From: Paraburkholderia flava
GTDB lineage: Bacteria; Pseudomonadota; Gammaproteobacteria; Burkholderiales; Burkholderiaceae
Length of the DNA stretch: 64,000 nucleotides
Assembly (NCBI RefSeq): GCF_004359985.1
Contig: NZ_SMRO01000003.1
Coordinates: forward strand, 363,523-427,522
Direction: 5' to 3'
Positions 1 to 64,000 of the stretch are shown here, in pieces (positions within the stretch are counted from its first letter, which is position 1; every line of letters starts with the position of its first letter). The position numbers were made by a program, and so were the translations under genes. A model generated the notes under the pieces. The model was not told where the DNA came from. It worked only from the letters and a program-made list of their open reading frames with translations, and searched no databases.

Positions 1-1830
1 CAGATCAACGTCAACGCGGCGAATCTGACGAACCGGAATGGCGCACTCACCCAGCTCGGATCGGGGGCGACAGCCGTGAGCGTCAGCGACATGCTCGACA
101 ATTCGAGCGGTGGTGTGATCCAGACCAACAGCACAGACTTCACGCTTGCGCCGACGACGCTGAACAACGATGGCGGGACGATCACGCATGCCGGCACCGG
201 CACGCTGACGATCAATGCGGACCACGGCACGGGGTCGCTGACAAACGTCGGCGGCAAGATCGTGACGAACGGTCTGGCGAATGTGTCAGCGGGGAGCGTG
301 GACGACTCGGGCGGCACGATCTCTGGACAGACCGGGCTGAACGCGACGATCGCCGGTGCGTTGAACAATACGAACGGCCGGATTGACTCGAACGGGGATC
401 TGACTGTCACGAGTGGTTCGGCCATCACGAACGCCAACGGGACAATCTCTGCGGCGAATAATGCCTCCGTGCAGTCGACTTCGCTAACGAACGGCGGTAG
501 CGTGACAGCGGGCCAGGATCTCGACGTTACCGTGACTGGCACGCTGGACAACAGCAGCGGCACGCTGAGCGCGCAGACGGTTGACGCCAAAGCTGCGTCG
601 CTGAAAAACGCGAACGGGACGATCAGCGCCAATACCGTGTCGGTAACCGCCCCGCAACTCGACAACAGCGGCGGAAAGATTACGACGAACAAGCTAAATC
701 TTGTCGCCACGAACCTGACGAACGAGCACGGGTCGATTACGCAGCTCGGAACCGGCGTAATGGGCCTGGGCGTGAGCGGCACGCTCGACAACTCCAACGG
801 CGGTTTGATCCAGACGAAAAGCACGGATCTGACGTTTGCCTCCGCGAGCTTTAACAACGACGGCGGAACCATTACGCACGCCGGGACCGGGACGCTGTCG
901 ATCACTGCCGGCGACGGCGCGGGTACCGTCACCAACATCAATGGCTCGATTATCAGCAACGGGCAGGTAGTGCTGAATGCGGGCAGCGTGGACGACACCG
1001 GCGGCTCCGTCGGCGGGCAATCCGGACTGAGCGCGACCGTTGCCGGTGCCTTGAACAACACCCGGGGACAACTCGAATCGAACGGGGACCTGAGCGTCAC
1101 AAGCGGCTCGTCCATCACGAACACCGGCGGAACAATTGCAGCGTCGGGCAATAACACGGTGCAGGCCGCATCACTGACGAACGGTGGCAGCATCACGGCC
1201 GGGCGGAGTCTCAACACCGTTGTTAGCGGCATGCTGGACAACAGTAACGGGACGCTGAGCGGGCAGACGGTGACGGCAAACGCCGCGTCGTTCAGGAACG
1301 CGAGCGGGGTCGTGAGCGGCGACGCGGTGTCGATGATGATTGCCCAGCTCGACAACAGTCGTGGACGAATCACCACGAACCAGTTCACGGTCACCGCGAC
1401 GGACCTGACGAACGAAGGTGGATCGATCACGCAGCTTGGGACCGGTACGATCGGCTTCGGCGTGAGCGGTACGCTCGACAACGCGAACGGCGGCGTGATC
1501 CAGAGCAACAGCACGGATCTGACGTTGGCTTCTACATCGGTAAACAACAACGGCGGCACGATCACGCACGCCGGCACCGGAACGCTGACGATCGATCCAC
1601 ACAACGGCGCGGGGTCGTTGACGAACGTCGGCGGCAAGATCGTGACCAACGGTCAGGCGTCGCTGTCGGTCGGCAGTCTCGACAACACCGGCGGTTCGCT
1701 CGCTTCGCAAGGCATCATGTCCGCGACAGTCCAGGGGACGTTGAACAACACAAATGGACGACTGTCGTCGGGCACCGGACTGACCGCATCCAGCGGCGGT
1801 GCGCTGATCAATGCCGGAGGGGTGATAGGC
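1..1830 (+). repeat. Tandem 690-bp (230-residue) macro-repeat in cdiA
   Basis: The same succession of motifs (GTLDN.NGG.IQ, STDLT, GGTITHAGTGTL, NGQ, LNNT.G, LTNGGS, LTNE.GSITQLGTGT) recurs with anchors at bases 91, 781 and 1471, exactly 690 bases apart each time. Bases 1-90 match the end of the unit, so the array begins before the window. The third copy decays after about 1830. The units are diverged, not identical, so this looks like old internal duplication in the beta-helix shaft. Confidence 0.85.
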
Positions 1831-4800
1831 GCGGGCGGCGTGGTGACGGGCAGCACGCTAAACGTCAGCGCATCGTCGATCAACAATGCGGGCGGCGCGA
1901 TCACCAACGTCGGGAATGGCGCGACGACAATCAACGGCGGCAGTCAGATCACCAACAGCAATGCCGGTAACGTGTCGGGTATGGGTTCGGTCAGCGGTAA
2001 CGGCAGCGTAACGCTGAGCGCGACGTCGATCTCCAACACACAGGGCGGCCAGTTGAGCGGCGCGAACCTGCAGATCAACGCCGGCAATCTGTCCAACACT
2101 GGCGGGCAGATCGGGAATGTCGCCAACACGACGGGCGACGTGGGGATCGCGACAGGCACGCTGACTGGCACAAGCGGCCGGATCAATGCATCCCGGAATC
2201 TGTCGATTACCGCAAACACGCTGGCGGGCGGTGGTTCGTACAGCGCGGTCAACGATCTATCGCTGAACCTGCAGGGCGATTTCACGACCGCGCCGAACTA
2301 CGGCTTCAATGCCGGCCACAATCTGACCTTCACGCTGCCCGGCACATTCAGTAACGGTGGTGCCCTGTCGGCGGTGAGCGGACTCAACATCAACGCGGGC
2401 AATATCCTGAACTCGGGGGCGCTGGCGGCGGGAGGTCTACTGACCACGCACTCGAACACGCTGACCAATACCGGCACGATCGTGGGCGGCAGCGTGTCGC
2501 TGAATGCAGCTCAAACCCTGTCGAACCTCGGCACGACTGCGTTGATCGGCGCAACGGACAGCGCGGGCACGCTCGAACTGCTCGCATCGGATATCGAGAA
2601 CCGCGACGACACGAGCGCAAGCGACACGCAGGCGACGACCGCGATTTACGGTCTTGGCAGAGTGGTACTCGCTGGCGGCAAGGATGCGAGCGGCAATTAC
2701 ACCAACGCGAATTTGATCCGGAATCAGTCCGGGCTGATCCAGTCGAGCGGCGACATGCTGATCGCCGCGAATCAGGTGACGAACACGCGGCGCGTGATGA
2801 GTACGTCCGGTTTCACGTCGTCGGTCGATCCGGCGCTGCTGCAAAGCCTCGGCATTAGTCTGTCCGGCCGGACCGGCCAGGTGGGTGTGAAGGATCCGAA
2901 CAGCATTGGCGGTGTCTATACCGATCCGCCGCACGGCGGTCAGTGGAACAGCACTTACGAGTTCACGACATATACAGGCGTGGCGGTCGCGAGTTCGGTT
3001 ACGTCAGTCAGCGCGGAATCGCAGATTATCGCCGGTGGCAACCTGAACGCGGCGTCGGTCGGAACGTTCCAGAACTACTGGAGCCAGGTGGCCGCTGCAG
3101 GCAATATCGCCGCACCTGTTCACCTCGACCAGAACAGCTGGCAGGGTCAGGCGGCGCCGCAGGTGCAGGTTACGTATTCGGGCGAGTACCACTACAACAA
3201 TTACGATAACAGCGAGCACGACTGGCAGCTGCCGTTCGGCAATGCTCCATTCGTCGGCTCCCGTCCCGGTGGCTACAGCCAGGCGGCGCCGGCCGACGTT
3301 CACACCTACGCCCTGCCGGCGTACGAATCGTCCTTCACGGCGGGCGGTACGCTGAGTGGTACGGGTGTGACCATCAACAACACGGCAGGCAACGCAGGCG
3401 TGACCCCGCTCGGGCTCCTGCCGGGGCAGACGGTATCGGGCGTCGGGGCTGGCTCTGTGAGCGGATCGATCGGTGCTCATGGCGTGGGCGCGATCGGCGC
3501 CGGTGCGGTGGGCGGATCCGTTCTCACGGGCGGCGGTACGCACGCGGTCCAAGTGGCGGTTCAGGGTGGCCATATCACCAACAGTGGTCTCACGAACTTC
3601 AACAACCCGATCGTTGCGGCTGCGACGGCGGTCAACGTCCTCAACAACATCACAGTGCCGCAAGGTGGCCTGTTCAGCCCGGACAAAGCGCCGAACGCAC
3701 CGTATCTGATCGAGACCAACCCTGCTTTCACGAACCAGCAGCAGTGGTTATCGAGCGACTACTACTTCCAGCAGATGGGCATGAACCCCGGCCAGATGCA
3801 GATGCGTCTGGGCGACGGGTTCTACGAGCAGAAGCTCGTACAGGATCAGATCCTGTCGATGACCGGGAAGTCTGTGCTGACAAATTATGCGAGCACGCAG
3901 GACGAATTCCAGGCACTGATGACATCGGGCGCCGCACTCGCGAAGTCGCTCGATCTGGCTCCCGGCACGGGGCTGTCGCCCGAGCAGGTGGCGCAGTTGA
4001 CAGGTAACGTCGTCATCATGCAGACGCAGATCGTCGACGGGGAGCGCGTGCTTGTGCCGACGGTCTATCTGGCGAAAGCGAGCCAGGAGAACATGGGCAA
4101 CGGTCCGGTCATCGCCGCGACGGACATCAATCTGCAGAACGCGCAGTCGGTTACCAACAGCGGAATGATCAAGGCGGCGAACAGCTTTGCGGTTAGCGGA
4201 CAGAGCATCGACAGCTCGTTCGGGACGTTGCAAAGCGGTGGGCAGATGTCGCTCGTGACGACGGGCAACGTGAACCTGACGTCCGCAACGCTCAATGCCG
4301 GCAGCCTGGCGCTGCAGACGGGCGGCGATCTAATCCTGGACACGGCGGCAAAGACGCTCAATCAGGTTAGCGATAGTGGTGCGACCCGCGTTACGACGAC
4401 ACTTGGGCCGACTGCGAGCATCAACGTGGCGGGCGCCGCGGCGATCGTGACGGGTGGGAACTTCGAGCAGAACGCGGGGGTGTTGAATGTCGGCGGTGCG
4501 CTTGGAATGAGTATCGGCGGCAACTGGAATCTCGGCGTACAGGAGACGGGCGAGACGAAGGTGGTCGCGCGGGCGAACGGTATATCCGACACGCACATCG
4601 TGAGCGACACGGGCAGTAGCGTGAAGGTGGGTGGCATGTCTTCGATCGCGGTTGGTGGCGATCTGACCGCGACCGGCGCGAACATCCAGCTGGGTGGAGG
4701 TGGAACAGTCGCTGCAGCCGGAAACGTGACGCTGCAGGCCGCAACCGCGACGTCGACCGTGGACAGCAACAGTTCCGGTAGCGACCATCACGGCAGCTAC

Positions 4801-7800
4801 GCAGAGACGCTCCACACCTCAGACGACGCGGTGACGGGCACGACGCTCAAGAGCGGCGATAGTCTCGCCATCGTGTCGGGTAAGGATCTGAACATTACGG
4901 GCAGCACGGTCTCGCTCGACAAGGGCAATGCGCTGCTGATGGCGTCAGGTAATGTGAACGTCGGCGCCACGGCGGAGACGCACGTCTCGGACACCTACCA
5001 GACCGGCAGCCACAGTGGCGTCGCAAGCCACACGAGCTCGGTCGATCAGGTCGACCGGAGCGCGACGTATGCCGACGGCAGCACGATCTCGGCGGATGGC
5101 GTGTCGGTCATCAGCGGCAAAGACATTAATGTGACCGGCAGCAACATCGTCGGTACCAACCAGGTCTCGCTGGCCGCGCTGGGTAACGTGAACGTTATGG
5201 CCGCGACGGACACGTCGCAGGACAGCGAATACCACCAGGTGAAGCACTCCGGGCTCTCGGGCTCGGGTGGCCTCGGGGTGACCATTGGATCGAGCGAACA
5301 GAGCGACCGGTACAACGGCAGCTCGGTGACGCAGAGCCAGTCGCGCAGCACGGTCGGTAGCGTGGCGGGCAACGTGTCGATTACCGCTGGCCAGAACGTC
5401 CATATCGGCGGTAGCGACGTTGTCGCAGGGAAAGCCGCGGGCGACGTCACGGGTGCAACCGGCAACATCAGCGTGACGGGCCAGAACGTCACGATCGACC
5501 CGAGCCAGGACAATACACAATCGCACGATCAGCAGGAGGCGCATTCGAGCGGTCTGACGGTTGCGGTGACGGGAACACCGCTCGACACGGTCCGCAACCT
5601 GCGGGACGACGCGTCGTCGGGGAATGGTTTTCATCGCGCGCAGGGCGTCCTGAACGAGCTTGGCGCGAGCGCGGCCGATACCCCATCGATTTCCGTGTCC
5701 TACGGCCGCAGTGAGAGTTCGAGTACGACCGACACGTCGAGCCTGGCCAATGCGGGCAGCACGATCCGGGGAGGCGGCAATGTGTCGGTCACGGCGACGG
5801 GCGGTGCGGCCAGAGTGCGCGGCGCACCGGTCGACGGTGACATCACGGTGACGGGCTCCACGATCAGTGCGGGCGGTACGACGACGCTCGCCGCGAACCG
5901 CAACGTGATCCTTCAGGCGTCAACGGATCAGTTCGCGCAAGGTACGCAGTCGAGCAGTTCCAGCACGGGCATCTCGCTCGCATCACCGAGCCTTGGCGAT
6001 CTGGGCCGCTGGATCGGCGGTACGGCGAATAACGGTGGCACAAGCCCTTCGCCGTACAACGCGAGCCGCAGCAATTCAAACGGGGCGCAGACGCAGACCA
6101 CGCAGACTGCGACGGTGGTGTCGGGCAACAGCGTGGTGGTGAAGAGCACGACCGGCGACATCGACGTGATCGGATCGGGGATCAGCGGGACGCAAGGTGT
6201 CGATCTGATCGCGAGCCAGGGTGCGATCAACGTGCTGGCTGGGCTCGATACGAGCACGAACCACCAGGAGTCGAGCGCTCACCAGATCGGCAGCCTTGGC
6301 AGCAACGGCACGGCCACGGGTTTCAGCGTTGGCGTGGCTAACAGTCACAGTGTGCAGGACACAGCCGCGCAGACGCAGAGCACGATGCGCAGCCAGATCG
6401 TGAGCGGCAACGGCAACGTGACGCTCGATGCGAAGCAGGACGTGACGGTGGCCGGCGCCGATCTGGGTGCAGGCAAAGATCTGACGCTGATCGGCAAGAA
6501 CGTGAACCTTGATCCGGGCACGGATGCGACGCAAAGCAGTGAGAGCCAGAGTTCCAGCCAGTTCGGCGTGACGCTTGCGCTGGGTGGAGCAGTGGGCAAT
6601 GCGGTCGCGACGGTCAACCAGAGCATGAACAGTGCGAGCCATGCAGGGGATTCGCGTCTGGCCGCGCTCGATACGGCGCAGGCAGGGCTCGCGGTCTATA
6701 ACGCGTATCAGGTCGCGAGTGCAAAGGGGCCGACGGGGCAGCCGCTGATCAAGGCGACTGTGAGCGTAGGCGGTGGCTCAAGTCACAGCGATTCGCAAAG
6801 CAGTGCGGTGGCGAACGACGGCAGCACGCTGCATGCAGGAGGCACGGTCAACGTGATCGCAGCGGGAAGCGGCGCGAAGGATGCGAACGGTGTTGCGACG
6901 GACGGCGACATCAACGCGCGCGGCACGCAGATTTCGGGGCAGGACGTCGTGCTGAATGCGGCACACGACATCAACCTGCAAAGCGCACAGGACACCAGCC
7001 AGCAGTCTGGTCATAACAGCAGCAGCGGCGGCAGTATTGGGGTTGGCCTTGGGCTGGGCGGACAGCAGAACGGCTTCACGCTGGAGCTGGCGGCGAATAC
7101 GTCACATGGCAACTCGAACGGCCAGAGCGTGACTAATCGCGATACGCAGATCGCAGCGAGCCATACGCTCTCCATCACGAGTGGGCGCGATACGAACCTG
7201 CAGGGGGCCGAGGTATCGGGTCAGACAATCGACGCGAACGTAGGACGCAACCTGACGATCCAGAGCCCGCAGGATACGAGCACATACGACAGCAAACAAT
7301 CGAGTGCCGGATTCCAGGCAAGCATCTGCGTGCCGCCGTTCTGCTTCGGTCAGACGGTGAGCGGCAGCGCTAGCGTCAGCCAGCAGAAGATCGATTCGAA
7401 CTTCCAGTCGGTGAACCAGCAGAGCGGGATGTATGCGGGCGATGGCGGCTTCAATGTCAACGTCGGCAATCATACGCAGCTGGATGGCGGGGTGATTGCG
7501 AGCACGGCGGGCGCGGATAAAAACACCCTGTCGACGCAGACCCTCGGGTATACGGATCTGCAGAATCACGCGGACTACTCGGGCTCGACCCTAGGCTTCA
7601 GCGCGAGCGGCGGGGCCGGCAAAAGCACGGCCAACGGAGTGGGCTTTACGACACCGGTGCAGACCGGCAGCAGCGCGCCGGGGCCGCTGAATTCGCAGGG
7701 ACTGGGGCCGACAGGTTTCGGGGCAGCGGGTACGAGCAGTAGCGCATCGGGGACGACGTATGCGGCGGTGAGTCCTGGCACGATCACGGTGCGCGGTGAC

Positions 7801-9468
7801 GCGGGAACCAGTCACGACAGCACGGCGGGGCTGAGCCGCGACACGGCAAACGCGAACGGCTCGGTGCAGAACACGTTCGATGCACAGAAGGTATCGAACG
7901 ACATGGCGGTCCAGCAGGGTGCGGTCCAGGTCGGGATGCAGGTGGTGGGGGATGTGGCCACTGCGCTGAAGGACAAGGCTGACACAGCTCTGGACAAGGC
8001 CTCGAAGGCGTATGACACGGCGAAGGCGAATGGCGACACGGCTGGCATGGCGCGGGCGCAGGCCGATATCACGGCGGCTAGTCAGCAGCAGACGCTGTGG
8101 AGCAACGATGGGGCTGCACGGGTTGGCTTGCATGCTGCAGTCGCGGCGCTCGGAGCCGCACTGGGCGGAGGCAATGTTGCGGGGGCGGTGGGTGGAACGG
8201 TTGCGGGTGACCTGGCCGGAAGTGCGGCCAGTGATGCGCTGGGTAACACGCTCGGCGGCAACTTGTTGTCGAATGTCGTGGCTGGCGCGGCGGGCGCTGT
8301 AGCGGGCGGAGCGCTGGGTGGTTCGTCTGGTGCGATGAGTGGTGCAAACGGGGCGTTGGGTGCGGATCTCTTCAATCGTCAGCTTCATCCTGAGGAAGTG
8401 GACGTGGTGAAGAAGCTCGCCGAGCAGAAGGCGCAGGAGATGTGCCGTGGGGACGCAGGATGCGTTGCGAGTGCGACGACCTATTGGACCGACATGCTGG
8501 AGCGTGCAGCGAAGGGTATGGTCGACGACACAGCCAGCAAGGAGAACGGGGCCTATCTTCAGGGGTTGATTCAGGCGTCGAACAATCCGGGTAGTGAAGG
8601 TGCAATGGGTGCACTGGGATCGTATCTGGCGAACCTTCAGACAGCCGAAGACATGTTGTCGCAATACATGGGTAAGCCCATTCTGGTACGCGGCTCGCCT
8701 ATCATTTCCGACGGTGCTACCCAGACATATTTCAGTGCGACGCCCGCGCAGCGTTCAGACCAGTATCTGAACTCCGGATTTGGCTCGCTGCCCGACCCGA
8801 TGATACCTGGCGTGAGCCAGCGTGATCAGGATCGCCTGAATTCCTTCGCCACGCCCAACGGCTCTGCGAATCCCGACTACTCGATCGAGGAAACGGTCAT
8901 CGGCGGGATGCTCACTAGCAAGATTGCGTCGACGGTTGCGCGTATTGTTGGATCTCTCGACGTTAGCCTTGCAGGTCCGGTGGTTGCCTCCAAGGGGGGG
9001 AACATCAGTGCCAGCCAGATTACGACCGAGGGAATGACTGTCGGTCTGAATGCGACGGAAAAAGGCATGCTGTCGCAGATTGACGGCTCGATGAGTACAA
9101 CGCTGCAAGGTGATGTACGCGAGTACGTGGCGAACAACTATTTCGTACGTAATGGCTTTACGGCGCTCGATGGGAAATGCGGAGTCAATTGCTTCGACGG
9201 TGTCTATGTCAAGGGCGATACCGTATATATCAACGAAGTAAAACCGTTGAACGCTGATGGATCGATCAAGCTTAATGGTCCATCCGACACCTTGCCAGCA
9301 CAAATGAACGATAAATGGGTTGATAGCGCGGTTAGCCGTCTTCGAAATGGCGATGCTAGTCAAATAGCCACTGCCGACCTGATTCAGAAGGCAATCGACA
9401 GTAATAAACTTGTTAAGCTGGTTACGGGAGTTAATTCTGACAGCGCAACACTTGTGAGATTGAAATAG
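1..9468 (+). CDS. cdiA: CdiA-type contact-dependent inhibition exoprotein / filamentous haemagglutinin (5' end outside window)
   Basis: The frame is open from base 1, so about 3,155 C-terminal codons are seen and the secretion signal and TPS domain lie upstream. A GTG at 76 is only an internal codon. Known of the family: CdiA is exported by the two-partner transporter CdiB and delivers a C-terminal toxin into neighbouring cells. Seen in order: Asn/Gly/Thr-rich beta-helix repeats (residues 1 to about 750), a mixed Tyr/Pro-rich region (about 940-1360), haemagglutinin-type repeats (about 1430-2450), a Gly/Ala-rich hydrophobic pretoxin segment (about 2700-2790), then LFNRQLHPEE at residues 2790-2799. 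That motif corresponds to the (Q/E)LYN boundary beyond which Burkholderia CdiA tails vary. The last ~100 residues carry Asp3066 (FDGVY) and Glu3079-Val-Lys3081, a D...ExK arrangement typical of PD-(D/E)XK nucleases. Base composition turns A+T-rich in the last ~240 bases, fitting a swapped toxin module. No bcpB-like transporter gene follows, so a cdiB-A-I order with cdiB upstream is inferred. Confidence 0.9.
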   Translation, partial: QINVNAANLTNRNGALTQLGSGATAVSVSDMLDNSSGGVIQTNSTDFTLAPTTLNNDGGTITHAGTGTLTINADHGTGSLTNVGGKIVTNGLANVSAGSVDDSGGTISGQTGLNATIAGALNNTNGRIDSNGDLTVTSGSAITNANGTISAANNASVQSTSLTNGGSVTAGQDLDVTVTGTLDNSSGTLSAQTVDAKAASLKNANGTISANTVSVTAPQLDNSGGKITTNKLNLVATNLTNEHGSITQLGTGVMGLGVSGTLDNSNGGLIQTKSTDLTFASASFNNDGGTITHAGTGTLSITAGDGAGTVTNINGSIISNGQVVLNAGSVDDTGGSVGGQSGLSATVAGALNNTRGQLESNGDLSVTSGSSITNTGGTIAASGNNTVQAASLTNGGSITAGRSLNTVVSGMLDNSNGTLSGQTVTANAASFRNASGVVSGDAVSMMIAQLDNSRGRITTNQFTVTATDLTNEGGSITQLGTGTIGFGVSGTLDNANGGVIQSNSTDLTLASTSVNNNGGTITHAGTGTLTIDPHNGAGSLTNVGGKIVTNGQASLSVGSLDNTGGSLASQGIMSATVQGTLNNTNGRLSSGTGLTASSGGALINAGGVIGAGGVVTGSTLNVSASSINNAGGAITNVGNGATTINGGSQITNSNAGNVSGMGSVSGNGSVTLSATSISNTQGGQLSGANLQINAGNLSNTGGQIGNVANTTGDVGIATGTLTGTSGRINASRNLSITANTLAGGGSYSAVNDLSLNLQGDFTTAPNYGFNAGHNLTFTLPGTFSNGGALSAVSGLNINAGNILNSGALAAGGLLTTHSNTLTNTGTIVGGSVSLNAAQTLSNLGTTALIGATDSAGTLELLASDIENRDDTSASDTQATTAIYGLGRVVLAGGKDASGNYTNANLIRNQSGLIQSSGDMLIAANQVTNTRRVMSTSGFTSSVDPALLQSLGISLSGRTGQVGVKDPNSIGGVYTDPPHGGQWNSTYEFTTYTGVAVASSVTSVSAESQIIAGGNLNAASVGTFQNYWSQVAAAGNIAAPVHLDQNSWQGQAAPQVQVTYSGEYHYNNYDNSEHDWQLPFGNAPFVGSRPGGYSQAAPADVHTYALPAYESSFTAGGTLSGTGVTINNTAGNAGVTPLGLLPGQTVSGVGAGSVSGSIGAHGVGAIGAGAVGGSVLTGGGTHAVQVAVQGGHITNSGLTNFNNPIVAAATAVNVLNNITVPQGGLFSPDKAPNAPYLIETNPAFTNQQQWLSSDYYFQQMGMNPGQMQMRLGDGFYEQKLVQDQILSMTGKSVLTNYASTQDEFQALMTSGAALAKSLDLAPGTGLSPEQVAQLTGNVVIMQTQIVDGERVLVPTVYLAKASQENMGNGPVIAATDINLQNAQSVTNSGMIKAANSFAVSGQSIDSSFGTLQSGGQMSLVTTGNVNLTSATLNAGSLALQTGGDLILDTAAKTLNQVSDSGATRVTTTLGPTASINVAGAAAIVTGGNFEQNAGVLNVGGALGMSIGGNWNLGVQETGETKVVARANGISDTHIVSDTGSSVKVGGMSSIAVGGDLTATGANIQLGGGGTVAAAGNVTLQAATATSTVDSNSSGSDHHGSYAETLHTSDDAVTGTTLKSGDSLAIVSGKDLNITGSTVSLDKGNALLMASGNVNVGATAETHVSDTYQTGSHSGVASHTSSVDQVDRSATYADGSTISADGVSVISGKDINVTGSNIVGTNQVSLAALGNVNVMAATDTSQDSEYHQVKHSGLSGSGGLGVTIGSSEQSDRYNGSSVTQSQSRSTVGSVAGNVSITAGQNVHIGGSDVVAGKAAGDVTGATGNISVTGQNVTIDPSQDNTQSHDQQEAHSSGLTVAVTGTPLDTVRNLRDDASSGNGFHRAQGVLNELGASAADTPSISVSYGRSESSSTTDTSSLANAGSTIRGGGNVSVTATGGAARVRGAPVDGDITVTGSTISAGGTTTLAANRNVILQASTDQFAQGTQSSSSSTGISLASPSLGDLGRWIGGTANNGGTSPSPYNASRSNSNGAQTQTTQTATVVSGNSVVVKSTTGDIDVIGSGISGTQGVDLIASQGAINVLAGLDTSTNHQESSAHQIGSLGSNGTATGFSVGVANSHSVQDTAAQTQSTMRSQIVSGNGNVTLDAKQDVTVAGADLGAGKDLTLIGKNVNLDPGTDATQSSESQSSSQFGVTLALGGAVGNAVATVNQSMNSASHAGDSRLAALDTAQAGLAVYNAYQVASAKGPTGQPLIKATVSVGGGSSHSDSQSSAVANDGSTLHAGGTVNVIAAGSGAKDANGVATDGDINARGTQISGQDVVLNAAHDINLQSAQDTSQQSGHNSSSGGSIGVGLGLGGQQNGFTLELAANTSHGNSNGQSVTNRDTQIAASHTLSITSGRDTNLQGAEVSGQTIDANVGRNLTIQSPQDTSTYDSKQSSAGFQASICVPPFCFGQTVSGSASVSQQKIDSNFQSVNQQSGMYAGDGGFNVNVGNHTQLDGGVIASTAGADKNTLSTQTLGYTDLQNHADYSGSTLGFSASGGAGKSTANGVGFTTPVQTGSSAPGPLNSQGLGPTGFGAAGTSSSASGTTYAAVSPGTITVRGDAGTSHDSTAGLSRDTANANGSVQNTFDAQKVSNDMAVQQGAVQVGMQVVGDVATALKDKADTALDKASKAYDTAKANGDTAGMARAQADITAASQQQTLWSNDGAARVGLHAAVAALGAALGGGNVAGAVGGTVAGDLAGSAASDALGNTLGGNLLSNVVAGAAGAVAGGALGGSSGAMSGANGALGADLFNRQLHPEEVDVVKKLAEQKAQEMCRGDAGCVASATTYWTDMLERAAKGMVDDTASKENGAYLQGLIQASNNPGSEGAMGALGSYLANLQTAEDMLSQYMGKPILVRGSPIISDGATQTYFSATPAQRSDQYLNSGFGSLPDPMIPGVSQRDQDRLNSFATPNGSANPDYSIEETVIGGMLTSKIASTVARIVGSLDVSLAGPVVASKGGNISASQITTEGMTVGLNATEKGMLSQIDGSMSTTLQGDVREYVANNYFVRNGFTALDGKCGVNCFDGVYVKGDTVYINEVKPLNADGSIKLNGPSDTLPAQMNDKWVDSAVSRLRNGDASQIATADLIQKAIDSNKLVKLVTGVNSDSATLVRLK

Positions 9469-9477
9469 GATGGCGAA

Positions 9478-10287
9478 ATGGACATCGAAGAAATGAGAAG
9501 GAAAAAATTAGGATTTGATGCAGCAATGCATCATATTCCAGAGGTGTCGAACAAGATTCGTAATCGAATTAAACCCATTAATTTAAAGCGTTGTTATGAT
9601 GGTTTGGCAAGGGATCATGTTGTAGTCGGTTTATACAATTATTTTATTGATGAAAATCTGTCGCTGCTTAAAAATAATTTATATACGTCATGCACTGTGG
9701 AGTTGGCTTCTTTGGCTATAAGTGAAGATAGATTTGAACTTCAAACGCCAGATTTTTTGTTATATTCTATGCTCTCTGATTCGGAGGAAATGGTTCAGAA
9801 ATTTTCGACTGCTTCTTCACAAGGATTTGTGAGTGCAAGAGAAGATCCATTAAACAGTCAATTCTACGTTCATATGCTTCAACTAGCAATGATGGGCGAT
9901 GATGTTTCTTTGTCTGGAAAAATTCGTCGAATGGCTAAAAATGGACGAAAGCCCTTACGTACGCTGTGTGAGAAAGGTGATGATTTCTTCTCAAAATTGA
10001 TTCGTAGCGATAAAAATGGACTTGAGAAGAGTATATATTCCGATGCTACTCGTAAATTGGAACATGTATATACGGAAGATTATTTTTCGTTCACAGCAGT
10101 ATTAGAGGCAAAACTGTGCTGGCGCCGCGGCATTCCGGTTGAAATCGATCATCCGTTAGTGCCGATGGAACTGATGCCAGTCCAACCACTTGATCACTAT
10201 AACGACGTGTACGATTTCCTGAAACCTGATTGGGTTCCCCCTTCGCAGGGGCTGATCGGTCGCGTTTCCCGATGGTTCAAGACGTGA
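9478..10287 (+). CDS. Candidate cognate CdiI immunity protein, Imm49-like
   Basis: A 269-residue cytoplasmic-type protein without signal peptide or membrane segment starts 9 bases after the cdiA stop, with an AGGA overlapping that stop, the position expected for cdiI. The C-terminal segment (about residues 209-250: EAKLCWRRGIPVEIDHPLVP, then a DVYDFL motif) resembles the Imm49 immunity family as I remember it. Inferred role: binds and neutralises the CdiA-CT toxin in sibling cells. The first ~600 bases are strikingly A+T-rich (about 35% G+C by hand count on the first 60 bases) with TTA, ATA and AGA codons, unlike the flanking core genes. From about 10110 onward composition is host-like, and the tail matches the downstream copy almost exactly, so the gene looks like a recombinant. 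The family name is recognition only; the immunity role rests mainly on position. Confidence 0.7.
   Translation: MDIEEMRRKKLGFDAAMHHIPEVSNKIRNRIKPINLKRCYDGLARDHVVVGLYNYFIDENLSLLKNNLYTSCTVELASLAISEDRFELQTPDFLLYSMLSDSEEMVQKFSTASSQGFVSAREDPLNSQFYVHMLQLAMMGDDVSLSGKIRRMAKNGRKPLRTLCEKGDDFFSKLIRSDKNGLEKSIYSDATRKLEHVYTEDYFSFTAVLEAKLCWRRGIPVEIDHPLVPMELMPVQPLDHYNDVYDFLKPDWVPPSQGLIGRVSRWFKT
10137..10285 (+). repeat. Direct repeat, copy 1: shared 3' tail of the two immunity genes
   Basis: Bases 10137-10178 are identical over 42 bases to 11008-11049, and similarity continues with scattered substitutions to the end of both frames. Spacing between copies is 871 bases. The homology could serve recombination between immunity modules. 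Confidence 0.9.
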
Positions 10288-10343
10288 TTTGTGACCGGCG
10301 TCAACAATGACGGATTAACGATTGTCAAATTGCCTGGAAAACA

Positions 10344-11164
10344 ATGACTACGTCCGCATCCCGTGAGCAAGGCCTGGAGAATCTTTTGTGCTTTTATCAA
10401 AAGAGCCTCCCGGAAACGCTCAAAAATATCCATCACCGTCGCAACAACGTCCGACTTGGCGCGGTATTGTGTCAGCTAGCAAGGCATGCTCATGTCAAAG
10501 CCATGCACGCGTATTTCGTTGAACACGATGTCGACCAATGCAAGCAGAATTTTTATCTTGCTACGCGGCTCACACTCGAAAGTGTTGGACAGGACGGAGG
10601 CGCTTCGTTCGAGGTCGGCGGAGATATCCAGATTGCGCTTCTGTCGGATAGCCCTGTAATCATTGATGTCATTGCGCGAGTCGAGATCCCTGAACTGATC
10701 AGCCAGCGTAACGATCCGTTGGCCAGTCGGTTCTATGTCTACATGCTGCAGCTTGCGATCCGCGGTGAAGACGATGCCGTGCGCGTGATGATCGAGAAGG
10801 TCGCGAAGCACGGGAAAAAGCCTTGGCGTACCGAATGTGCTGAAGGGCGCGATTTTTTTCACTCCTCATTAAGCGTGACAAAGCTGGGCTCGAAGATCGT
10901 ATCCGGAAGAAGTGTTCGAGTATGAAAAGTCAAGACTCGATCGACGATGAGTTCATGTCGTATACCGGTACTTTGGAAGCCAAGCTAAGCTGGTATCGGG
11001 GTATCCAGGTTGAAATCGATCATCCGTTAGTGCCGATGGAACTGATGCCGGTCCAGTTTCTTGATCACTACGACGACGTGTACGATTTCCTGAAGCCGGG
11101 CTGGGTGCCACCTCCACAGGGATTGGTCGGCAGGGTCTCGCGATGGTTTAAGGCTAAGAGATAA
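10344..11164 (+). pseudogene. Second Imm49-like immunity gene, split by a one-base deletion in a T run
   Basis: Two frames, 10344-10925 (193 residues) and 10922-11164 (80 residues), together align end to end with the 269-residue upstream protein. The break is at the T7 run 10853-10859. Adding one T turns the reading into DFFSLLIKRDKAGLEDRI, which matches DFFSKLIRSDKNGLE of the intact copy and joins both halves. The ATG at 10922 is then just an internal Met. Composition is closer to the host than the upstream copy. It is probably an older immunity gene left behind after a toxin swap; protection against a former toxin is lost unless the run slips back or the base is a sequencing error. Confidence 0.8.
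11008..11157 (+). repeat. Direct repeat, copy 2: shared 3' tail of the two immunity genes
   Basis: Counterpart of the repeat beginning at 10137. The first 42 bases (11008-11049) are identical between copies. Both encode VEIDHPLVPMELMPVQ followed by DHY.DVYDFLKP.WVPP and a GRVSRWFK ending. Confidence 0.9.
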
Positions 11165-11167
11165 GCT

Positions 11168-11287
11168 TTGACCAGTAAAACGCCAGAGGATTCTCTGGGT
11201 AATTGGCTTAAGCAGGACGAAGCCGATCTTCCACGAATTCTTGAGGCTATATACCACTGCTGCAACCAATTGGCTTACACAAATTAA
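11168..11287 (+). other. Short orphan frame, possible remnant of another cargo gene
   Basis: A TTG-initiated frame of 39 codons begins 3 bases after the broken immunity copy. It reads with a plausible amphipathic composition (SLGNWLKQDEADLPRILEAI) before a stop at 11285. Directly after, another frame (from about 11278) stays open into the next gene, so one more frameshift could join them. No family was recognised and no clear Shine-Dalgarno is present. It may be a decayed 5' end and not a gene. Confidence 0.3.
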
Positions 11288-11355
11288 AGGGCCAAAATTT
11301 TGAAAAAATAATATTATTACGTGCGATCAGCGGAAATTATCCGGATATTTCTTCG

Positions 11356-11757
11356 ATGAGTAACGAGGAGCCCGGTTGGGATGATGTCAATCAGTGTATC
11401 CAGCACGCCTTCCAGAGAGGCGGGAAGGTTACGTTGACAGCAGCCACGCGTGAAGATATTGACAAGCTAAATTTGGGGAGCGTACTAGCAATGGATTCGC
11501 ATCCCGGTAAGTACAGACTTGTCTACGATCCTTTGACTCTTCCGAACGAAAAGACGAAGCGAAGAGAATGGTGGGAGTCGGGAGATGAACCATTTCGAGG
11601 CACAGCGAATTTTCATGATCACGAGTGGGACGATCGGACGGTGTGTCGAGAAATAAAGGTGGCCCTACACATATTTCGCGATTTCTTTGATCACGGCGAT
11701 CTTACTGAATCTAGCACAGCGCAAACACGCTCTGTTTGGGATCGGAAATCACGTTAA
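11356..11757 (+). CDS. Small orphan immunity-type protein (DUF6911-like)
   Basis: A 133-residue acidic soluble protein. The layout (N-terminal GWDDVNQCI, central GKYRLVYD, C-terminal WDDRTVCREI then IFRDFFDHGDL) resembles small DUF6911-type proteins that I associate with polymorphic-toxin immunity clusters; this match is from memory and unverified. The frame is open upstream to 11245 with no good start, and the ATG at 11356 lacks a strong Shine-Dalgarno, so the gene may be 5'-truncated. Position downstream of two cdiI-like genes, with lower G+C than the core genes beyond 12246, supports accessory cargo. Function unknown. Confidence 0.5.
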   Translation: MSNEEPGWDDVNQCIQHAFQRGGKVTLTAATREDIDKLNLGSVLAMDSHPGKYRLVYDPLTLPNEKTKRREWWESGDEPFRGTANFHDHEWDDRTVCREIKVALHIFRDFFDHGDLTESSTAQTRSVWDRKSR

Positions 11758-12126
11758 GCGGAATCCGGATCCATGTGTGGAATCAGTGCATAGAAAGCGA
11801 TCCCTTGATTCTGTTGATCGCGCTGCAGTCATTCGTCGGCAATAGCGCAATGCGCATTGTGTGGTCGGTTGGAAATCGTGTCAGCCAAATAACTCACGAT
11901 ATAGCGATGCGCGAGCAACTCTGGGCCGACTACTCATCATCGAATTCACATAGCTCGAACTGCTGCGGGGGTAGGCCGTCGAGCAACTGAGTACGATCGG
12001 CTTCGGGTGAGCGGACGCTATTTCCTAGCCAAACTGCAGGGAATGGATTCAGAGCAAGCATCCGTAAGGGAGTGGATCGACATTGATTGATGCAGGCGCA
12101 AAATGCTTGCACGAAATCCAGAAAAC
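11758..12126. other. Gap between CDI cargo and tRNA-Lys
   Basis: No convincing gene. A frame at 11736-11990 overlaps the preceding gene, has poor codon bias and no ribosome site. No transposase remnant or repeat of the tRNA 3' end was seen here. Confidence 0.6.
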
Positions 12127-12157
12127 AAAAAGCCCAGTCACAAGGACTGGGCTTTTT
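12127..12157 (-). terminator. Rho-independent terminator after tRNA-Lys
   Basis: Stem AGCCCAGTC / GACTGGGCT (12131-12139 with 12145-12153) around a 5-base loop, with an A run on the left and a T run on the right. It can therefore work in both directions and closes the minus-strand tRNA transcript. Confidence 0.85.
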
Positions 12158-12169
12158 GCCTGATTTCTT

Positions 12170-12245
12170 TGGTGGGGCGTGACAGATTCGAACTGTCGAC
12201 CTACGGATTAAGAGTCCGCTGCTCTACCAGCTGAGCTAACGCCCC
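12170..12245 (-). tRNA. tRNA-Lys (anticodon CTT)
   Basis: The minus strand folds into a full cloverleaf of 76 nt with encoded CCA: acceptor GGGGCGT/ACGCCCC, D-arm GCTCAGCTGGTAGAGC, anticodon loop CTCTTAA giving CTT, and T-loop TTCGAAT. Its 3' end faces the CDI region, the side where tRNA-targeted islands insert. Confidence 0.95.
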
Positions 12246-12257
12246 AACAGACTGCAG

Positions 12258-12286
12258 ATTATGCGGTATTTCCCACCTTCTGCCAA
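12258..12286 (-). promoter_or_regulatory. Sigma-70 promoter of tRNA-Lys
   Basis: On the minus strand, TTGGCA (12286-12281) is followed after 17 bases by CATAAT (12263-12258), 13 bases before the mature tRNA 5' end. Both hexamers are near consensus and the spacing is ideal. Confidence 0.75.
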
Positions 12287-12445
12287 GCCCCCCGGCGGCT
12301 TTTACTGAAAAAATCTGCCGACGAATTCGTCCAGCCTACTGAGGCCGCGACCCGAGGCCGCCACTAATCCGGATTCTGCACCATCCCGGTATCATGTCGC
12401 GACACACGCCGCGCGAAGCGTCGCACGGCTCGAACGGGGCTTACG

Positions 12446-12850
12446 ATGGACGAAACCGCAATCCGTGAACTGCTCGACCGGGTGCTCGCACCGTGGGTCA
12501 AGTCACTCGGCCTCACGTCCGTGGCCGTCGACGAACAAAGTGCCACGATGCGCCTGCCGTTTTCCGGCGAACTGCGCCATTCAGGCGGCGTCATCTGCGG
12601 GCAGGTCTTCATGGCGGCCGCCGATACGGCGATGATCGTCGCGATCTCCGCCGCGCTCGGCGGCTTCAAACCGATGACCACTGTGTCGCTGAACATCAGC
12701 TTCATGCGCGCGGTTCGCAAGGGCGACGTGCTGATCACCGCGCGCGTGCTGCGGCTGGGTCGCAACCTGGTCTTCGGCGAGGTCGAGCTGTTCGACGAAG
12801 ACGGCAAGATGGCCGTCCATGCGACGACCACCTACGCATTGCTCGACTGA
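12446..12850 (+). CDS. PaaI-type hotdog-fold thioesterase
   Basis: A 134-residue soluble protein of the usual length for single hotdog-domain acyl-CoA thioesterases. The characteristic HSGGVICG stretch followed by AADTAM (about residues 48-64) marks the hotdog helix that carries the active site in PaaI/YbgC-like enzymes, and the following strands (TTVSLNISFMRAVRKGDVLI) fit the family. Known of the family: hydrolysis of acyl- or aryl-acyl-CoA thioesters. The substrate cannot be read from the sequence. It lies 55 bases upstream of the patatin gene in the same direction, so a small lipid-handling operon is possible. The start is the first ATG after a stop-rich stretch. Confidence 0.8.
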   Translation: MDETAIRELLDRVLAPWVKSLGLTSVAVDEQSATMRLPFSGELRHSGGVICGQVFMAAADTAMIVAISAALGGFKPMTTVSLNISFMRAVRKGDVLITARVLRLGRNLVFGEVELFDEDGKMAVHATTTYALLD

Positions 12851-12905
12851 CCTCTACTAACACGCGAACGTCGCGTCACGCTCTACCCTCAAGGACTATC
12901 ACCGG

Positions 12906-13772
12906 ATGTTCGATCAGGTCGTATTCGCAGGCGGCGGCAATCGCTGCTGGTGGCAGGCAGGTTTCTGGGACGTCGTGCAGCCGGAGCTGCACATCAAGCC
13001 GCGCGTCATCACGGGCATCTCGGCCGGCGCGGCCACCGCGTGCATGCTGTACACGCGAGACGCGGACTGGGTGATGCGCTATTACGAAGAAGCACTGCGC
13101 CACAACACGCGCAACGCGTACTGGGGCAATCTGCTGCGCGGTCAGTCGGTGTTTCCTCACTATCGTATCTATCGACAGGCACTGCTCGACATCTACGGCG
13201 AAAAATTCAGCACGCTCGCCGACGCGCCGGAGATCCGCATCGGCGTTTCGCATCTGCCTCGCTGGCTCGGTGCGCGTAGCGCGGTCGCGGCAGGACTGAT
13301 CGCGTACAACATCGAAAAATACGTCCGCAAGACGTTGCATCCGACGCTCGGTCAGACGCTCGGCTTTCATCCGGAGTTCGTGCGCGCACAAGACTGCGCG
13401 ACCGTCGAAGATCTCGCCGATCTGATCCTGCAATCGTCGAGCACGCCGCCGTTCACGCCGGTTCTACGGCGCAACGGTCGTCCAGTGCTTGATGGCGGGA
13501 TGGTCGACAACGTGCCGGTCGGCGCGCTCGACCAAACGCCCGGCAACGTGCTCGTGATGGTCACGCGGCTATATCCGCGACCGCAGATGTTCGTCGTTCC
13601 GCACGGGACGCAGCAGCGTCTGTACGTGCAGCCGTCGCGCAAGGTGCCGATCTCGAGCTGGGACTATACGAGCCCAGGGCAGATGCAGCACGCGTACAAC
13701 CTCGGGCGAGTCGACGGCGAGTCGTTCCTGCAGCGCGTCCCTGATCTGATGGCTGCAGGCGCGCGCGACTGA
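12906..13772 (+). CDS. Patatin-like phospholipase
   Basis: A 288-residue protein with the patatin catalytic layout: Gly-rich oxyanion motif AGGGNRCWWQ (residues 8-17), nucleophile elbow GISAG (near residue 40) and catalytic Asp in DGGMVDN (near residue 199). No signal peptide is seen, so it is probably cytoplasmic or membrane-associated. Known of the family: Ser-Asp dyad acyl hydrolases acting on phospholipids or lysophospholipids. It is co-directional with the preceding thioesterase. Physiological role unknown. Confidence 0.85.
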   Translation: MFDQVVFAGGGNRCWWQAGFWDVVQPELHIKPRVITGISAGAATACMLYTRDADWVMRYYEEALRHNTRNAYWGNLLRGQSVFPHYRIYRQALLDIYGEKFSTLADAPEIRIGVSHLPRWLGARSAVAAGLIAYNIEKYVRKTLHPTLGQTLGFHPEFVRAQDCATVEDLADLILQSSSTPPFTPVLRRNGRPVLDGGMVDNVPVGALDQTPGNVLVMVTRLYPRPQMFVVPHGTQQRLYVQPSRKVPISSWDYTSPGQMQHAYNLGRVDGESFLQRVPDLMAAGARD

Positions 13773-13785
13773 CCTCGCGCGCAAC

Positions 13786-14799
13786 TCAGCGTCGCCGCCC
13801 ACCCTGCAATGCATCCGGATTCGCGACACTCGACATATCCCCGCCGTCGAACGCCAGAATATTCTTGAACGCCGCGCTGAAATACAGCTCGTAGCTCTCG
13901 CGCTCGACATAGCCGATGTGCGGCGTGCAGATCACGTTTTCCATCCGCAGCAGGCTGTAGCCCTGCAGGATCGGCTCGCTTTCGTAGACGTCGATAGCGA
14001 CCATGCCCGGCCGATTACGCGACAGCGCGTTGACGAGCGCATTCTCTTCCAGCAACTCCGCGCGACTGGTGTTGACGAGCAGCGCGGTGGGCTTCATCCG
14101 CAGCAGGTCGTCCTGTTTGACGATGCCGCGCGTGTCGTCGTGCAGCCGCAGATGCAGCGACAGCACATCGCTCTGTTCGAACAACGCCTCGCGGCTCTCG
14201 GCGGCCTGGTAGCCGTCGGCGTGCGCCGCTTCGAGCGTATGCTCGCGGCCCCACACCAGCACGTTCATCCCGAACGCCTTGCCGTAACCGGCGACGAGCC
14301 GGCCGATCTTCCCGTACCCCCAGATGCCGAGCGTCTGCCCACGCAGCACTTGCCCCAGTCCGAAGTTCGGCGGCAATGCGGACGTCTTCAGGCCCGACTG
14401 CTGCCAGGCGCCCTGCTTGAGGTTCGCGACGTACTGCGGAATGCGCCGTTGCGCGGCCATGATGAGCGCCCACGTCAGTTCGGCGGGCGCGATCGGCGAG
14501 CCGCTTCCTTCGAGGACGGCAATGCCGCGCTCGGTACAGGCGGCGAGATCGATGTGGCTCGACACCTTGCCGGTCTGGCTGATCATCCGCAGATGCGGAA
14601 GCTTGTCGAGCAGCTGCGAGTTGATGCGGGTCCGCTCGCGGATCAGCACGAGCGCGTCGACCTCCGTGAGGCGGCTGGCGAGTTGCCCCAACCCGCGTAC
14701 GGAGTTGTTGAAGACCTTGACCTCATGGTCGGCCAGCAAATGAAAGCAATCGAGCTTGCGGACGGCGTCCTGGTAGTCGTCGAGGATGGCAATCTTCAT
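13786..14799 (-). CDS. D-2-hydroxyacid dehydrogenase family protein
   Basis: The protein has 337 residues if started at the ATG whose product begins MKIAILDDYQ (14799). A longer frame to 14931 adds 44 residues atypical of the family and is rejected. NAD-binding Rossmann motif GIWGYGKIG (about residue 150), then the family catalytic set: Arg in VNTSRAELL, Glu in AIDVYESEP and His in TPHIGY. Known of the family: NAD(P)H-dependent interconversion of 2-oxoacids and D-2-hydroxyacids. The exact substrate is unclear. It is convergent with the patatin gene, 13 bases apart, and divergent from pckG. Confidence 0.85.
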   Translation of the reverse strand: MKIAILDDYQDAVRKLDCFHLLADHEVKVFNNSVRGLGQLASRLTEVDALVLIRERTRINSQLLDKLPHLRMISQTGKVSSHIDLAACTERGIAVLEGSGSPIAPAELTWALIMAAQRRIPQYVANLKQGAWQQSGLKTSALPPNFGLGQVLRGQTLGIWGYGKIGRLVAGYGKAFGMNVLVWGREHTLEAAHADGYQAAESREALFEQSDVLSLHLRLHDDTRGIVKQDDLLRMKPTALLVNTSRAELLEENALVNALSRNRPGMVAIDVYESEPILQGYSLLRMENVICTPHIGYVERESYELYFSAAFKNILAFDGGDMSSVANPDALQGGRRR

Positions 14800-15165
14800 G
14801 GCGTTGTGTTTTGCGGCGCACCACGGCGGTGCTGAACGGAGTGTTATTCTGGCTGTCCCACCATGTGATCTGGACCACATGCGGGACGGGTTGGATGCCT
14901 TAGCGTGTAAGAGGTGCTGCCACGACGGCACCGTTTAGCCAGACAGATTCAAACAGGTTTTATCAGCTTGTTGCTTGTCGACGCAAGCCGCTTTACATAA
15001 GGTTTCAGACCGGCGCGACGCAACAGGCTGTGCGGCCCATCACGACATGCCATGGCCGCGGCGGCACGAATCGTCGGTGCCGCCGGGTCGAACGCCTCTC
15101 GCAAGCAGCGTGTCTGCTGGGCTTGTACCGTTTTTTTATCGCTTTTATAAAACGGAGACAGCTCG
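14800..15165. other. Divergent intergenic region of the dehydrogenase and pckG
   Basis: No gene supported. It contains the dyad at 14862-14881 and, before pckG, an A/T-rich segment followed by a GGAG Shine-Dalgarno (15154-15157). Confidence 0.6.
14862..14881. promoter_or_regulatory. Inverted repeat CATGTG-N8-CACATG, possible operator
   Basis: Perfect 6-base arms at 14862-14867 and 14876-14881 around ATCTGGAC, between two divergent genes. The shape suits a dimeric regulator. No regulator can be assigned. Confidence 0.4.
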
Positions 15166-17022
15166 ATGAATCATCCCGCTTTTGCAGGACCCACCGCCAT
15201 TGAGGCGCCCGCCTGGGTCAGGCACCGAAAATTGATCGACTGGGTGCGACGCATTGCCGCACAGACCCAACCGTCGCGGATCGTGTGGTGCGACGGTTCC
15301 CAGGAAGAATACGACCGGCTGTGCGCACAGATGGTCGACGCCGGCACGATGACGCGGCTCAACCCGGCCAAACGGCCGAACTCCTATCTCGCGTGTTCCG
15401 ATCCGTCCGACGTAGCACGCGTCGAAGACCGGACCTTCATCTGCTCGGCGCGTCGCGAAGACGCAGGCCCGACCAACAACTGGATGGAACCGGCCGACAT
15501 GCGCGCGACGCTGAACGGTCTGTTCGAGGGCTCGATGCGCGGCCGCACGATGTACGTCGTGCCGTTCTCGATGGGGCCGCTCGGCTCGCCGATCGCGCAC
15601 ATTGGTATCGAGCTGTCCGATAGTCCCTACGTCGCGACCAACATGCGGATCATGACGCGCATGGGCCGTCGGGTGTACGACGTGCTCGGCGAGGACGGCG
15701 AGTTCGTCCCGTGCGTGCATTCGGTCGGCGCGCCGCTCGAGGCGGGTGCGCAGGACGTGAGCTGGCCCTGCAACGACACGAAGTACATCGTCCACTTTCC
15801 CGAAACCCGCGAGATCTGGAGCTATGGCTCGGGCTACGGCGGCAACGCGCTGCTCGGCAAGAAATGCTTCGCGCTGCGCATCGCATCGACAATGGGCCGC
15901 GACGAAGGCTGGCTCGCCGAACACATGCTGATTCTCGGCGTGACGTCGCCGGAAGGGCGCAAGCATCACGTGGCGGCGGCGTTCCCGTCGGCGTGCGGCA
16001 AGACCAACTTCGCGATGCTGATTCCGCCCGAGGGCATGAACGGCTGGAAGATCTCGACGATCGGCGATGACATCGCGTGGATCAAGCCGGGCAAGGACGG
16101 TCGTCTGTACGCGATCAATCCGGAGGCGGGCTACTTCGGCGTCGCGCCCGGCACGAGCGAGAAGACGAACCTCAACGCGATGGCGACGCTGAAGGAAAAC
16201 GTGATCTTCACGAACGTCGCGCTCACCGACGACGGCGACGTCTGGTGGGAGGGCATGACCGACGAACCGCCTGCGCATCTGATCGACTGGCAGGGCAAGG
16301 ACTGGACACCCGCCACCGCGAAGGAAACCGGCCGCAAGGCGGCGCATCCGAACGCGCGCTTCACGGCGCCGGCCGCACAGTGCCCGTCTATCGACGCGGA
16401 CTGGGAGAATCCGGCCGGCGTGCCGCTCGACGCGTTCATCTTCGGTGGCCGTCGCTCGACCACGGTGCCGCTCGTCACGGAGGCCCGCAACTGGACCGAA
16501 GGCGTCTATATGGCCGCGACGATGGGCTCGGAGACGACTGCGGCCGCGGCGGGCAAGCAGGGTGTCGTGCGTCGCGATCCGTTCGCGATGCTGCCGTTCT
16601 GCGGCTACAACATGAGCGACTACTTCGGCCACTGGCTGAAAACCGGCGAGCGTCTGCAGCAACTGGGCTCGAAGCTGCCGCGGATCTTCTGCGTCAACTG
16701 GTTCCGCAAGGGCGCGGACGGCAAGTTCGTGTGGCCGGGCTTCGGCGAGAACATGCGGGTGCTGCGCTGGATGGTGAGCCGGATCGACGGAACGGGACGC
16801 GGCGAAGAACACGCGTTCGGCGTGTCGCCGCGCTACGAGGACATCGACTGGAGCGGCCTCGACTTCACCCGCGAGCAGTTCGACGAAGTGATCTCGGTCG
16901 ACGACGCGGCGTGGCGCGCGGAGCTCGAACTGCATACCGAGCTCTTTGACACGCTGCAGCAAGGGCTTCCGCCTGCGCTGCAGTCGACCCGAACCACGCT
17001 TGAGAACCGTCTCGCCGCCTGA
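15166..17022 (+). CDS. pckG: Phosphoenolpyruvate carboxykinase, GTP-dependent
   Basis: A 618-residue protein, normal for the GTP class. It converts oxaloacetate and GTP to phosphoenolpyruvate, GDP and CO2, the entry to gluconeogenesis from C4 acids. Seen: the PEPCK phosphate loop [12 protein letters not shown] (about residues 275-286), the metal/nucleotide segment [10 protein letters not shown] shortly after, and [12 protein letters not shown] and NWFRKG motifs shared by GTP enzymes. The ATG at 15166 has a GGAG 8 bases upstream. Transcribed alone, with its own terminator. Confidence 0.96.
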
Positions 17023-17045
17023 GTATGTGAGTATCCACTTCGCAT

Positions 17046-17072
17046 AAAAGCCGCCCTCGGGCGGCTTTTTTT
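17046..17072 (+). terminator. Rho-independent terminator of pckG
   Basis: GC-rich stem AAAGCCGCCC / GGGCGGCTTT with a 2-4 base loop and a run of T, starting 24 bases after the stop. Confidence 0.9.
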
Positions 17073-17170
17073 GTTCGTGACGTAGTATCTCGCCACCTTC
17101 TTGCACGTTTCCTCTGTGGGGACAGAGACTTCGGCTGTTCTGCAACGCACGTAATGCTAGCTGCGATGCA

Positions 17171-17201
17171 GCAGATTGTTTCTATTGAAGGAACAATCTG
17201 C
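17171..17201. promoter_or_regulatory. Perfect 10-base inverted repeat upstream of the LysR gene
   Basis: GCAGATTGTT (17171-17180) and AACAATCTGC (17192-17201) are exact reverse complements around 11 bases, about 150 bases before the regulator start. There is no T run, so it is not a terminator. It could be an operator; the length and spacing are unusual for a single LysR half-site pair. Confidence 0.45.
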
Positions 17202-17353
17202 GCCGGCGCACTGCACCGGTGAATACAGTGGCACGAATTTCGATCAAAAATGCCGCAACTTAGGCAACTTCTGCAGGAATTTGGGAGTCGTAGGAGAATT
17301 ACGAACTCGCTTCAGAGTTGTCAAAAGAAGCTGTAATACGGCAGGAGTAGTCC

Positions 17354-18445
17354 ATGGATCATTTGCAGTCGATGAGGGTATTCGTCCGCGTGGCGGATCT
17401 CGGTAGTTTCGCCCGCGCTGCCAGCGCGATGGATATTTCCAACGCAGTCGCGACCCGCCACGTTGCCGATCTCGAAGGTCGGCTCGGCACCCGGTTGCTT
17501 AACCGCACCACCCGCAGCCTTTCTTTGACCGAGTCCGGTCAGGTTTATCTCGAGCGTGCACGCCAGATTCTCGACGAGCTCGAAGACGTCGAGCAGATGG
17601 TGGTCGCGCGCAATCACGAGCCGGTCGGCACGCTGCGTATCGTGGCGCCGGTCGTGTTCGGACTGCACAACCTCGCGCCCGTGCTGCAGACCTACGCGGA
17701 GCGCTATCCGAAAGTCATTCCTGATGTGACGCTGGTCGATCGCCAGGTCGATCTGGTCGAAGAAGGTTTCGATGTCGGCGTGGTGATCGCGCGGCAGATG
17801 CGCAGCGCGAGTATCGTCACGCGCCGCCTGACTACGGGCTGCATGATCGTCTGCGCGACGCCTGCTTATCTGGAAAAGCACGGCACGCCGACGCGCCCCG
17901 AGCATCTGCTTGAGCATCCGTGTCTGTCGTTGCCGTCGGAATACTGGGGCGACGAGCGCGTGTTCACCGGTCCGGACGGCGAAGTCCGCGTGCGTCCGAC
18001 CAACGTGATCGTCGCGAACAACACGGAAATGCTGCGGCAGTTCGCGCTGCTCGGCATGGGCGTTGCCATCCTGCCGAGCTATCTGATCGGCCGCGACAAC
18101 ACGCGGGGGCGCCTCGTGCGTCTGCTCAGCGACTACCGGCTGCCGCAGGTCGAGATCAACATCGCCTACCCGAGCCGGCGCCATCTGCCGGCCAAGGTCC
18201 GTACGTTCATCGATCACCTGGTCGAGCATTTCAACCAGACGCCGAACGGTCTGCTGGGCGAGCAGTGGCTCAGAGGGGACGGCAGCGTGGGACGTACCGT
18301 CGGTGGTGTGCGTGAACCGAGCATGCTGGCACCGGAAGCGTTCGATGGCGCTGAGCCGTTGTCGAGCCTGCTTGACAGCGAGATTTCGCCGGCCAGCGCG
18401 TCGAAGCCTCTGCCGCGTCGTTCGGCGGTATCGCCGACGTTTTAG
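17354..18445 (+). CDS. LysR-family transcriptional regulator with C-terminal extension
   Basis: A 363-residue protein. N-terminal winged helix-turn-helix (residues 1-60: FVRVADLGSFARAASAM then SNAVATRHVADLEGRLGTRL) and a periplasmic-binding-like effector domain to about residue 300. The remaining ~60 residues are Ser/Pro/Gly-rich and beyond the ~300 usual for the family, so the tail is probably disordered. The domain pattern resembles the CrgA/AaeR-type subgroup. No divergent target gene adjoins, and pckG upstream is closed by a terminator, so its regulon cannot be inferred. Confidence 0.88.
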   Translation: MDHLQSMRVFVRVADLGSFARAASAMDISNAVATRHVADLEGRLGTRLLNRTTRSLSLTESGQVYLERARQILDELEDVEQMVVARNHEPVGTLRIVAPVVFGLHNLAPVLQTYAERYPKVIPDVTLVDRQVDLVEEGFDVGVVIARQMRSASIVTRRLTTGCMIVCATPAYLEKHGTPTRPEHLLEHPCLSLPSEYWGDERVFTGPDGEVRVRPTNVIVANNTEMLRQFALLGMGVAILPSYLIGRDNTRGRLVRLLSDYRLPQVEINIAYPSRRHLPAKVRTFIDHLVEHFNQTPNGLLGEQWLRGDGSVGRTVGGVREPSMLAPEAFDGAEPLSSLLDSEISPASASKPLPRRSAVSPTF

Positions 18446-18497
18446 TTTGGTGTTTGACCGCTAGCTGGGTTGCTGCACGCGATCCGGCCAGCACATG

Positions 18498-18536
18498 AAA
18501 AAGGGCGCAGCCACGGTGAGTGGCTGCGCCCTTTTT
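18498..18536. terminator. Bidirectional terminator between convergent lysR and topB
   Basis: A 16-base stem AAAAAGGGCGCAGCCA / TGGCTGCGCCCTTTTT with a short loop. A and T runs on both sides make it functional for both convergent genes. Confidence 0.92.
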
Positions 18537-18594
18537 CGTTTCCGGCGCGAGGTTGTTCGACGCGCGCGAAGATCGGCTATGCGCGCATCGTCCT

Positions 18595-21249
18595 TCAGGA
18601 GCCGGTCTTGCGTGCGGCCGTTTTCTTCGCCGGTGCTTTCCGTGCTGCTGCTGTCTTCGCGGGCACTTTCTTGGCAGCGGTCTTTGCCGCGGTCTTCGTA
18701 GCCGGTGCTGCGCTCTCCTCCGCGTCGCCATCGCTGTCGCCATCGCCGGCTGCGACCTTCGCGGCAGTCTTTGCCGCTGTCTTCGCCGACGGTTCCTTCT
18801 TCTCGAACTCGAAGCCGATCTTGCCGTCGCTCTGCTTGACGAGGAACGCCTTGAAGTTGCGTCCGGTACGCGACGACTTGAAGTTCGTCAGCAGATCGGT
18901 GCGTCCTTCTTCGAGCAGCTTCGCCATCTGTTCGCGCGTGATCTCCTGCTGGAGAATCACCTTGCCCGAACGGAAATCGCAGGTCTTCGGGTTCGCGACC
19001 GAGTTCTCGCAGACATAGCTCATGCCGTGCTCGTAGACGCGCGACTTGCACTTCGGGCACGCGCCGACCGGTTGTTGCTCCGAGAAGTCAGGTGCTTCGC
19101 CGTCTTCGCCGCCCGAGTCCTGTCCGAAGTCGAACTCGAGCTTGTAGTTCTTCGTGTCTTCGTCGAACGAGAGCTTCAGGATCGCCGAGAACGGCCGGCC
19201 CATCTTGCTGCGGAAACCCGATAGCGGACCGATCTGCTTCTTCTGCAGCAGCTCCTCGACTTCCGGGATCTCGAACTGCCGGCTGCCCGGAATCTTCGAC
19301 ATCGAGAACTCGCACTTGGTACACGCGAAGCGCCGGTAGTTCTCCTTCATCTGACCGCCGCAATTCGGACACGGCGTCTGGAGTGTCGCGTAGTCGCCGG
19401 GGATCGTGTCGGAGTCGTACTCTTTCGCACGCTTGACGATGGTCTGCGTCATGCGCGCGATTTCCTGCATGAACGCATCGCGCGGCAGGTTGCCTCGCTC
19501 CATCTGCGACAGCTTGTATTCCCATTCGCCGGTCAGTTCGGGCGCGGTCAATTCCTTGACGCCGAGTCCACGCAGCAGCGTCATCAGCTGGAACGCCTTC
19601 GCGGTCGGGATCATGTCGCGACCTTCGCGGATCAGATACTTCTCGCCTAGCAGACCTTCGATGATCGCCGCGCGCGTAGCCGGCGTGCCGAGGCCCTTCG
19701 CGGCCATCGCCTCGCGCAGCTCGTCGTCCTCGACGAGCTTGCCCGCGCCTTCCATCGCCGACAGCAGCGTCGCTTCGTTGTAGCGTGCCGGCGGCTTCGT
19801 GACGAGCGCCTGGGCGGCGATCTTGTCGGTTTTCACCTTCTCGTCCTTCTGGACCGGCACGAGGTTCGCATCTTCGCCGCTGATTTCGCGGCCGTACACC
19901 TGCAGCCAGCCCGGCTCGACCAGCACCTTGCCTTCGGTCTTGAAGTGATGCCCGACCACTTCGGTGATCCGCGTCGTAACGCGGAATTCGGCTGCCGGGA
20001 AGAACACCGCGAGGAAGCGCTTGACGACCAGGTCGTACAGCTTCTGCTCCGGCTCGGAGAGCGCCTTCGGTGCCTGCAGCGTCGGGATGATGGCGAAGTG
20101 ATCGCTGATCTTCGAGTTGTCGAAGATGCGCTTGTTCGGCTTCACCCAGCCCTTGTCGAGCACCTGCTTCGCGAACGGCAGATAGTTGTTGCTCTCCTTG
20201 AGCATGCCGAGCGTGTCTTTGACCGTGTCGATGTAGTCTTCCGGCAGCGCGCGCGCATCGGTACGCGGGTAGGTCAGCACCTTGTGCTTTTCGTACAGCG
20301 CCTGCGCGAGGCCGAGCGTGTTCTTCGCGGAGAAGCCGAAGCGGCCGTTCGCTTCACGCTGCAGGCTCGTGAGGTCGAACAGCGCTGGCGACAGTTGCGT
20401 CGACGGCTTCGATTCCTCGCTGACGATGCCGAGCTGGCCACGACACGCGGCCACGATGGTTTCGGCGGCCGGCAAACTCCACAGACGCGAATCGCGTTTC
20501 TCTGGATCGAACTCGTCGCGCTTGAACTTCGGGTCGTACCAGCGGCCCTCGTAGAAGCCGCCCGCGCAGACGAACTCTGCTTTCACTTCCCAATAGTCGC
20601 GCGGCACGAAGCGGCGAATCTTTTCTTCGCGTTCGACGACGATCGACAGCGTCGGCGTCTGTACGCGTCCGACGGTCGTCAGGAAGAAGCCGCCGCCCTT
20701 GCTGTTGAACGCGGTCATCGCGCGCGTGCCGTTGATACCGACCAGCCAGTCGGCTTCCGAACGGCAGCGTGCGGCGTCGGCGAGCGGTTGCATGTCGTGA
20801 TCGCTGCGCAGATGCGCGAAGCCGTCGCGGATCGACGCGGGTGTCATCGATTGCAGCCACAGACGCTGGACCGGCTGCTTCGCTTTCGCGTGCTGGGCGA
20901 TCAGGCGGAAAATCAGCTCGCCCTCGCGCCCCGCGTCGCATGCGTTGATCAGACGATCGACGTCCTTGCGCTTCATCAGCTTCATCAGCACCTTCAGGCG
21001 CGACTCGCTTTTGGCGATCGGATTGACGTCGAAGTGCGGCGGAATGACGGGCAGGTTCGCGAAGCTCCACTTGCCGCGCTTGACCTCGTAGTCTTCCGGC
21101 GCGGCGATCTCCAGCAAGTGGCCGACCGCCGACGACAGGACGAAGTCGTCGTTCTCGAAATACTCGTCATGCTTGGTAAACCCGCCCAAAGCGCGCGCGA
21201 TGTCGTTCGCGACGGAAGGCTTTTCGGCGATGATCAGTGCTTTGGACAT
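18595..21249 (-). CDS. topB: DNA topoisomerase III
   Basis: An 884-residue type IA topoisomerase that passes single strands to decatenate DNA and resolve recombination intermediates. Seen: N-terminal Toprim domain (LIIAEKPSVANDI and DAGREGELIFR), active-site Tyr in LTYPRTD (about residue 330), C-terminal zinc-ribbon-like Cys clusters (CPNCGG...CTKC and CPKCKSR...C), then a Lys/Ala/Pro-rich tail (KKVPAKTAAARKAPAKK) like histone H1. The tail probably adds nonspecific DNA affinity. Length exceeds the E. coli enzyme (653) because of these C-terminal modules. Confidence 0.95.
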   Translation of the reverse strand: MSKALIIAEKPSVANDIARALGGFTKHDEYFENDDFVLSSAVGHLLEIAAPEDYEVKRGKWSFANLPVIPPHFDVNPIAKSESRLKVLMKLMKRKDVDRLINACDAGREGELIFRLIAQHAKAKQPVQRLWLQSMTPASIRDGFAHLRSDHDMQPLADAARCRSEADWLVGINGTRAMTAFNSKGGGFFLTTVGRVQTPTLSIVVEREEKIRRFVPRDYWEVKAEFVCAGGFYEGRWYDPKFKRDEFDPEKRDSRLWSLPAAETIVAACRGQLGIVSEESKPSTQLSPALFDLTSLQREANGRFGFSAKNTLGLAQALYEKHKVLTYPRTDARALPEDYIDTVKDTLGMLKESNNYLPFAKQVLDKGWVKPNKRIFDNSKISDHFAIIPTLQAPKALSEPEQKLYDLVVKRFLAVFFPAAEFRVTTRITEVVGHHFKTEGKVLVEPGWLQVYGREISGEDANLVPVQKDEKVKTDKIAAQALVTKPPARYNEATLLSAMEGAGKLVEDDELREAMAAKGLGTPATRAAIIEGLLGEKYLIREGRDMIPTAKAFQLMTLLRGLGVKELTAPELTGEWEYKLSQMERGNLPRDAFMQEIARMTQTIVKRAKEYDSDTIPGDYATLQTPCPNCGGQMKENYRRFACTKCEFSMSKIPGSRQFEIPEVEELLQKKQIGPLSGFRSKMGRPFSAILKLSFDEDTKNYKLEFDFGQDSGGEDGEAPDFSEQQPVGACPKCKSRVYEHGMSYVCENSVANPKTCDFRSGKVILQQEITREQMAKLLEEGRTDLLTNFKSSRTGRNFKAFLVKQSDGKIGFEFEKKEPSAKTAAKTAAKVAAGDGDSDGDAEESAAPATKTAAKTAAKKVPAKTAAARKAPAKKTAARKTGS

Positions 21250-21503
21250 GACTGGATGTGAGTTGGTGTATTCGGGTTTTGACCCTGGGGCCGGCCACCT
21301 CGGGTTGGCGACCCATTAACGACCGCTTTATAGCACACGGTGACGCCAACGCGATTCCGTGGCCGAAAAAAGCGAGCCATCATAATTGCGTGTCTACATA
21401 TTGAGCAAGCTGTTGAACCCGCGCCGGCCACTTCGATGTCGGCGGCGCGCAATGCACGTGCCGGACCGATGCCTGCCGCCCGATGCGCTGCCTGGAAAGC
21501 CCG

Positions 21504-21881
21504 TCAGACGGCAGCGAGCGTGGGCCTCAGCTTCGGGGCGCCGGTCACGCCAGGTAGCGCGGTCAGATCGGCAAGCATCCGCTCGACGATTGCAACCTGC
21601 GGCAGCACGGTGCCAAAAAAACGGGTGGTCGCGGCATCCTCGATCAGGATGGTCGGAAAGTTTTCGACATCGAGATCGTCGAAGCGATCCGCATGATTCT
21701 CGATGTCGATCCACGCAAAGCAGATGTCGGGATGCCGGTCGGCGAGCGCATCGAACGCCGGCCGGTACTCCCGGCATGTACCGCACCAGTCAGCGCACAG
21801 GCACGCGACGAACAGCGTCCCCGGACGATTGACGCACTCGGCGATCCGGTCCTGGTCGGTGTCGAGGTTCAGCGCGGGCAT
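21504..21881 (-). CDS. Thioredoxin-family protein
   Basis: A 125-residue single thioredoxin fold without signal peptide. Redox motif WCGTC near residue 32, cis-Pro in NFPTILI (about residue 76). The CGTC centre differs from the CGPC of housekeeping thioredoxin, suggesting a specialised reductant or a thiol protein related to its neighbour. The upstream partner on the same strand is dprA, with a 56-base gap; co-transcription is possible. Confidence 0.82.
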   Translation of the reverse strand: MPALNLDTDQDRIAECVNRPGTLFVACLCADWCGTCREYRPAFDALADRHPDICFAWIDIENHADRFDDLDVENFPTILIEDAATTRFFGTVLPQVAIVERMLADLTALPGVTGAPKLRPTLAAV

Positions 21882-21937
21882 GTCGATTCCTTGGGTGCTT
21901 TGAGCGGGAGCTTTTGGCGCGAATGTAGCATGACGGA

Positions 21938-23104
21938 TCAGGAATCGTTGTTTGCACGCGAAAACCGGCCGCCGGGCAGAACCGTCAGATGCCCGGCCAG
22001 CTCGAGCTGCAGCAGCATGCTTTGCAGCGCGGTGTCGTCCATGTCGGTACGCGTAGCGAGAATTTCAAGCGTCGCTGGCGCGTGACCGAGCGCATCCAGT
22101 AATCGACGGGCCTCCGGCGCCAGTCCCGATGCCGCAGCCGGAGGCTTCGCACGACTCGCGGGCGCTGCGGCGCCGAGTTCTTCCAGCACCTCTTCCGGCG
22201 TTTCGACGAGCTTCGCGCCCTGCTTGATCATCCGGTGACAGCCGCGCGACAGCGGCGCGTGAATCGAGCCCGGCAGCGCGAACACGTCGCGTCCCATCTC
22301 GTTCGCAAGGCGCGCGGTGATCAGCGAGCCGGAGCGCATCGCCGCCTCGACGATCAGCACGCCGCCGACGAGCCCCGCGATCAACCGGTTGCGCTGCGGA
22401 AAGTGCGACGACCGCGCCGGTGTGCCGAGCGGCCATTCGGTCACGATCGCGCCGGCTGCCGCGATCTCATGCGCGAGTGCATGATGAGCCGCCGGATAGA
22501 CGAGGTCGGCGCCCGTGCCCGTTACCGCAACCGTGCTGCCGGGACCCTTGAGCGCGCCGCGATGCGCGGCCCCGTCGATGCCGAGCGCGAGCCCTGAGAC
22601 CACGGTAATGCCGGCATTGGAAAACGCGCGCGCAAACCGGGCCGCGTCCTCGGTACCCTGCGGCGTCGCGCTGCGGCTGCCGACTACCGCGACACTCCGT
22701 GCATGCAGCAGCTCGATTTTCCCCTTTACATATAGCAGCGGCGGCGGATCGGGCATCGTCAGCAGCGCTGGCGGATAGGCCGGGTCGCCCAGCGTGAGCA
22801 CTGCGTTGGCCTCTGCTTCGCGCCACGCGCGGACTGTATCGAGATAGCCTGCAAAGCCGGTGTCTGGCGCGGCGAGCGCCGCCTGCGCGGTGGCTTCGTC
22901 GGTGACGGCGGCGAGCGATGCGAACGGTTGCCCGAGCACGGCATCCGGCAGTCCGAACCGTTCGAGCAGCGTGCGCAGCGCGGCAGGGCGCAAGCCTCTT
23001 GCTGAAGCGAGCCGAAGCCAGCCCGTCAGCTCGTCGTCGGTTATCGGCAGCGTGTGCATCGAGGCTCCGGGTACGGCAACGCGCAACGGGTGGGCAACGG
23101 CCAT
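21938..23104 (-). CDS. dprA: DNA-processing protein DprA
   Basis: DprA loads RecA onto incoming single-stranded DNA in natural transformation. The extended Rossmann fold is visible: AVVGSRSATPQGTEDAARFA, GLALGIDGAAHRGAL, then FPQRNRLIAGL and a C-terminal winged-helix DprA domain. I take the ATG at 23104 (388 residues); MHTLPITDDEL at 23059 is an alternative. A longer frame up to 23302 would overlap the divergent def promoter region and adds Arg/Cys-rich sequence foreign to the family. Confidence 0.92.
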   Translation of the reverse strand: MAVAHPLRVAVPGASMHTLPITDDELTGWLRLASARGLRPAALRTLLERFGLPDAVLGQPFASLAAVTDEATAQAALAAPDTGFAGYLDTVRAWREAEANAVLTLGDPAYPPALLTMPDPPPLLYVKGKIELLHARSVAVVGSRSATPQGTEDAARFARAFSNAGITVVSGLALGIDGAAHRGALKGPGSTVAVTGTGADLVYPAAHHALAHEIAAAGAIVTEWPLGTPARSSHFPQRNRLIAGLVGGVLIVEAAMRSGSLITARLANEMGRDVFALPGSIHAPLSRGCHRMIKQGAKLVETPEEVLEELGAAAPASRAKPPAAASGLAPEARRLLDALGHAPATLEILATRTDMDDTALQSMLLQLELAGHLTVLPGGRFSRANNDS

Positions 23105-23326
23105 GTTAAAATTTTCATCATCCGAAATAATCTCCGGCAAAGTATTTCCAGTGCGGCACGTGGAATGGCGTGCAGTGCATTGCGTTGAATCGAGCAGGTT
23201 CGTTCGCATATCCTCTGCGTGTCGCGCCCGGCTAACAAGCCGGCCGAACGGCCAGGGCCCATGGTTCCAGGCCACGCGCTGCGTACGCAGACTGCCGCAC
23301 ATCGCCGGATCACCGACTTTACGAAC

Positions 23327-23830
23327 ATGGCTTTACTCAACATCCTCAATTACCCGGACAAGCGTCTCAACAAGATCGCGAAGCCCGTCGAAACCGTGAA
23401 CGACCGCATCCGCCGCCTCGTCGCGGATATGGCCGAAACGATGTATGCCGCGCCCGGCGTCGGCCTTGCGGCCAGCCAGGTCGACGTGCACGAGCGCGTG
23501 GTCGTCATCGACGTCTCGGATGCGCACGACGAACTGCGCGTCTTCATCAACCCCGAGATCGTCTGGTCGAGCGACGAACAGAAGCTCTCCGAAGAAGGCT
23601 GTCTGTCGGTGCCCGGCATCTACGACAACGTCGAGCGGGCTGAAAAAGTGCGCGTGCGTGCGCTGAACGAAAAGGGCGAGACGTTCGAACTGGATTGCGA
23701 AGGGCTGCTCGCCGTCTGCATCCAGCACGAGATGGATCACCTGATGGGCCACGTGTTCGTCGAGTACCTGTCGCCGCTGAAGCAGACGCGTATCAAGACC
23801 CGGATGAAGAAGCTCGCCCACGCGATGTAA
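23327..23830 (+). CDS. def: Peptide deformylase
   Basis: A 167-residue metalloenzyme that removes the N-formyl group from nascent proteins. All three family motifs are present: GVGLAASQ (about residues 45-52), EGCLS (about 91-95, metal-binding Cys) and QHEMDH (about 133-138, metal-binding His pair and catalytic Glu). The ATG at 23327, giving [11 protein letters not shown], is the family start; the frame reaches back to 23219 without support. First gene of def-fmt, divergent from dprA, as commonly seen in bacteria. Confidence 0.97.
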
Positions 23831-23879
23831 CGGGGCGCCGCCCCGCTTTCAGTTCCTGCTGTAGCTGCCGCTTTTGCCC

Positions 23880-24875
23880 ATGAGCCATTCGTTGCGCGTT
23901 GTCTTCGCCGGTACCCCCGAGTTCGCCGCGGCGGCGCTCGCCGCCATTCATGCTGCCGGCTTTCCGGTGCCGCTCGTGCTGACGCAACCCGACCGGCCTG
24001 CGGGCCGTGGGATGAAGCTGCAGGCGAGTCCCGTCAAGCGCTTCGCCGTCGAGCATGGGCTCACGGTCGCACAGCCGCCGTCGCTGCGCCGCGACGGCAA
24101 ATATCCTGCAGAAGCCACCGCCGCGATCGAGCAGCTTCGCGCGACGCCGCACGACGTGATGGTGGTCGCCGCGTACGGCCTTCTGCTACCGCAGGAAGTG
24201 CTCGACATCGCGCCGCACGGCTGCATCAATATTCACGCATCGCTGTTGCCCCGCTGGCGCGGCGCCGCGCCGATCCACCGTGCGATCGAAGCAGGCGACG
24301 CCGAAACCGGCATCACGCTGATGCAGATGGACGCGGGCCTCGACACCGGCGCGATGATCTCCGAAATACGCACGCCGATTTATCCCGACGACACCACCGC
24401 ACTGCTGCACGACCGGCTGGCCGCAGGCGGCGCGACGCTGATCGTCGATGCGCTTGTCGAACTCGAGCGTTCGGGCAAGCTGCACGCGGAGCCGCAACCT
24501 GCAGAAGGTGCGACCTACGCGGCAAAGATCGGCAAGCACGAAGCCGCGCTTGACTGGCATCGTCCGGCCGTGGAGCTTGCGCGCCAGGTGCGCGCGTTCG
24601 ATCCGTTTCCCGGCGGCGCCGCGAGGCTGGATGGCGCGACGCTCAAGATCTGGGCTGCGGTGCCCGTAGATGATGCCGAAGCTCCAGACAGACCCGGCAC
24701 GATCCTCGACGTATCGCCCGAAGGCGTGACAGTCGCATGCGGCGTGGGCGCATTGCGCATCACGCAACTGCAAAAGCCGGGCGGCAAGCGGCTCTCCGCA
24801 CGCGAATTCCTGGCGGGCTCATCGCTCGCGGCCGGTCAGCGTTTTCAGCCTGTCGACACACCAGACACACCATAA
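23880..24875 (+). CDS. fmt: Methionyl-tRNA formyltransferase
   Basis: A 331-residue enzyme that formylates initiator Met-tRNA with 10-formyl-tetrahydrofolate, the counterpart of Def just upstream (49-base gap). Seen: N-terminal [12 protein letters not shown], the formyltransferase active-site block [17 protein letters not shown] (Asn/His pair) and Asp in MDAGLDTG, followed by the smaller tRNA-binding C-terminal beta-barrel domain. The ATG at 23880 is used instead of the TTG two codons earlier. Confidence 0.97.
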
Positions 24876-24975
24876 CCGTCGCGATCCGCGTCGCCCATCG
24901 TCCGTTCGGCCAGGTCGCACGAGCGCTCGACGGCGCGTAGAATTTCCGTCGTAAGTCCCCGCTTCCGAGGTCCCC

Positions 24976-25617
24976 ATGTTCGGCATCACCCATTTCGGTC
25001 TCTTCGTCGTCGCCGTGTTTCTGTTGAACGTCACGCCGGGGCCGGACACCGCTTACATCGTCGGGCGCAGCGTCGCGCAGGGACGCGTCGCCGGTCTCGT
25101 GTCTGCGCTCGGCATTTCGGCGGGCTGCTGCGTGCATACGCTGGCCTGCGCGTTCGGGCTGACCGCGCTGCTCGCGGCATCGGCGACCGCGTTCACGATC
25201 ATCAAGTTCGTCGGCGCGATGTATCTGATCTACCTCGGCGTGCGCCTGATCTTCACGCGGCAGCAGGCAGCCCCCGTACAAGGCGGCGAGCGCACAGCCG
25301 GTGCACCGAAGTCGCTGCGTCAGCTGTTCCTGCAGGGTTTCTGGACCAACGTGCTGAATCCGAAGGTCGTGTTGTTTTTCGTGTCGTTCTTTCCGCAGTT
25401 CGTTGTGGCAGATACCGCACACAAGGCTTGGGCGTTTCTCGCGCTCGGCGTCGTGTTCCTCGCGATGAGCACGGTCTGGAACAGCTTCGTCGCGTGGGTC
25501 GCGGGTAGCGTCACGCAACGCTTCGCGGGCAAGCCGGGCGTGAAGCGGTGGCTGGACCGTACAGTCGGCAGCGCGTTCGTCGGTCTCGGCGTCCGGCTCG
25601 CCACTGCAACTCGCTAA
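24976..25617 (+). CDS. LysE/RhtB-family amino-acid exporter
   Basis: A 213-residue inner-membrane protein with about six hydrophobic segments. The N-terminal signature NVTPGPDTAYIVGRS (residues 18-32) is that of RhtB/LysE translocators, and the gap region FLQGFWTNVLNPKVVLFF is the second conserved block. Known of the family: export of amino acids such as threonine, homoserine or lysine. The substrate is not readable. It lies 100 bases after fmt in the same direction; the link with translation genes is probably positional. Confidence 0.88.
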   Translation: MFGITHFGLFVVAVFLLNVTPGPDTAYIVGRSVAQGRVAGLVSALGISAGCCVHTLACAFGLTALLAASATAFTIIKFVGAMYLIYLGVRLIFTRQQAAPVQGGERTAGAPKSLRQLFLQGFWTNVLNPKVVLFFVSFFPQFVVADTAHKAWAFLALGVVFLAMSTVWNSFVAWVAGSVTQRFAGKPGVKRWLDRTVGSAFVGLGVRLATATR

Positions 25618-25644
25618 TTGAATTTTCCTCGCGCGCCCCTATCT
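25618..25644 (+). promoter_or_regulatory. Candidate sigma-32 (heat-shock) promoter of htpX
   Basis: TTGAA (25618-25622) and CCCCTATCT (25636-25644) are separated by 13 bases, close to the sigma-32 pattern TTGAA-N13-CCCCAT. It lies about 80 bases before the start of a gene known to be heat-shock controlled in other proteobacteria. It overlaps the end of the LysE gene. Confidence 0.5.
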
Positions 25645-25721
25645 AACAGATCGCTTACAATGAATCGTCGCCGATCCTCGGCGCGAGATAGGTACCGGCG
25701 TTCGGGCAAGGAGTGGTGAAC

Positions 25722-26579
25722 ATGTTCAATTGGGTCAAAACCACGGTGTTGATGGCCGCGATTACGGCCCTTTTCATCGTCATCGGCGGGATGATCGGCG
25801 GTCAGCGCGGCATGATGCTCGCGCTGCTGATCGCGCTCGGGATGAATTTCTTTTCGTACTGGTTCTCGGACAAGATGGTCCTGCGCATGTACAACGCGCA
25901 GGAGGTCGACGAGGCGAGCGCGCCGCAGTTCTACCGGATGGTGCGCGAACTCGCGACGCGAGCCAATCTGCCGATGCCGCGCGTCTACCTGATCAACGAG
26001 GACGCGCCGAATGCGTTCGCGACGGGCCGCAATCCGGAGCACGCGGCGGTGGCCGCGACCACCGGCATCCTGCGCGTGCTGTCCGAGCGTGAAATGCGTG
26101 GCGTGATGGCGCACGAACTGGCGCACGTCAAACACCGCGACATCCTGATCTCGACGATTTCCGCGACGATGGCCGGCGCAATTTCGGCGCTCGCGAACTT
26201 CGCGATGTTCTTCGGTGGCCGCGACGAGAACGGTCGTCCGTCGAATCCGATCGCGAGCATTGCAGTCGCGCTGCTTGCGCCGATCGCGGGTGCGCTGATC
26301 CAGATGGCGATCTCGCGTGCGCGTGAGTTCGAAGCAGACCGCGGCGGCGCGCAGATTTCGGGCGATCCGCAGTCGCTTGCTACCGCGCTCGACAAGATTC
26401 ATCGCTACGCGAGCGGCATCCCGTTCCCGACGGCCGAGGCGCACCCGGCCACCGCGCAGATGATGATCATGAATCCGCTGAGTGGCGGCGGGATTGCAAG
26501 TCTGTTTAGCACCCACCCGGCCACCGAGGAACGCGTTGCACGCCTGATGGAAATGGCGCGCACCGGGCGCTTCGAATAA
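25722..26579 (+). CDS. htpX: Membrane zinc protease HtpX
   Basis: A 285-residue M48-family inner-membrane metalloprotease involved in quality control of misfolded membrane proteins. Two N-terminal membrane segments, then HELAH with downstream HRD (about residues 130-137, zinc site), two further hydrophobic segments ([20 protein letters not shown] and [17 protein letters not shown]) and the third ligand region [13 protein letters not shown] at 25722 with AAGGAG 8 bases upstream; an in-frame GTG at 25713 is less likely. Confidence 0.96.
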
Positions 26580-26609
26580 CGCATCCGGCACGGCTGTACC
26601 CAACCCCTC

Positions 26610-26639
26610 GAACCCGGGCGCAACCCCGGGTTCTTTTTT
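26610..26639 (+). terminator. Rho-independent terminator of htpX
   Basis: Stem GAACCCGGG / CCCGGGTTC with a 6-base loop followed by six T, 30 bases after the stop. Confidence 0.9.
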
Positions 26640-26771
26640 ACAGCGCGACATCGCGTGACTTCCAATAGTCCCGCGCAAACGTATTCCCTCATGTCAGGCG
26701 CCGCCGCGCGTCACGCTACAATGTGGGCCGTTTGTGTCGCGCGGCCTGCGCGGCCCGTCTGTCCGTTCTCC

Positions 26772-28205
26772 ATGACCCGAAAGCCTGCGCAGCATCGTTC
26801 CCGCCCGTCTCCTGCGGCACCCGTTAGCGAACCCCGTCTGTCGGCGCTGCATCTCGCTCCCGACTCTCTGGGCTTCGCGCTCGACTGCGCCGCACAGGCC
26901 GTCGGCGCAGTGCGCACGGGCGCGGCGCTGCCGGCTGCGTTGCAAAGCATCTTTTCGTCGGTGAAGAGCGGCGGTGTCGAGTTGCTGTCGCGCGGGGCCA
27001 TACAGGACATCGCGTACACGACGATGCGCCGGCTCGCCGCCGCCGACTGGCTGATCGCGCAGCGCGTCAACAAGGCGCCGCCGCCGCACGTCGGCAACCT
27101 GCTCGCGTGCTCGTTCGCGTTGCTGCTGACCCGCGACGACGAAACGCCGCCGTACACGCCGTTCACCGTCGTCGATCAGGCGGTCGAGGCGATCGGCGCG
27201 CGGCGCGAATTCGGGTTTGCCAAAGGACTCGTCAATGCCGTGCTGCGCGGTTTCCTGCGCGAGCGCGACACGCTCGTCGCGCAGTTACAGACGAATGAAG
27301 TCGCGCGCTGGAATTATCCGCACTGGTGGCTCGATGCGGTGAAGCGCGCGTCGCCCGATGCATGGCAGGCGGTACTCGCCGCCGGCAACGTGCAGGGACC
27401 GCTGACACTGCGCGTGAACGCGCGCCGCACGAACGTCGACGCGTATCTGCAACTGCTGCGCGAGCATGACATCGGCGCCGTGCGGGCAGGCGAGCACGCG
27501 GTGCGGCTCGATGCGCCGGTGCCGGTCGATCGCGTGCCAGGCTTTGCCGACGGTGTCGTGTCGGTGCAGGATGCGGGCGCGCAGCTCGCGGCACAACTGC
27601 TCGGTGCACGGGACGGCATGCGCGTCCTCGACGCGTGCGCAGCGCCCGGCGGCAAGACCGGGCATCTGCTGGAGCTCGCGGGCGTCGACGTCGTCGCACT
27701 CGAAAGCGACGCCTCGCGCGCGGCCCGTATCGGCGAGAACCTGGAGCGTCTGCAACTCACGGCCGAAGTGCGCATCGGCGACGCGGGCGACCCCGCCGCA
27801 TGGCACGACGGCACACCGTTCGACCGCATTCTCGCCGACGTGCCGTGCTCGGCATCGGGCATCGTGCGGCGTCATCCGGACATCCGCTGGCTGCGGCGCT
27901 CGTCCGACATCCCCGCGCTCGTCGATGACCAGCGGCGCATTCTCGGCGCATTGTGGCCGCTGCTGAAGTCCGGTGGCGAATTGCTCTACGTTACGTGCTC
28001 GATCTTTCCCGAAGAAGGCGAGTTGCAGGCACAGTGGTTTGGAAACCAATACCAGGATGCGGTACGATTGGACGCGCCGGGGCAACTGCTGCCGACGGCC
28101 GCCCGCGTGCCCGCCGACGCATCGGCCGGTTCCCTGGCCGGGCACGACACCGGCCAGCACGCTGACCACGACGGATTCTTCTACGCGCGCTTTCAGAAAC
28201 GGTGA
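26772..28205 (+). CDS. rsmB: 16S rRNA (cytosine-967-C5)-methyltransferase
   Basis: About 477 residues from the ATG at 26772; in-frame ATGs at 26655, 26694 and 26724 exist but the added residues do not look family-like. N-terminal NusB-like helical domain (residues ~25-160), then a class I methyltransferase: SAM-binding DACAAPGGKTGHLLEL, DVPCSASGIVRRHPDIRW with a conserved Cys, and the catalytic TCS in YVTCSIFPEEGE. Methylates C967 in helix 31 of 16S rRNA. It overlaps the next gene by 4 bases (GTGA), indicating translational coupling. Confidence 0.93.
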   Translation: MTRKPAQHRSRPSPAAPVSEPRLSALHLAPDSLGFALDCAAQAVGAVRTGAALPAALQSIFSSVKSGGVELLSRGAIQDIAYTTMRRLAAADWLIAQRVNKAPPPHVGNLLACSFALLLTRDDETPPYTPFTVVDQAVEAIGARREFGFAKGLVNAVLRGFLRERDTLVAQLQTNEVARWNYPHWWLDAVKRASPDAWQAVLAAGNVQGPLTLRVNARRTNVDAYLQLLREHDIGAVRAGEHAVRLDAPVPVDRVPGFADGVVSVQDAGAQLAAQLLGARDGMRVLDACAAPGGKTGHLLELAGVDVVALESDASRAARIGENLERLQLTAEVRIGDAGDPAAWHDGTPFDRILADVPCSASGIVRRHPDIRWLRRSSDIPALVDDQRRILGALWPLLKSGGELLYVTCSIFPEEGELQAQWFGNQYQDAVRLDAPGQLLPTAARVPADASAGSLAGHDTGQHADHDGFFYARFQKR

Positions 28206-28792
28206 CGATCAAACGCCTCTTCCCGCTTCGGCTTGCGGCCGTGCTCTGGATCGCGCTGGCTGTGTGGCTGACCGCGCCCGGTCAGGCGCGCGCCGATTCG
28301 ATCGCCGTGCAGCGCGCGTCGCTGCAGTCGGACAACAACGGCTGGAGCCTCGACGCGCGTTTCGATTTCGAGCTGAACAGCAGCCTCGAGGACGCGGTCA
28401 ACCGTGGCATCCCGCTTTACTTCACGACCGATTTCGAACTGAGCCGCCCGCGCTGGTACTGGTTCGACGAGCAGCCGGTCAACGTCTCGCAGAGCATCCG
28501 TCTGTCGTTCCAGCCGCTGACGCGCGAATACCGCGTGTCGAGCGGCGGTCTGCAGCTCGGCTTCCCGACGCTCAAGGACGCGCTCGCGGTGATCAAGCAC
28601 GTCACGTCGTGGCATGTGATCGACCGCAACGACGTCCACACCGGCGAGACCTACAACGCGTCGGTGCGCATGCAGCTCGACGTCGCGCTGATGCCCAAGC
28701 CGTTCCAGATCGACGCGGTGAACAACCGCGACTGGAACCTCTCTTCCGACTGGAAGCGCTTTGTCTTTACGGTGACCGAACGTGCTAAATAG
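28202..28792 (+). CDS. DUF4390 exported protein
   Basis: A 196-residue protein with an N-terminal signal peptide (KRLFPLRLAAVLWIALAVWL, cleavage likely after ARA) and a beta-rich body containing RWYWFDEQP and a Y.R.SSGGLQLGF segment, as in DUF4390. The function is not established. It sits between rsmB (4-base overlap) and the NtrY-like kinase (11-base overlap), a conserved order in betaproteobacteria, so it is probably a periplasmic accessory of the kinase. GTG start. Confidence 0.85.
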   Translation: MTIKRLFPLRLAAVLWIALAVWLTAPGQARADSIAVQRASLQSDNNGWSLDARFDFELNSSLEDAVNRGIPLYFTTDFELSRPRWYWFDEQPVNVSQSIRLSFQPLTREYRVSSGGLQLGFPTLKDALAVIKHVTSWHVIDRNDVHTGETYNASVRMQLDVALMPKPFQIDAVNNRDWNLSSDWKRFVFTVTERAK

Positions 28793-31196
28793 AGTGCGCC
28801 GCGTCACCAGTGTCAGCAGCATCGTCGCGCGCGTGCTGGTGTCGACGGTCGGCGTGACGGCCGTGCTGCTGCTCGTGCTGCTGGCGGCCGCGAGCGCCAA
28901 CACCGAATTCTTCGACCGCTACTACGGCTGGCTCTACGCGGCCAATATCGCGGTCGCGCTGATCTTCATGCTGATCGTTGCGGTGCTGGTCGGCATCATC
29001 GCGCTGCGGCTGCGGCGCGGGAAGTTCGGCACGCGGCTGCTCGCGAAGCTCGCATTCTTCTTTGCGCTGGTCGGCGTAGTGCCGGGCGGCATCATCTACG
29101 TCGTGTCGTATCAGTTCGTGTCGCGCAGTATCGAGTCGTGGTTCGACGTGAACGTCGAGACCGCGCTGACGTCGGGTCTGAACCTCGGACGCGGGATGCT
29201 CGACGCGTCGCTATCCGATCTGCAGACCAAGGGCCGCTTGATGGCCGAGCAGATCGCGAGCGCCGATTCCGCCGGCACGACGCTGACGCTGCTGCGGCTG
29301 CGCGATCAGTTCGGCGTGCAGGATGCGACCATCGTCGAGCCGGTGCGCAGCATGTCGGGCGCGACACCGGACATGCACGTCGTCGCGCAGGCATCGAGCA
29401 ACTTCTCGTCGCTGGTGCCGAACGATCTGCCGACGCCGCTGATGATCGATCAGGCACGCGGCCGCGGGTTCGCGGCGATCGAAGGCGAGGTGGACGGCGA
29501 TCCGCAGGAGCACGGCGCGAAGGGCGCGTTGCGGCTGCGCATCGTGCAGCGCATTCCCGATTCGAACGCGTCGCTACTGCAGCCGACCGAGCGCTTCCTG
29601 CAACTCACGCAGCCCGTGTCGCCGACGCTCGCGCGCAACGCCGATGCGGTGCAGCGCGCGTATCGCGAGTATCAGGAGAAATCGCTCGGCCGCACGGGGC
29701 TGCGCAAGATGTACATCGGCACGCTGACGCTCGCGCTGTTCCTCGCCACGTTTATCGCAATGATGATTGCGCTCGCGCTCGGCAACCAGCTCGCGCGGCC
29801 GCTGTTCCTGCTCGCGCAGGGCACGAAGGAAGTGACCGAAGGCGACTACACGCCGAAGCGCGAAATCAAATCGCGTGACGAACTCGGCTTCCTGACGCAG
29901 TCGTTCAACGCGATGACGCGGCAGCTTTCCGAAGCGCGCGCGCTGGTCGAGAACAACCGTATCGCGCTCGAACATTCGAAGGCGTATCTCGAGAGCATTC
30001 TCGCGAACCTCACGGCCGGCGTGTTCGTGTTCGATCGCCAGTTCCGGCTGACCACCGCGAACCGCGGTGCCGAGCGGATTTTCCGGCAGCCGTTCCAGGC
30101 GCTGCTCGGCGCGTCGCTCGACCGCATTGGCGTGCTGACCGACTTCGGCGCGATGGTCCGCAAGGCGTTTGCCGATCGCGACGCGGCGAGCCGCGACGGT
30201 GACGCCGGCGGACACTGGCAGCAGCAGTTCTCGGTTGAGGTGCCGGGCGAAACCGATCCGCTCACGCTGCTCGTGCGTGGCGCTCGTCTGGTGTCGGCGG
30301 TCGAGGGCAGCGTCGCCGATCCGCAGACGTCGGGCTACGTGGTCGTGTTCGACGACATCTCCGACGTGATCTCCGCGCAGCGTTCGATCGCGTGGGGCGA
30401 AGTCGCGCGGCGTCTCGCACACGAAATCAAGAATCCGCTGACGCCGATCCAGCTGTCGGCCGAACGCTTGCAGATGAAGCTCGCGGACAAGCTCACGCCG
30501 TCGGATGCCGACGTGCTGAAACGTGGCGCGACGACAATCGTGAATCAGGTCGCCGCGATGAAGCAGATGGTCGACAATTTCCGCGACTACGCGCGCACGC
30601 CACCCGCAGTGCTCGCGAACCTGCAACTGAACGAACTGGTCAGCGAAGTGCTAACGCTCTACGGCATCGAGGAAGGCAAGAGCGCGATCGCGGTCGAGCT
30701 CGCGGAACTGCCGGTGATTCGCGGCGACGCGACGCAGTTGCGTCAGGTGATCCACAACCTGCTGCAGAATGCGCAGGACGCAGTGGCCGATACGTTGGAG
30801 CCTCGTGTGTTGCTCGAGACGAGGACAGTAGAATACGGAGACCCCGACGCGGAAGGGAAGGTGCGCGTCGCGGTGCGGCTCACGGTCACGGACAACGGAC
30901 CAGGGTTTCCCGCGCGCATTCTGACGCGCGCATTCGAACCTTACGTGACGACCAAGGCCAAAGGAACAGGGCTTGGTCTGGCGATGGTCAAGAAGATTGT
31001 CGATGAACACGGTGCACGCATCGACATACGCAACCGGATGAGAGCCGGCGACGTGGTCGAGGGCGCGCAGATTTCGATTCTCTTTCTTCAACTCGCAGAC
31101 GATGCTGCGGCGCCCGGCGCAGGGCCGCATGCGACGCAAGGTGGTGGTGCGTCGCAGGGAACGACAAAAGCAACAGTGCAGACAAGGGCAGCGTAA
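28782..31196 (+). CDS. NtrY-like membrane sensor histidine kinase
   Basis: An 804-residue inner-membrane kinase. Two N-terminal membrane segments (about 25-45, 50-75) and a third (about 85-110) bound a periplasmic region, another membrane segment lies near 310-335, then HAMP (~335-385), PAS (~400-500), HisKA with phospho-acceptor His near residue 547 (RLAHEIKNPLTP) and HATPase with NLLQNAQDA, DNGPGFP and TKAKGTGLGLAM boxes. The architecture is that of NtrY. Known of the family: senses nitrogen, redox or envelope state. GTG start overlapping DUF4390. Partner regulator follows with no gap. Confidence 0.9.
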   Translation: MLNRVRRVTSVSSIVARVLVSTVGVTAVLLLVLLAAASANTEFFDRYYGWLYAANIAVALIFMLIVAVLVGIIALRLRRGKFGTRLLAKLAFFFALVGVVPGGIIYVVSYQFVSRSIESWFDVNVETALTSGLNLGRGMLDASLSDLQTKGRLMAEQIASADSAGTTLTLLRLRDQFGVQDATIVEPVRSMSGATPDMHVVAQASSNFSSLVPNDLPTPLMIDQARGRGFAAIEGEVDGDPQEHGAKGALRLRIVQRIPDSNASLLQPTERFLQLTQPVSPTLARNADAVQRAYREYQEKSLGRTGLRKMYIGTLTLALFLATFIAMMIALALGNQLARPLFLLAQGTKEVTEGDYTPKREIKSRDELGFLTQSFNAMTRQLSEARALVENNRIALEHSKAYLESILANLTAGVFVFDRQFRLTTANRGAERIFRQPFQALLGASLDRIGVLTDFGAMVRKAFADRDAASRDGDAGGHWQQQFSVEVPGETDPLTLLVRGARLVSAVEGSVADPQTSGYVVVFDDISDVISAQRSIAWGEVARRLAHEIKNPLTPIQLSAERLQMKLADKLTPSDADVLKRGATTIVNQVAAMKQMVDNFRDYARTPPAVLANLQLNELVSEVLTLYGIEEGKSAIAVELAELPVIRGDATQLRQVIHNLLQNAQDAVADTLEPRVLLETRTVEYGDPDAEGKVRVAVRLTVTDNGPGFPARILTRAFEPYVTTKAKGTGLGLAMVKKIVDEHGARIDIRNRMRAGDVVEGAQISILFLQLADDAAAPGAGPHATQGGGASQGTTKATVQTRAA

Positions 31197-31886
31197 ATGG
31201 CAACCATCCTGGTGGTAGACGACGAAATGGGCATCCGGGAATTGCTCTCGGAGATCCTGAGCGACGAAGGGCATCTCGTGGAGGTGGCGGAGAACGCGCA
31301 GGAAGCGCGCGAACTCCGGCAACGCCAGGCGCCCGATCTGGTGCTGCTCGATATCTGGATGCCCGATACCGACGGCGTCACGTTGCTGAAAGAGTGGGCC
31401 GCGCAGGGGCAGCTCACGATGCCCGTCATCATGATGTCCGGCCACGCAACCATCGACACCGCCGTCGAAGCGACGAAGATCGGCGCGCTCAATTTTCTTG
31501 AGAAGCCGATCGCGTTGCAGAAGCTGCTGAAGGCAGTCGAACAGGGACTCGCGCGCGGCAATGCGGCGCCGGCACCTGGCGGCACTGCTGCGAAGCCGGC
31601 GTTGCCGGCGGGTAGCGCATCGGTTGCATCGGCGGCCGCACTGCCGATGCTGTCGAGCGACGGTATCGGCGGCGGCACGTTGCCGAGCCAGACTGCGGCG
31701 ATCTCGTTCGACATTCCGCTGCGCGATGCACGCGACGCATTCGAGCGCGCATACTTCGAATACCATCTCGCGCGCGAAAACGGCAGCATGACGCGCGTCG
31801 CGGAGAAGACTGGGCTCGAGCGTACGCACCTGTATCGCAAGCTCAAGCAGCTGGGTGTCGATCTCGGCAAGAACAAGGGCGAGTGA
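31197..31886 (+). CDS. Response regulator, REC plus Fis-type HTH, no AAA+ domain
   Basis: A 229-residue partner of the kinase just upstream (stop TAA touches ATG). Receiver domain with acidic pair DD8-9, phospho-acceptor Asp52 (LLDIWMPD) and Lys near 103 (FLEKPI), then a 60-residue Ala/Gly/Pro linker, then a Fis-like HTH (SMTRVAEKTGLERTHLYRKL). Alpha-proteobacterial NtrX carries a sigma-54 AAA+ ATPase between these domains; here there is none and no frameshift trace. It can bind DNA but cannot by itself activate sigma-54 polymerase. Confidence 0.9.
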   Translation: MATILVVDDEMGIRELLSEILSDEGHLVEVAENAQEARELRQRQAPDLVLLDIWMPDTDGVTLLKEWAAQGQLTMPVIMMSGHATIDTAVEATKIGALNFLEKPIALQKLLKAVEQGLARGNAAPAPGGTAAKPALPAGSASVASAAALPMLSSDGIGGGTLPSQTAAISFDIPLRDARDAFERAYFEYHLARENGSMTRVAEKTGLERTHLYRKLKQLGVDLGKNKGE

Positions 31887-31927
31887 ACGTCGGCTTGCCC
31901 CTCCGGCAGGAATTTTTCCGCAGGGGC

Positions 31928-31956
31928 TTGAGCGAGGCTTGTCGCTTTGCTATACT
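31928..31956 (+). promoter_or_regulatory. Sigma-70 promoter of tRNA-Phe
   Basis: TTGAGC (31928-31933), 17-base spacer, TATACT (31951-31956); the mature tRNA begins 14 bases after the -10. Near-consensus elements. Confidence 0.8.
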
Positions 31957-31970
31957 CTCGCTTCTTCGTT

Positions 31971-32046
31971 GGCCCGGTAGCTCAGTTGGTAGAGCAGCGG
32001 ATTGAAAATCCGCGTGTCGGTGGTTCGATTCCGCCCCAGGCCACCA
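31971..32046 (+). tRNA. tRNA-Phe (anticodon GAA)
   Basis: A 76-nt cloverleaf with encoded CCA: D-arm GCTCAGTTGGTAGAGC, anticodon stem GCGGA/TCCGC with loop TTGAAAA, T-arm GGTGG-TTCGATT-CCGCC. The acceptor strands GGCCCGG and CCAGGCC leave position 5 (C) opposite position 68 (A), a mismatch in an otherwise perfect helix. Confidence 0.95.
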
Positions 32047-32053
32047 GAATTCA

Positions 32054-32086
32054 GCCCCAGGAGATCGCAAGATTCCTGGGGCTTTT
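32054..32086 (+). terminator. Rho-independent terminator of tRNA-Phe
   Basis: Stem GCCCCAGGA / TCCTGGGGC (32054-32062, 32074-32082) followed by TTTT, 8 bases after the tRNA. Confidence 0.88.
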
Positions 32087-32320
32087 CTTATGTTGGATCC
32101 GAAGCGTCGCACGCGATGCGGCGCCTCCGGTACGCGAGAAGAAGGCGGCCCGCCAGCGGCGCTTTCGGTGCGATGATAAAATCGCACGTTTTCAAGGACT
32201 TGCTGGCGTTGCCGTGAGCGTGCCCGCAGGTCCTTTATGTTTGGGTGCGCGACGTTCGGGTGAGTGCCGCCAATCCATGGATACGCGGCCCGGCGATCAG
32301 CGGTATAAGCGTGCAGCGCG

Positions 32321-32373
32321 TTGCGTGCAAAACGCGCGACCTATACTGCACGAGCCGGCATCGTGCCGGCTCG
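32321..32373 (+). promoter_or_regulatory. Putative queC promoter with 10-bp leader hairpin
   Basis: TTGCGT (32321-32326) and TATACT (32342-32347) are 15 bases apart, a little short. Around the predicted transcription start lies a perfect hairpin, CGAGCCGGCA (32351-32360) / TGCCGGCTCG (32364-32373), with a TCG loop. No T run follows, so it is not a simple terminator. It may stabilise the leader or bind a regulator. Confidence 0.45.
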
Positions 32374-32454
32374 CATCGCGCGATGGCGTCGGGCATGGCA
32401 CGACGACCACACGATCACGCGACGTACGGCACTCATCATTCACGGAGCTTCACG

Positions 32455-33186
32455 GTGATCCGCAAAGACGCTAAGAACAGCGCGCTGGTGCTGTTTTCGG
32501 GCGGCCAGGACTCGGCCACCTGCCTCGCCTGGGCACTCGATCGATATGAAACGGTCGAAACGCTCGGCTTCGATTACGGCCAGCGACATCGCGTCGAACT
32601 CGAATGCCGCGACGGTTTCCGCCAGGCGATGGTGCAGGGGTTTCCCGCGTGGGCCGAACGGCTCGGCGACGATCACACGATCGATCTGTCGGTACTCGGC
32701 GCGATCAGCGAAACCGCGATGACGCGCGAGATCCAGATCGAAGCCACCGCGAACGGTCTGCCGAATACGTTTGTGCCCGGCCGCAACCTGATGTTCATGA
32801 CGATCGCCGCGGCGATCGCTTACCGGCGCGGCTTGAAGGTCATCGTCGGCGGGATGTGCGAGACCGATTTTTCGGGCTACCCCGATTGCCGCGACGACAC
32901 GATGAAAGCGCTGCAGGTCGCGCTTAATCTCGGCATGGACACGCGACTGCTGCTCGAAACGCCGTTGATGTGGCTCGACAAGGCCGACACATGGCGTCTC
33001 GCGCACGAGCTGGGCGGCGACGAGCTGGTCGAGCTGGTTCGCGTCGAGACGCACACGTGCTATCTCGGCGAGCGGTCCGAATTGCACGCATGGGGTTTCG
33101 GTTGCGGCGAGTGTCCGGCGTGCCGTCTGCGCAAGCGCGGCTACGACGCGTATCTCGCCGGCGAGCAGGTCACGGCGCCGGCGTGA
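32455..33186 (+). CDS. queC: 7-cyano-7-deazaguanine (preQ0) synthase
   Basis: A 243-residue enzyme that converts 7-carboxy-7-deazaguanine to preQ0 with ATP and ammonia, in queuosine tRNA-modification biosynthesis. PP-loop SGGQDSATC near residue 15 and a C-terminal zinc site built from Cys in CYLGERSE and the [12 protein letters not shown] cluster. GTG start at 32455 chosen because GGAG (32444-32447) is 7 bases upstream and the protein then begins at the family position. First gene of queC-queE-queD. Confidence 0.95.
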
Positions 33187-33246
33187 AGCACCGGCATCAA
33201 CGCCAACTAGCTTGAGTTTCACCAGGAAGGAATCAGGAAGCAAAGC

Positions 33247-33879
33247 ATGACGTACGCGGTCAAGGAAATCTTCTACACGTTGCAGGGCGAGGGCGCGAAT
33301 GCCGGGCGTCCGGCCGTGTTCTGCCGGTTCGCCGGCTGCAACCTGTGGTCCGGTCGCGAAGAAGATCGGGCGAGCGCCGTGTGCCGCTTCTGCGATACCG
33401 ATTTCGTCGGTACCGATGGTGAGAACGGCGGCAAGTACCGCACCGCCGACGAACTCGTCGCGATGATCGCGTCGCTGTGGCCGCAGGGCGAAGACAACCG
33501 CTTCGTCGTATGCACGGGCGGCGAGCCGATGCTGCAGATCGACGCGCCGTTCGCCGACGCATTGCATGCAGCCGGCTTCGAAATCGCGATCGAAACCAAC
33601 GGTTCGCTGCCGGTGCTCGACACGATCGACTGGATCTGCGTGAGCCCGAAAGCCGACGCGCCGCTCGTCGTGACCCAAGGCAACGAATTGAAGGTGGTGG
33701 TGCCGCAGGACAACCAGCGCCTCGCCGACTACGCGAAGCTCGACTTCGATTATTTCCTCGTTCAGCCGATGGACGGCCCGTCGCGCGACTTCAACACGAA
33801 GCTCGCGATCGACTGGTGCAAGCGCCATCCGCAGTGGCGCCTGTCGATGCAGACTCACAAGTACCTGAACATTCCCTGA
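33247..33879 (+). CDS. queE: 7-carboxy-7-deazaguanine synthase
   Basis: A 210-residue radical SAM enzyme making the deazapurine ring of queuosine. The cluster-binding Cys follow a CX14CX2C pattern (first Cys in AGCNLWSG, then CRFC) instead of the canonical CX3CX2C, as known for the Burkholderia-type QueE. TGGEPMLQ and the N-terminal FYTLQGEGANAGR substrate motif are present. It lies between queC (60-base gap) and queD (immediately adjacent). Confidence 0.95.
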   Translation: MTYAVKEIFYTLQGEGANAGRPAVFCRFAGCNLWSGREEDRASAVCRFCDTDFVGTDGENGGKYRTADELVAMIASLWPQGEDNRFVVCTGGEPMLQIDAPFADALHAAGFEIAIETNGSLPVLDTIDWICVSPKADAPLVVTQGNELKVVVPQDNQRLADYAKLDFDYFLVQPMDGPSRDFNTKLAIDWCKRHPQWRLSMQTHKYLNIP

Positions 33880-34332
33880 TTGACCGTGCTGACCATTACC
33901 CGAAAACTCGAATTCGATGCGGGCCACCGCATTCCCGATCACCGCAGCCAGTGCCGCAATCTGCACGGGCATCGTTACGTGCTCGAAATCACGCTGCAAG
34001 GCGATCTGGTCGAAACGGAAGGCGCGCCGGATCGCGGCATGGTGATGGACTTCGCCGACGTGAAGTCGCTCGCGATGGAGCATCTCGTCAACCTGTGGGA
34101 CCACGCGTTTCTCGTCTATGAAGGCGACTCGCGTGTGCGCGAGTTTCTCGACTCGATGCCCGGTCACAAGACCGTCGTGCTCGACCGCATCCCGACCGTC
34201 GAAAACCTCGCCGCGGTCGCGTTCGAAATCCTCGCCGACATCTACGACGCCCACTACGGCGTGAACCTGCGCCTGCAGCACGTACGTTTGTACGAAACAC
34301 CGAACTGCTGGGCGGACGTCGTTCGCGACTAA
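33880..34332 (+). CDS. queD: 6-carboxy-5,6,7,8-tetrahydropterin synthase
   Basis: A 150-residue pterin-fold enzyme that converts dihydroneopterin triphosphate to carboxytetrahydropterin, upstream of QueE in the pathway. Zinc-binding His in AGHRIPDH and LHGHRY, catalytic Cys in CRNLHGH, and the conserved Glu in LYETPN. The TTG at 33880 directly follows the queE stop; a GTG at 33886 is an alternative start. Either way, tight coupling to queE is implied. Confidence 0.94.
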   Translation: MTVLTITRKLEFDAGHRIPDHRSQCRNLHGHRYVLEITLQGDLVETEGAPDRGMVMDFADVKSLAMEHLVNLWDHAFLVYEGDSRVREFLDSMPGHKTVVLDRIPTVENLAAVAFEILADIYDAHYGVNLRLQHVRLYETPNCWADVVRD

Positions 34333-34381
34333 CGCGTTATTGTCACGGTATGATCGCCCCGACAACCACACGGAGCGAGAC

Positions 34382-34513
34382 ATGCCGGTTACCACGCTAC
34401 GCGGCGCACGTCGTTCGACCCCGGTCCTTGCCGGGCTGACCCAGCGCCGCTCCTCTCCGCTCGCCCGCCTTCGCGGCGGCGCAGTGCCCACCTGCACAAG
34501 GGGCACGCGATGA
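34382..34513 (+). CDS. 43-residue leader frame coupled to the aldolase gene
   Basis: The ATG at 34382 has GGAG 6 bases upstream (34372-34375), a better ribosome site than that of the aldolase itself. The frame (MPVTTLRGARRSTPV..., Arg/Thr/Pro-rich) ends in ATGA, so its stop overlaps the aldolase ATG at 34510. No family is recognised. It is either a leader peptide that delivers ribosomes by coupling or a fortuitous frame. Confidence 0.45.
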   Translation: MPVTTLRGARRSTPVLAGLTQRRSSPLARLRGGAVPTCTRGTR

Positions 34514-35292
34514 GCACCTTCACGAATCCGCTGAAGCAACGTCTGCGCGAACCCGATCCGCTGTATGGGTTGTGGCTGTCGCTCGGCAGCGACGCCGCCG
34601 CCGAAGCGCTCGCGCATGCCGGTTTCGACTGGCTGCTGATCGACATGGAACACGCGCCGAACGACAGCGGCGACGTCACGTCGCAGTTGCGCGCGATCGC
34701 CGCCGCGCATCTGCCGAGCGAGCCGGTCGTGCGCGTGCCGGCCACCGACGGCTGGCTCGTCAAACGCGTGCTCGATGCGGGCGCGCGCACGCTGATGTTC
34801 CCGAACATCGAATCCGCCGACGAAGCCGCGCACGCCGTGCGCCTCACCCGCTATCCGGACGCGCATATGCCGGACGGCCAGCGCGGCGTCGCGGGCGCGG
34901 TGCGCGCGGCGGCGTACGGCATGCGGCGCGACTACGTGCAGAACGCCAACGCGCAGATCGCGACGATCGTGCAGATCGAGTCGGCGCGCGCGGTCGATGC
35001 GGTCGACGAAATCGCGGCGACGCCGGGCGTCGACTGCCTGTTCGTCGGTCCCGCCGATCTCGCGGCGAGCCTCGGCCATCTCGGCGATTCGAAGCATCCG
35101 GAAGTGCAGGCGGCGATCACGCGCATCTCGGAAGCGGCGCACCGCGCCGGCATCGCGACCGGCATCTTCGCGCTCGACGTGGCGGGCGCACGGCAGTATC
35201 GCGACGCGGGTTTCCGTTTCATTGCACTCGCGGCGGACGTGATGTGGCTGTTGCGCTCGACCCGTCAGGCGCTGCAGGAGGCACGGTCATGA
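34510..35292 (+). CDS. HpcH/HpaI-family class II aldolase
   Basis: A 260-residue metal-dependent aldolase like HpaI (4-hydroxy-2-oxoheptanedioate aldolase) or its 2-keto-3-deoxy sugar-acid relatives. Seen: GLWLSLGSDAAAEALA, LLIDMEHAPND (catalytic/metal region), RVPATDGWLVKRVLDAGA, the metal Glu in QIESARAVD and Asp in FVGPADLAASLG. No degradation-pathway neighbours, so the substrate is open. It ends in ATGA shared with the Sel1 gene, so the two are co-translated. Confidence 0.88.
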   Translation: MSTFTNPLKQRLREPDPLYGLWLSLGSDAAAEALAHAGFDWLLIDMEHAPNDSGDVTSQLRAIAAAHLPSEPVVRVPATDGWLVKRVLDAGARTLMFPNIESADEAAHAVRLTRYPDAHMPDGQRGVAGAVRAAAYGMRRDYVQNANAQIATIVQIESARAVDAVDEIAATPGVDCLFVGPADLAASLGHLGDSKHPEVQAAITRISEAAHRAGIATGIFALDVAGARQYRDAGFRFIALAADVMWLLRSTRQALQEARS

Positions 35293-35984
35293 TTCGAAGT
35301 TTCACGCGCGTCGCGAGCGTGACCGTGGCTGCTGCTGTGCTGCTCGCGGCCGGCCCCGCGTTCGCGCAGACGAAAAGCCCAAAGCACGACATCGCCACCG
35401 ACACAGCCGTCGCCGACTACAACGCCGGCAACCTGAGTGCCGCGCTGGTCGAGTTCCGCAAGGCCGCCGAACACGGCAGCCGGCTCGCGGAATTCAACTA
35501 CGCGATGATGCTGCTCAACGGCGAAGGCACGGCGGTGGACGCCGACGAAGGCAAGAAGTGGCTGCGCAAGGCCGCCGACGCGAACATGTCGCATGCTCAA
35601 TACGTGTACGGCAAGATGTACGACGATGGCGAGTTCGTCGGACGCGATCCGGTCGAAGCGCATCGATGGTTTCTGAAGGCCGCGCAGCAGGGTCACGTGC
35701 TGGCCGAGCTCGCGCTGGCGAACCAGTTCCTCGACGGTCGCGGTACGACGCGCGACAACCATCAGGCGTTCGTCTGGTACAAGAAGGCGGCCGAGGGCGG
35801 CGACATGACCGCGCAGTATGTGGCGGGCTCGTTCTACGAGCGCGGCGGCGATGGGGTGGAGCGCAACCTGAACGTCGCGCGTGCGTACTATGCGGCGGCG
35901 GCGGCGCAGGGCGATCCGGCCGCGCGTCTGAAGTATCAGCAACTGTCAACGCAGTTGATGAACGAAGCACCGAAGAAGCCGTGA
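35289..35984 (+). CDS. Exported Sel1-repeat (TPR-like) protein
   Basis: A 231-residue protein with a signal peptide (VASVTVAAAVLLAAGPAFA, cleavage near residue 26) and about four Sel1-like repeats: YNAGNLSAALVEFRKAAEHG, GKKWLRKAADANMSHAQYV, AHRWFLKAAQQGHVLAELAL and FVWYKKAAEGGDMTAQYVAG. Known of the family: alpha/alpha solenoids that mediate protein contacts in the envelope. The 4-base overlap with the aldolase suggests one transcript, though no functional link is evident. Confidence 0.87.
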   Translation: MIRSFTRVASVTVAAAVLLAAGPAFAQTKSPKHDIATDTAVADYNAGNLSAALVEFRKAAEHGSRLAEFNYAMMLLNGEGTAVDADEGKKWLRKAADANMSHAQYVYGKMYDDGEFVGRDPVEAHRWFLKAAQQGHVLAELALANQFLDGRGTTRDNHQAFVWYKKAAEGGDMTAQYVAGSFYERGGDGVERNLNVARAYYAAAAAQGDPAARLKYQQLSTQLMNEAPKKP

Positions 35985-36055
35985 TGTCGTGATGTGAACG
36001 CAGCGTGCGGCTGTTTTATGGACATGCCGCACGCAGTCAGTTCGAGAGACTAGCG

Positions 36056-37204
36056 CTAACTCTGCATCAACCGCTTCTGCCGCGCGACGCTCATGATCAA
36101 ACCGATCGCGACGCCGAGCGTAGTCAGCGCAGTGCCCCCGTAACTCATGAACGGCAACGGCACGCCGACCACCGGCAGGATGCCGCTCACCATCCCGATG
36201 TTGACGAACGCGTAGGTGAAGAACGCCATCGTCAGCGAGCCGGCCAGCAGCCGGCCGAACAGCGTCGCACCGTTCGCCGCGATGTACAGCCCGCGCGCGA
36301 TCAGCGCCATGTACAGCACCAGCAGCACGATCCCACCCGCCAGCCCGAACTCCTCGGAGAACACCGCGAAGATGAAGTCGGTGTGCTTTTCGGGGATGAA
36401 CTCGAGGTGCGCCTGCGTGCCCTTCAACCAGCCTTTGCCGAGCGCACCGCCGGAGCCGATCGCGATCACCGCCTGAATCGTGTGGAAGCCCTTGCCGAGC
36501 GGATCGGAGGTCGGGTCGAGCAGCGTGCAGATGCGGTGCTTCTGGTAATCGTGCATCAGCGGCCACGTGACTTCGGGCTGACAGATCCGGTCCTGGAACG
36601 CGGCGATCGAACCGACCGCGATCACGCACGCGATCAGCACCGGCACGATCAGTTTGAAGCTCAAGCCTGCGAAGTAGATCACGAAGAGCCCGGACGCGAA
36701 CACCAGCACGGCGGTGCCGAGGTCCGGCTGCTTCGCGATCAGTGCGACCGGCAGCATCAGAATGATGATCCCGACCAGATAGTCGTACCAGCGCATCACG
36801 CCTTCGCGTCGCTGGTAGTACCACGCGAGCATCAGCGGCGTGGCGATCTTCAGAATCTCAGACGGCTGGATCACGACGCCGACGTTGATCCACCGCTTCG
36901 CGCCCTTGCGCGTGAGCCCGAACGCCGCGACAGCAACGAGCAGCGCGATACCGAACGTATAGAGCGGTACCGCGAAGCGCATCAGCGTGGTCGGCGGCAC
37001 GTTCGCGAGGCCCCACATCAACACGAAGGTCAGCAGGATGTTGCGCAGCTGGTCCTCGACGCGACCCGGCACGTCGAGACTCGCGCTGTACAGCGTGACG
37101 ATGCCGACACACAGCAGCAGGAACACCGTCAGCGCGAGCGGGCGGTCGAAGCCCGCGAACATCCGCTTGAGGTGGTCGATCGAGGCGCGCTTGTCGAATT
37201 GCAT
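36056..37204 (-). CDS. rodA: Rod-shape peptidoglycan glycosyltransferase RodA
   Basis: A 382-residue SEDS-family inner-membrane polymerase with about ten membrane segments that polymerises glycan strands with PBP2 during cell elongation. Seen: LVFASGLFVIYFAG, HTDFIFAVFSEEFGL and VGVPLPFMSYGGT, all SEDS signatures. The ATG at 37204 has AAGGAG 7 bases upstream; a longer frame to 37543 lies inside mrdA and is rejected. Last gene of the mreB-mreC-mreD-mrdA-rodA order, 10 bases after mrdA. Confidence 0.96.
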   Translation of the reverse strand: MQFDKRASIDHLKRMFAGFDRPLALTVFLLLCVGIVTLYSASLDVPGRVEDQLRNILLTFVLMWGLANVPPTTLMRFAVPLYTFGIALLVAVAAFGLTRKGAKRWINVGVVIQPSEILKIATPLMLAWYYQRREGVMRWYDYLVGIIILMLPVALIAKQPDLGTAVLVFASGLFVIYFAGLSFKLIVPVLIACVIAVGSIAAFQDRICQPEVTWPLMHDYQKHRICTLLDPTSDPLGKGFHTIQAVIAIGSGGALGKGWLKGTQAHLEFIPEKHTDFIFAVFSEEFGLAGGIVLLVLYMALIARGLYIAANGATLFGRLLAGSLTMAFFTYAFVNIGMVSGILPVVGVPLPFMSYGGTALTTLGVAIGLIMSVARQKRLMQS

Positions 37205-37214
37205 GCCTTTCTCC

Positions 37215-39506
37215 TTACTCGTCGATGCCGCCGGCGGCGGGCTGGCGCGGCGGCGCGGGCTCGACACCGTCGTCGCGCGACGGCGCCGCAGCGGCGGGAG
37301 CCGGCGCGCTCGCCGGACGCGGTTTGTGAGGGCCGGACTGACGCGGCACCGGAATCTTCGGACGCGCGACCGATGCAGGCACGGCAGCCGATGCTGCGGC
37401 AGCCGACGTCGCCATCGCCGCCGCTTCCGCTGCGCTAGCCGCCGATGCCGCAGCAGCAGCCGACGCCGCACCCGGTTCCGGCAGCGCCGTATAGCCTGCC
37501 GCGACCGCCACCGGCAGCGCGATCTTTGCCGGAGTCGCCGCATTGCCGATTACCGGCGCGGATGCGTCTTCGGTCGCCGAAGCGGCCGCTGCAACCGCAG
37601 CCGCTTCGGCACCGGGCTTCTGCCGGTCGACCAGATAGAAGTCGAGCACGCGACGCGCGATCGGCCCCGCCGCTTCCGCCCCCCAGCCGCCGTTTTCGAC
37701 GATCACGGCGACCGCGATCTTCGGATGATCGGCCGGTGCGAACGCGGTGAAGAGCGCGTGGTCGCGTAGACGTTCCGGCAGCGTATGGCCTTTGTAGTTC
37801 GCGCCCTGCAGCGAATACACCTGTGCGGTGCCGGTCTTGCCGGCCGCCTGATACGGCGCGCCGATAAACAGCTTCGACGCGGTGCCGTTGGTCACCACGC
37901 CGACCATCGCACGCTTCACGACGTCGATGTCCGCCTGCGGTATGTTGATGCGCCCATCGTCCTTCGGCACGGTCAGGTGCGTGTCGCGGGTGATCGGATT
38001 CTCGATTTCCTTCACGAGGTGAGGCTTCATCACGACGCCGTTGTTCGCGAGTGTGGCGACCGCATGCGCGAGCTGCAGGATCGTGAACGAGTTGTAGCCC
38101 TGGCCGATGCCGAGGCTGATCGTTTCGCCTTCGTACCAGCGCTGCTGTTCGGGCTTGCGGTACGCCTTGCGCTTCCATTCGGTGGACGGCAGGATGCCGC
38201 GCGCCTCGCCGTTGATGTCGATGCCGGTGATCTGCCCGAAGCCCCACGGCTTCATGAAGTTCGCGATCGCGTTGACGCCGAGGTCGTGCGCGAGCATGTA
38301 GAAGTAGGTGTCGTTCGACACGACGATCGCGCGATTCATGTCGACCCAACCCTGACCCGAGCGCACGTCGTTGCGGAACGTATGGCCGCCGAACGTGTAG
38401 TAGCCCGGATCCTGGAAGCCCCAGCCCGGCGTGCGCTTGTGCAGCGCCAGCGCGGCGAGCGCCATGAACGGCTTGTACGTCGAACCCGGCGGATACGTGC
38501 CGTGCAGCGGACGGTTCAGCAGCGGGTGGTCCGGCGAGTTGTTCAGTTCGTCCCAGGTCTGCTGGTCGATGCCGTCGACGAACGAGTTCGGATCGAAGCT
38601 CGGCGCGGACACGAACGCGAGCACGTCGCCGGTGTCGGGCTCGATCGCGACGAGCGCGCCGCGCTTGCCGGCGAACGCCTGCTCGGCGACCTGCTGCAAA
38701 CCGATATCGAGCGACAGCACGAGGTTATTGCCAGGCGTGGCCTGCGTGCGCGACAGCGTGCGCACTGGGCGACCGCCTGCGGTCACCTCGACTTCCTCGA
38801 AGCCGGTCAGCCCGTGCAGCTCGGTCTCGTAGCTCTGCTCGACGCCGATCTTGCCGATGTAGTCGGTGCCCTTGTAGTTGTTCGCGTCGAGCCGTGGATC
38901 GTAATGATCCGGGTCTTGATCGTTCGCATCGCTGGCGTCGTCGATACGATCCTGGTCGCGCTGCGAAATCCGTCCGATGTAGCCGATCACGTGCGCGGCC
39001 GTCGGTCCGAGCGGGTATTGGCGGAACAGTCGCGCACGCACTTCGACGCCGGGGAAGCGGAAGCGCTGCGCGGTGAAGCGCGCGACTTCGTCGTCGGTAA
39101 GGCGCGTGCGGATCGGCAGACTCTCGAAGTTCTTCGAGTCTTCCTGCAGCTTCTTGAAACGACGCCGGTCGCGCGCGTCGATCGAGATCACCGTGGAGAG
39201 GTTGTCGATCACGTTGTCGAGCGTGTCGTTCAGCTTCGACGGCGTGATTTCGAGCGTGTACGCCGAGTAGTTCTTCGCGAGCACGACGCCGTTGCGGTCG
39301 GTGATGATGCCGCGGTTCGGCACGATCGGCGCGACCGAAATGCGGTTCTCGTTCGCCTGCAGCGAGTACTTGCTGTAGTGCCAGACCTGCAGATACAGGA
39401 AGCGGAACACGATCAGCCCGAAGCAGACGAACACGAACAGCCCCGCCGCCGCGACGCGCAGGCGGAATTTCGAGAGCTGCTGCTGGGTGTCCTTGAATTC
39501 GGTCAT
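37215..39506 (-). CDS. mrdA: Penicillin-binding protein 2 (elongation transpeptidase)
   Basis: A 763-residue peptidoglycan DD-transpeptidase partnering RodA. N-terminal membrane anchor (VAAAGLFVFVCFGLIVFRFL), PBP dimerisation domain, then the transpeptidase motifs: SxxK as STYKP (about residue 345), SxN as SND and KTG as AGKTGTAQVY. E. coli PBP2 has 633 residues; the excess is a ~120-residue C-terminal Ala/Pro-rich tail, likely disordered and periplasmic. Confidence 0.96.
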   Translation of the reverse strand: MTEFKDTQQQLSKFRLRVAAAGLFVFVCFGLIVFRFLYLQVWHYSKYSLQANENRISVAPIVPNRGIITDRNGVVLAKNYSAYTLEITPSKLNDTLDNVIDNLSTVISIDARDRRRFKKLQEDSKNFESLPIRTRLTDDEVARFTAQRFRFPGVEVRARLFRQYPLGPTAAHVIGYIGRISQRDQDRIDDASDANDQDPDHYDPRLDANNYKGTDYIGKIGVEQSYETELHGLTGFEEVEVTAGGRPVRTLSRTQATPGNNLVLSLDIGLQQVAEQAFAGKRGALVAIEPDTGDVLAFVSAPSFDPNSFVDGIDQQTWDELNNSPDHPLLNRPLHGTYPPGSTYKPFMALAALALHKRTPGWGFQDPGYYTFGGHTFRNDVRSGQGWVDMNRAIVVSNDTYFYMLAHDLGVNAIANFMKPWGFGQITGIDINGEARGILPSTEWKRKAYRKPEQQRWYEGETISLGIGQGYNSFTILQLAHAVATLANNGVVMKPHLVKEIENPITRDTHLTVPKDDGRINIPQADIDVVKRAMVGVVTNGTASKLFIGAPYQAAGKTGTAQVYSLQGANYKGHTLPERLRDHALFTAFAPADHPKIAVAVIVENGGWGAEAAGPIARRVLDFYLVDRQKPGAEAAAVAAAASATEDASAPVIGNAATPAKIALPVAVAAGYTALPEPGAASAAAAASAASAAEAAAMATSAAAASAAVPASVARPKIPVPRQSGPHKPRPASAPAPAAAAPSRDDGVEPAPPRQPAAGGIDE

Positions 39507-39639
39507 GCGAGTGCGGGGTGAGCCGCGAAGCGGCCGTCACGAAGTGCGCGGGCCCGCGGGCCGCGTACCGGGTCGAACGAAGTGCGTGGGCCGGGCCGGC
39601 TGGACGCAACGAATTTCACTGAGGGCCCCGGTGCGTGGA

Positions 39640-40152
39640 TCAGATGGGACGCGTATCGTCCGGATCGGCCGGACGACGCTGCGGCATCAGCAGCAGCACG
39701 CTCGCGACCGGCCACAGCGCGGCCTCGACGAAGCCGTCGATCAGATAGCCCCAGCCGGGAAACGCGGCGCCGGTCAGCAGACGGATCACGAACGGCACGA
39801 TCTGCGCGATGACGAGCAGCGGCATCACCGCGAAAACCTGCACGCCGAGCGACATCCACAACACACGTCGATGGATCGTGATCGCGCCGTACGACAGCAG
39901 CGTATACGCGAGCGCGTGTTCGCCGAGCAGGCTCGCGTTGTGCACGTCCATCAGCAGGCCGAGCAGGAACGCGATGCCCATGCCGACCTTGCGCGGCTGA
40001 TGCACGTTCCAGAACAGCAGCACCAGTGCGACGAAGTCCGGCACGCCGATCATGCGGCCCCACGGCATCAGATTCAGCAGAAACGCGGCGGCGAGACTGA
40101 ACGTGATGAAGTACGGATTGACCGGCTGCAGGATGTATTGCGGGCGGTTCAT
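39640..40152 (-). CDS. mreD: Rod-shape-determining protein MreD
   Basis: A 170-residue inner-membrane protein with about five hydrophobic helices (YFITFSLAAAFLLNLMPWG, FVALVLLFW, VFAVMPLLVIAQIVPFV). It belongs to the elongasome scaffold with MreB and MreC. The start overlaps the mreC stop by 4 bases. A 133-base gap precedes mrdA. Confidence 0.93.
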   Translation of the reverse strand: MNRPQYILQPVNPYFITFSLAAAFLLNLMPWGRMIGVPDFVALVLLFWNVHQPRKVGMGIAFLLGLLMDVHNASLLGEHALAYTLLSYGAITIHRRVLWMSLGVQVFAVMPLLVIAQIVPFVIRLLTGAAFPGWGYLIDGFVEAALWPVASVLLLMPQRRPADPDDTRPI

Positions 40153-41201
40153 CGCGTCGCTCCCTGGCCGGCCGGTGCTGCGGGCTTCGTGTTGCCGCGC
40201 GCAGCGGGTTCCTTGCCGGCGGGTTTGGCTGCGGGCTTCGCAGCCGGCTTTTCAGTGGCTTTGTCGGCAGGTTTCTCCGCAGCCTTCGCGGGTTTTTCCG
40301 CCGCCTTCTTCGCCTTCGGATCCTTCGCGTTGGCGCTTGCGTCGGGATCTTCGGGGCGCGGCGGCACGTTGTTCTGGAAGTGCAGCACGAGCAGCTGACG
40401 CGCACCGCGCACCGTCGCGACCGGCACGCAGATCACGCGCGCGAACGCCGTATCCGCCTGCTTGTCGACCCGCACGACCTTCGCTACCGGCAACCCCGGC
40501 GGATAGAGACCGTCGAGCCCGCTCGTGACGAGTTCGTCGCCGGCCTGCACGTCGGCGGCGATCGGCACGAAGCGCAGATCGAGCGAATCGCCCTTCGGCG
40601 TGCCGTAGATCACGCTGCGCAGCCCGGTTCGGACGATCTGCACGGGCACGGCCTGATCTTTATCGGTGAGCAGCGTCACTTCGGCCTGCATCGGGAACAC
40701 GCGTGTGACCTGGCCGATCACGCCGTCTTCATTGACGACCGGCGAGCCGTTCTGGATGCCCTGCTGCGAACCGCGACCGATCACGACTTTCTGCGTGAAC
40801 GGGTCGCTGGTGTCGTACTGGATTTCGGCGGGGATCGACTGCGTGGCCGCGCGCTGCGACAGCTGCAGCAGATCGCGCAGATGCGCGTTTTCTGCGGAAA
40901 GCTGCGATGCGGTATTGGCCTGCAGCGACAACTGCAGGTTACGGTCGCGCAGTTTCGTGTTGTCGGCACGCAGTTGCGCGCTCGTCACTGCGAGATCGGC
41001 GGCGCCCATGAACAGGTCGCGCGGTACGAGCGCCGCGCGCTGCAACGGATACAACCCCGCGCCGAGTACGCCGCGCACGATCTCCAGCGTTCTGAAGCGC
41101 GCATCCGAAATGAGCAGCGCAAGCGCCAGCATGACGAAAAAGATCAGCCGGGCGAGCGCCGACGGGCCTTGCTTGAATAGGGGCGGCGGACTGTATTCCA
41201 T
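40149..41201 (-). CDS. mreC: Rod-shape-determining protein MreC
   Basis: A 350-residue bitopic periplasmic protein. Membrane anchor LIFFVMLALALLIS (about residues 20-35), coiled coil (SAQLRADNTKLRDRNLQLSL), and the double beta-barrel MreC domain with PVVNEDGVIGQVTRV and LVTSGLDGLYPPGLPVAKV. The last ~75 residues are an AEKP/AAKP-rich low-complexity tail absent from E. coli MreC. ATG at 41201, with the product beginning MEYSPPPLFKQGP. It follows mreB by 153 bases. Confidence 0.95.
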   Translation of the reverse strand: MEYSPPPLFKQGPSALARLIFFVMLALALLISDARFRTLEIVRGVLGAGLYPLQRAALVPRDLFMGAADLAVTSAQLRADNTKLRDRNLQLSLQANTASQLSAENAHLRDLLQLSQRAATQSIPAEIQYDTSDPFTQKVVIGRGSQQGIQNGSPVVNEDGVIGQVTRVFPMQAEVTLLTDKDQAVPVQIVRTGLRSVIYGTPKGDSLDLRFVPIAADVQAGDELVTSGLDGLYPPGLPVAKVVRVDKQADTAFARVICVPVATVRGARQLLVLHFQNNVPPRPEDPDASANAKDPKAKKAAEKPAKAAEKPADKATEKPAAKPAAKPAGKEPAARGNTKPAAPAGQGATR

Positions 41202-41354
41202 GGTCGGCGCCGGGGGCGTAAGCAGGTGGATGAAGCGGCGTGCGGCGCGGCGCAGGCGCTCAGCGCGCGGCGGCCCGATGGGCCGCCTGGCCACGCGCCT
41301 GCCCGTGAGGGGCAGACTGGGCCGTGCGCGCTGCGGTCATGGAGCGACGCTCGC

Positions 41355-42398
<1,044 letters not shown>

Positions 42399-42772
42399 TC
42401 AAAATCCTGTCTCGCTGGGGGCCGGGCCTCGCACCATATGCGAAGGGCGGCAGCGGAAAAAATAGCAGCTTCACGTCGGCGGGAGCGGCCACGGTGAACA
42501 CGAAACTGCGGGGGAATCTACCGGCGGCTGGAGCAAGGCCGCTCAGCGCTTGTGGACGAAGCTGAAAAATGTCCAGCAAGGCCTTGCCAAGGGGTCCGGG
42601 TTTGGGTCGAACGCGTAATGATACCTTATAATTTTGCTTGTTTTGAAGGAAACGGGTCGCACTTTTTGCCTCCGTGAGCCCCTTTTTCGAGGGGCGCCTC
42701 CATTGATGTAACCCGCTGTCGCAGCACTGTTTTTCCGCACTGCGGCAGTCCACCCTCTTCCCCGGTGACTGC
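42399..42772. other. Divergent promoter region between mreB and gatC
   Basis: No gene. It has a good -10 for gatCAB at 42627-42632 and a GCCCC / GGGGC leader hairpin around 42676-42693. The mreB promoter must also lie here but no clear pair was seen on the minus strand. Confidence 0.65.
42602..42632 (+). promoter_or_regulatory. Sigma-70-like promoter of gatCAB
   Basis: TATAAT (42627-42632), a perfect -10, with TTGGGT (42602-42607) at a slightly long 19-base spacing. Start of transcription would be near 42639, leaving a leader of about 130 bases. Confidence 0.6.
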
Positions 42773-43072
42773 ATGGCTTTGACCCTGACCGATGTGAAAC
42801 GTATTGCCCATCTCGCGCGGCTCGAACTCGCCGACGAAGAGGCGGGCCACACGCTCGCCCAGCTCAACGATTTTTTCGGGCTCGTCGAGCGGATGCAGGC
42901 GGTGGATACAACCGGAATCGAACCGCTCGCTCATCCGATCGAGCAGATCGAAGACGTCGCGCTGCGTCTGCGTAACGACGCGGTGACGGAGACCGTGCGC
43001 CGGGACGATTTCCAGAAGCCGGCGCCTGCTGTGCAGGACGGCCTGTATCTGGTGCCGCGGGTGATCGAATAG
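42773..43072 (+). CDS. gatC: Asp-tRNA(Asn)/Glu-tRNA(Gln) amidotransferase subunit C
   Basis: A 99-residue subunit that stabilises GatA on GatB. The N-terminal [19 protein letters not shown] and the internal [12 protein letters not shown] stretch are typical. The length matches the family. First gene of gatC-gatA-gatB. Confidence 0.95.
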
Positions 43073-43195
43073 CGTCACGCGGGCGCCGGCTCGACGAGGT
43101 TCGATCCGGCGTGCCGTTGGCTGCGGCGCCCACGCGGGCGGCCGGGCTATCGTTGCGGCGCACGACGCGCCGCAGCGTTCTCCAGGAACAATGCA

Positions 43196-44686
43196 ATGCA
43201 TGAAAAGAGTCTGACCGAACTGCGCGCAGCGCTCGACGCGAAGGAATGCTCCGCGGTCGAACTGGCGCAGCTGTACCTGCAGCGGATCGACGCGGCGCGT
43301 GGCCTGAATGCGTTCGTGCATGTCGATGCCGACCTGACGCTCGCACAGGCGAAGGCCGCCGACGCACGGCTCGCCGCCGGCAATGCCGGTCCGTTGACCG
43401 GCCTGCCGGTCGCGCACAAGGACGTGTTCGTCACGCAGGGCTGGCGCGCGACCGCCGGCTCGAAGATGCTCGAAAATTACACGAGCCCGTTCGATGCAAC
43501 CGTCGTCGACCGGCTCGCGCGCGCGGGCATGGTGTGCGTCGGCAAGACCAACATGGACGAATTCGCGATGGGTTCGTCGAACGAGAATTCGTACTTCGGC
43601 CCGGTGCAGAATCCGTGGGACACGCGTGCGGTGCCCGGCGGTTCGTCGGGCGGTTCGGCTGCTGCCGTTGCCGCGCGTCTCGCGCCGGTCGCGACCGGCA
43701 CCGACACCGGCGGCTCGATCCGTCAGCCTGCATCGTTCGCGGGCGTGACCGGCATCAAGCCGACTTACGGCCGCGTGTCGCGCTACGGGATGATCGCGTT
43801 CGCGTCGTCGCTGGATCAGGCCGGTCCGTTCGCGCAGAACGCCGCCGATTGCGCGACGCTGCTCAACGCGATGGCCGGTTTCGATGAGCGCGATTCGACG
43901 AGCCTCGTGCGCGACGACGAAGACTACTCGCGCTATCTCGGTCAGCCGTGGCAGAGCGGCGCCGACGCGGGCAAGCCGCTTGCCGGGCTGCGTATTGGTC
44001 TGCCGAAGGAATACTTCGGTGAAGGTCTCGCCGCCGACGTGCGCGCCGCGATCGACGCTGCGCTGAAACAATACGAAGCGCTAGGCGCAACGCTCGTCGA
44101 TGTATCGCTGCCGAAGACCGAACTGTCGATCCCCGTCTACTACGTGATCGCACCTGCCGAAGCGTCGTCGAACCTGTCGCGTTTCGATGGCGTGCGTTAC
44201 GGCCATCGCGCAGCGGAATACCGCGATCTGCTCGACATGTACAAGAAGTCGCGTGCCGAAGGCTTCGGCCCCGAAGTGAAGCGACGCATTCTGGTCGGCA
44301 CCTACGTGCTGTCGCACGGCTACTACGACGCGTACTACCTGCAGGCGCAGAAGATCCGCCGCATCATCGCGCAGGATTTCCAGGAAGCGTTCAAGCAATG
44401 CGACGTGATCATGGGACCGGTCGCGCCGAGTGTGGCGTGGGACATCGGCGCGAAGGGCGACGACCCCGTGCAGATGTATCTCGCGGATATCTACACGCTG
44501 TCGGTGAGCCTGGCCGGTCTGCCGGGCATGAGCGTGCCGTGCGGTTTCGGCTCGGGCGCGAACGCGCAGCGGCCGGTCGGTCTGCAGATCATCGGCAACT
44601 ATTTCAATGAAGCACGGATGCTGCAGGTGGCGGACGCGTTCCAGCGCGCGACCGACTGGCATCGCAAGTCGCCGGCGGGAGTGTAA
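43196..44686 (+). CDS. gatA: Asp-tRNA(Asn)/Glu-tRNA(Gln) amidotransferase subunit A
   Basis: A 496-residue amidase that releases ammonia from glutamine for transamidation of misacylated tRNA. Amidase-signature triad: Lys in PVAHKDVF (about residue 75), the Gly/Ser-rich [13 protein letters not shown] with cis-Ser, and the nucleophile Ser in [12 protein letters not shown] (about residue 173). gatC precedes by 123 bases; gatB follows after 2. Confidence 0.97.
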
Positions 44687-44688
44687 GC

Positions 44689-46164
44689 ATGGCTAAAGAA
44701 TGGGAAGTCGTCATCGGCCTCGAGACGCACACGCAGCTCTCGACGGTCTCGAAAATTTTCTCCGGCACCGCGACGCAGTTCGGCGCCGCGCCGAACACGC
44801 AGGCGAGCCCGGTCGATCTGGCATTGCCCGGCGTGCTGCCGGTGATGAACCGCGGCGCCGTCGAGCGCGCGATTCTGCTCGGTCTCGCGATCGGCGCGAA
44901 GGTCGCGCCGCGCAGCATCTTCGCGCGCAAGAATTATTTCTACCCCGATCTGCCGAAGGGCTATCAGATCAGCCAGTACGAGATTCCGGTCGTGCAGGGC
45001 GGACAGATCACGTTCCATGTCCCGGCCAACGAAAAGGCCGGTAAGGACGCGTACGAAAAGACCATCAACCTGACGCGCGCGCACCTCGAAGAAGATGCAG
45101 GCAAGTCGCTGCACGAAGACTTCGCGGGCATGACCGGCATCGATCTGAATCGCGCCGGCACGCCGCTGCTCGAGATCGTCACCGAGCCGGAAATGCGCAG
45201 CGCTGCCGAAGCGGTCGCATATGCGAAGGCGTTGCATGCGCTCGTGATGTGGCTCGGCATCTGCGACGGCAACATGCAGGAAGGCTCGTTCCGTTGCGAC
45301 GCGAATGTGTCGGTGCGGCCGGTCGGTCAAAAGGAATTCGGCACACGCGCGGAAATCAAGAACCTGAACTCGTTCCGCTTTCTCGAAGAAGCGATCCAGT
45401 ATGAAGTGCGTCGCCAGATCGAGTTGATCGAGGACGGCGGCACCGTTGTGCAGGAAACGCGTCTGTACGATTCGGACAAGCGCGAGACGCGCTCGATGCG
45501 CAGCAAGGAAGACGCGCACGATTACCGCTACTTCCCCGATCCCGATCTGATGCCGCTCGTGATCGACGCCGCGTGGATCGAGCGCGTGCGCAGTGAAATG
45601 CCCGAGTTGCCGGCCGGCATGCAGAAGCGCTTCGTCGAGCAGTACGGACTCACGCCGTACGATGCCGGCGTGCTGACGTCGAGCAAGGCGATGGCCGTGT
45701 ACTACGAAGCGGTGGTCGCGAAAGCGGGCGCGGCGCAGGCGAAGGTCGCAGCGAACTGGCTGATGGGCGAGGTGTCGTCGCAACTGAACCGCGAAGACCT
45801 CGACATCGGCGCGAGTCCGGTATCGGCGGCGCAACTCGCGTTGCTGTTGCAGCGGATCGCCGACGGCACGATCTCGAACAAGATCGCGAAGGAAATCTTC
45901 GTCGCGATCTGGGAAGAGAAAGCCACCGACGAAGCCGCCGCCGACCGTATCATCGAAGCGAAGGGTTTGAAGCAGATCTCCGACAGCGGTGCGCTCGAAG
46001 CGATCATCGACGAAGTGCTCGCGGCCAACGCGAAGTCGGTCGAGGAATTCCGCGCAGGCAAGGAGAAGGCGTTCAACGCGCTGATCGGTCAGGCGATGAA
46101 AGCGACGAAGGGCAAGGCGAATCCGCAGCAGGTCAATGAACTGCTGAAGAAGAAACTGTCCTGA
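44689..46164 (+). CDS. gatB: Asp-tRNA(Asn)/Glu-tRNA(Gln) amidotransferase subunit B
   Basis: A 491-residue kinase-transamidase subunit that activates the misacylated Asp/Glu on tRNA. GatB hallmarks: [10 protein letters not shown] at the N-terminus, [49 protein letters not shown] and the C-terminal YqeY-like helical domain. Confidence 0.97.
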
Positions 46165-46218
46165 ACGAAGTGACGCGGTAGCGGCGGCGAGTTTTTTCGC
46201 CGCTGCGAGCATTTGCAC

Positions 46219-46267
46219 AACGGGCTGTTGCCGGATCGCATGGCGGGGCAACGGCCCGTTTCGTTTT
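46219..46267 (+). terminator. Terminator after gatB
   Basis: Outer arms AACGGGC (46219-46225) / GCCCGTT (46254-46260), extended inside by TGTTGCC / GGCAAC with a large loop, followed by a T-rich TTCGTTTT. Confidence 0.7.
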
Positions 46268-46323
46268 ATCGTTCGTGGTCCGGGCGTTGATCGACATCTG
46301 GACCATTCACAGGAGACGACTGC

Positions 46324-47160
46324 ATGGCGAAAAATCCCGAGCTGGACGATTTCCTCGTGCCGTATTTTGACGGCAAGAAGGCCGCTAAATTCGCGCTGAC
46401 CGATTTCGATCCGGCGGCGAAGCCGTTCTCGAGCGGCAACAAGGATGCCGACCGGCAGCGTCTCGCCGAGATCGGCGCGCAGCTCGATCCGATGCAGGAA
46501 CGGCTGCACGCGCAGAACCGTCAGCGCGTGCTGCTGGTGCTGCAAGGCATGGACACGAGCGGCAAGGACGGCACGATCCGCGCGGTGTTCCATGAAGTCG
46601 ATCCGCTCGGTTTGCGTATCGTGCCATTCAAGGCGCCGACGCCGGTCGAGGCCGCGCACGACTTTCTGTGGCGCGTGCACGCGCAGGCGCCGGCCGCCGG
46701 CGAACTGACCATCTTCAATCGCAGCCACTATGAAGACGTGCTCGTGCCGACGGTACTCGACCAGCTCGACGACGACGCGCGCGAAGTGCGCTACCGGCAC
46801 ATCCGCGAATTCGAAGGGCTGCTCGCGGACAGCGGCACGACGATCATCAAGTGCATGCTGCATATCTCGAAGGACGAGCAGCGCGAGCGTCTGCAGGCGC
46901 GCATCGACGATCCGACGAAGCACTGGAAATTCGACGTCTCCGATCTCGAAGCGCGCAAGCAGTGGGACAAGTATCAGACGGCGTATCGCGATCTGCTCGC
47001 GGCGACGTCGACGCCGACCGCGCCGTGGTACGTGATTCCCGCCGACTCGAAGACGCATCGCAACGTGATGGTCGCCGAACTGCTGCTGCGCACGTTCGAG
47101 GCGATGAAGCTCGAATACCCGACTGCGAAAAGCGAGTTGAAGGGCGTGAAGGTCGAATGA
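46324..47160 (+). CDS. PPK2-family polyphosphate kinase
   Basis: A 278-residue soluble polyphosphate:nucleotide phosphotransferase. Walker A GMDTSGKDGTI (about residues 75-85), Walker B region IFNRSHYEDVLVP (about 135-147) and the lid-region Arg residues are visible. Single-domain PPK2 enzymes phosphorylate nucleoside mono- or diphosphates from polyphosphate; the class cannot be assigned safely by eye. GGAG lies 10 bases before the ATG. Transcribed after the gatB terminator. Confidence 0.9.
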   Translation: MAKNPELDDFLVPYFDGKKAAKFALTDFDPAAKPFSSGNKDADRQRLAEIGAQLDPMQERLHAQNRQRVLLVLQGMDTSGKDGTIRAVFHEVDPLGLRIVPFKAPTPVEAAHDFLWRVHAQAPAAGELTIFNRSHYEDVLVPTVLDQLDDDAREVRYRHIREFEGLLADSGTTIIKCMLHISKDEQRERLQARIDDPTKHWKFDVSDLEARKQWDKYQTAYRDLLAATSTPTAPWYVIPADSKTHRNVMVAELLLRTFEAMKLEYPTAKSELKGVKVE

Positions 47161-47216
47161 CCCCTGACGCTTCCGTCCACTGTCATCCTCTCTAACAAGA
47201 ACGCAAAAGGAACACC

Positions 47217-47996
47217 ATGTTGCGCGTAATCACCGCCAATCTGAACGGCATCCGCTCCGCAGCCAAGAAGGGTTTCTTCGACTGGTTCGGCACGCAGGAT
47301 GCCGACGTCGTCTGCGTGCAGGAAATCAAATGCTCGCAGGACGACATGACGCCCGAATTCCTCGCGCCGCACGGCTACACCGGCTATTTCCAGCATGCGG
47401 TGAAGAAGGGTTATAGCGGCGCGGGCGTGTACACGCGCCACGAGCCGGACGAAGTCGTGATCGGCTTCGGCAGCGAAGAGTTCGATGCCGAAGGCCGCTA
47501 TGTCGAAGCGCGTTTCGGCAAGCTGTCGGTGGTGTCGGTGTATGTGCCGTCCGGATCGAGCGGCGAAGAACGTCAGCAGGCGAAGTACCGCTTCATGGCC
47601 GAGTTCATGCCGCACCTCGCCGCGCTCAGCAAGGAACGCGAAGTGATCCTGTGCGGCGACGTGAACATCGTCCACAAGGAAATCGACATCAAGAACTGGA
47701 AGAGCAACCAGAAAAACTCGGGTTGCCTGCCGGAAGAACGCGCGTGGCTCACGCAGCTGTTCGACGAAGTGGGCTACGTCGACGTATTCCGTACGCTCGA
47801 CCAGCGGCCCGAGCAGTACACGTGGTGGAGCAATCGCGGGCAGGCGTATGCGAAGAACGTCGGGTGGCGGATCGATTACCAGATCGCGACGCCGGAGATT
47901 GCCGGCAAGGCGAAGCGCTGCGACGTGTTTCGCGACATCAAGTTCAGCGACCACGCGCCGGTCACGGTCGACTACGCGCACAAGCTCGCGCGTTGA
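47217..47996 (+). CDS. xthA: Exodeoxyribonuclease III (AP endonuclease)
   Basis: A 259-residue Mg-dependent endonuclease/exonuclease/phosphatase-fold enzyme for base-excision repair. N-terminal Asn in ITANLNGIRSA, metal Glu in CVQEIKCSQDD, Asp/Asn pair in CGDVNIVHKEID, and the catalytic SDHAPV near the C-terminus. AAAAGGA lies upstream of the ATG. Convergent with the M48 gene, 19 bases apart. Confidence 0.95.
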   Translation: MLRVITANLNGIRSAAKKGFFDWFGTQDADVVCVQEIKCSQDDMTPEFLAPHGYTGYFQHAVKKGYSGAGVYTRHEPDEVVIGFGSEEFDAEGRYVEARFGKLSVVSVYVPSGSSGEERQQAKYRFMAEFMPHLAALSKEREVILCGDVNIVHKEIDIKNWKSNQKNSGCLPEERAWLTQLFDEVGYVDVFRTLDQRPEQYTWWSNRGQAYAKNVGWRIDYQIATPEIAGKAKRCDVFRDIKFSDHAPVTVDYAHKLAR

Positions 47997-48015
47997 TTCG
48001 AGCCGCAGTCCCTGA

Positions 48016-49134
48016 CTACTGGTCGCGTATCGTCGTACGACGCGGCCGGCCGATGCCCGCGTAATCGGGCAACGCATCGACCGTCTTGCCGATTGCCTTC
48101 GCGTACAGCGGCAGCATGTCGGCGAGACGCTTCATGATGTCCTGACGCCGCGCCGGCGTGTACGGATGCACGTAGATGAAGCCCTGATCGCGGTTGCTGC
48201 GCGTCGCGGCCGCGAGCTTGTCCCACAGCGTGATCGCCGCGCGCGGATCGTAGCCGGCTCGCGATGCAATGTCGCTGCCGATCACGTCGGCCTCGGTTTC
48301 GTCGGTGCGTTCGTACTTCATTTCCAGCAATCGCGAGCCGATGCCGAGCGGCGCCATGCCGAGATCAGCGAGGCCGAACAGTTGCGGAATCGTGCCCGAG
48401 CCGAACTGCGCGGCCTGCTGTTCGCCGAGGCGTTCGCGCGCGTGCTCGCGCAGCGCGTGCGCGATCTCGTGGCCGATCAGCATCGCGAGTTCGTTGTCGT
48501 TAAGCCGCACGCGATCGAGCAGCCCGCTGTAGATCACGATCTTGCCGCCCGGCAGGCAGTACATCCGGATATCGGACGAGCGCAGGACGGCGACGTCCCA
48601 CTTCCAGTTCTTCGCGCGGTCGTTCCATTTGAGCGAATACGGAATCAGCTTGTCGACGATCCCGCGCACGCGCTGCACGCGATCGTCGGTGTCCGGATAG
48701 AGGCGATTCGAATGCTGCGCGCCGTGGACGATCTGGTCGTATTCGTCGGCGGCCTGGGCTTCGAGCATCGGCGACGGAATCAGATTGCGGAACACCGCGC
48801 CGTCGCCGTAGCGGATCTGCTGGCTGGTTTGATACGTCGGCGCCGATGCGCTCGACGGTGCGTTGGCGGCGGAGGTGTTCGACGTCGGCGCAGGCGAGCG
48901 CGCAGTCACCGGTTGTGCGGGTTGCGGCGATGAAGGAGCCGAAGCTGGGGATGCGGCAGCGGGAGAAGTCGGCGGCGCGGCGGTAGAGGGTGCAGGCGTA
49001 TCGGCAGCAAACGCAGCAGGCGTTGCCGCCGACATCGCAAGCGCGACCACCAGCATGCGGCACGCAACGGCACGCAAAGAAAAACCCACCGACCGGACAC
49101 CGGCCACGACACGCGACGAAAACAGCACGGTCAC
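48016..49134 (-). CDS. Exported M48-family metalloprotease
   Basis: 372 residues from the GTG at 49134, which overlaps the ampG stop by 4 bases (GTGA); an in-frame GTG at 49128 is the alternative. Signal peptide (ACRMLVVALAMSAATPAAFA), an Ala/Pro/Ser-rich linker of about 70 residues, then the peptidase domain with HEIAHALREH zinc motif and downstream Glu in ERTDETEADVIG. Related periplasmic proteases (LoiP/BepA type) process outer-membrane proteins. A longer open frame reaches 49959 but lies inside ampG. Confidence 0.88.
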   Translation of the reverse strand: MTVLFSSRVVAGVRSVGFSLRAVACRMLVVALAMSAATPAAFAADTPAPSTAAPPTSPAAASPASAPSSPQPAQPVTARSPAPTSNTSAANAPSSASAPTYQTSQQIRYGDGAVFRNLIPSPMLEAQAADEYDQIVHGAQHSNRLYPDTDDRVQRVRGIVDKLIPYSLKWNDRAKNWKWDVAVLRSSDIRMYCLPGGKIVIYSGLLDRVRLNDNELAMLIGHEIAHALREHARERLGEQQAAQFGSGTIPQLFGLADLGMAPLGIGSRLLEMKYERTDETEADVIGSDIASRAGYDPRAAITLWDKLAAATRSNRDQGFIYVHPYTPARRQDIMKRLADMLPLYAKAIGKTVDALPDYAGIGRPRRTTIRDQ

Positions 49135-50525
49135 GACTGCGTTCTCCACGGGGCGATGCGGAACAAAAGTAGCATACCCGGCACCGCCAGCACGGTACAC
49201 GCGATGAAGTACTCGAACCAGCCGAACTGCGCGACGAGATAGCCGCTGGCCGCCGACGCGAGCGTGCGCGGCACCGACGCAAGGCTCGTGAACAGCGCGA
49301 ACTGCGTCGCGGTGTAGCGCGGGTCGGTCGTGCTGGCGATGTACGCGGTGAACGCGGCGAGCGTGAGACCGGTCGAGAAGGTTTCGAAGCCGTACACGAG
49401 CGCAAGCGCCACCGACATCGGATCGAACGAGACAGTCCAGCCGATCCCGACGAGCGCGAGCAGCTTTGTGAGCCCGGCGCCCGCCGATGCGGCGAACCCG
49501 TACACCGCGACGAGCGCAGGCGAAGTCGGCCCGACCTGCGCGAGCCACGCGAAGCCCAGCGTGGACACCATCTGCAGCCCGCCAAAGATCCACAGCCCGC
49601 GACCGATGCCGATGCGCATCAGCCAGATTCCGCCGATGATGCCGCCCGCGAGACTCGCGCCGAACGCGGTCGTCTTCGCGATCACGCCGATCTGCGTGCG
49701 CGTGAAACCGATGTCGAGAAAGAACGATGTGGACAGCGTGGTCGCCATCGTGTCGCCGAGCTTGTACAGGAAGATGAAGCCGAGCACGAACAGCGCGCCG
49801 CGCCAGCCGTCGCGCAGCACGAATTCGCGGAACGGCTCGACGATCGCCGCGCGCAGGTTCTTCGGCGGCACGCCGTGCACTTCGGGTTCGCGCACGACGA
49901 GCGTCATCACCATGCCGGGCAGCATGAACGCGGCGGTGACCGCGAACACGGTGGTCCACGGCAGATGGTCGGAGAGGATCAGCGCGAGCGAGCCCGGCAC
50001 CAGCGCTGCGATCTTGTACGCGTTCACATGGACCGCGTTGCCGAGGCCCTGTTCGGTATCCCGAAGCAGTTCACGACGGTATGCATCGATGGCGATGTCC
50101 TGGCTCGCGCCGAAGAACGCGACGAGCGCGGTGAGCGCGGCGACGGTCCAGATCGATTCGCGCGGCGACACGAAACCGAGCGTCGCGATCGCACCAGCGA
50201 CGAGGATCTGCGTGACCAGCATCCAGCCGCGCCGGCGTCCCGGCCGCCAGCCTGGCAGCCGCGGCACATAGCGGTCCATCAGCGGCGCCCAGACGAATTT
50301 CCACGTATAGGGAAACTGGATCAGCGCAAAGAGGCCGATCTCCTTGAGGTTCACGCCCTCGGAGCGCAGCCACGCCTGCACGAGATAGACGAGCGTGAAA
50401 AGCGGCAGCCCTGACGTGAAGCCGAGAAAGACGCAGATCAGCATGCGAGCGTTCAGGAACGCTCGCCAGCCGGGGTGTGCTTCGTGTGCGGTTAGTGCTT
50501 TCGCCTCGTGCGGCGGGTTCGACAT
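49131..50525 (-). CDS. ampG: AmpG-type muropeptide permease
   Basis: A 464-residue major-facilitator protein with about 12-14 membrane helices. Known role: import of GlcNAc-anhydro-muropeptides for cell-wall recycling and beta-lactamase signalling. AmpG signatures: LGFTSGLPLFTLVYLVQAWL, FPYTWKFVWAPLMDRY, GASQDIAIDAYRRELL, and a conserved FETFSTGL segment near the C-terminus. Between metW (8-base gap) and the M48 gene (4-base overlap). Confidence 0.9.
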   Translation of the reverse strand: MSNPPHEAKALTAHEAHPGWRAFLNARMLICVFLGFTSGLPLFTLVYLVQAWLRSEGVNLKEIGLFALIQFPYTWKFVWAPLMDRYVPRLPGWRPGRRRGWMLVTQILVAGAIATLGFVSPRESIWTVAALTALVAFFGASQDIAIDAYRRELLRDTEQGLGNAVHVNAYKIAALVPGSLALILSDHLPWTTVFAVTAAFMLPGMVMTLVVREPEVHGVPPKNLRAAIVEPFREFVLRDGWRGALFVLGFIFLYKLGDTMATTLSTSFFLDIGFTRTQIGVIAKTTAFGASLAGGIIGGIWLMRIGIGRGLWIFGGLQMVSTLGFAWLAQVGPTSPALVAVYGFAASAGAGLTKLLALVGIGWTVSFDPMSVALALVYGFETFSTGLTLAAFTAYIASTTDPRYTATQFALFTSLASVPRTLASAASGYLVAQFGWFEYFIACTVLAVPGMLLLFRIAPWRTQS

Positions 50526-50533
50526 AAGGAGGG

Positions 50534-51148
50534 TCAGCGCGAGCTTTTCTTGACGCGATAGACCGCAAGACTACCACGCCAGTTCACGCCCCAGCGCACC
50601 GCCTGACCGCCGTGCAGCACCGCGCGATCGAGAATTTCGATACCGACTTCGGGCGCTAGCGCCTCGAAATCGCGGATCGTCAGCACGCGCACGTTCGGCG
50701 TGTTGTGCCACTGGAAAGGCAGCGACTTCGACACCGGCATCCGGCCGCGCAGCACCGACAGCCGATGCGACCAGTAGCCGAAATTCGGAAACGACACGAT
50801 ACATTCGCGACCGACCCGCACCGTCTCGCGCAGGATCGCCGCGGTCTGATGGATGGTCTGCAACGTCTGCGACAGGATCGCGAAATCGAAGCTGCCGTCC
50901 TCGAACAGGCGCAGGCCGTCTTCAAGATTCTGCTGGATCACGTTCACGCCGTTCTTCGTCGATGCGAGCACGCCGGCGTCGTTGATCTCGATGCCGTAGC
51001 CGGACACGTCGAGTTCTTCGGTCAGCAGCGACAGCAGCGAGCCGTCGCCGCAGCCGAGATCGAGCACCGTCGAACGCGGTTCGACCCAACGGGCGATCGC
51101 GCGGAAGTCGGGGCGGGTCGCAAGATAATCGAGTGCGCGCTGGTTCAT
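50534..51148 (-). CDS. metW: Methionine biosynthesis protein MetW
   Basis: A 204-residue class I methyltransferase-fold protein. SAM-type motif [12 protein letters not shown] (about residues 29-40), then GIEINDAGV and the family-typical [10 protein letters not shown]. Its ATG overlaps the metX stop (ATGA). Known of the family: needed with MetX for homoserine acylation in several bacteria; its biochemical reaction is not settled. Confidence 0.94.
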
Positions 51149-52290
51149 GCGTTCACCTCGGTGGCGATGCGTTCGTAGTAGGCGCGCATCAGGTTGTGAT
51201 AGCGGGCGTCGTCGAGCAGGAAGGCGTCGTGGCCGTGCGGCGCGTCGATTTCCGCGTACGTGACCTGACGCTTGTGATCGAGCAGCGCCTTCGCGAGTTC
51301 GCGCGAACGCGTGGGCGCGAAACGCCAGTCGGTCGAGAAGCTCGCGATCAGATACTTCGCCGTGGTGTGCGCGAGCGCGGCGGTGAGGTCGCCGTCGAAC
51401 GCCTTCGCGGGATCGAAGTAATCGAGTGCGCGCGTGATCAGCAGATAGGTGTTCGCGTCGAAGTAGTCGGCGAACTTGTCGCCTTGATAGCGCAGATACG
51501 ATTCCACTTCGAACTCGACGTCGAAGTTGAAGTTGTACGCGTCTTCGGCACCTTCCGCGCGGCGCAGCGCACGGCCGAATTTCGCGGCCATGTCGTCGTC
51601 GGACAGGTACGTGATGTGGCCGATCATGCGTGCGACGCGCAGACCCCGCTTCGGCTTCACGCCGTGCGCGTAGTAGTTGCCGCCGTGGAAATCCGGGTCC
51701 GACAAGATCGACGAGCGTGCGACTTCGTTGAACGCGATGTTCTGCGCGGACAGCTTCGGCGTCGACGCGACGACGATGCAGTGCGCGACGCGCGCCGGGT
51801 ACATCATGCTCCACGCGAGCGCCTGCATCCCGCCGAGGCTGCCGCCCATCACGGCAGCGAAGCGCTCGATGCCGAACTGGTCGGCGACGCGCGCCTGTGC
51901 GTTCACCCAGTCTTCGACGGTGACGACCGGAAAGCGCGCACCGTACGGTTCACCGGTGGCCGGGTCGATACTCATCGGGCCGGTCGAACCGAAGCACGAG
52001 CCGAGGTTGTTCACGCCGATCACGAAGAAGCGGTTCGTGTCGAGCGGCTTGCCGGGGCCGACCATGTTGTCCCACCAGCCGACGTCCTTCGGATCGTCCG
52101 CATAGACGCCCGCGACGTGATGCGACGCGTTGAGCGCGTGACACACGAGCACGGCGTTGCTGCGCGCGGCGTTGAGCGTGCCGTAGGTTTCGACCATCAG
52201 GTCGTAGTCCGCGAGCGAGCTGCCGTTCTGCATGAGCAGCGGCTCGGGGAAATGCATTTTCTGGGGAACGACGATCCCGATCGATTCCAT
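51145..52290 (-). CDS. metX: Homoserine O-acyltransferase MetX (succinyl-type likely)
   Basis: A 381-residue alpha/beta hydrolase-fold enzyme acylating homoserine as the first committed step to methionine. Nucleophile Ser in [13 protein letters not shown] (about residue 147), Asp in SFSTDWRF and His in [10 protein letters not shown] form the triad. Burkholderia orthologues are usually annotated as succinyltransferase (MetXS), but the acyl donor cannot be proven here. Operon head metX-metW. The leader carries the putative SAM-II riboswitch, giving feedback by S-adenosylmethionine. Confidence 0.94.
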
Positions 52291-52364
52291 TCAATCCGCC
52301 TTCTGACAGGAGCGGCTAAACGGCGTCGGCGATGCGCGGAGAAGAAACGGCTGGCGCGGCTGAC

Positions 52365-52450
52365 GACCTCTTTAGCCGCATTTGTAGTGAACCTGGGCAA
52401 GAGGCCGGCAGGTTCGCGCGCCCGCAATCGAGTCAGCAAATCGGCGCGTT
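52365..52450 (-). promoter_or_regulatory. SAM-II (metA-type) riboswitch with L3 hairpin insertion
   Basis: The minus-strand leader of metX reads ACGCGCCGAUUUGCUGACU, then CGAUUGCGGGCGCGCG, and after an insertion CACUACAAAUGCGGCUAAAG. This matches the H-type pseudoknot of SAM-II: P1 CGCGCC/GGCGCG, the conserved loop GAUUUG, the UUGC segment able to pair with GCGG, and the 3' GCUAAA. Between P1 and the 3' strand sits an extra hairpin, GAACCUG/CAGGUUC, at the L3 site where insertions are tolerated. It ends 75 bases before the metX ATG. Not checked with a covariance model. Confidence 0.72.
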
Positions 52451-52494
52451 GTTAAGGTCGGCTGGCTATGCGAGCTAACCTCAACGGAGCGCAA

Positions 52495-52500
52495 AGTATA
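52495..52500 (-). promoter_or_regulatory. Candidate -10 element of metXW
   Basis: TATACT on the minus strand, about 45 bases before the riboswitch 5' end, so the whole aptamer would be transcribed. No good -35 hexamer at 16-18 bases. Confidence 0.4.
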
Positions 52501-52543
52501 GCGGAAAAATGCGAGCGGCAGCGTCGGGGCGGCCTGTTGCTGG

Positions 52544-53233
52544 CTACTGCAGAATCAACCGCAGCTGCGCATCCGCGTGCTCGTCGGGCTGCCGTGTGAA
52601 GCCGCTGCGCGCATACCGGTGCCAGCGTCCGACGATATAGCTGACGAGCAGACTCGCGCGCACGGCGGGATCGTAGTCGGCGGGCAGCGGCACCTGTGAG
52701 CCCTTCTCGGTCTGAGCAGCTTGTGCATTCGAATCCATTAGCCCAAGCCGCAGACACTGCTTCAACGACGCCTCGACGCGTTCGAGCATCTGGTTCACCC
52801 GTTCGGTCAGCCGTTCGTGCTCGCCGACGAGCGCCTCGCCGGTCAGCACACGCGTCATGCCGGGATTCTTCGCGGCGAAGTTGAGCAGCATCAGCGCGAT
52901 CGAACGTGCCTGCAGCACGCCGTTCGGCTCTTTCGCGACGATCTGGTTGATCAGTCCGAAGATGGTCTGCTCGACGAATTCGATCAGACCTTCGAACATC
53001 TGCGCCTTGCTGGCGAAGTGCCGGTACAGCGCGGCCTCCGATACGCCGAGCCGCGCGGCGAGCGCCGCCGTGGTGATCTTCTCGCTCTTCGGTGCTTCGA
53101 GCATCGTCGCGAGCATCTGCAGGATGTGCACGCGCCGCTCGCCGGGTTTCAGGCGCACGGTGCGCGCGCTGCCTGCTACTGCAGCGGCGGCGTCTTCGGT
53201 TACGGCCTCGTCATGCTTGCTGATCGGTTGCAT
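52544..53233 (-). CDS. slmA: Nucleoid occlusion factor SlmA
   Basis: A 229-residue TetR-fold protein. N-terminal HTH (KITTAALAARLGVSEAALYR then HFASKAQMFEGLIEF, about residues 52-86) and a helical ligand/dimer domain. SlmA binds chromosomal sites and blocks FtsZ assembly over the nucleoid. The ATG at 53233 lies inside the 3' end of the HAD gene (34-base overlap). The argB-nucleotidase-slmA order supports the call. Confidence 0.9.
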   Translation of the reverse strand: MQPISKHDEAVTEDAAAAVAGSARTVRLKPGERRVHILQMLATMLEAPKSEKITTAALAARLGVSEAALYRHFASKAQMFEGLIEFVEQTIFGLINQIVAKEPNGVLQARSIALMLLNFAAKNPGMTRVLTGEALVGEHERLTERVNQMLERVEASLKQCLRLGLMDSNAQAAQTEKGSQVPLPADYDPAVRASLLVSYIVGRWHRYARSGFTRQPDEHADAQLRLILQ

Positions 53234-53991
53234 GTGCGTCGTCCCTTCAGTCGCCCGGAGCGGGTGCCCAGTCGTAGCGATTTTAACGAACGAATGCACC
53301 GGTCGACATAGTGCGGTCTGCCGGTGCCCGGCAACGGCGCCCGGATGCCCGCCGGCCGGGCCGGAGCGGGCAGGTGACCGGTGATCCACACGGTGCGGAT
53401 GCCGAGCCGCCGATAGTTTTTCAGGTGGCTGCGGGTGTCTTCGACGAGGATCGCGTCGCCGAGCGCGACGTGCGCGTCGCGCATCGCCCGGCGCAGCATC
53501 GACGCGTCGGGCTTCGCGCGCCACAACCGACGGTGCTGCATGTGCTCGATCGCGATCACGCGCTCGAACAGCCGCTCGATGCCGAGCTCTTTCAGCACGG
53601 CTTGTGCGTACGCGACGGGCGCATTGGTGAGGATGATCTTGCGGCCCGGCAGCGCGGCGATGAGCCGCGGCAAGCCGCGCTCGCTGCGCACCATCGACGG
53701 CAGATCCGGAAAATCGTGGACGACTCTCAGGAAGTCGTGCGGATCGATCGGATGATGGCGGGTAAGGCCCAGCAGCGTCGCGCCGTAGCGCAGGCTGTAG
53801 CCCGAGCGCAGACGGTTCGCTTCGTCGAGATCGACCTGCAGCGTGTCGATGATGTACTGCGTCATCGCTTCGTTGATCGCCGGGAAGATCGCATGCGACG
53901 CGTGATGCAGCGTGTTGTCGAGGTCGAACAGCCAGACGGGGCTGCCGGCTTCGATCTTGGGTCGACTGCGTCGCGGGCGGGAGGAGCGCAT
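53200..53991 (-). CDS. HAD-family pyrimidine 5'-nucleotidase
   Basis: A 263-residue HAD hydrolase: catalytic motif I WLFDLDNTLHH (about residues 19-29), motif II ILTNAP, motif III Lys in WRAKPDASML and motif IV VEDTRSHL. These enzymes dephosphorylate pyrimidine nucleotides (SdtI/YjjG-like). The last ~35 residues are Arg-rich and run into slmA, so the true C-terminus is unusually basic. Co-directional with argB upstream (79-base gap). Confidence 0.88.
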   Translation of the reverse strand: MRSSRPRRSRPKIEAGSPVWLFDLDNTLHHASHAIFPAINEAMTQYIIDTLQVDLDEANRLRSGYSLRYGATLLGLTRHHPIDPHDFLRVVHDFPDLPSMVRSERGLPRLIAALPGRKIILTNAPVAYAQAVLKELGIERLFERVIAIEHMQHRRLWRAKPDASMLRRAMRDAHVALGDAILVEDTRSHLKNYRRLGIRTVWITGHLPAPARPAGIRAPLPGTGRPHYVDRCIRSLKSLRLGTRSGRLKGRRTCNRSASMTRP

Positions 53992-54070
53992 GAGGGAGAG
54001 CGGTTGGGACTGACGACAGCGGCACGGGTTGGGGTTGCGAGGCGTCGCGCGGACGCCTCGCCGCTTCCGC

Positions 54071-55126
<1,056 letters not shown>

Positions 55127-55202
55127 TCAGCGGATGTGGTCGGTTGGCGGGCGTGGCATCATGGCCACATCGGCGCTGCCGCTGTCATCGAACTGTCTTG
55201 CC

Positions 55203-55481
55203 ATGAACCCGTCGGCTCATCGTTCGTCCACCTCTGCTTCCGCGTCCGCCAGCGGGCGTTGTCCGCGCTGCGGTCATGCGTTCGATTGCGGGATGCGGGC
55301 AGCCGCAGCCGCTGGTCAGCAGACCGACACGCCTCCGTGCTGGTGCCGCGCGATGCCCGCGCTACCCACCGAGCGTCTCGTGCCCGGTCGCGCGTGCCTG
55401 TGTCCCGAATGTCTCGCCGACGAGATCGCCCGCGCGCACGCCGCGTCAGACGCACCCGAGACACCCGGCCCTGCGCGATAA
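55203..55481 (+). CDS. Cysteine-rich CWC-family protein
   Basis: A ~92-residue small protein with spaced Cys pairs: CPRCGHAFDC, PPCWCRAMP and ACLCPECLADEI. The CWC signature and the final C.C..C pair suggest a metal-binding (probably zinc) fold; function unknown. The start is uncertain: ATG at 55203 (used) or 55161. It is 38 bases ahead of regB in the same direction. Confidence 0.65.
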   Translation: MNPSAHRSSTSASASASGRCPRCGHAFDCGMRAAAAAGQQTDTPPCWCRAMPALPTERLVPGRACLCPECLADEIARAHAASDAPETPGPAR

Positions 55482-55519
55482 GCGGCGTCCGGTGCGACGT
55501 CACCATGTAAACTGACGGC

Positions 55520-56839
55520 ATGCAACGCCTCACCAACACCGGCCGCGTCAATCTCAGCCATCTCTTCTGGCTGCGCAGCTTCGCCATCATCGGCCAGCTC
55601 GGCACGATCGCGTTCGTGCAGATTTTTATCGGCGTGCATCTGCCGTTGCCCGCGATGCTGCTCGTGATCGCGCTCGAAGCGCTGTTCAACGCGCTCACGT
55701 GGTTGCGCGTCGCGCGCGCGAAGCCCGAATCGAATCTTGAGCTGTTCGGCCAGATCTGGGTCGATCTCGGCTCGCTGTCGGCGCTGCTGTTTCTGTCGGG
55801 CGGCACGACCAATCCGTTTGTGTCGCTGTACCTGCCGTCGCTCGCGATTGCCGCCGCCGTGCTGCCGTGGCATCTGATGCTGTGGCTCGCCGCGTTCGCG
55901 GTGGCTTGCTACGCAGTGCTCGGTTTCGATTCGGTGCCGCTCAATCTCGATAATCCGGCGAACCTGTTCGACTACTACCGCTCGGGTATGTGGGTGAACT
56001 TCATGGTGAGCGTCGGGCTGATTGCGTGGTTCGTTGCGCGGATGTCGCGAGCGCTGCGGCAACGTGACGCAGCGCTCGGCGACGCGCAGCAGCGCTTGCT
56101 CCGCGACGAACGCGCGGTCGCGCTAGGCGTGCAGGCAGCGACGGTCGCGCACGAAATCGGCACGCCGTTGTCTACCATTGCGATGTTGACCGAAGAGCTG
56201 CGCGATGCCGCGCACACCGACGCCGGCCTCGCGCCGTATTCCGCCGACCTCGATCTGCTCGAACGGCAAATGACGTTGTGCACGTCGGCGCTCGCGCGGT
56301 TGCGTAGCCGCGCGGCGACGCACGAAGTGTCGGGCAACCGGCAGACGGTCGCACAATGGCTCGAATCGTTCGCCGAGCAATGGCGGCTGCGTCATCCGCA
56401 CGTGACGTTCCAGCTGCTCGGTGCGCCGCCCGAAAGCGCGACGCTCGCCGATACGGTCGCGGCCGGCCAGATCCTCACGATCCTGCTCGACAACGCGGCA
56501 CGCGCGAGTCGCGATCACGTGACGCTGTCTGCAGTCGAGACACCGCGTGGCGATTTCGTCGAGTTCGAGGTGCGCGATGCGGGTCTCGGGATTCCGTCGG
56601 CGCTGCGCACGTTGCTTGGGACGATGCCGGTCGATAGCACGCAGGGCGGCCAGGGTGTGGGGCTGTATCTGGCGTTTTCGGCGGCGGCGCGGCTGGGTGG
56701 GTCGATTGAGTTGACCGACGCGCGCGATATCAGGCCGCGGGGGACGCGGGCGGTGTTGCGTTTGCCGGTGGCAGGACATGATTCATCGGGGGGAGCGGGT
56801 TCAGACCTGGCGTTCCCCAATGTGGAGAAACACAAATGA
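55520..56839 (+). CDS. regB: RegB/PrrB-type redox sensor histidine kinase
   Basis: A 439-residue inner-membrane kinase with about six N-terminal helices (to ~residue 175). Seen: the quinone-site motif SGGTTNPFVSLY (about residues 93-104), H-box AHEIGTPLST with phospho-His near residue 211, a downstream Cys (MTLCTSALARL) at the place of the redox Cys of RegB, and HATPase boxes DNAARAS and GQGVGLYLAFS. Known of the family: senses ubiquinone pool and oxygen. The last four bases overlap regA. Confidence 0.9.
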   Translation: MQRLTNTGRVNLSHLFWLRSFAIIGQLGTIAFVQIFIGVHLPLPAMLLVIALEALFNALTWLRVARAKPESNLELFGQIWVDLGSLSALLFLSGGTTNPFVSLYLPSLAIAAAVLPWHLMLWLAAFAVACYAVLGFDSVPLNLDNPANLFDYYRSGMWVNFMVSVGLIAWFVARMSRALRQRDAALGDAQQRLLRDERAVALGVQAATVAHEIGTPLSTIAMLTEELRDAAHTDAGLAPYSADLDLLERQMTLCTSALARLRSRAATHEVSGNRQTVAQWLESFAEQWRLRHPHVTFQLLGAPPESATLADTVAAGQILTILLDNAARASRDHVTLSAVETPRGDFVEFEVRDAGLGIPSALRTLLGTMPVDSTQGGQGVGLYLAFSAAARLGGSIELTDARDIRPRGTRAVLRLPVAGHDSSGGAGSDLAFPNVEKHK

Positions 56840-57378
56840 GCGACAACAATTTTCTGGTCATCGACGACGACGAAGTATTCTCCGGCATCCTCGCGCGCGG
56901 TCTCACGCGGCGTGGTTTCGTGGTGGCCGAAGCGCACAACGCCGACGAGGCGATCCGTCTCGCGAACCAGCAGAAGTTCGGCCAGATCACGGTCGATCTG
57001 CATCTCGGCGACGATTCCGGTCTGAACCTCGTCGCGCCGCTGCGCGAACTGCAACCGGATGCACGGATGCTGGTGCTGACCGGCTACGCGAGCATCGCGA
57101 CGGCCGTGAAAGCGGTGAAGGACGGCGCGGACAATTATCTGGCGAAGCCCGCGAACGTCGAGACGATTCTGTCCGCGCTGCAAAGCGAGGCCAGCGAGCT
57201 GCAGGCGGAAGAGGCAATCGAGAATCCGGTGCCGCTGTCGGTTGCGCGGCTGGAATGGGAACACATCCAGCGCGTGCTCGCGGAAAACGGCAACAACATC
57301 TCGGCGACCGCGCGTGCGCTGAACATGCATCGACGCACGCTGCAACGCAAGCTCGCGAAGCGGCCGGTCAAGCAATAA
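56836..57378 (+). CDS. regA: RegA/PrrA-type response regulator
   Basis: A 180-residue partner of RegB. Receiver with DDD10-12, phospho-acceptor Asp54 (TVDLHLGDDSG) and Lys near 104, a short linker, and a Fis-type HTH (NNISATARALNMHRRTLQRK) that is almost invariant in RegA proteins. Translationally coupled through ATGA. It controls redox-dependent respiration and energy genes in relatives; targets are not visible here. Confidence 0.93.
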   Translation: MSDNNFLVIDDDEVFSGILARGLTRRGFVVAEAHNADEAIRLANQQKFGQITVDLHLGDDSGLNLVAPLRELQPDARMLVLTGYASIATAVKAVKDGADNYLAKPANVETILSALQSEASELQAEEAIENPVPLSVARLEWEHIQRVLAENGNNISATARALNMHRRTLQRKLAKRPVKQ

Positions 57379-57417
57379 AAAACGGGCGGTCTTGCGAGAT
57401 CCGCAAGACCGCCCGTT
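57377..57417. terminator. Terminator between convergent regA and hslU
   Basis: A 16-base stem AACGGGCGGTCTTGCG / CGCAAGACCGCCCGTT. The A run on the left gives a U tract on the minus strand, so it serves hslVU best and may also stop regBA. Confidence 0.9.
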
Positions 57418-57433
57418 ATGTGCAGCTTGGCGC

Positions 57434-58777
57434 TTACAGCACGTAGCGCGACAAGTCTTCGTCCTGTGCCACTTCATTCAGCGCGCGATCCACATACGCG
57501 GCGTCGATCTTGACGCTCGTGCCCGCGTGATTGCCCGCCGAGAACGACACTTCTTCCAGCAGCTTTTCGATCACCGTGTACAGCCGGCGCGCGCCGATGT
57601 TCTCGGTTTTCTCGTTCACCGAGAACGCGATCTCCGCGAGGCGGCGGATGCCGTCGTCGGCGAATTCGAGGTGCACGTCTTCGGTGGCGAGCAGCGCCTG
57701 GTATTGCTTGACGAGGCTCGCGTCAGTGGCATCGAGAATCGCTTCGAAGTCCTTCACCGACAGCGAATCCAGTTCGACGCGGATCGGGAAGCGACCCTGC
57801 AGTTCGGGAATCAGATCGCTCGGCTTCGCGAGATGGAACGCACCGCTCGCGATGAACAGGATGTGATCGGTCTTCACCATCCCGTACTTCGTGTTGATCG
57901 TCGTGCCTTCGACGAGCGGCAGCAGATCGCGCTGCACACCTTGACGCGACACTTCGCCGCCGCCCGCTTCGTTGCGCGACGCGATCTTGTCGATTTCGTC
58001 GAGGAACACGATGCCGTTCTGCTCGACGTTCTGCACGGCCTTCGTCTTCACTTCCTCGTCGTTGAGCATCTTCGACGCTTCTTCGTCGCTCAACACCTTC
58101 AGCGCTTCCTTGACCTTCAGCTTGCGGCGCGTCTTCTTGCCGCCGCCGATGTTCGCGAACATCGAGCGGATCTGCTCGGTCATGTCTTCCATGCCCGGCG
58201 GCCCCATGATGTCCATGCCCGGTTGCGGCAGTTCGACGTCGAGTTCGATTTCCTTGTCGTCGAGCTGGCCTTCGCGCAGACGCTTGCGAAAGGTCTGACG
58301 CGTGGCATTGTCGTCGCTGCCGGCGGATTCCTGCGAGCCCGCGCCGAAGCCGACCGTGCGTGCGCCCGGCAACAGGATGTCGAGGATGCGGTCTTCGGCC
58401 TGGTCCTGCGCCTTCGAGCGGACCTTGCGCATTTCGGTTTCGCGGGTCTGCTTCACCGAGATTTCGATCAGATCGCGCACGATGCTGTCGACGTCGCGGC
58501 CCACGTAGCCGACTTCAGTGAACTTGGTCGCTTCGATCTTGATGAACGGCGCGTCGGCGAGCTTCGCGAGACGCCGCGCGATTTCGGTTTTGCCGACGCC
58601 GGTCGGTCCGATCATCAGGATGTTCTTCGGCGTGATTTCCTGACGCAGCGGATCCGCGACCTGCTGACGCCGCCAGCGATTGCGCAGCGCCACCGCGACG
58701 GCTTTCTTCGCGCGGTCCTGGCCGATGATGTGTTTGTCGAGTTCCGAGACGATCTCGGCGGGAGTCATGGTGCTCAT
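57434..58777 (-). CDS. hslU: HslU ATPase of the HslUV protease
   Basis: A 447-residue AAA+ unfoldase feeding HslV. Walker [18 protein letters not shown] (about residues 57-73), the family-specific intermediate domain (~110-235), Walker [13 protein letters not shown], sensor-2 region [12 protein letters not shown], and the C-terminal EDLSRYVL tail that docks into HslV. It follows hslV by 9 bases. Confidence 0.97.
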
Positions 58778-58786
58778 CGTGGGTCC

Positions 58787-59323
58787 TTACTCGATCGTCT
58801 CGATGACGCGGTTGTGATTCGTATAGATGCACATGTCGCCGGCGATCGCGAGCGCTTTCTCGACGATGTCGCGCGGCGATAGATCGGTGTTGTCGATGAG
58901 CGCCTGCGCAGCGGCCTGCGCATACGAACCGCCCGAACCGATTGCACAGATGCCGTTTTCCGGATCGAGCACGTCGCCGTTGCCGGTGATGACGAGCGTG
59001 GTCTGCGCATCGGCGGCGATCAGCATCGCTTCGAGCCGGCGCAGCATGCGGTCGGTGCGCCAGTCTTTCGCGAGTTCGACGGCGGCGCGCGTGAGATTGC
59101 CCTGATGCTTCTCGAGCTTGCCTTCGAAGCGGTCGAGCAGCGAGAACGCATCGGCGGTGCCGCCGGCAAAGCCGACCATCACCTTGCCGTTATAGATGCG
59201 TCGGACTTTCTTCGCGCCGCCCTTCATGACGATGTTGCCCAGCGTGACCTGACCGTCGCCGCCGAGCGCGACCTTGTCGCCGCGTCGCACGGAGACGATC
59301 GTCGTGCCGTGAAATTGCTCCAT
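58787..59323 (-). CDS. hslV: HslV peptidase subunit
   Basis: A 178-residue proteasome-beta-like threonine peptidase. A short propeptide MEQFHG precedes the mature N-terminal catalytic Thr of [20 protein letters not shown]; Lys and Ser/Gly residues of the active site follow. Start at 59323 by family match. First gene of hslVU, behind a heat-shock-like promoter. Confidence 0.96.
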
Positions 59324-59459
59324 TTGCGTTCCTTTTGCAAAACGGGGAAGACCGATGGCGCGCCGCGCCACCGTGGAATGCGGCCGCTCGCTCAGAGCGG
59401 GAAAGCGGACGGCGCCGCGCGAGACTTCCGCGCGCGCACGTGCGGCGCATGTCCGATTT

Positions 59460-59487
59460 ATTTTAGGGCGTGCCGCGTCATATCAAG
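59460..59487 (-). promoter_or_regulatory. Candidate sigma-32 promoter of hslVU
   Basis: On the minus strand, CTTGAT (59487-59482), then 13 bases between TTGAT and CCCTAAAAT (59468-59460), close to the sigma-32 consensus. Expected for this heat-shock operon. The leader would be about 130 bases. Confidence 0.55.
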
Positions 59488-59670
59488 AGCCGTTCGTGTG
59501 GGCTGCGGTGAAAAAGCGGCTATTGGTGTGCGGGTTTTGGAAGAAAGACCGATGCGGTCGGGGCGAGGCTGGGGAGCAGGTAAAAGATGCACGTAGAGAT
59601 GCACGCAAATGCGGGCCGGTGGTGCGGTGAGGCCGCGCAGAGAAGGCGACACAAACCAGCTGCCCCAAAG

Positions 59671-59697
59671 AAAAAAGCGCACGGAATACCGTGCGCC
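59671..59697 (-). terminator. Rho-independent terminator of dksA
   Basis: Stem GCGCACGG / CCGTGCGC (59677-59684, 59689-59696) around AATA, with six A on the left that become a U run on the minus strand. Confidence 0.88.
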
Positions 59698-59745
59698 TTT
59701 CGACGAAGCAATGCACTGGGCGCGGAACCGGCCGCGCCGTGGCGG

Positions 59746-60165
59746 TCAGTCGCCGAACAGTTTCTGGCGCAGCTCGCGGCGTTCCTGCGCTTCCAGCGAC
59801 AGCGTCGCCGTGGGGCGCGCGAGCAGTCGCGGAATGCCGATCGGTTCGCCGGTTTCTTCGCACCAGCCGTAGTCGCCCGATTCGATGCGCGCGATGGACT
59901 GCTGCACCTTCTTCAGCAACTTGCGTTCGCGGTCGCGCGTGCGCAGTTCCAGCGCATGCTCTTCCTCGATCGTCGCGCGGTCGGCCGGGTCCGGCACGAT
60001 CACGGTTTCGCGCAGGTTTTCGGTCGTCTGGCCGGCATTGCGGAGAATGTCCGCCTGCAGCTGTTCGAGCTTGTTCTTGAAGAAGGCGAGCTGATCCTCG
60101 TTCATGTAATCCTTGTCGCTCATCTTCAGGATTTCGGGCTCAGTCAAAGGTCGTTTCGTCGTCAT
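59746..60165 (-). CDS. dksA: RNA polymerase-binding transcription factor DksA (Cys-poor form)
   Basis: 139 residues from the ATG at 60165; an ATG at 60192 would add nine residues. DksA inserts its coiled coil into the RNA polymerase secondary channel to potentiate ppGpp. Coiled-coil tip with Asp pair in PDPADRATIEEE (about residue 66) and the C-terminal YGWCEETGEPIGIPRLLARP. The zinc ribbon of E. coli DksA has four Cys; here the corresponding positions read C, T, S, A (CEET and LSLEA), so zinc is probably not bound. Confidence 0.94.
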   Translation of the reverse strand: MTTKRPLTEPEILKMSDKDYMNEDQLAFFKNKLEQLQADILRNAGQTTENLRETVIVPDPADRATIEEEHALELRTRDRERKLLKKVQQSIARIESGDYGWCEETGEPIGIPRLLARPTATLSLEAQERRELRQKLFGD

Positions 60166-60783
60166 CTGGCTTGCTTCTTCAATGTGGGGCAAAACTCATA
60201 CATATTGCCCGCACTTTCGTGTAGCCCGCAACGGCGTCGGTATGACGCTCAATGAACGCCGGCGAACAGGACGGTGAACTGTCGTGATGCCGGACGCGTG
60301 GCGCTCATGCGCCGATGCGGGGCCGAACTCCTCTGGAACCGCTTCGTAGACTCCAGAGATATTGCAGACTGGGTACGCCTGCTGACCCTATCCTGGCCGG
60401 CGGCGATGTCGGCGTTATCTTCCAGACGAGATTTTCCGGCGCCGTTTCAAGGCCCGGCTCGAGACACGCAACGGCCGGCCGATTCGTTGTCCTTCTCCAG
60501 TGGGCACGTATTGTAACTGAATCACAATACGGCACCGCAACCGGGAGAGTCCCAGGCTTTCCGCCCCCGATTCCCGAAAATATAACGCGCCGACAATCAA
60601 AAAGCGATGGTCGTGCGCGCTTTGCGGCAACAGGGTTTTCACGCGTGCCGGACGGCTAGCCATTTGGCCCGCTGGGCGGCTCGCCAAAAGGCCATGCATA
60701 CGCCGTGCCCGACTACCCGTGCCGTGCGGCACGGGTCCGGTGACTGCTTGCTGGCAGCATGCCGGACAAGCTTCGGGGTGAGG
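60166..60783. other. Long intergenic region upstream of dksA, with a dyad
   Basis: 618 bases with no supported gene. It holds an 8-base inverted repeat CGTATTGT (60507-60514) / ACAATACG (60524-60531), about 340 bases before dksA. A GC hairpin at 60715-60736 lies just after the GTPase gene but has no U tract. The dksA promoter was not resolved. Confidence 0.55.
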
Positions 60784-61899
60784 TCAGGCGAGGCAGGCGT
60801 CGAGGCCGTCGGTGATCAGATCCTGCGGCAGTTCGATACCGATGAAGACCATCTTGTTGGTCTTCTTTTCGACCGGCTGCCATTTCGCGGCGAGGTCGCT
60901 GCCCATCATCTGGTGGACGCCCTGGAACACGACCTTGCGATCGACGCCCTTCATGTACAGCACGCCCTTGTAGCGCAGCAGACGTTCGCCGTAGATCTGC
61001 AGGATGCCGCCGAGGAAATCTTCGAGCTTGTTCGGATCGAACGGGCGGTCGCTGCGATAGACGAACGATTTGATCTTGTCGTCGTGATGCGCGTGGTGAT
61101 GATTGTGGTGTGCGTGATCGTGGCCCTCATGAGCGTGGCCTTCATGATCGCAATGGCCGTGATCGTGATCGCAGTTTGCGTGGTCATGATCATGGTCGTG
61201 ATCGTGGCCATGCGCATGATCGTGGTCGTGGTCGTGATCGTGATCGTCTTCGGCGAGGAAGTCCGGATCGATCTCGAGCTTCGAATTCAGGTTGAAGCCG
61301 CGCAGATCGAAGATTTCCTTGATGTCCGCTTCGCCGAAATTGACGACCTTGATCGCCGCCTTCGGGTTCATGTGCAGCAGACGGTGCCGCAGATCCGCCA
61401 CTGCGTTTTCATCGACGAGATCGGCCTTCGTGATGAACAGACGATCGGCGAAACCGACCTGGCGCTGCACGACTTCGTGTTCGTCGAGCTGATGGTTCGC
61501 GTGCTTCGCGTCGACCAACGTGATGATCGCGTCGAGCAAAAACTCATCGGCGATGTCGTTGTCCATGAAGAACGTCTGCGCGACCGGGCCGGGATTCGCA
61601 AGGCCGGTGGTCTCGATCACGATGCGGTCGAAATCGAGCTTGCCGTCGCGCTTCTGCGCGGCGAGGTCGGCGAGCACGCGAGCCAGATCGCCGCGGATCG
61701 TGCAGCAGATGCAGCCGTTGCTCATCTGGATGATCTGCTCGTTCGAGTCCTGCACGAGGATCTCGTTGTCGATGTTTTCTTCGCCGAACTCGTTTTCGAT
61801 CACGGCGATCTTCATGCCGTGCTTCTCGTTCAGGATGCGTTTGAGCAGCGTGGTTTTGCCGCTGCCCAGAAAGCCGGTCAGGATGGTGACGGGAATCAT
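60784..61899 (-). CDS. COG0523-family GTPase metallochaperone with His/Asp-rich linker
   Basis: A 371-residue SIMIBI GTPase of the CobW/YeiR/ZigA group. Walker A GFLGSGKTTLL (about residues 8-18), metal-binding CICC near residue 64, Walker B ETTGLANP, and NKxD-like TKAD. Between the GTPase and the C-terminal CobW domain lies a 57-residue tract with 26 His. Likely role: insertion or storage of zinc or a related metal. The ATG at 61899 begins MIPVTILTGF; a longer frame to 61968 is rejected. Confidence 0.9.
   Translation of the reverse strand: MIPVTILTGFLGSGKTTLLKRILNEKHGMKIAVIENEFGEENIDNEILVQDSNEQIIQMSNGCICCTIRGDLARVLADLAAQKRDGKLDFDRIVIETTGLANPGPVAQTFFMDNDIADEFLLDAIITLVDAKHANHQLDEHEVVQRQVGFADRLFITKADLVDENAVADLRHRLLHMNPKAAIKVVNFGEADIKEIFDLRGFNLNSKLEIDPDFLAEDDHDHDHDHDHAHGHDHDHDHDHANCDHDHGHCDHEGHAHEGHDHAHHNHHHAHHDDKIKSFVYRSDRPFDPNKLEDFLGGILQIYGERLLRYKGVLYMKGVDRKVVFQGVHQMMGSDLAAKWQPVEKKTNKMVFIGIELPQDLITDGLDACLA
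61078..61248 (-). repeat. Coding His/Asp repeat tract in the COG0523 GTPase
   Basis: Tandem CAC/CAT-GAC/GAT codons encode DHDHDHDHAHGHDHDH-type sequence, 26 His in 57 residues. On the plus strand it appears as repeated gatcgtggtcgtg-like units, so the length may vary by slippage. Confidence 0.9.
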
Positions 61900-62088
61900 G
61901 TGGTCGCCTGTCTGGGTACGTGAATCGGTGGATCGGTGCATCAGTGATTGGGGCCACGCGGGGTGCAAGCCGCGGGCATCGCCGCGCGTGGTTCAGCCAA
62001 TTATTGAAACATATCTGTCAAGCCCCCGCTCGGCGGCGGCGTTACCGGCTGCCCGCGCGGACGCGTAATCCCGGCCAGATGGGGACGT

Positions 62089-63294
62089 TCACGCGATTTG
62101 CAACAGCAGTCCTTTCAGGTATTCGCCTTCCGGGAACGCCGTGAGCAGCGGATGATCGACGCCCGCGCCAAGGCGTTTCAGGATGCGGGCATCGACGCGC
62201 GCGTCGGCTGCGGCGCCCGCGACGATCTTCTGGAACAGATCGGCGTCGATCGCACCCGAGCACGAGTACGTGAACAGCAGGCCGCCCGGTCGCAGCAGCT
62301 TGAAGCCGGTCAGATTGATGTCCTTGTACGCGCGCGCGGCGCGGTCCACGTGCTCGCGCGACGGCGCGAACTTCGGCGGATCGAGCACGATCAGATCGAA
62401 GCGCTCGCCTTCGTCGTACAGACGACGCAGCGTCTTGAACGCATCCGCGTCGAGCCATTCGGCGCGCGCCGCATCGTAGCCGTTGGCCTCGACGTTGCGC
62501 TGCGCGAGCGCGAGCGCTTCGCCCGACGAATCCACCGACACGACCCGCTTCGCCCCGCCCTTCAACGCGGCCAGCGAGAAACCGCCGGTGTAGCAGAAGC
62601 AGTTCAGTACGTCGCGGTCCTGTGCGAACTGCTGCACGAGCGCGCGGTTGTCGCGCTGGTCGATGTAGAAGCCGGTCTTGTGACCGTGCAGCACGTCGAC
62701 GTGATAGCGGACGCCGTTCTCGCTCGCGATCAGCGTGTCGGCGGGCGGGTCGCCGGCCAGCACGCCGGTGATCTGCCCGAGGCCTTCCTTCTCGCGGATC
62801 GATACATCCGAGCGTTCGTAGACGTTCGGGCAACTGGTCGCGCCGGTCAGCGCATCGACGATCGCGGTTTTCCATGCTTCGACGCCTGCGGCCATGAACT
62901 GGCAGACGAGCTGGCCCTGGGCGTTTTGCGACGCATCCGGCACGTAGTAATCGACGATCAACCCCGGCAAACCATCCGCCTCACCGAAGATCAACCGAAC
63001 CGCACCCGTATCGCGAACCATCGTCTGCCGATGCGCAAGCGCGCGTTGCACGCGGCGCTTGAAGAACGCGTGATCGATCGGTTCGGTTTCGTCGAAGCTC
63101 CAGACGCGCGCGCGGATCTGCGAATGCGGACTCCATGCGGCGCGCGCGAGAAAGCGGCCGTCGTGCGCACGCACGAGCACCGTATCGCCGGCGACCGGCT
63201 TGCCGTCGACCCGATCGATTGCATTCGCGTAGACCCACGGATGCCGGCGCTGCAGCGATTTTTCTTTCGACGGTTTGAGCGTAACGATATTCAT
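62089..63294 (-). CDS. rlmI: 23S rRNA (cytosine-1962-C5)-methyltransferase
   Basis: A 401-residue enzyme: N-terminal PUA domain (residues ~1-75, RRHPWVYANAIDRVDG), an EEHEE-like middle, then a class I methyltransferase with VLNCFCYTGGFSLAAL (about residue 228), DSSGEALALA and LDPPKFAPSR. The C-terminal YSCSGAID has the catalytic Cys region of m5C enzymes. Between the xerC end (54-base gap upstream) and the GTPase gene. Confidence 0.93.
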   Translation of the reverse strand: MNIVTLKPSKEKSLQRRHPWVYANAIDRVDGKPVAGDTVLVRAHDGRFLARAAWSPHSQIRARVWSFDETEPIDHAFFKRRVQRALAHRQTMVRDTGAVRLIFGEADGLPGLIVDYYVPDASQNAQGQLVCQFMAAGVEAWKTAIVDALTGATSCPNVYERSDVSIREKEGLGQITGVLAGDPPADTLIASENGVRYHVDVLHGHKTGFYIDQRDNRALVQQFAQDRDVLNCFCYTGGFSLAALKGGAKRVVSVDSSGEALALAQRNVEANGYDAARAEWLDADAFKTLRRLYDEGERFDLIVLDPPKFAPSREHVDRAARAYKDINLTGFKLLRPGGLLFTYSCSGAIDADLFQKIVAGAAADARVDARILKRLGAGVDHPLLTAFPEGEYLKGLLLQIA

Positions 63295-63348
63295 GACTTC
63301 ACTTCGTGGAGGATTCGGCAGACACAGCCGCCGATGTGACGACCGGCG

Positions 63349-64000
63349 TCAGTCGCGCTTTTTAGCGCGCGGATGCGCCGCATCGTAAATGCGCGCGAGA
63401 TGCTGGAAATCGAGGCCCGTATAGACCTGCGTCGCGGTGATGCTCGCGTGACCGAGCAGTTCCTGGACCGCACGCAGATCGCCGCTCGACTGCAGCACGT
63501 GCGTCGCGAACGAATGGCGCAGCACGTGCGGATGCACGTTCGCCGGAATGCCGGCGACGAGCGCCGCGCGCTTCACGCGATCGCGCACGACGTTCGGCGA
63601 CATCCGGTTGCCGCGCGCGGTGAGGAACAGCGGATGCGGATCGTTTTTGACGAACTCGTCGCGCACCGCGAGCCATGCGCGCAGCGCGTCGAGTGCCTTG
63701 CTGCCCACCGGTACGGTCCGGCGACGATTGCCCTTGCCCAGCACTTCGACTTCCGCCGCATCGAGCTTCAGCCAGCCCACCGATTCATGGCCGTCCACCT
63801 TCGTGTACCGCGCGTCGAGGCTGACCAGCTCCGCGAGCCGCAGACCCGACGAGTAGAACAGTTCGAGGATCGCATGGTCGCGGACGTTCTCGGCGGTGCC
63901 TGCGGAGGGCGCTTCCATCAGCGTGTGCGCATCGTCGACGGATAGCGCCTTCGGCAGTGTCTTCGCGCGTTTCGGTGCGCGCACCGTCGAGCACGGATTC
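63349..64000 (-). CDS. xerC: Tyrosine recombinase XerC, C-terminal part (5' end outside window)
   Basis: 217 residues of the catalytic domain are seen; the frame runs off the window edge, and the GTG at 63984 is internal. XerC with XerD resolves chromosome dimers at dif. Catalytic Arg in SSGLRLAELVSLD, Lys in the beta-hairpin LGKGNRRRTVP, HVLRHSFATHVLQ (His/Arg), LLGHASITATQVYTGLD with the final nucleophile Tyr. The N-terminal core-binding domain is missing from view only. Confidence 0.93.
   Translation of the reverse strand, partial: NPCSTVRAPKRAKTLPKALSVDDAHTLMEAPSAGTAENVRDHAILELFYSSGLRLAELVSLDARYTKVDGHESVGWLKLDAAEVEVLGKGNRRRTVPVGSKALDALRAWLAVRDEFVKNDPHPLFLTARGNRMSPNVVRDRVKRAALVAGIPANVHPHVLRHSFATHVLQSSGDLRAVQELLGHASITATQVYTGLDFQHLARIYDAAHPRAKKRD

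What the first reader, a model, noticed from the sequence alone, without database searches (positions are those of the whole stretch)
8377..9468. Variable CdiA C-terminus with a D...ExK nuclease-like toxin
Seen: the LFNRQLHPEE boundary at 8368-8397, then about 360 residues ending in FDGVYV...INEVKP (Asp3066, Glu3079, Lys3081) next to a Cys pair (CGVNC). Established: Burkholderia CdiA tails past (Q/E)LYN are interchangeable toxins, several of them PD-(D/E)XK tRNases or DNases. Inferred: this is a nuclease toxin whose A+T-rich end came by transfer. The sequence between the Gly/Ala segment and the catalytic core is likely an entry domain. I could not match the tail to a known toxin class.
Basis: partly seen in the sequence, partly recalled or inferred. 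Interest (0 to 1): 0.7.

Follow-up and report, generated by a model that had tools for sequence, protein, structure and literature searches.

The report
Contact-delivered nuclease toxin with Imm49 immunity
The end of this giant bacterial surface protein looks like a DNA- or RNA-cutting toxin injected into neighbouring cells and made beside its own antidote; it resembles a toxin class already studied in Burkholderia thailandensis, and toxin end and antidote appear to be traded between bacteria as one unit.

Summary
Window 8377-9468 is the variable C-terminus of a 3911-aa CdiA. Asp3066, Glu3079 and Lys3081 are where stated and present in 51 of 51 homologues. The last 130 residues model at pLDDT 90 as a PD-(D/E)XK core, nearest to an unannotated protein and archaeal Holliday-junction resolvases. 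The next gene is an Imm49 immunity protein (67.7 bits, cut-off 30.1). A survey lists Imm49 as partner of Tox-REase-1 and -6, with the same E, D, ExK, Q motif. The nearest studied relative is very probably B. thailandensis E264 BcpA-CT, whose catalytic substitutions abolish inhibition. So this is a new member of a known kind, and its class can be named.

New detail: in nine Burkholderia loci, toxin core, toxin tail and the first ~220 immunity codons behave as one exchanged ~1 kb cassette; the entry domain does not follow that grouping and the last ~50 immunity codons only weakly. The window fits: its lowest G+C spans this stretch, and broken Imm49 copies of another type follow. Its gene order is cdiB-cdiA-cdiI, unlike bcpAIOB. 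Activity is untested.

The parts
1..9468 (+). C-terminal 3155 residues of CdiA (3911 aa; its start lies upstream of the window at G000:C3:361255)
   Evidence: TPS, ESPR and Fil_haemagg_2 domains in P0004
8368..8397 (+). LFNRQLHPEE boundary between constant stalk and variable C-terminus (divergent form of the Burkholderia Nx(E/Q)LYN motif)
8398..8988 (+). Cytoplasm-entry (translocation) domain plus linker, tail residues 8-204; helical at its start in the model, low confidence at 131-138 and 163-194
   Evidence: same segment with another toxin in P0135; 8 of 51 toxin homologues lack it
8989..9468 (+). Toxin domain shared by the homologues; nuclease core modelled at 9076-9468
   Evidence: pLDDT 90.4
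9121..9123 (+). Glu of the RE motif in the first core helix (tail E249)
   Evidence: invariant in 24 of 24
9196..9198 (+). Asp3066, presumed metal-ligand Asp of PD-(D/E)XK (tail D274)
   Evidence: invariant in 24 of 24 and in 51 of 51
9235..9243 (+). Glu3079-x-Lys3081, the (D/E)XK motif (tail E287, K289)
   Evidence: E in 23 of 24 (Asp in the other), K in 24 of 24
9301..9318 (+). Gln and Trp of QMNDKW (tail Q309, W314)
   Evidence: invariant in 24 of 24
9142..10137 (+). Approximate extent in the window of the exchanged cassette: toxin core and tail plus first ~220 immunity codons (inferred by homology)
   Evidence: synonymous-site profile in nine Burkholderia loci; composition in the window
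9478..10287 (+). cdiI: intact Imm49 immunity protein, 269 aa
   Evidence: PF15575, 67.7 bits against cut-off 30.1
10138..10284 (+). Constant C-terminal ~49 codons of the immunity gene
   Evidence: repeat 10102-10281 / 10973-11152 at 79%
10344..11164 (+). Second Imm49 copy, interrupted by a frame change; of a different type (N-terminal part 68% to L030, 31% to the first copy)
11168..11257 (+). Third Imm49 scrap (30 N-terminal residues, 50% to L030)
   Evidence: E 3.9e-7

Best explanation
This is the toxin end of a contact-dependent inhibition (CDI) exoprotein. CdiB, encoded just upstream, exports CdiA to the surface. On contact the tail is released into a neighbour, and the segment after LFNRQLH carries it across the inner membrane (inferred from CDI knowledge and domain swaps). 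The last ~130 residues are a compact PD-(D/E)XK nuclease that uses Asp3066, Glu3079 and Lys3081, with an upstream Glu and a Gln, to hold metal and cut nucleic acid, probably DNA (predicted fold and conserved residues shown; activity and substrate inferred). The Imm49 protein encoded 9 bases downstream blocks it in the producer and its kin (pairing shown by neighbourhood; inhibition inferred). The class is very probably that of Burkholderia thailandensis E264 BcpA-CT/BcpI. New specificities appear to spread as a cassette of about 1 kb with one end inside the nuclease domain and the other about 50 codons before the end of the immunity gene. In this genome the incoming cassette apparently displaced an older Imm49 type, whose broken copy still lies downstream (inferred).
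Confidence: 0.85

Rival explanations
1. Same fold and pairing, but the substrate is RNA: a tRNase, like the PD-(D/E)XK Burkholderia toxins of strains 1026b and E479.
For: PD-(D/E)XK CDI toxins include both DNases and tRNases (PMC9086364 passages). tRNA-splicing endonucleases are also among the fold matches.
Against: Many of the listed fold matches are DNA enzymes: Hjc, I-Ssp6803I, EcoRV, HincII. The BtE264 relative was likened to Holliday-junction resolvases and endonucleases. A shared fold shows no substrate.
Confidence: 0.25
2. The shared immunity C-terminus reflects only purifying selection on a functional motif, not recombination with a junction inside the gene.
For: Amino-acid identity there is 0.97 while fourfold sites are at 0.66, and a similar motif is seen by eye in the distant Imm49 of L039. 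In the nine Burkholderia loci the C-part follows no flank clearly.
Against: Between neighbouring 12-codon windows A-B fourfold identity goes from 0.26 to 0.87 and then stays at 0.46-0.76, and over the last part A-B (0.66) comes close to A-A (0.75) and B-B (0.70); selection on protein alone does not do that. In 13 loci (L032 left out) the C-part distances follow the entry domain (r 0.90), not the toxin tail (0.34). Codon-usage constraint was not modelled.
Confidence: 0.15
3. The tail is a decayed or inactive nuclease kept for adhesion or signalling.
For: The downstream immunity genes are decaying, and one same-genus relative (G171) has a broken toxin frame.
Against: In the window the frame is intact, all catalytic residues are present, the first Imm49 is intact and the toxin-to-immunity gap is 9 bases.
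Confidence: 0.05

Closest known systems
Burkholderia thailandensis E264 BcpA-CT / BcpI
   Same: By inference the same toxin and entry domain as P0018 (3147 aa, as E264) and L034/G083 (58% identity in the last 160 residues); Imm49 immunity of about 270 aa; ExK needed for function in E264.
   Different: E264 has bcpAIOB order; here cdiB lies upstream, next to cdiA. The immunity N-part is another allele type (26% between types A and B), so cross-protection is not expected. E264's own letters were not compared.
Tox-REase-1 and Tox-REase-6 with Imm49 (Zhang et al. 2012, PMC3482391, passages read)
   Same: E, D, ExK, Q motif and Imm49 partner.
   Different: Which of the two, or a third family, could not be decided: no toxin-family model matched in Pfam or NCBIfam.
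Archaeal Holliday-junction resolvase Hjc
   Different: 9-19% identity in the listed Hjc rows; no reason to expect junction specificity.
DNase CDI toxins TA271 and YPIII; Pfam PF18451 (that PF18451 covers such toxins is recalled)
   Same: PD-(D/E)XK fold (PMC9086364 passages) and the same kind of delivery; P0135 joins the window's entry domain to a PF18451 toxin.
   Different: PF18451 is not among the matches of the 24 and 33 members scanned.

Membership tests
CDI (two-partner) toxin | TPS secretion domain and haemagglutinin repeats in the exoprotein | tested here: met
   TPS 188 bits, ESPR 54 bits, Fil_haemagg_2 six stretches
CDI (two-partner) toxin | CdiB/FhaC-type transporter linked to the gene | tested here: met
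   649-aa ShlB/FhaC protein with POTRA domains directly upstream
CDI (two-partner) toxin | Immunity gene directly downstream | tested here: met
   Imm49 ORF 9 bases after the stop
CDI (two-partner) toxin | Contact-dependent inhibition blocked by the immunity protein | not testable with these tools
   needs a bench test
Burkholderia-type bcpAIOB locus | Gene order A-I-(O)-B | tested here: not met
   B gene upstream of A; no B-gene match in the 64-kb window, while 10 of 16 contexts have one downstream of the immunity gene
Burkholderia-type bcpAIOB locus | Nx(E/Q)LYN motif | tested here: not met
   reads GADLFN before RQLH
Burkholderia-type bcpAIOB locus | bcpO lipoprotein gene | not tested
   no specific search was made in the window
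[quoted passage not shown]
   predicted: H8-25, E29-31, E42-46, E49-58, H79-90, H94-108, E112-119, E124-129; by recalled classification most of the 50 listed fold matches are PD-(D/E)XK nucleases
PD-(D/E)XK superfamily | Asp and (D/E)xK on adjacent strands | tested here: met
   D41 directly before strand 42-46, E54 and K56 in strand 49-58 of the core model
PD-(D/E)XK superfamily | metal-dependent nuclease activity | not testable with these tools
   needs purified protein
Tox-REase-1 / Tox-REase-6 | E, D, ExK, Q residues | tested here: met
   E249, D274, E287-x-K289, Q309; motif as listed in PMC3482391; the further Y of Tox-REase-6 was not tested
Tox-REase-1 / Tox-REase-6 | match to that family's own profile | tested here: inconclusive
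   no toxin-family match in Pfam or NCBIfam for 33 members; the published alignment was not at hand
Imm49 (PF15575) | score over the curated cut-off | tested here: met
   67.7 bits against 30.1
BtE264 BcpA-CT class | sequence homology to BtE264 BcpA-CT itself | tested here: inconclusive
   E264's sequence was not fetched; inference from protein lengths and names

The most novel reading that the evidence does not exclude
The Imm49 immunity protein is a two-part lock: an exchangeable N-terminal ~220 residues that reads the toxin's exchangeable C-terminal part, and a constant ~50-residue foot shared by all alleles. New toxin-immunity specificities spread, across CDI loci of different gene order, by swapping a ~1 kb cassette whose ends lie inside both genes, so a partial-domain swap is enough to found a new kin group.
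Probability: 0.4. Interest if true: 0.6.

Novelty: new member of a known kind. Interest (0 to 1): 0.42.

Why it matters
The E264 toxin is the model for contact-dependent signalling (PMC7662968 passages), yet the link from its activity to gene expression is called unknown (PMC6350997 passage). Placing it, very probably, in an Imm49-partnered nuclease family with dozens of natural variants, including this one in a different gene order, lets one ask which residues set toxicity, signalling and immunity. A recent paper, discussing E. coli toxins, says CDI domains of a given nuclease family typically share over 90% identity and may evolve under more restraint than ionophores (PMC11630599 passage). 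Here toxin tails of one nuclease family average 50% identity, and immunity N-parts 26%, between two Burkholderia allele types. If the cassette junctions hold, specificity maps to a defined stretch in both proteins.

Tried and rejected
Looking for a named toxin family by sequence gave nothing usable: Pfam, NCBIfam and PDB searches with single proteins and with alignments A1 or A2, and PADLOC with single proteins; the weak hits listed there are scattered and unrelated. Plasmid records: no match. An order-wide draw of 399 genomes found only the window's own copy, although names relatives in genera such as Variovorax, Herbaspirillum and Acinetobacter, so the draw is sparse. I thought the immunity C-part might co-evolve with the toxin core (r 0.80 over 14 loci); without the divergent L032 it follows the entry domain better (0.90 against 0.63), so I dropped that reading. 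In one search, 16 of 398 genomes matched and all 16 have Imm49 next to the toxin; in two of them (G171, G161) the toxin is broken or a remnant, and in others (G377, G187, G112) the complete tail sits in a short frame of 358-689 aa. A later 39-residue toxin fragment (G818) is in a genome without an Imm49 match. Reverse test: 12 of 65 Burkholderia genomes have Imm49: 9 follow a complete toxin tail of this family, 1 a distant relative of it (G162), 1 a toxin-tail remnant (G333) and 1 neither (G049). Of 10 of 144 same-genus genomes with Imm49, the three close ones (G000, G112, G171) have the toxin or its broken form; of the seven distant ones (25-33% identity) six were inspected upstream by eye, one has a distant related toxin (L063), five show none, and G814 was not inspected. 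Loci used for distances: 14; broken or distant ones (L037, L038, L039) were left out.
Full report
What is there. The open frame ending at 9468 is the C-terminal 3155 residues of a 3911-residue CdiA. The whole protein has a TPS secretion domain, an extended signal peptide and haemagglutinin repeats. Its transporter gene, a 649-residue ShlB/FhaC protein, lies directly upstream and overlaps the cdiA start by four bases. So the order is cdiB-cdiA-cdiI. In 10 of 16 contexts searched the transporter lies downstream of the immunity gene instead (L025-L028, L030, L033-L036, L039); in the Pandoraea locus one lies upstream on the opposite strand (L044).

In a 24-sequence alignment Asp3066 and Lys3081 are invariant, Glu3079 is Glu in 23 and Asp in one distant member, and an upstream Glu, a Gln and a Trp are invariant as well. 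The Cys pair is present in 51 of 51 homologues but absent from the distant L039.

Partner. The gene at 9478-10287 is Imm49 by Pfam. In the 398 genomes of the family draw 16 have the toxin, and in all 16 an Imm49 frame follows at once, including two where the toxin is broken or a remnant and one where toxin and immunity are only about 25% identical to the window's. A 17th genome, G784, behaves the same. The reverse test is not perfect and is given in full under Tried and rejected. Zhang et al. 2012 (PMC3482391, passages read) list Imm49 as partner of Tox-REase-1 (E, D, ExK, Q) and Tox-REase-6 (E, D, ExK, Q, Y). In the held library, 'Imm49' as a whole word occurs in five papers; the two on toxins are that survey and PMC7073777.

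Relation to studied systems. PMC3415462 (section 8 read) gives B. thailandensis E264 a BcpA of 3147 and a BcpI of 270 residues. P0018 is 3147 residues with Glu of ExK at 3064; the E264 mutant numbers E3064/K3066 are recalled and not from a call. The immunity protein of G083 equals P0104, called BcpI of the pseudomallei group, 270 residues, Imm49, though G083's BcpA frame is 3151 residues. PMC3990724 (passages) says the E264 tail resembles Holliday-junction resolvases and endonucleases, that substitutions of predicted catalytic residues abolish CDI, and that its actual activity was not determined; PMC6350997 (passages) uses the BcpA-EKAA mutant as catalytically inactive. PMC7662968 (passages) speaks of BcpA-CT DNase activity only as a possible explanation of signalling. 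The class assignment is therefore strong but indirect.

Modularity. The segment between LFNRQLH and about tail residue 204 is found in 43 of 51 toxin homologues and not in 8. P0135 has it with a PF18451 toxin. That is the behaviour of an entry domain.

The exchange cassette. Nine Burkholderia loci fall into two allele types by their immunity gene (five of 269 residues, four of 270). At fourfold-degenerate sites the entry domain shows no grouping (A-B 0.68, A-A 0.69, B-B 0.70; rank of the grouping 35 of 126 partitions, and 61 of 126 at all sites). In the nuclease core the values are A-B 0.37, A-A 0.69, B-B 0.46; in the toxin tail 0.27, 0.80, 0.39; in immunity columns 1-205 0.35, 0.77, 0.48; in the last part 0.66, 0.75, 0.70. 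The 5' fall lies around FVRNGF, where amino acids are still 0.98 identical, and the 3' recovery around VEIDHP, some 50 codons before the immunity stop. The grouping was defined on the immunity gene, so the flank result is the informative one. Against it: a weak signal remains in the last part (ranks 6 and 2 of 126), the 600 bases behind the immunity gene are mixed (B-B above A-B in seven of seven windows, A-A below A-B in six of seven), and type B is itself diverse inside the cassette. Toxin-tail and immunity N-part distances correlate at 0.94 in these nine loci and entry-domain and immunity N-part at 0.00; the immunity C-part correlates at 0.48 with the tail and 0.37 with the entry domain there. 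Over 14 loci tail and N-part give 0.84, entry and N-part 0.39. PMC3415462 already noted alleles differing only in the last 100-200 residues and inferred that BcpI would bind there; Poole et al. (PMC3150448, passages) described module exchange at the VENN border. A junction inside the immunity gene was not found in the listings and passages I saw (searches; passages), which is not proof that it is unreported.

The window's history. Its tail is most like type A (79-82% nt in the last third), its linker before the core is more like same-genus L029 and Trinickia-like L030, and the G+C of the stretch from about 9190 to 10135 is 0.33-0.47, with 0.48-0.53 where the constant immunity end begins. The following decaying stretch stays near 0.5, still under the surrounding genes, and type A cassettes in Burkholderia are also low in G+C, though less so. 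Downstream lie a second Imm49 copy with a frame change, 68% to L030 but 31% to the first copy, and a 30-residue scrap of a third. Intact relatives of that second type exist in other genomes (L029-L031). The simplest story is that a type A cassette arrived and the displaced immunity genes are decaying. This is inference.

Overall. The toxin is a new member of a known kind; the cassette boundaries are the part worth following.

Noticed in passing
window 10344-11257: Two decaying Imm49 copies of another type downstream of the intact one: a small graveyard of immunity genes.
   Followed up: yes
window 11356-11757: DUF6911 gene (PF21852, 33.1 bits, cut-off 24) of unknown function in the immunity stretch; 3 of 141 same-genus genomes have the family.
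   Followed up: partly
window 12170-12245 (-): tRNA-Lys (CTT) just beyond the A+T-rich stretch; possible island boundary, not tested for attachment repeats.
   Followed up: no
L052 (G333): Orphan Imm49 preceded by a FhaC-like N-terminal frame (identified by eye) ending in a toxin-tail remnant; looks like a deletion scar.
   Followed up: partly
L039 and L063: Distant Imm49-linked toxin with IDSK in place of the ExK motif and no Cys pair.
   Followed up: partly
L044 (G174): FhaC-like gene upstream of cdiA on the opposite strand, a third gene arrangement.
   Followed up: no
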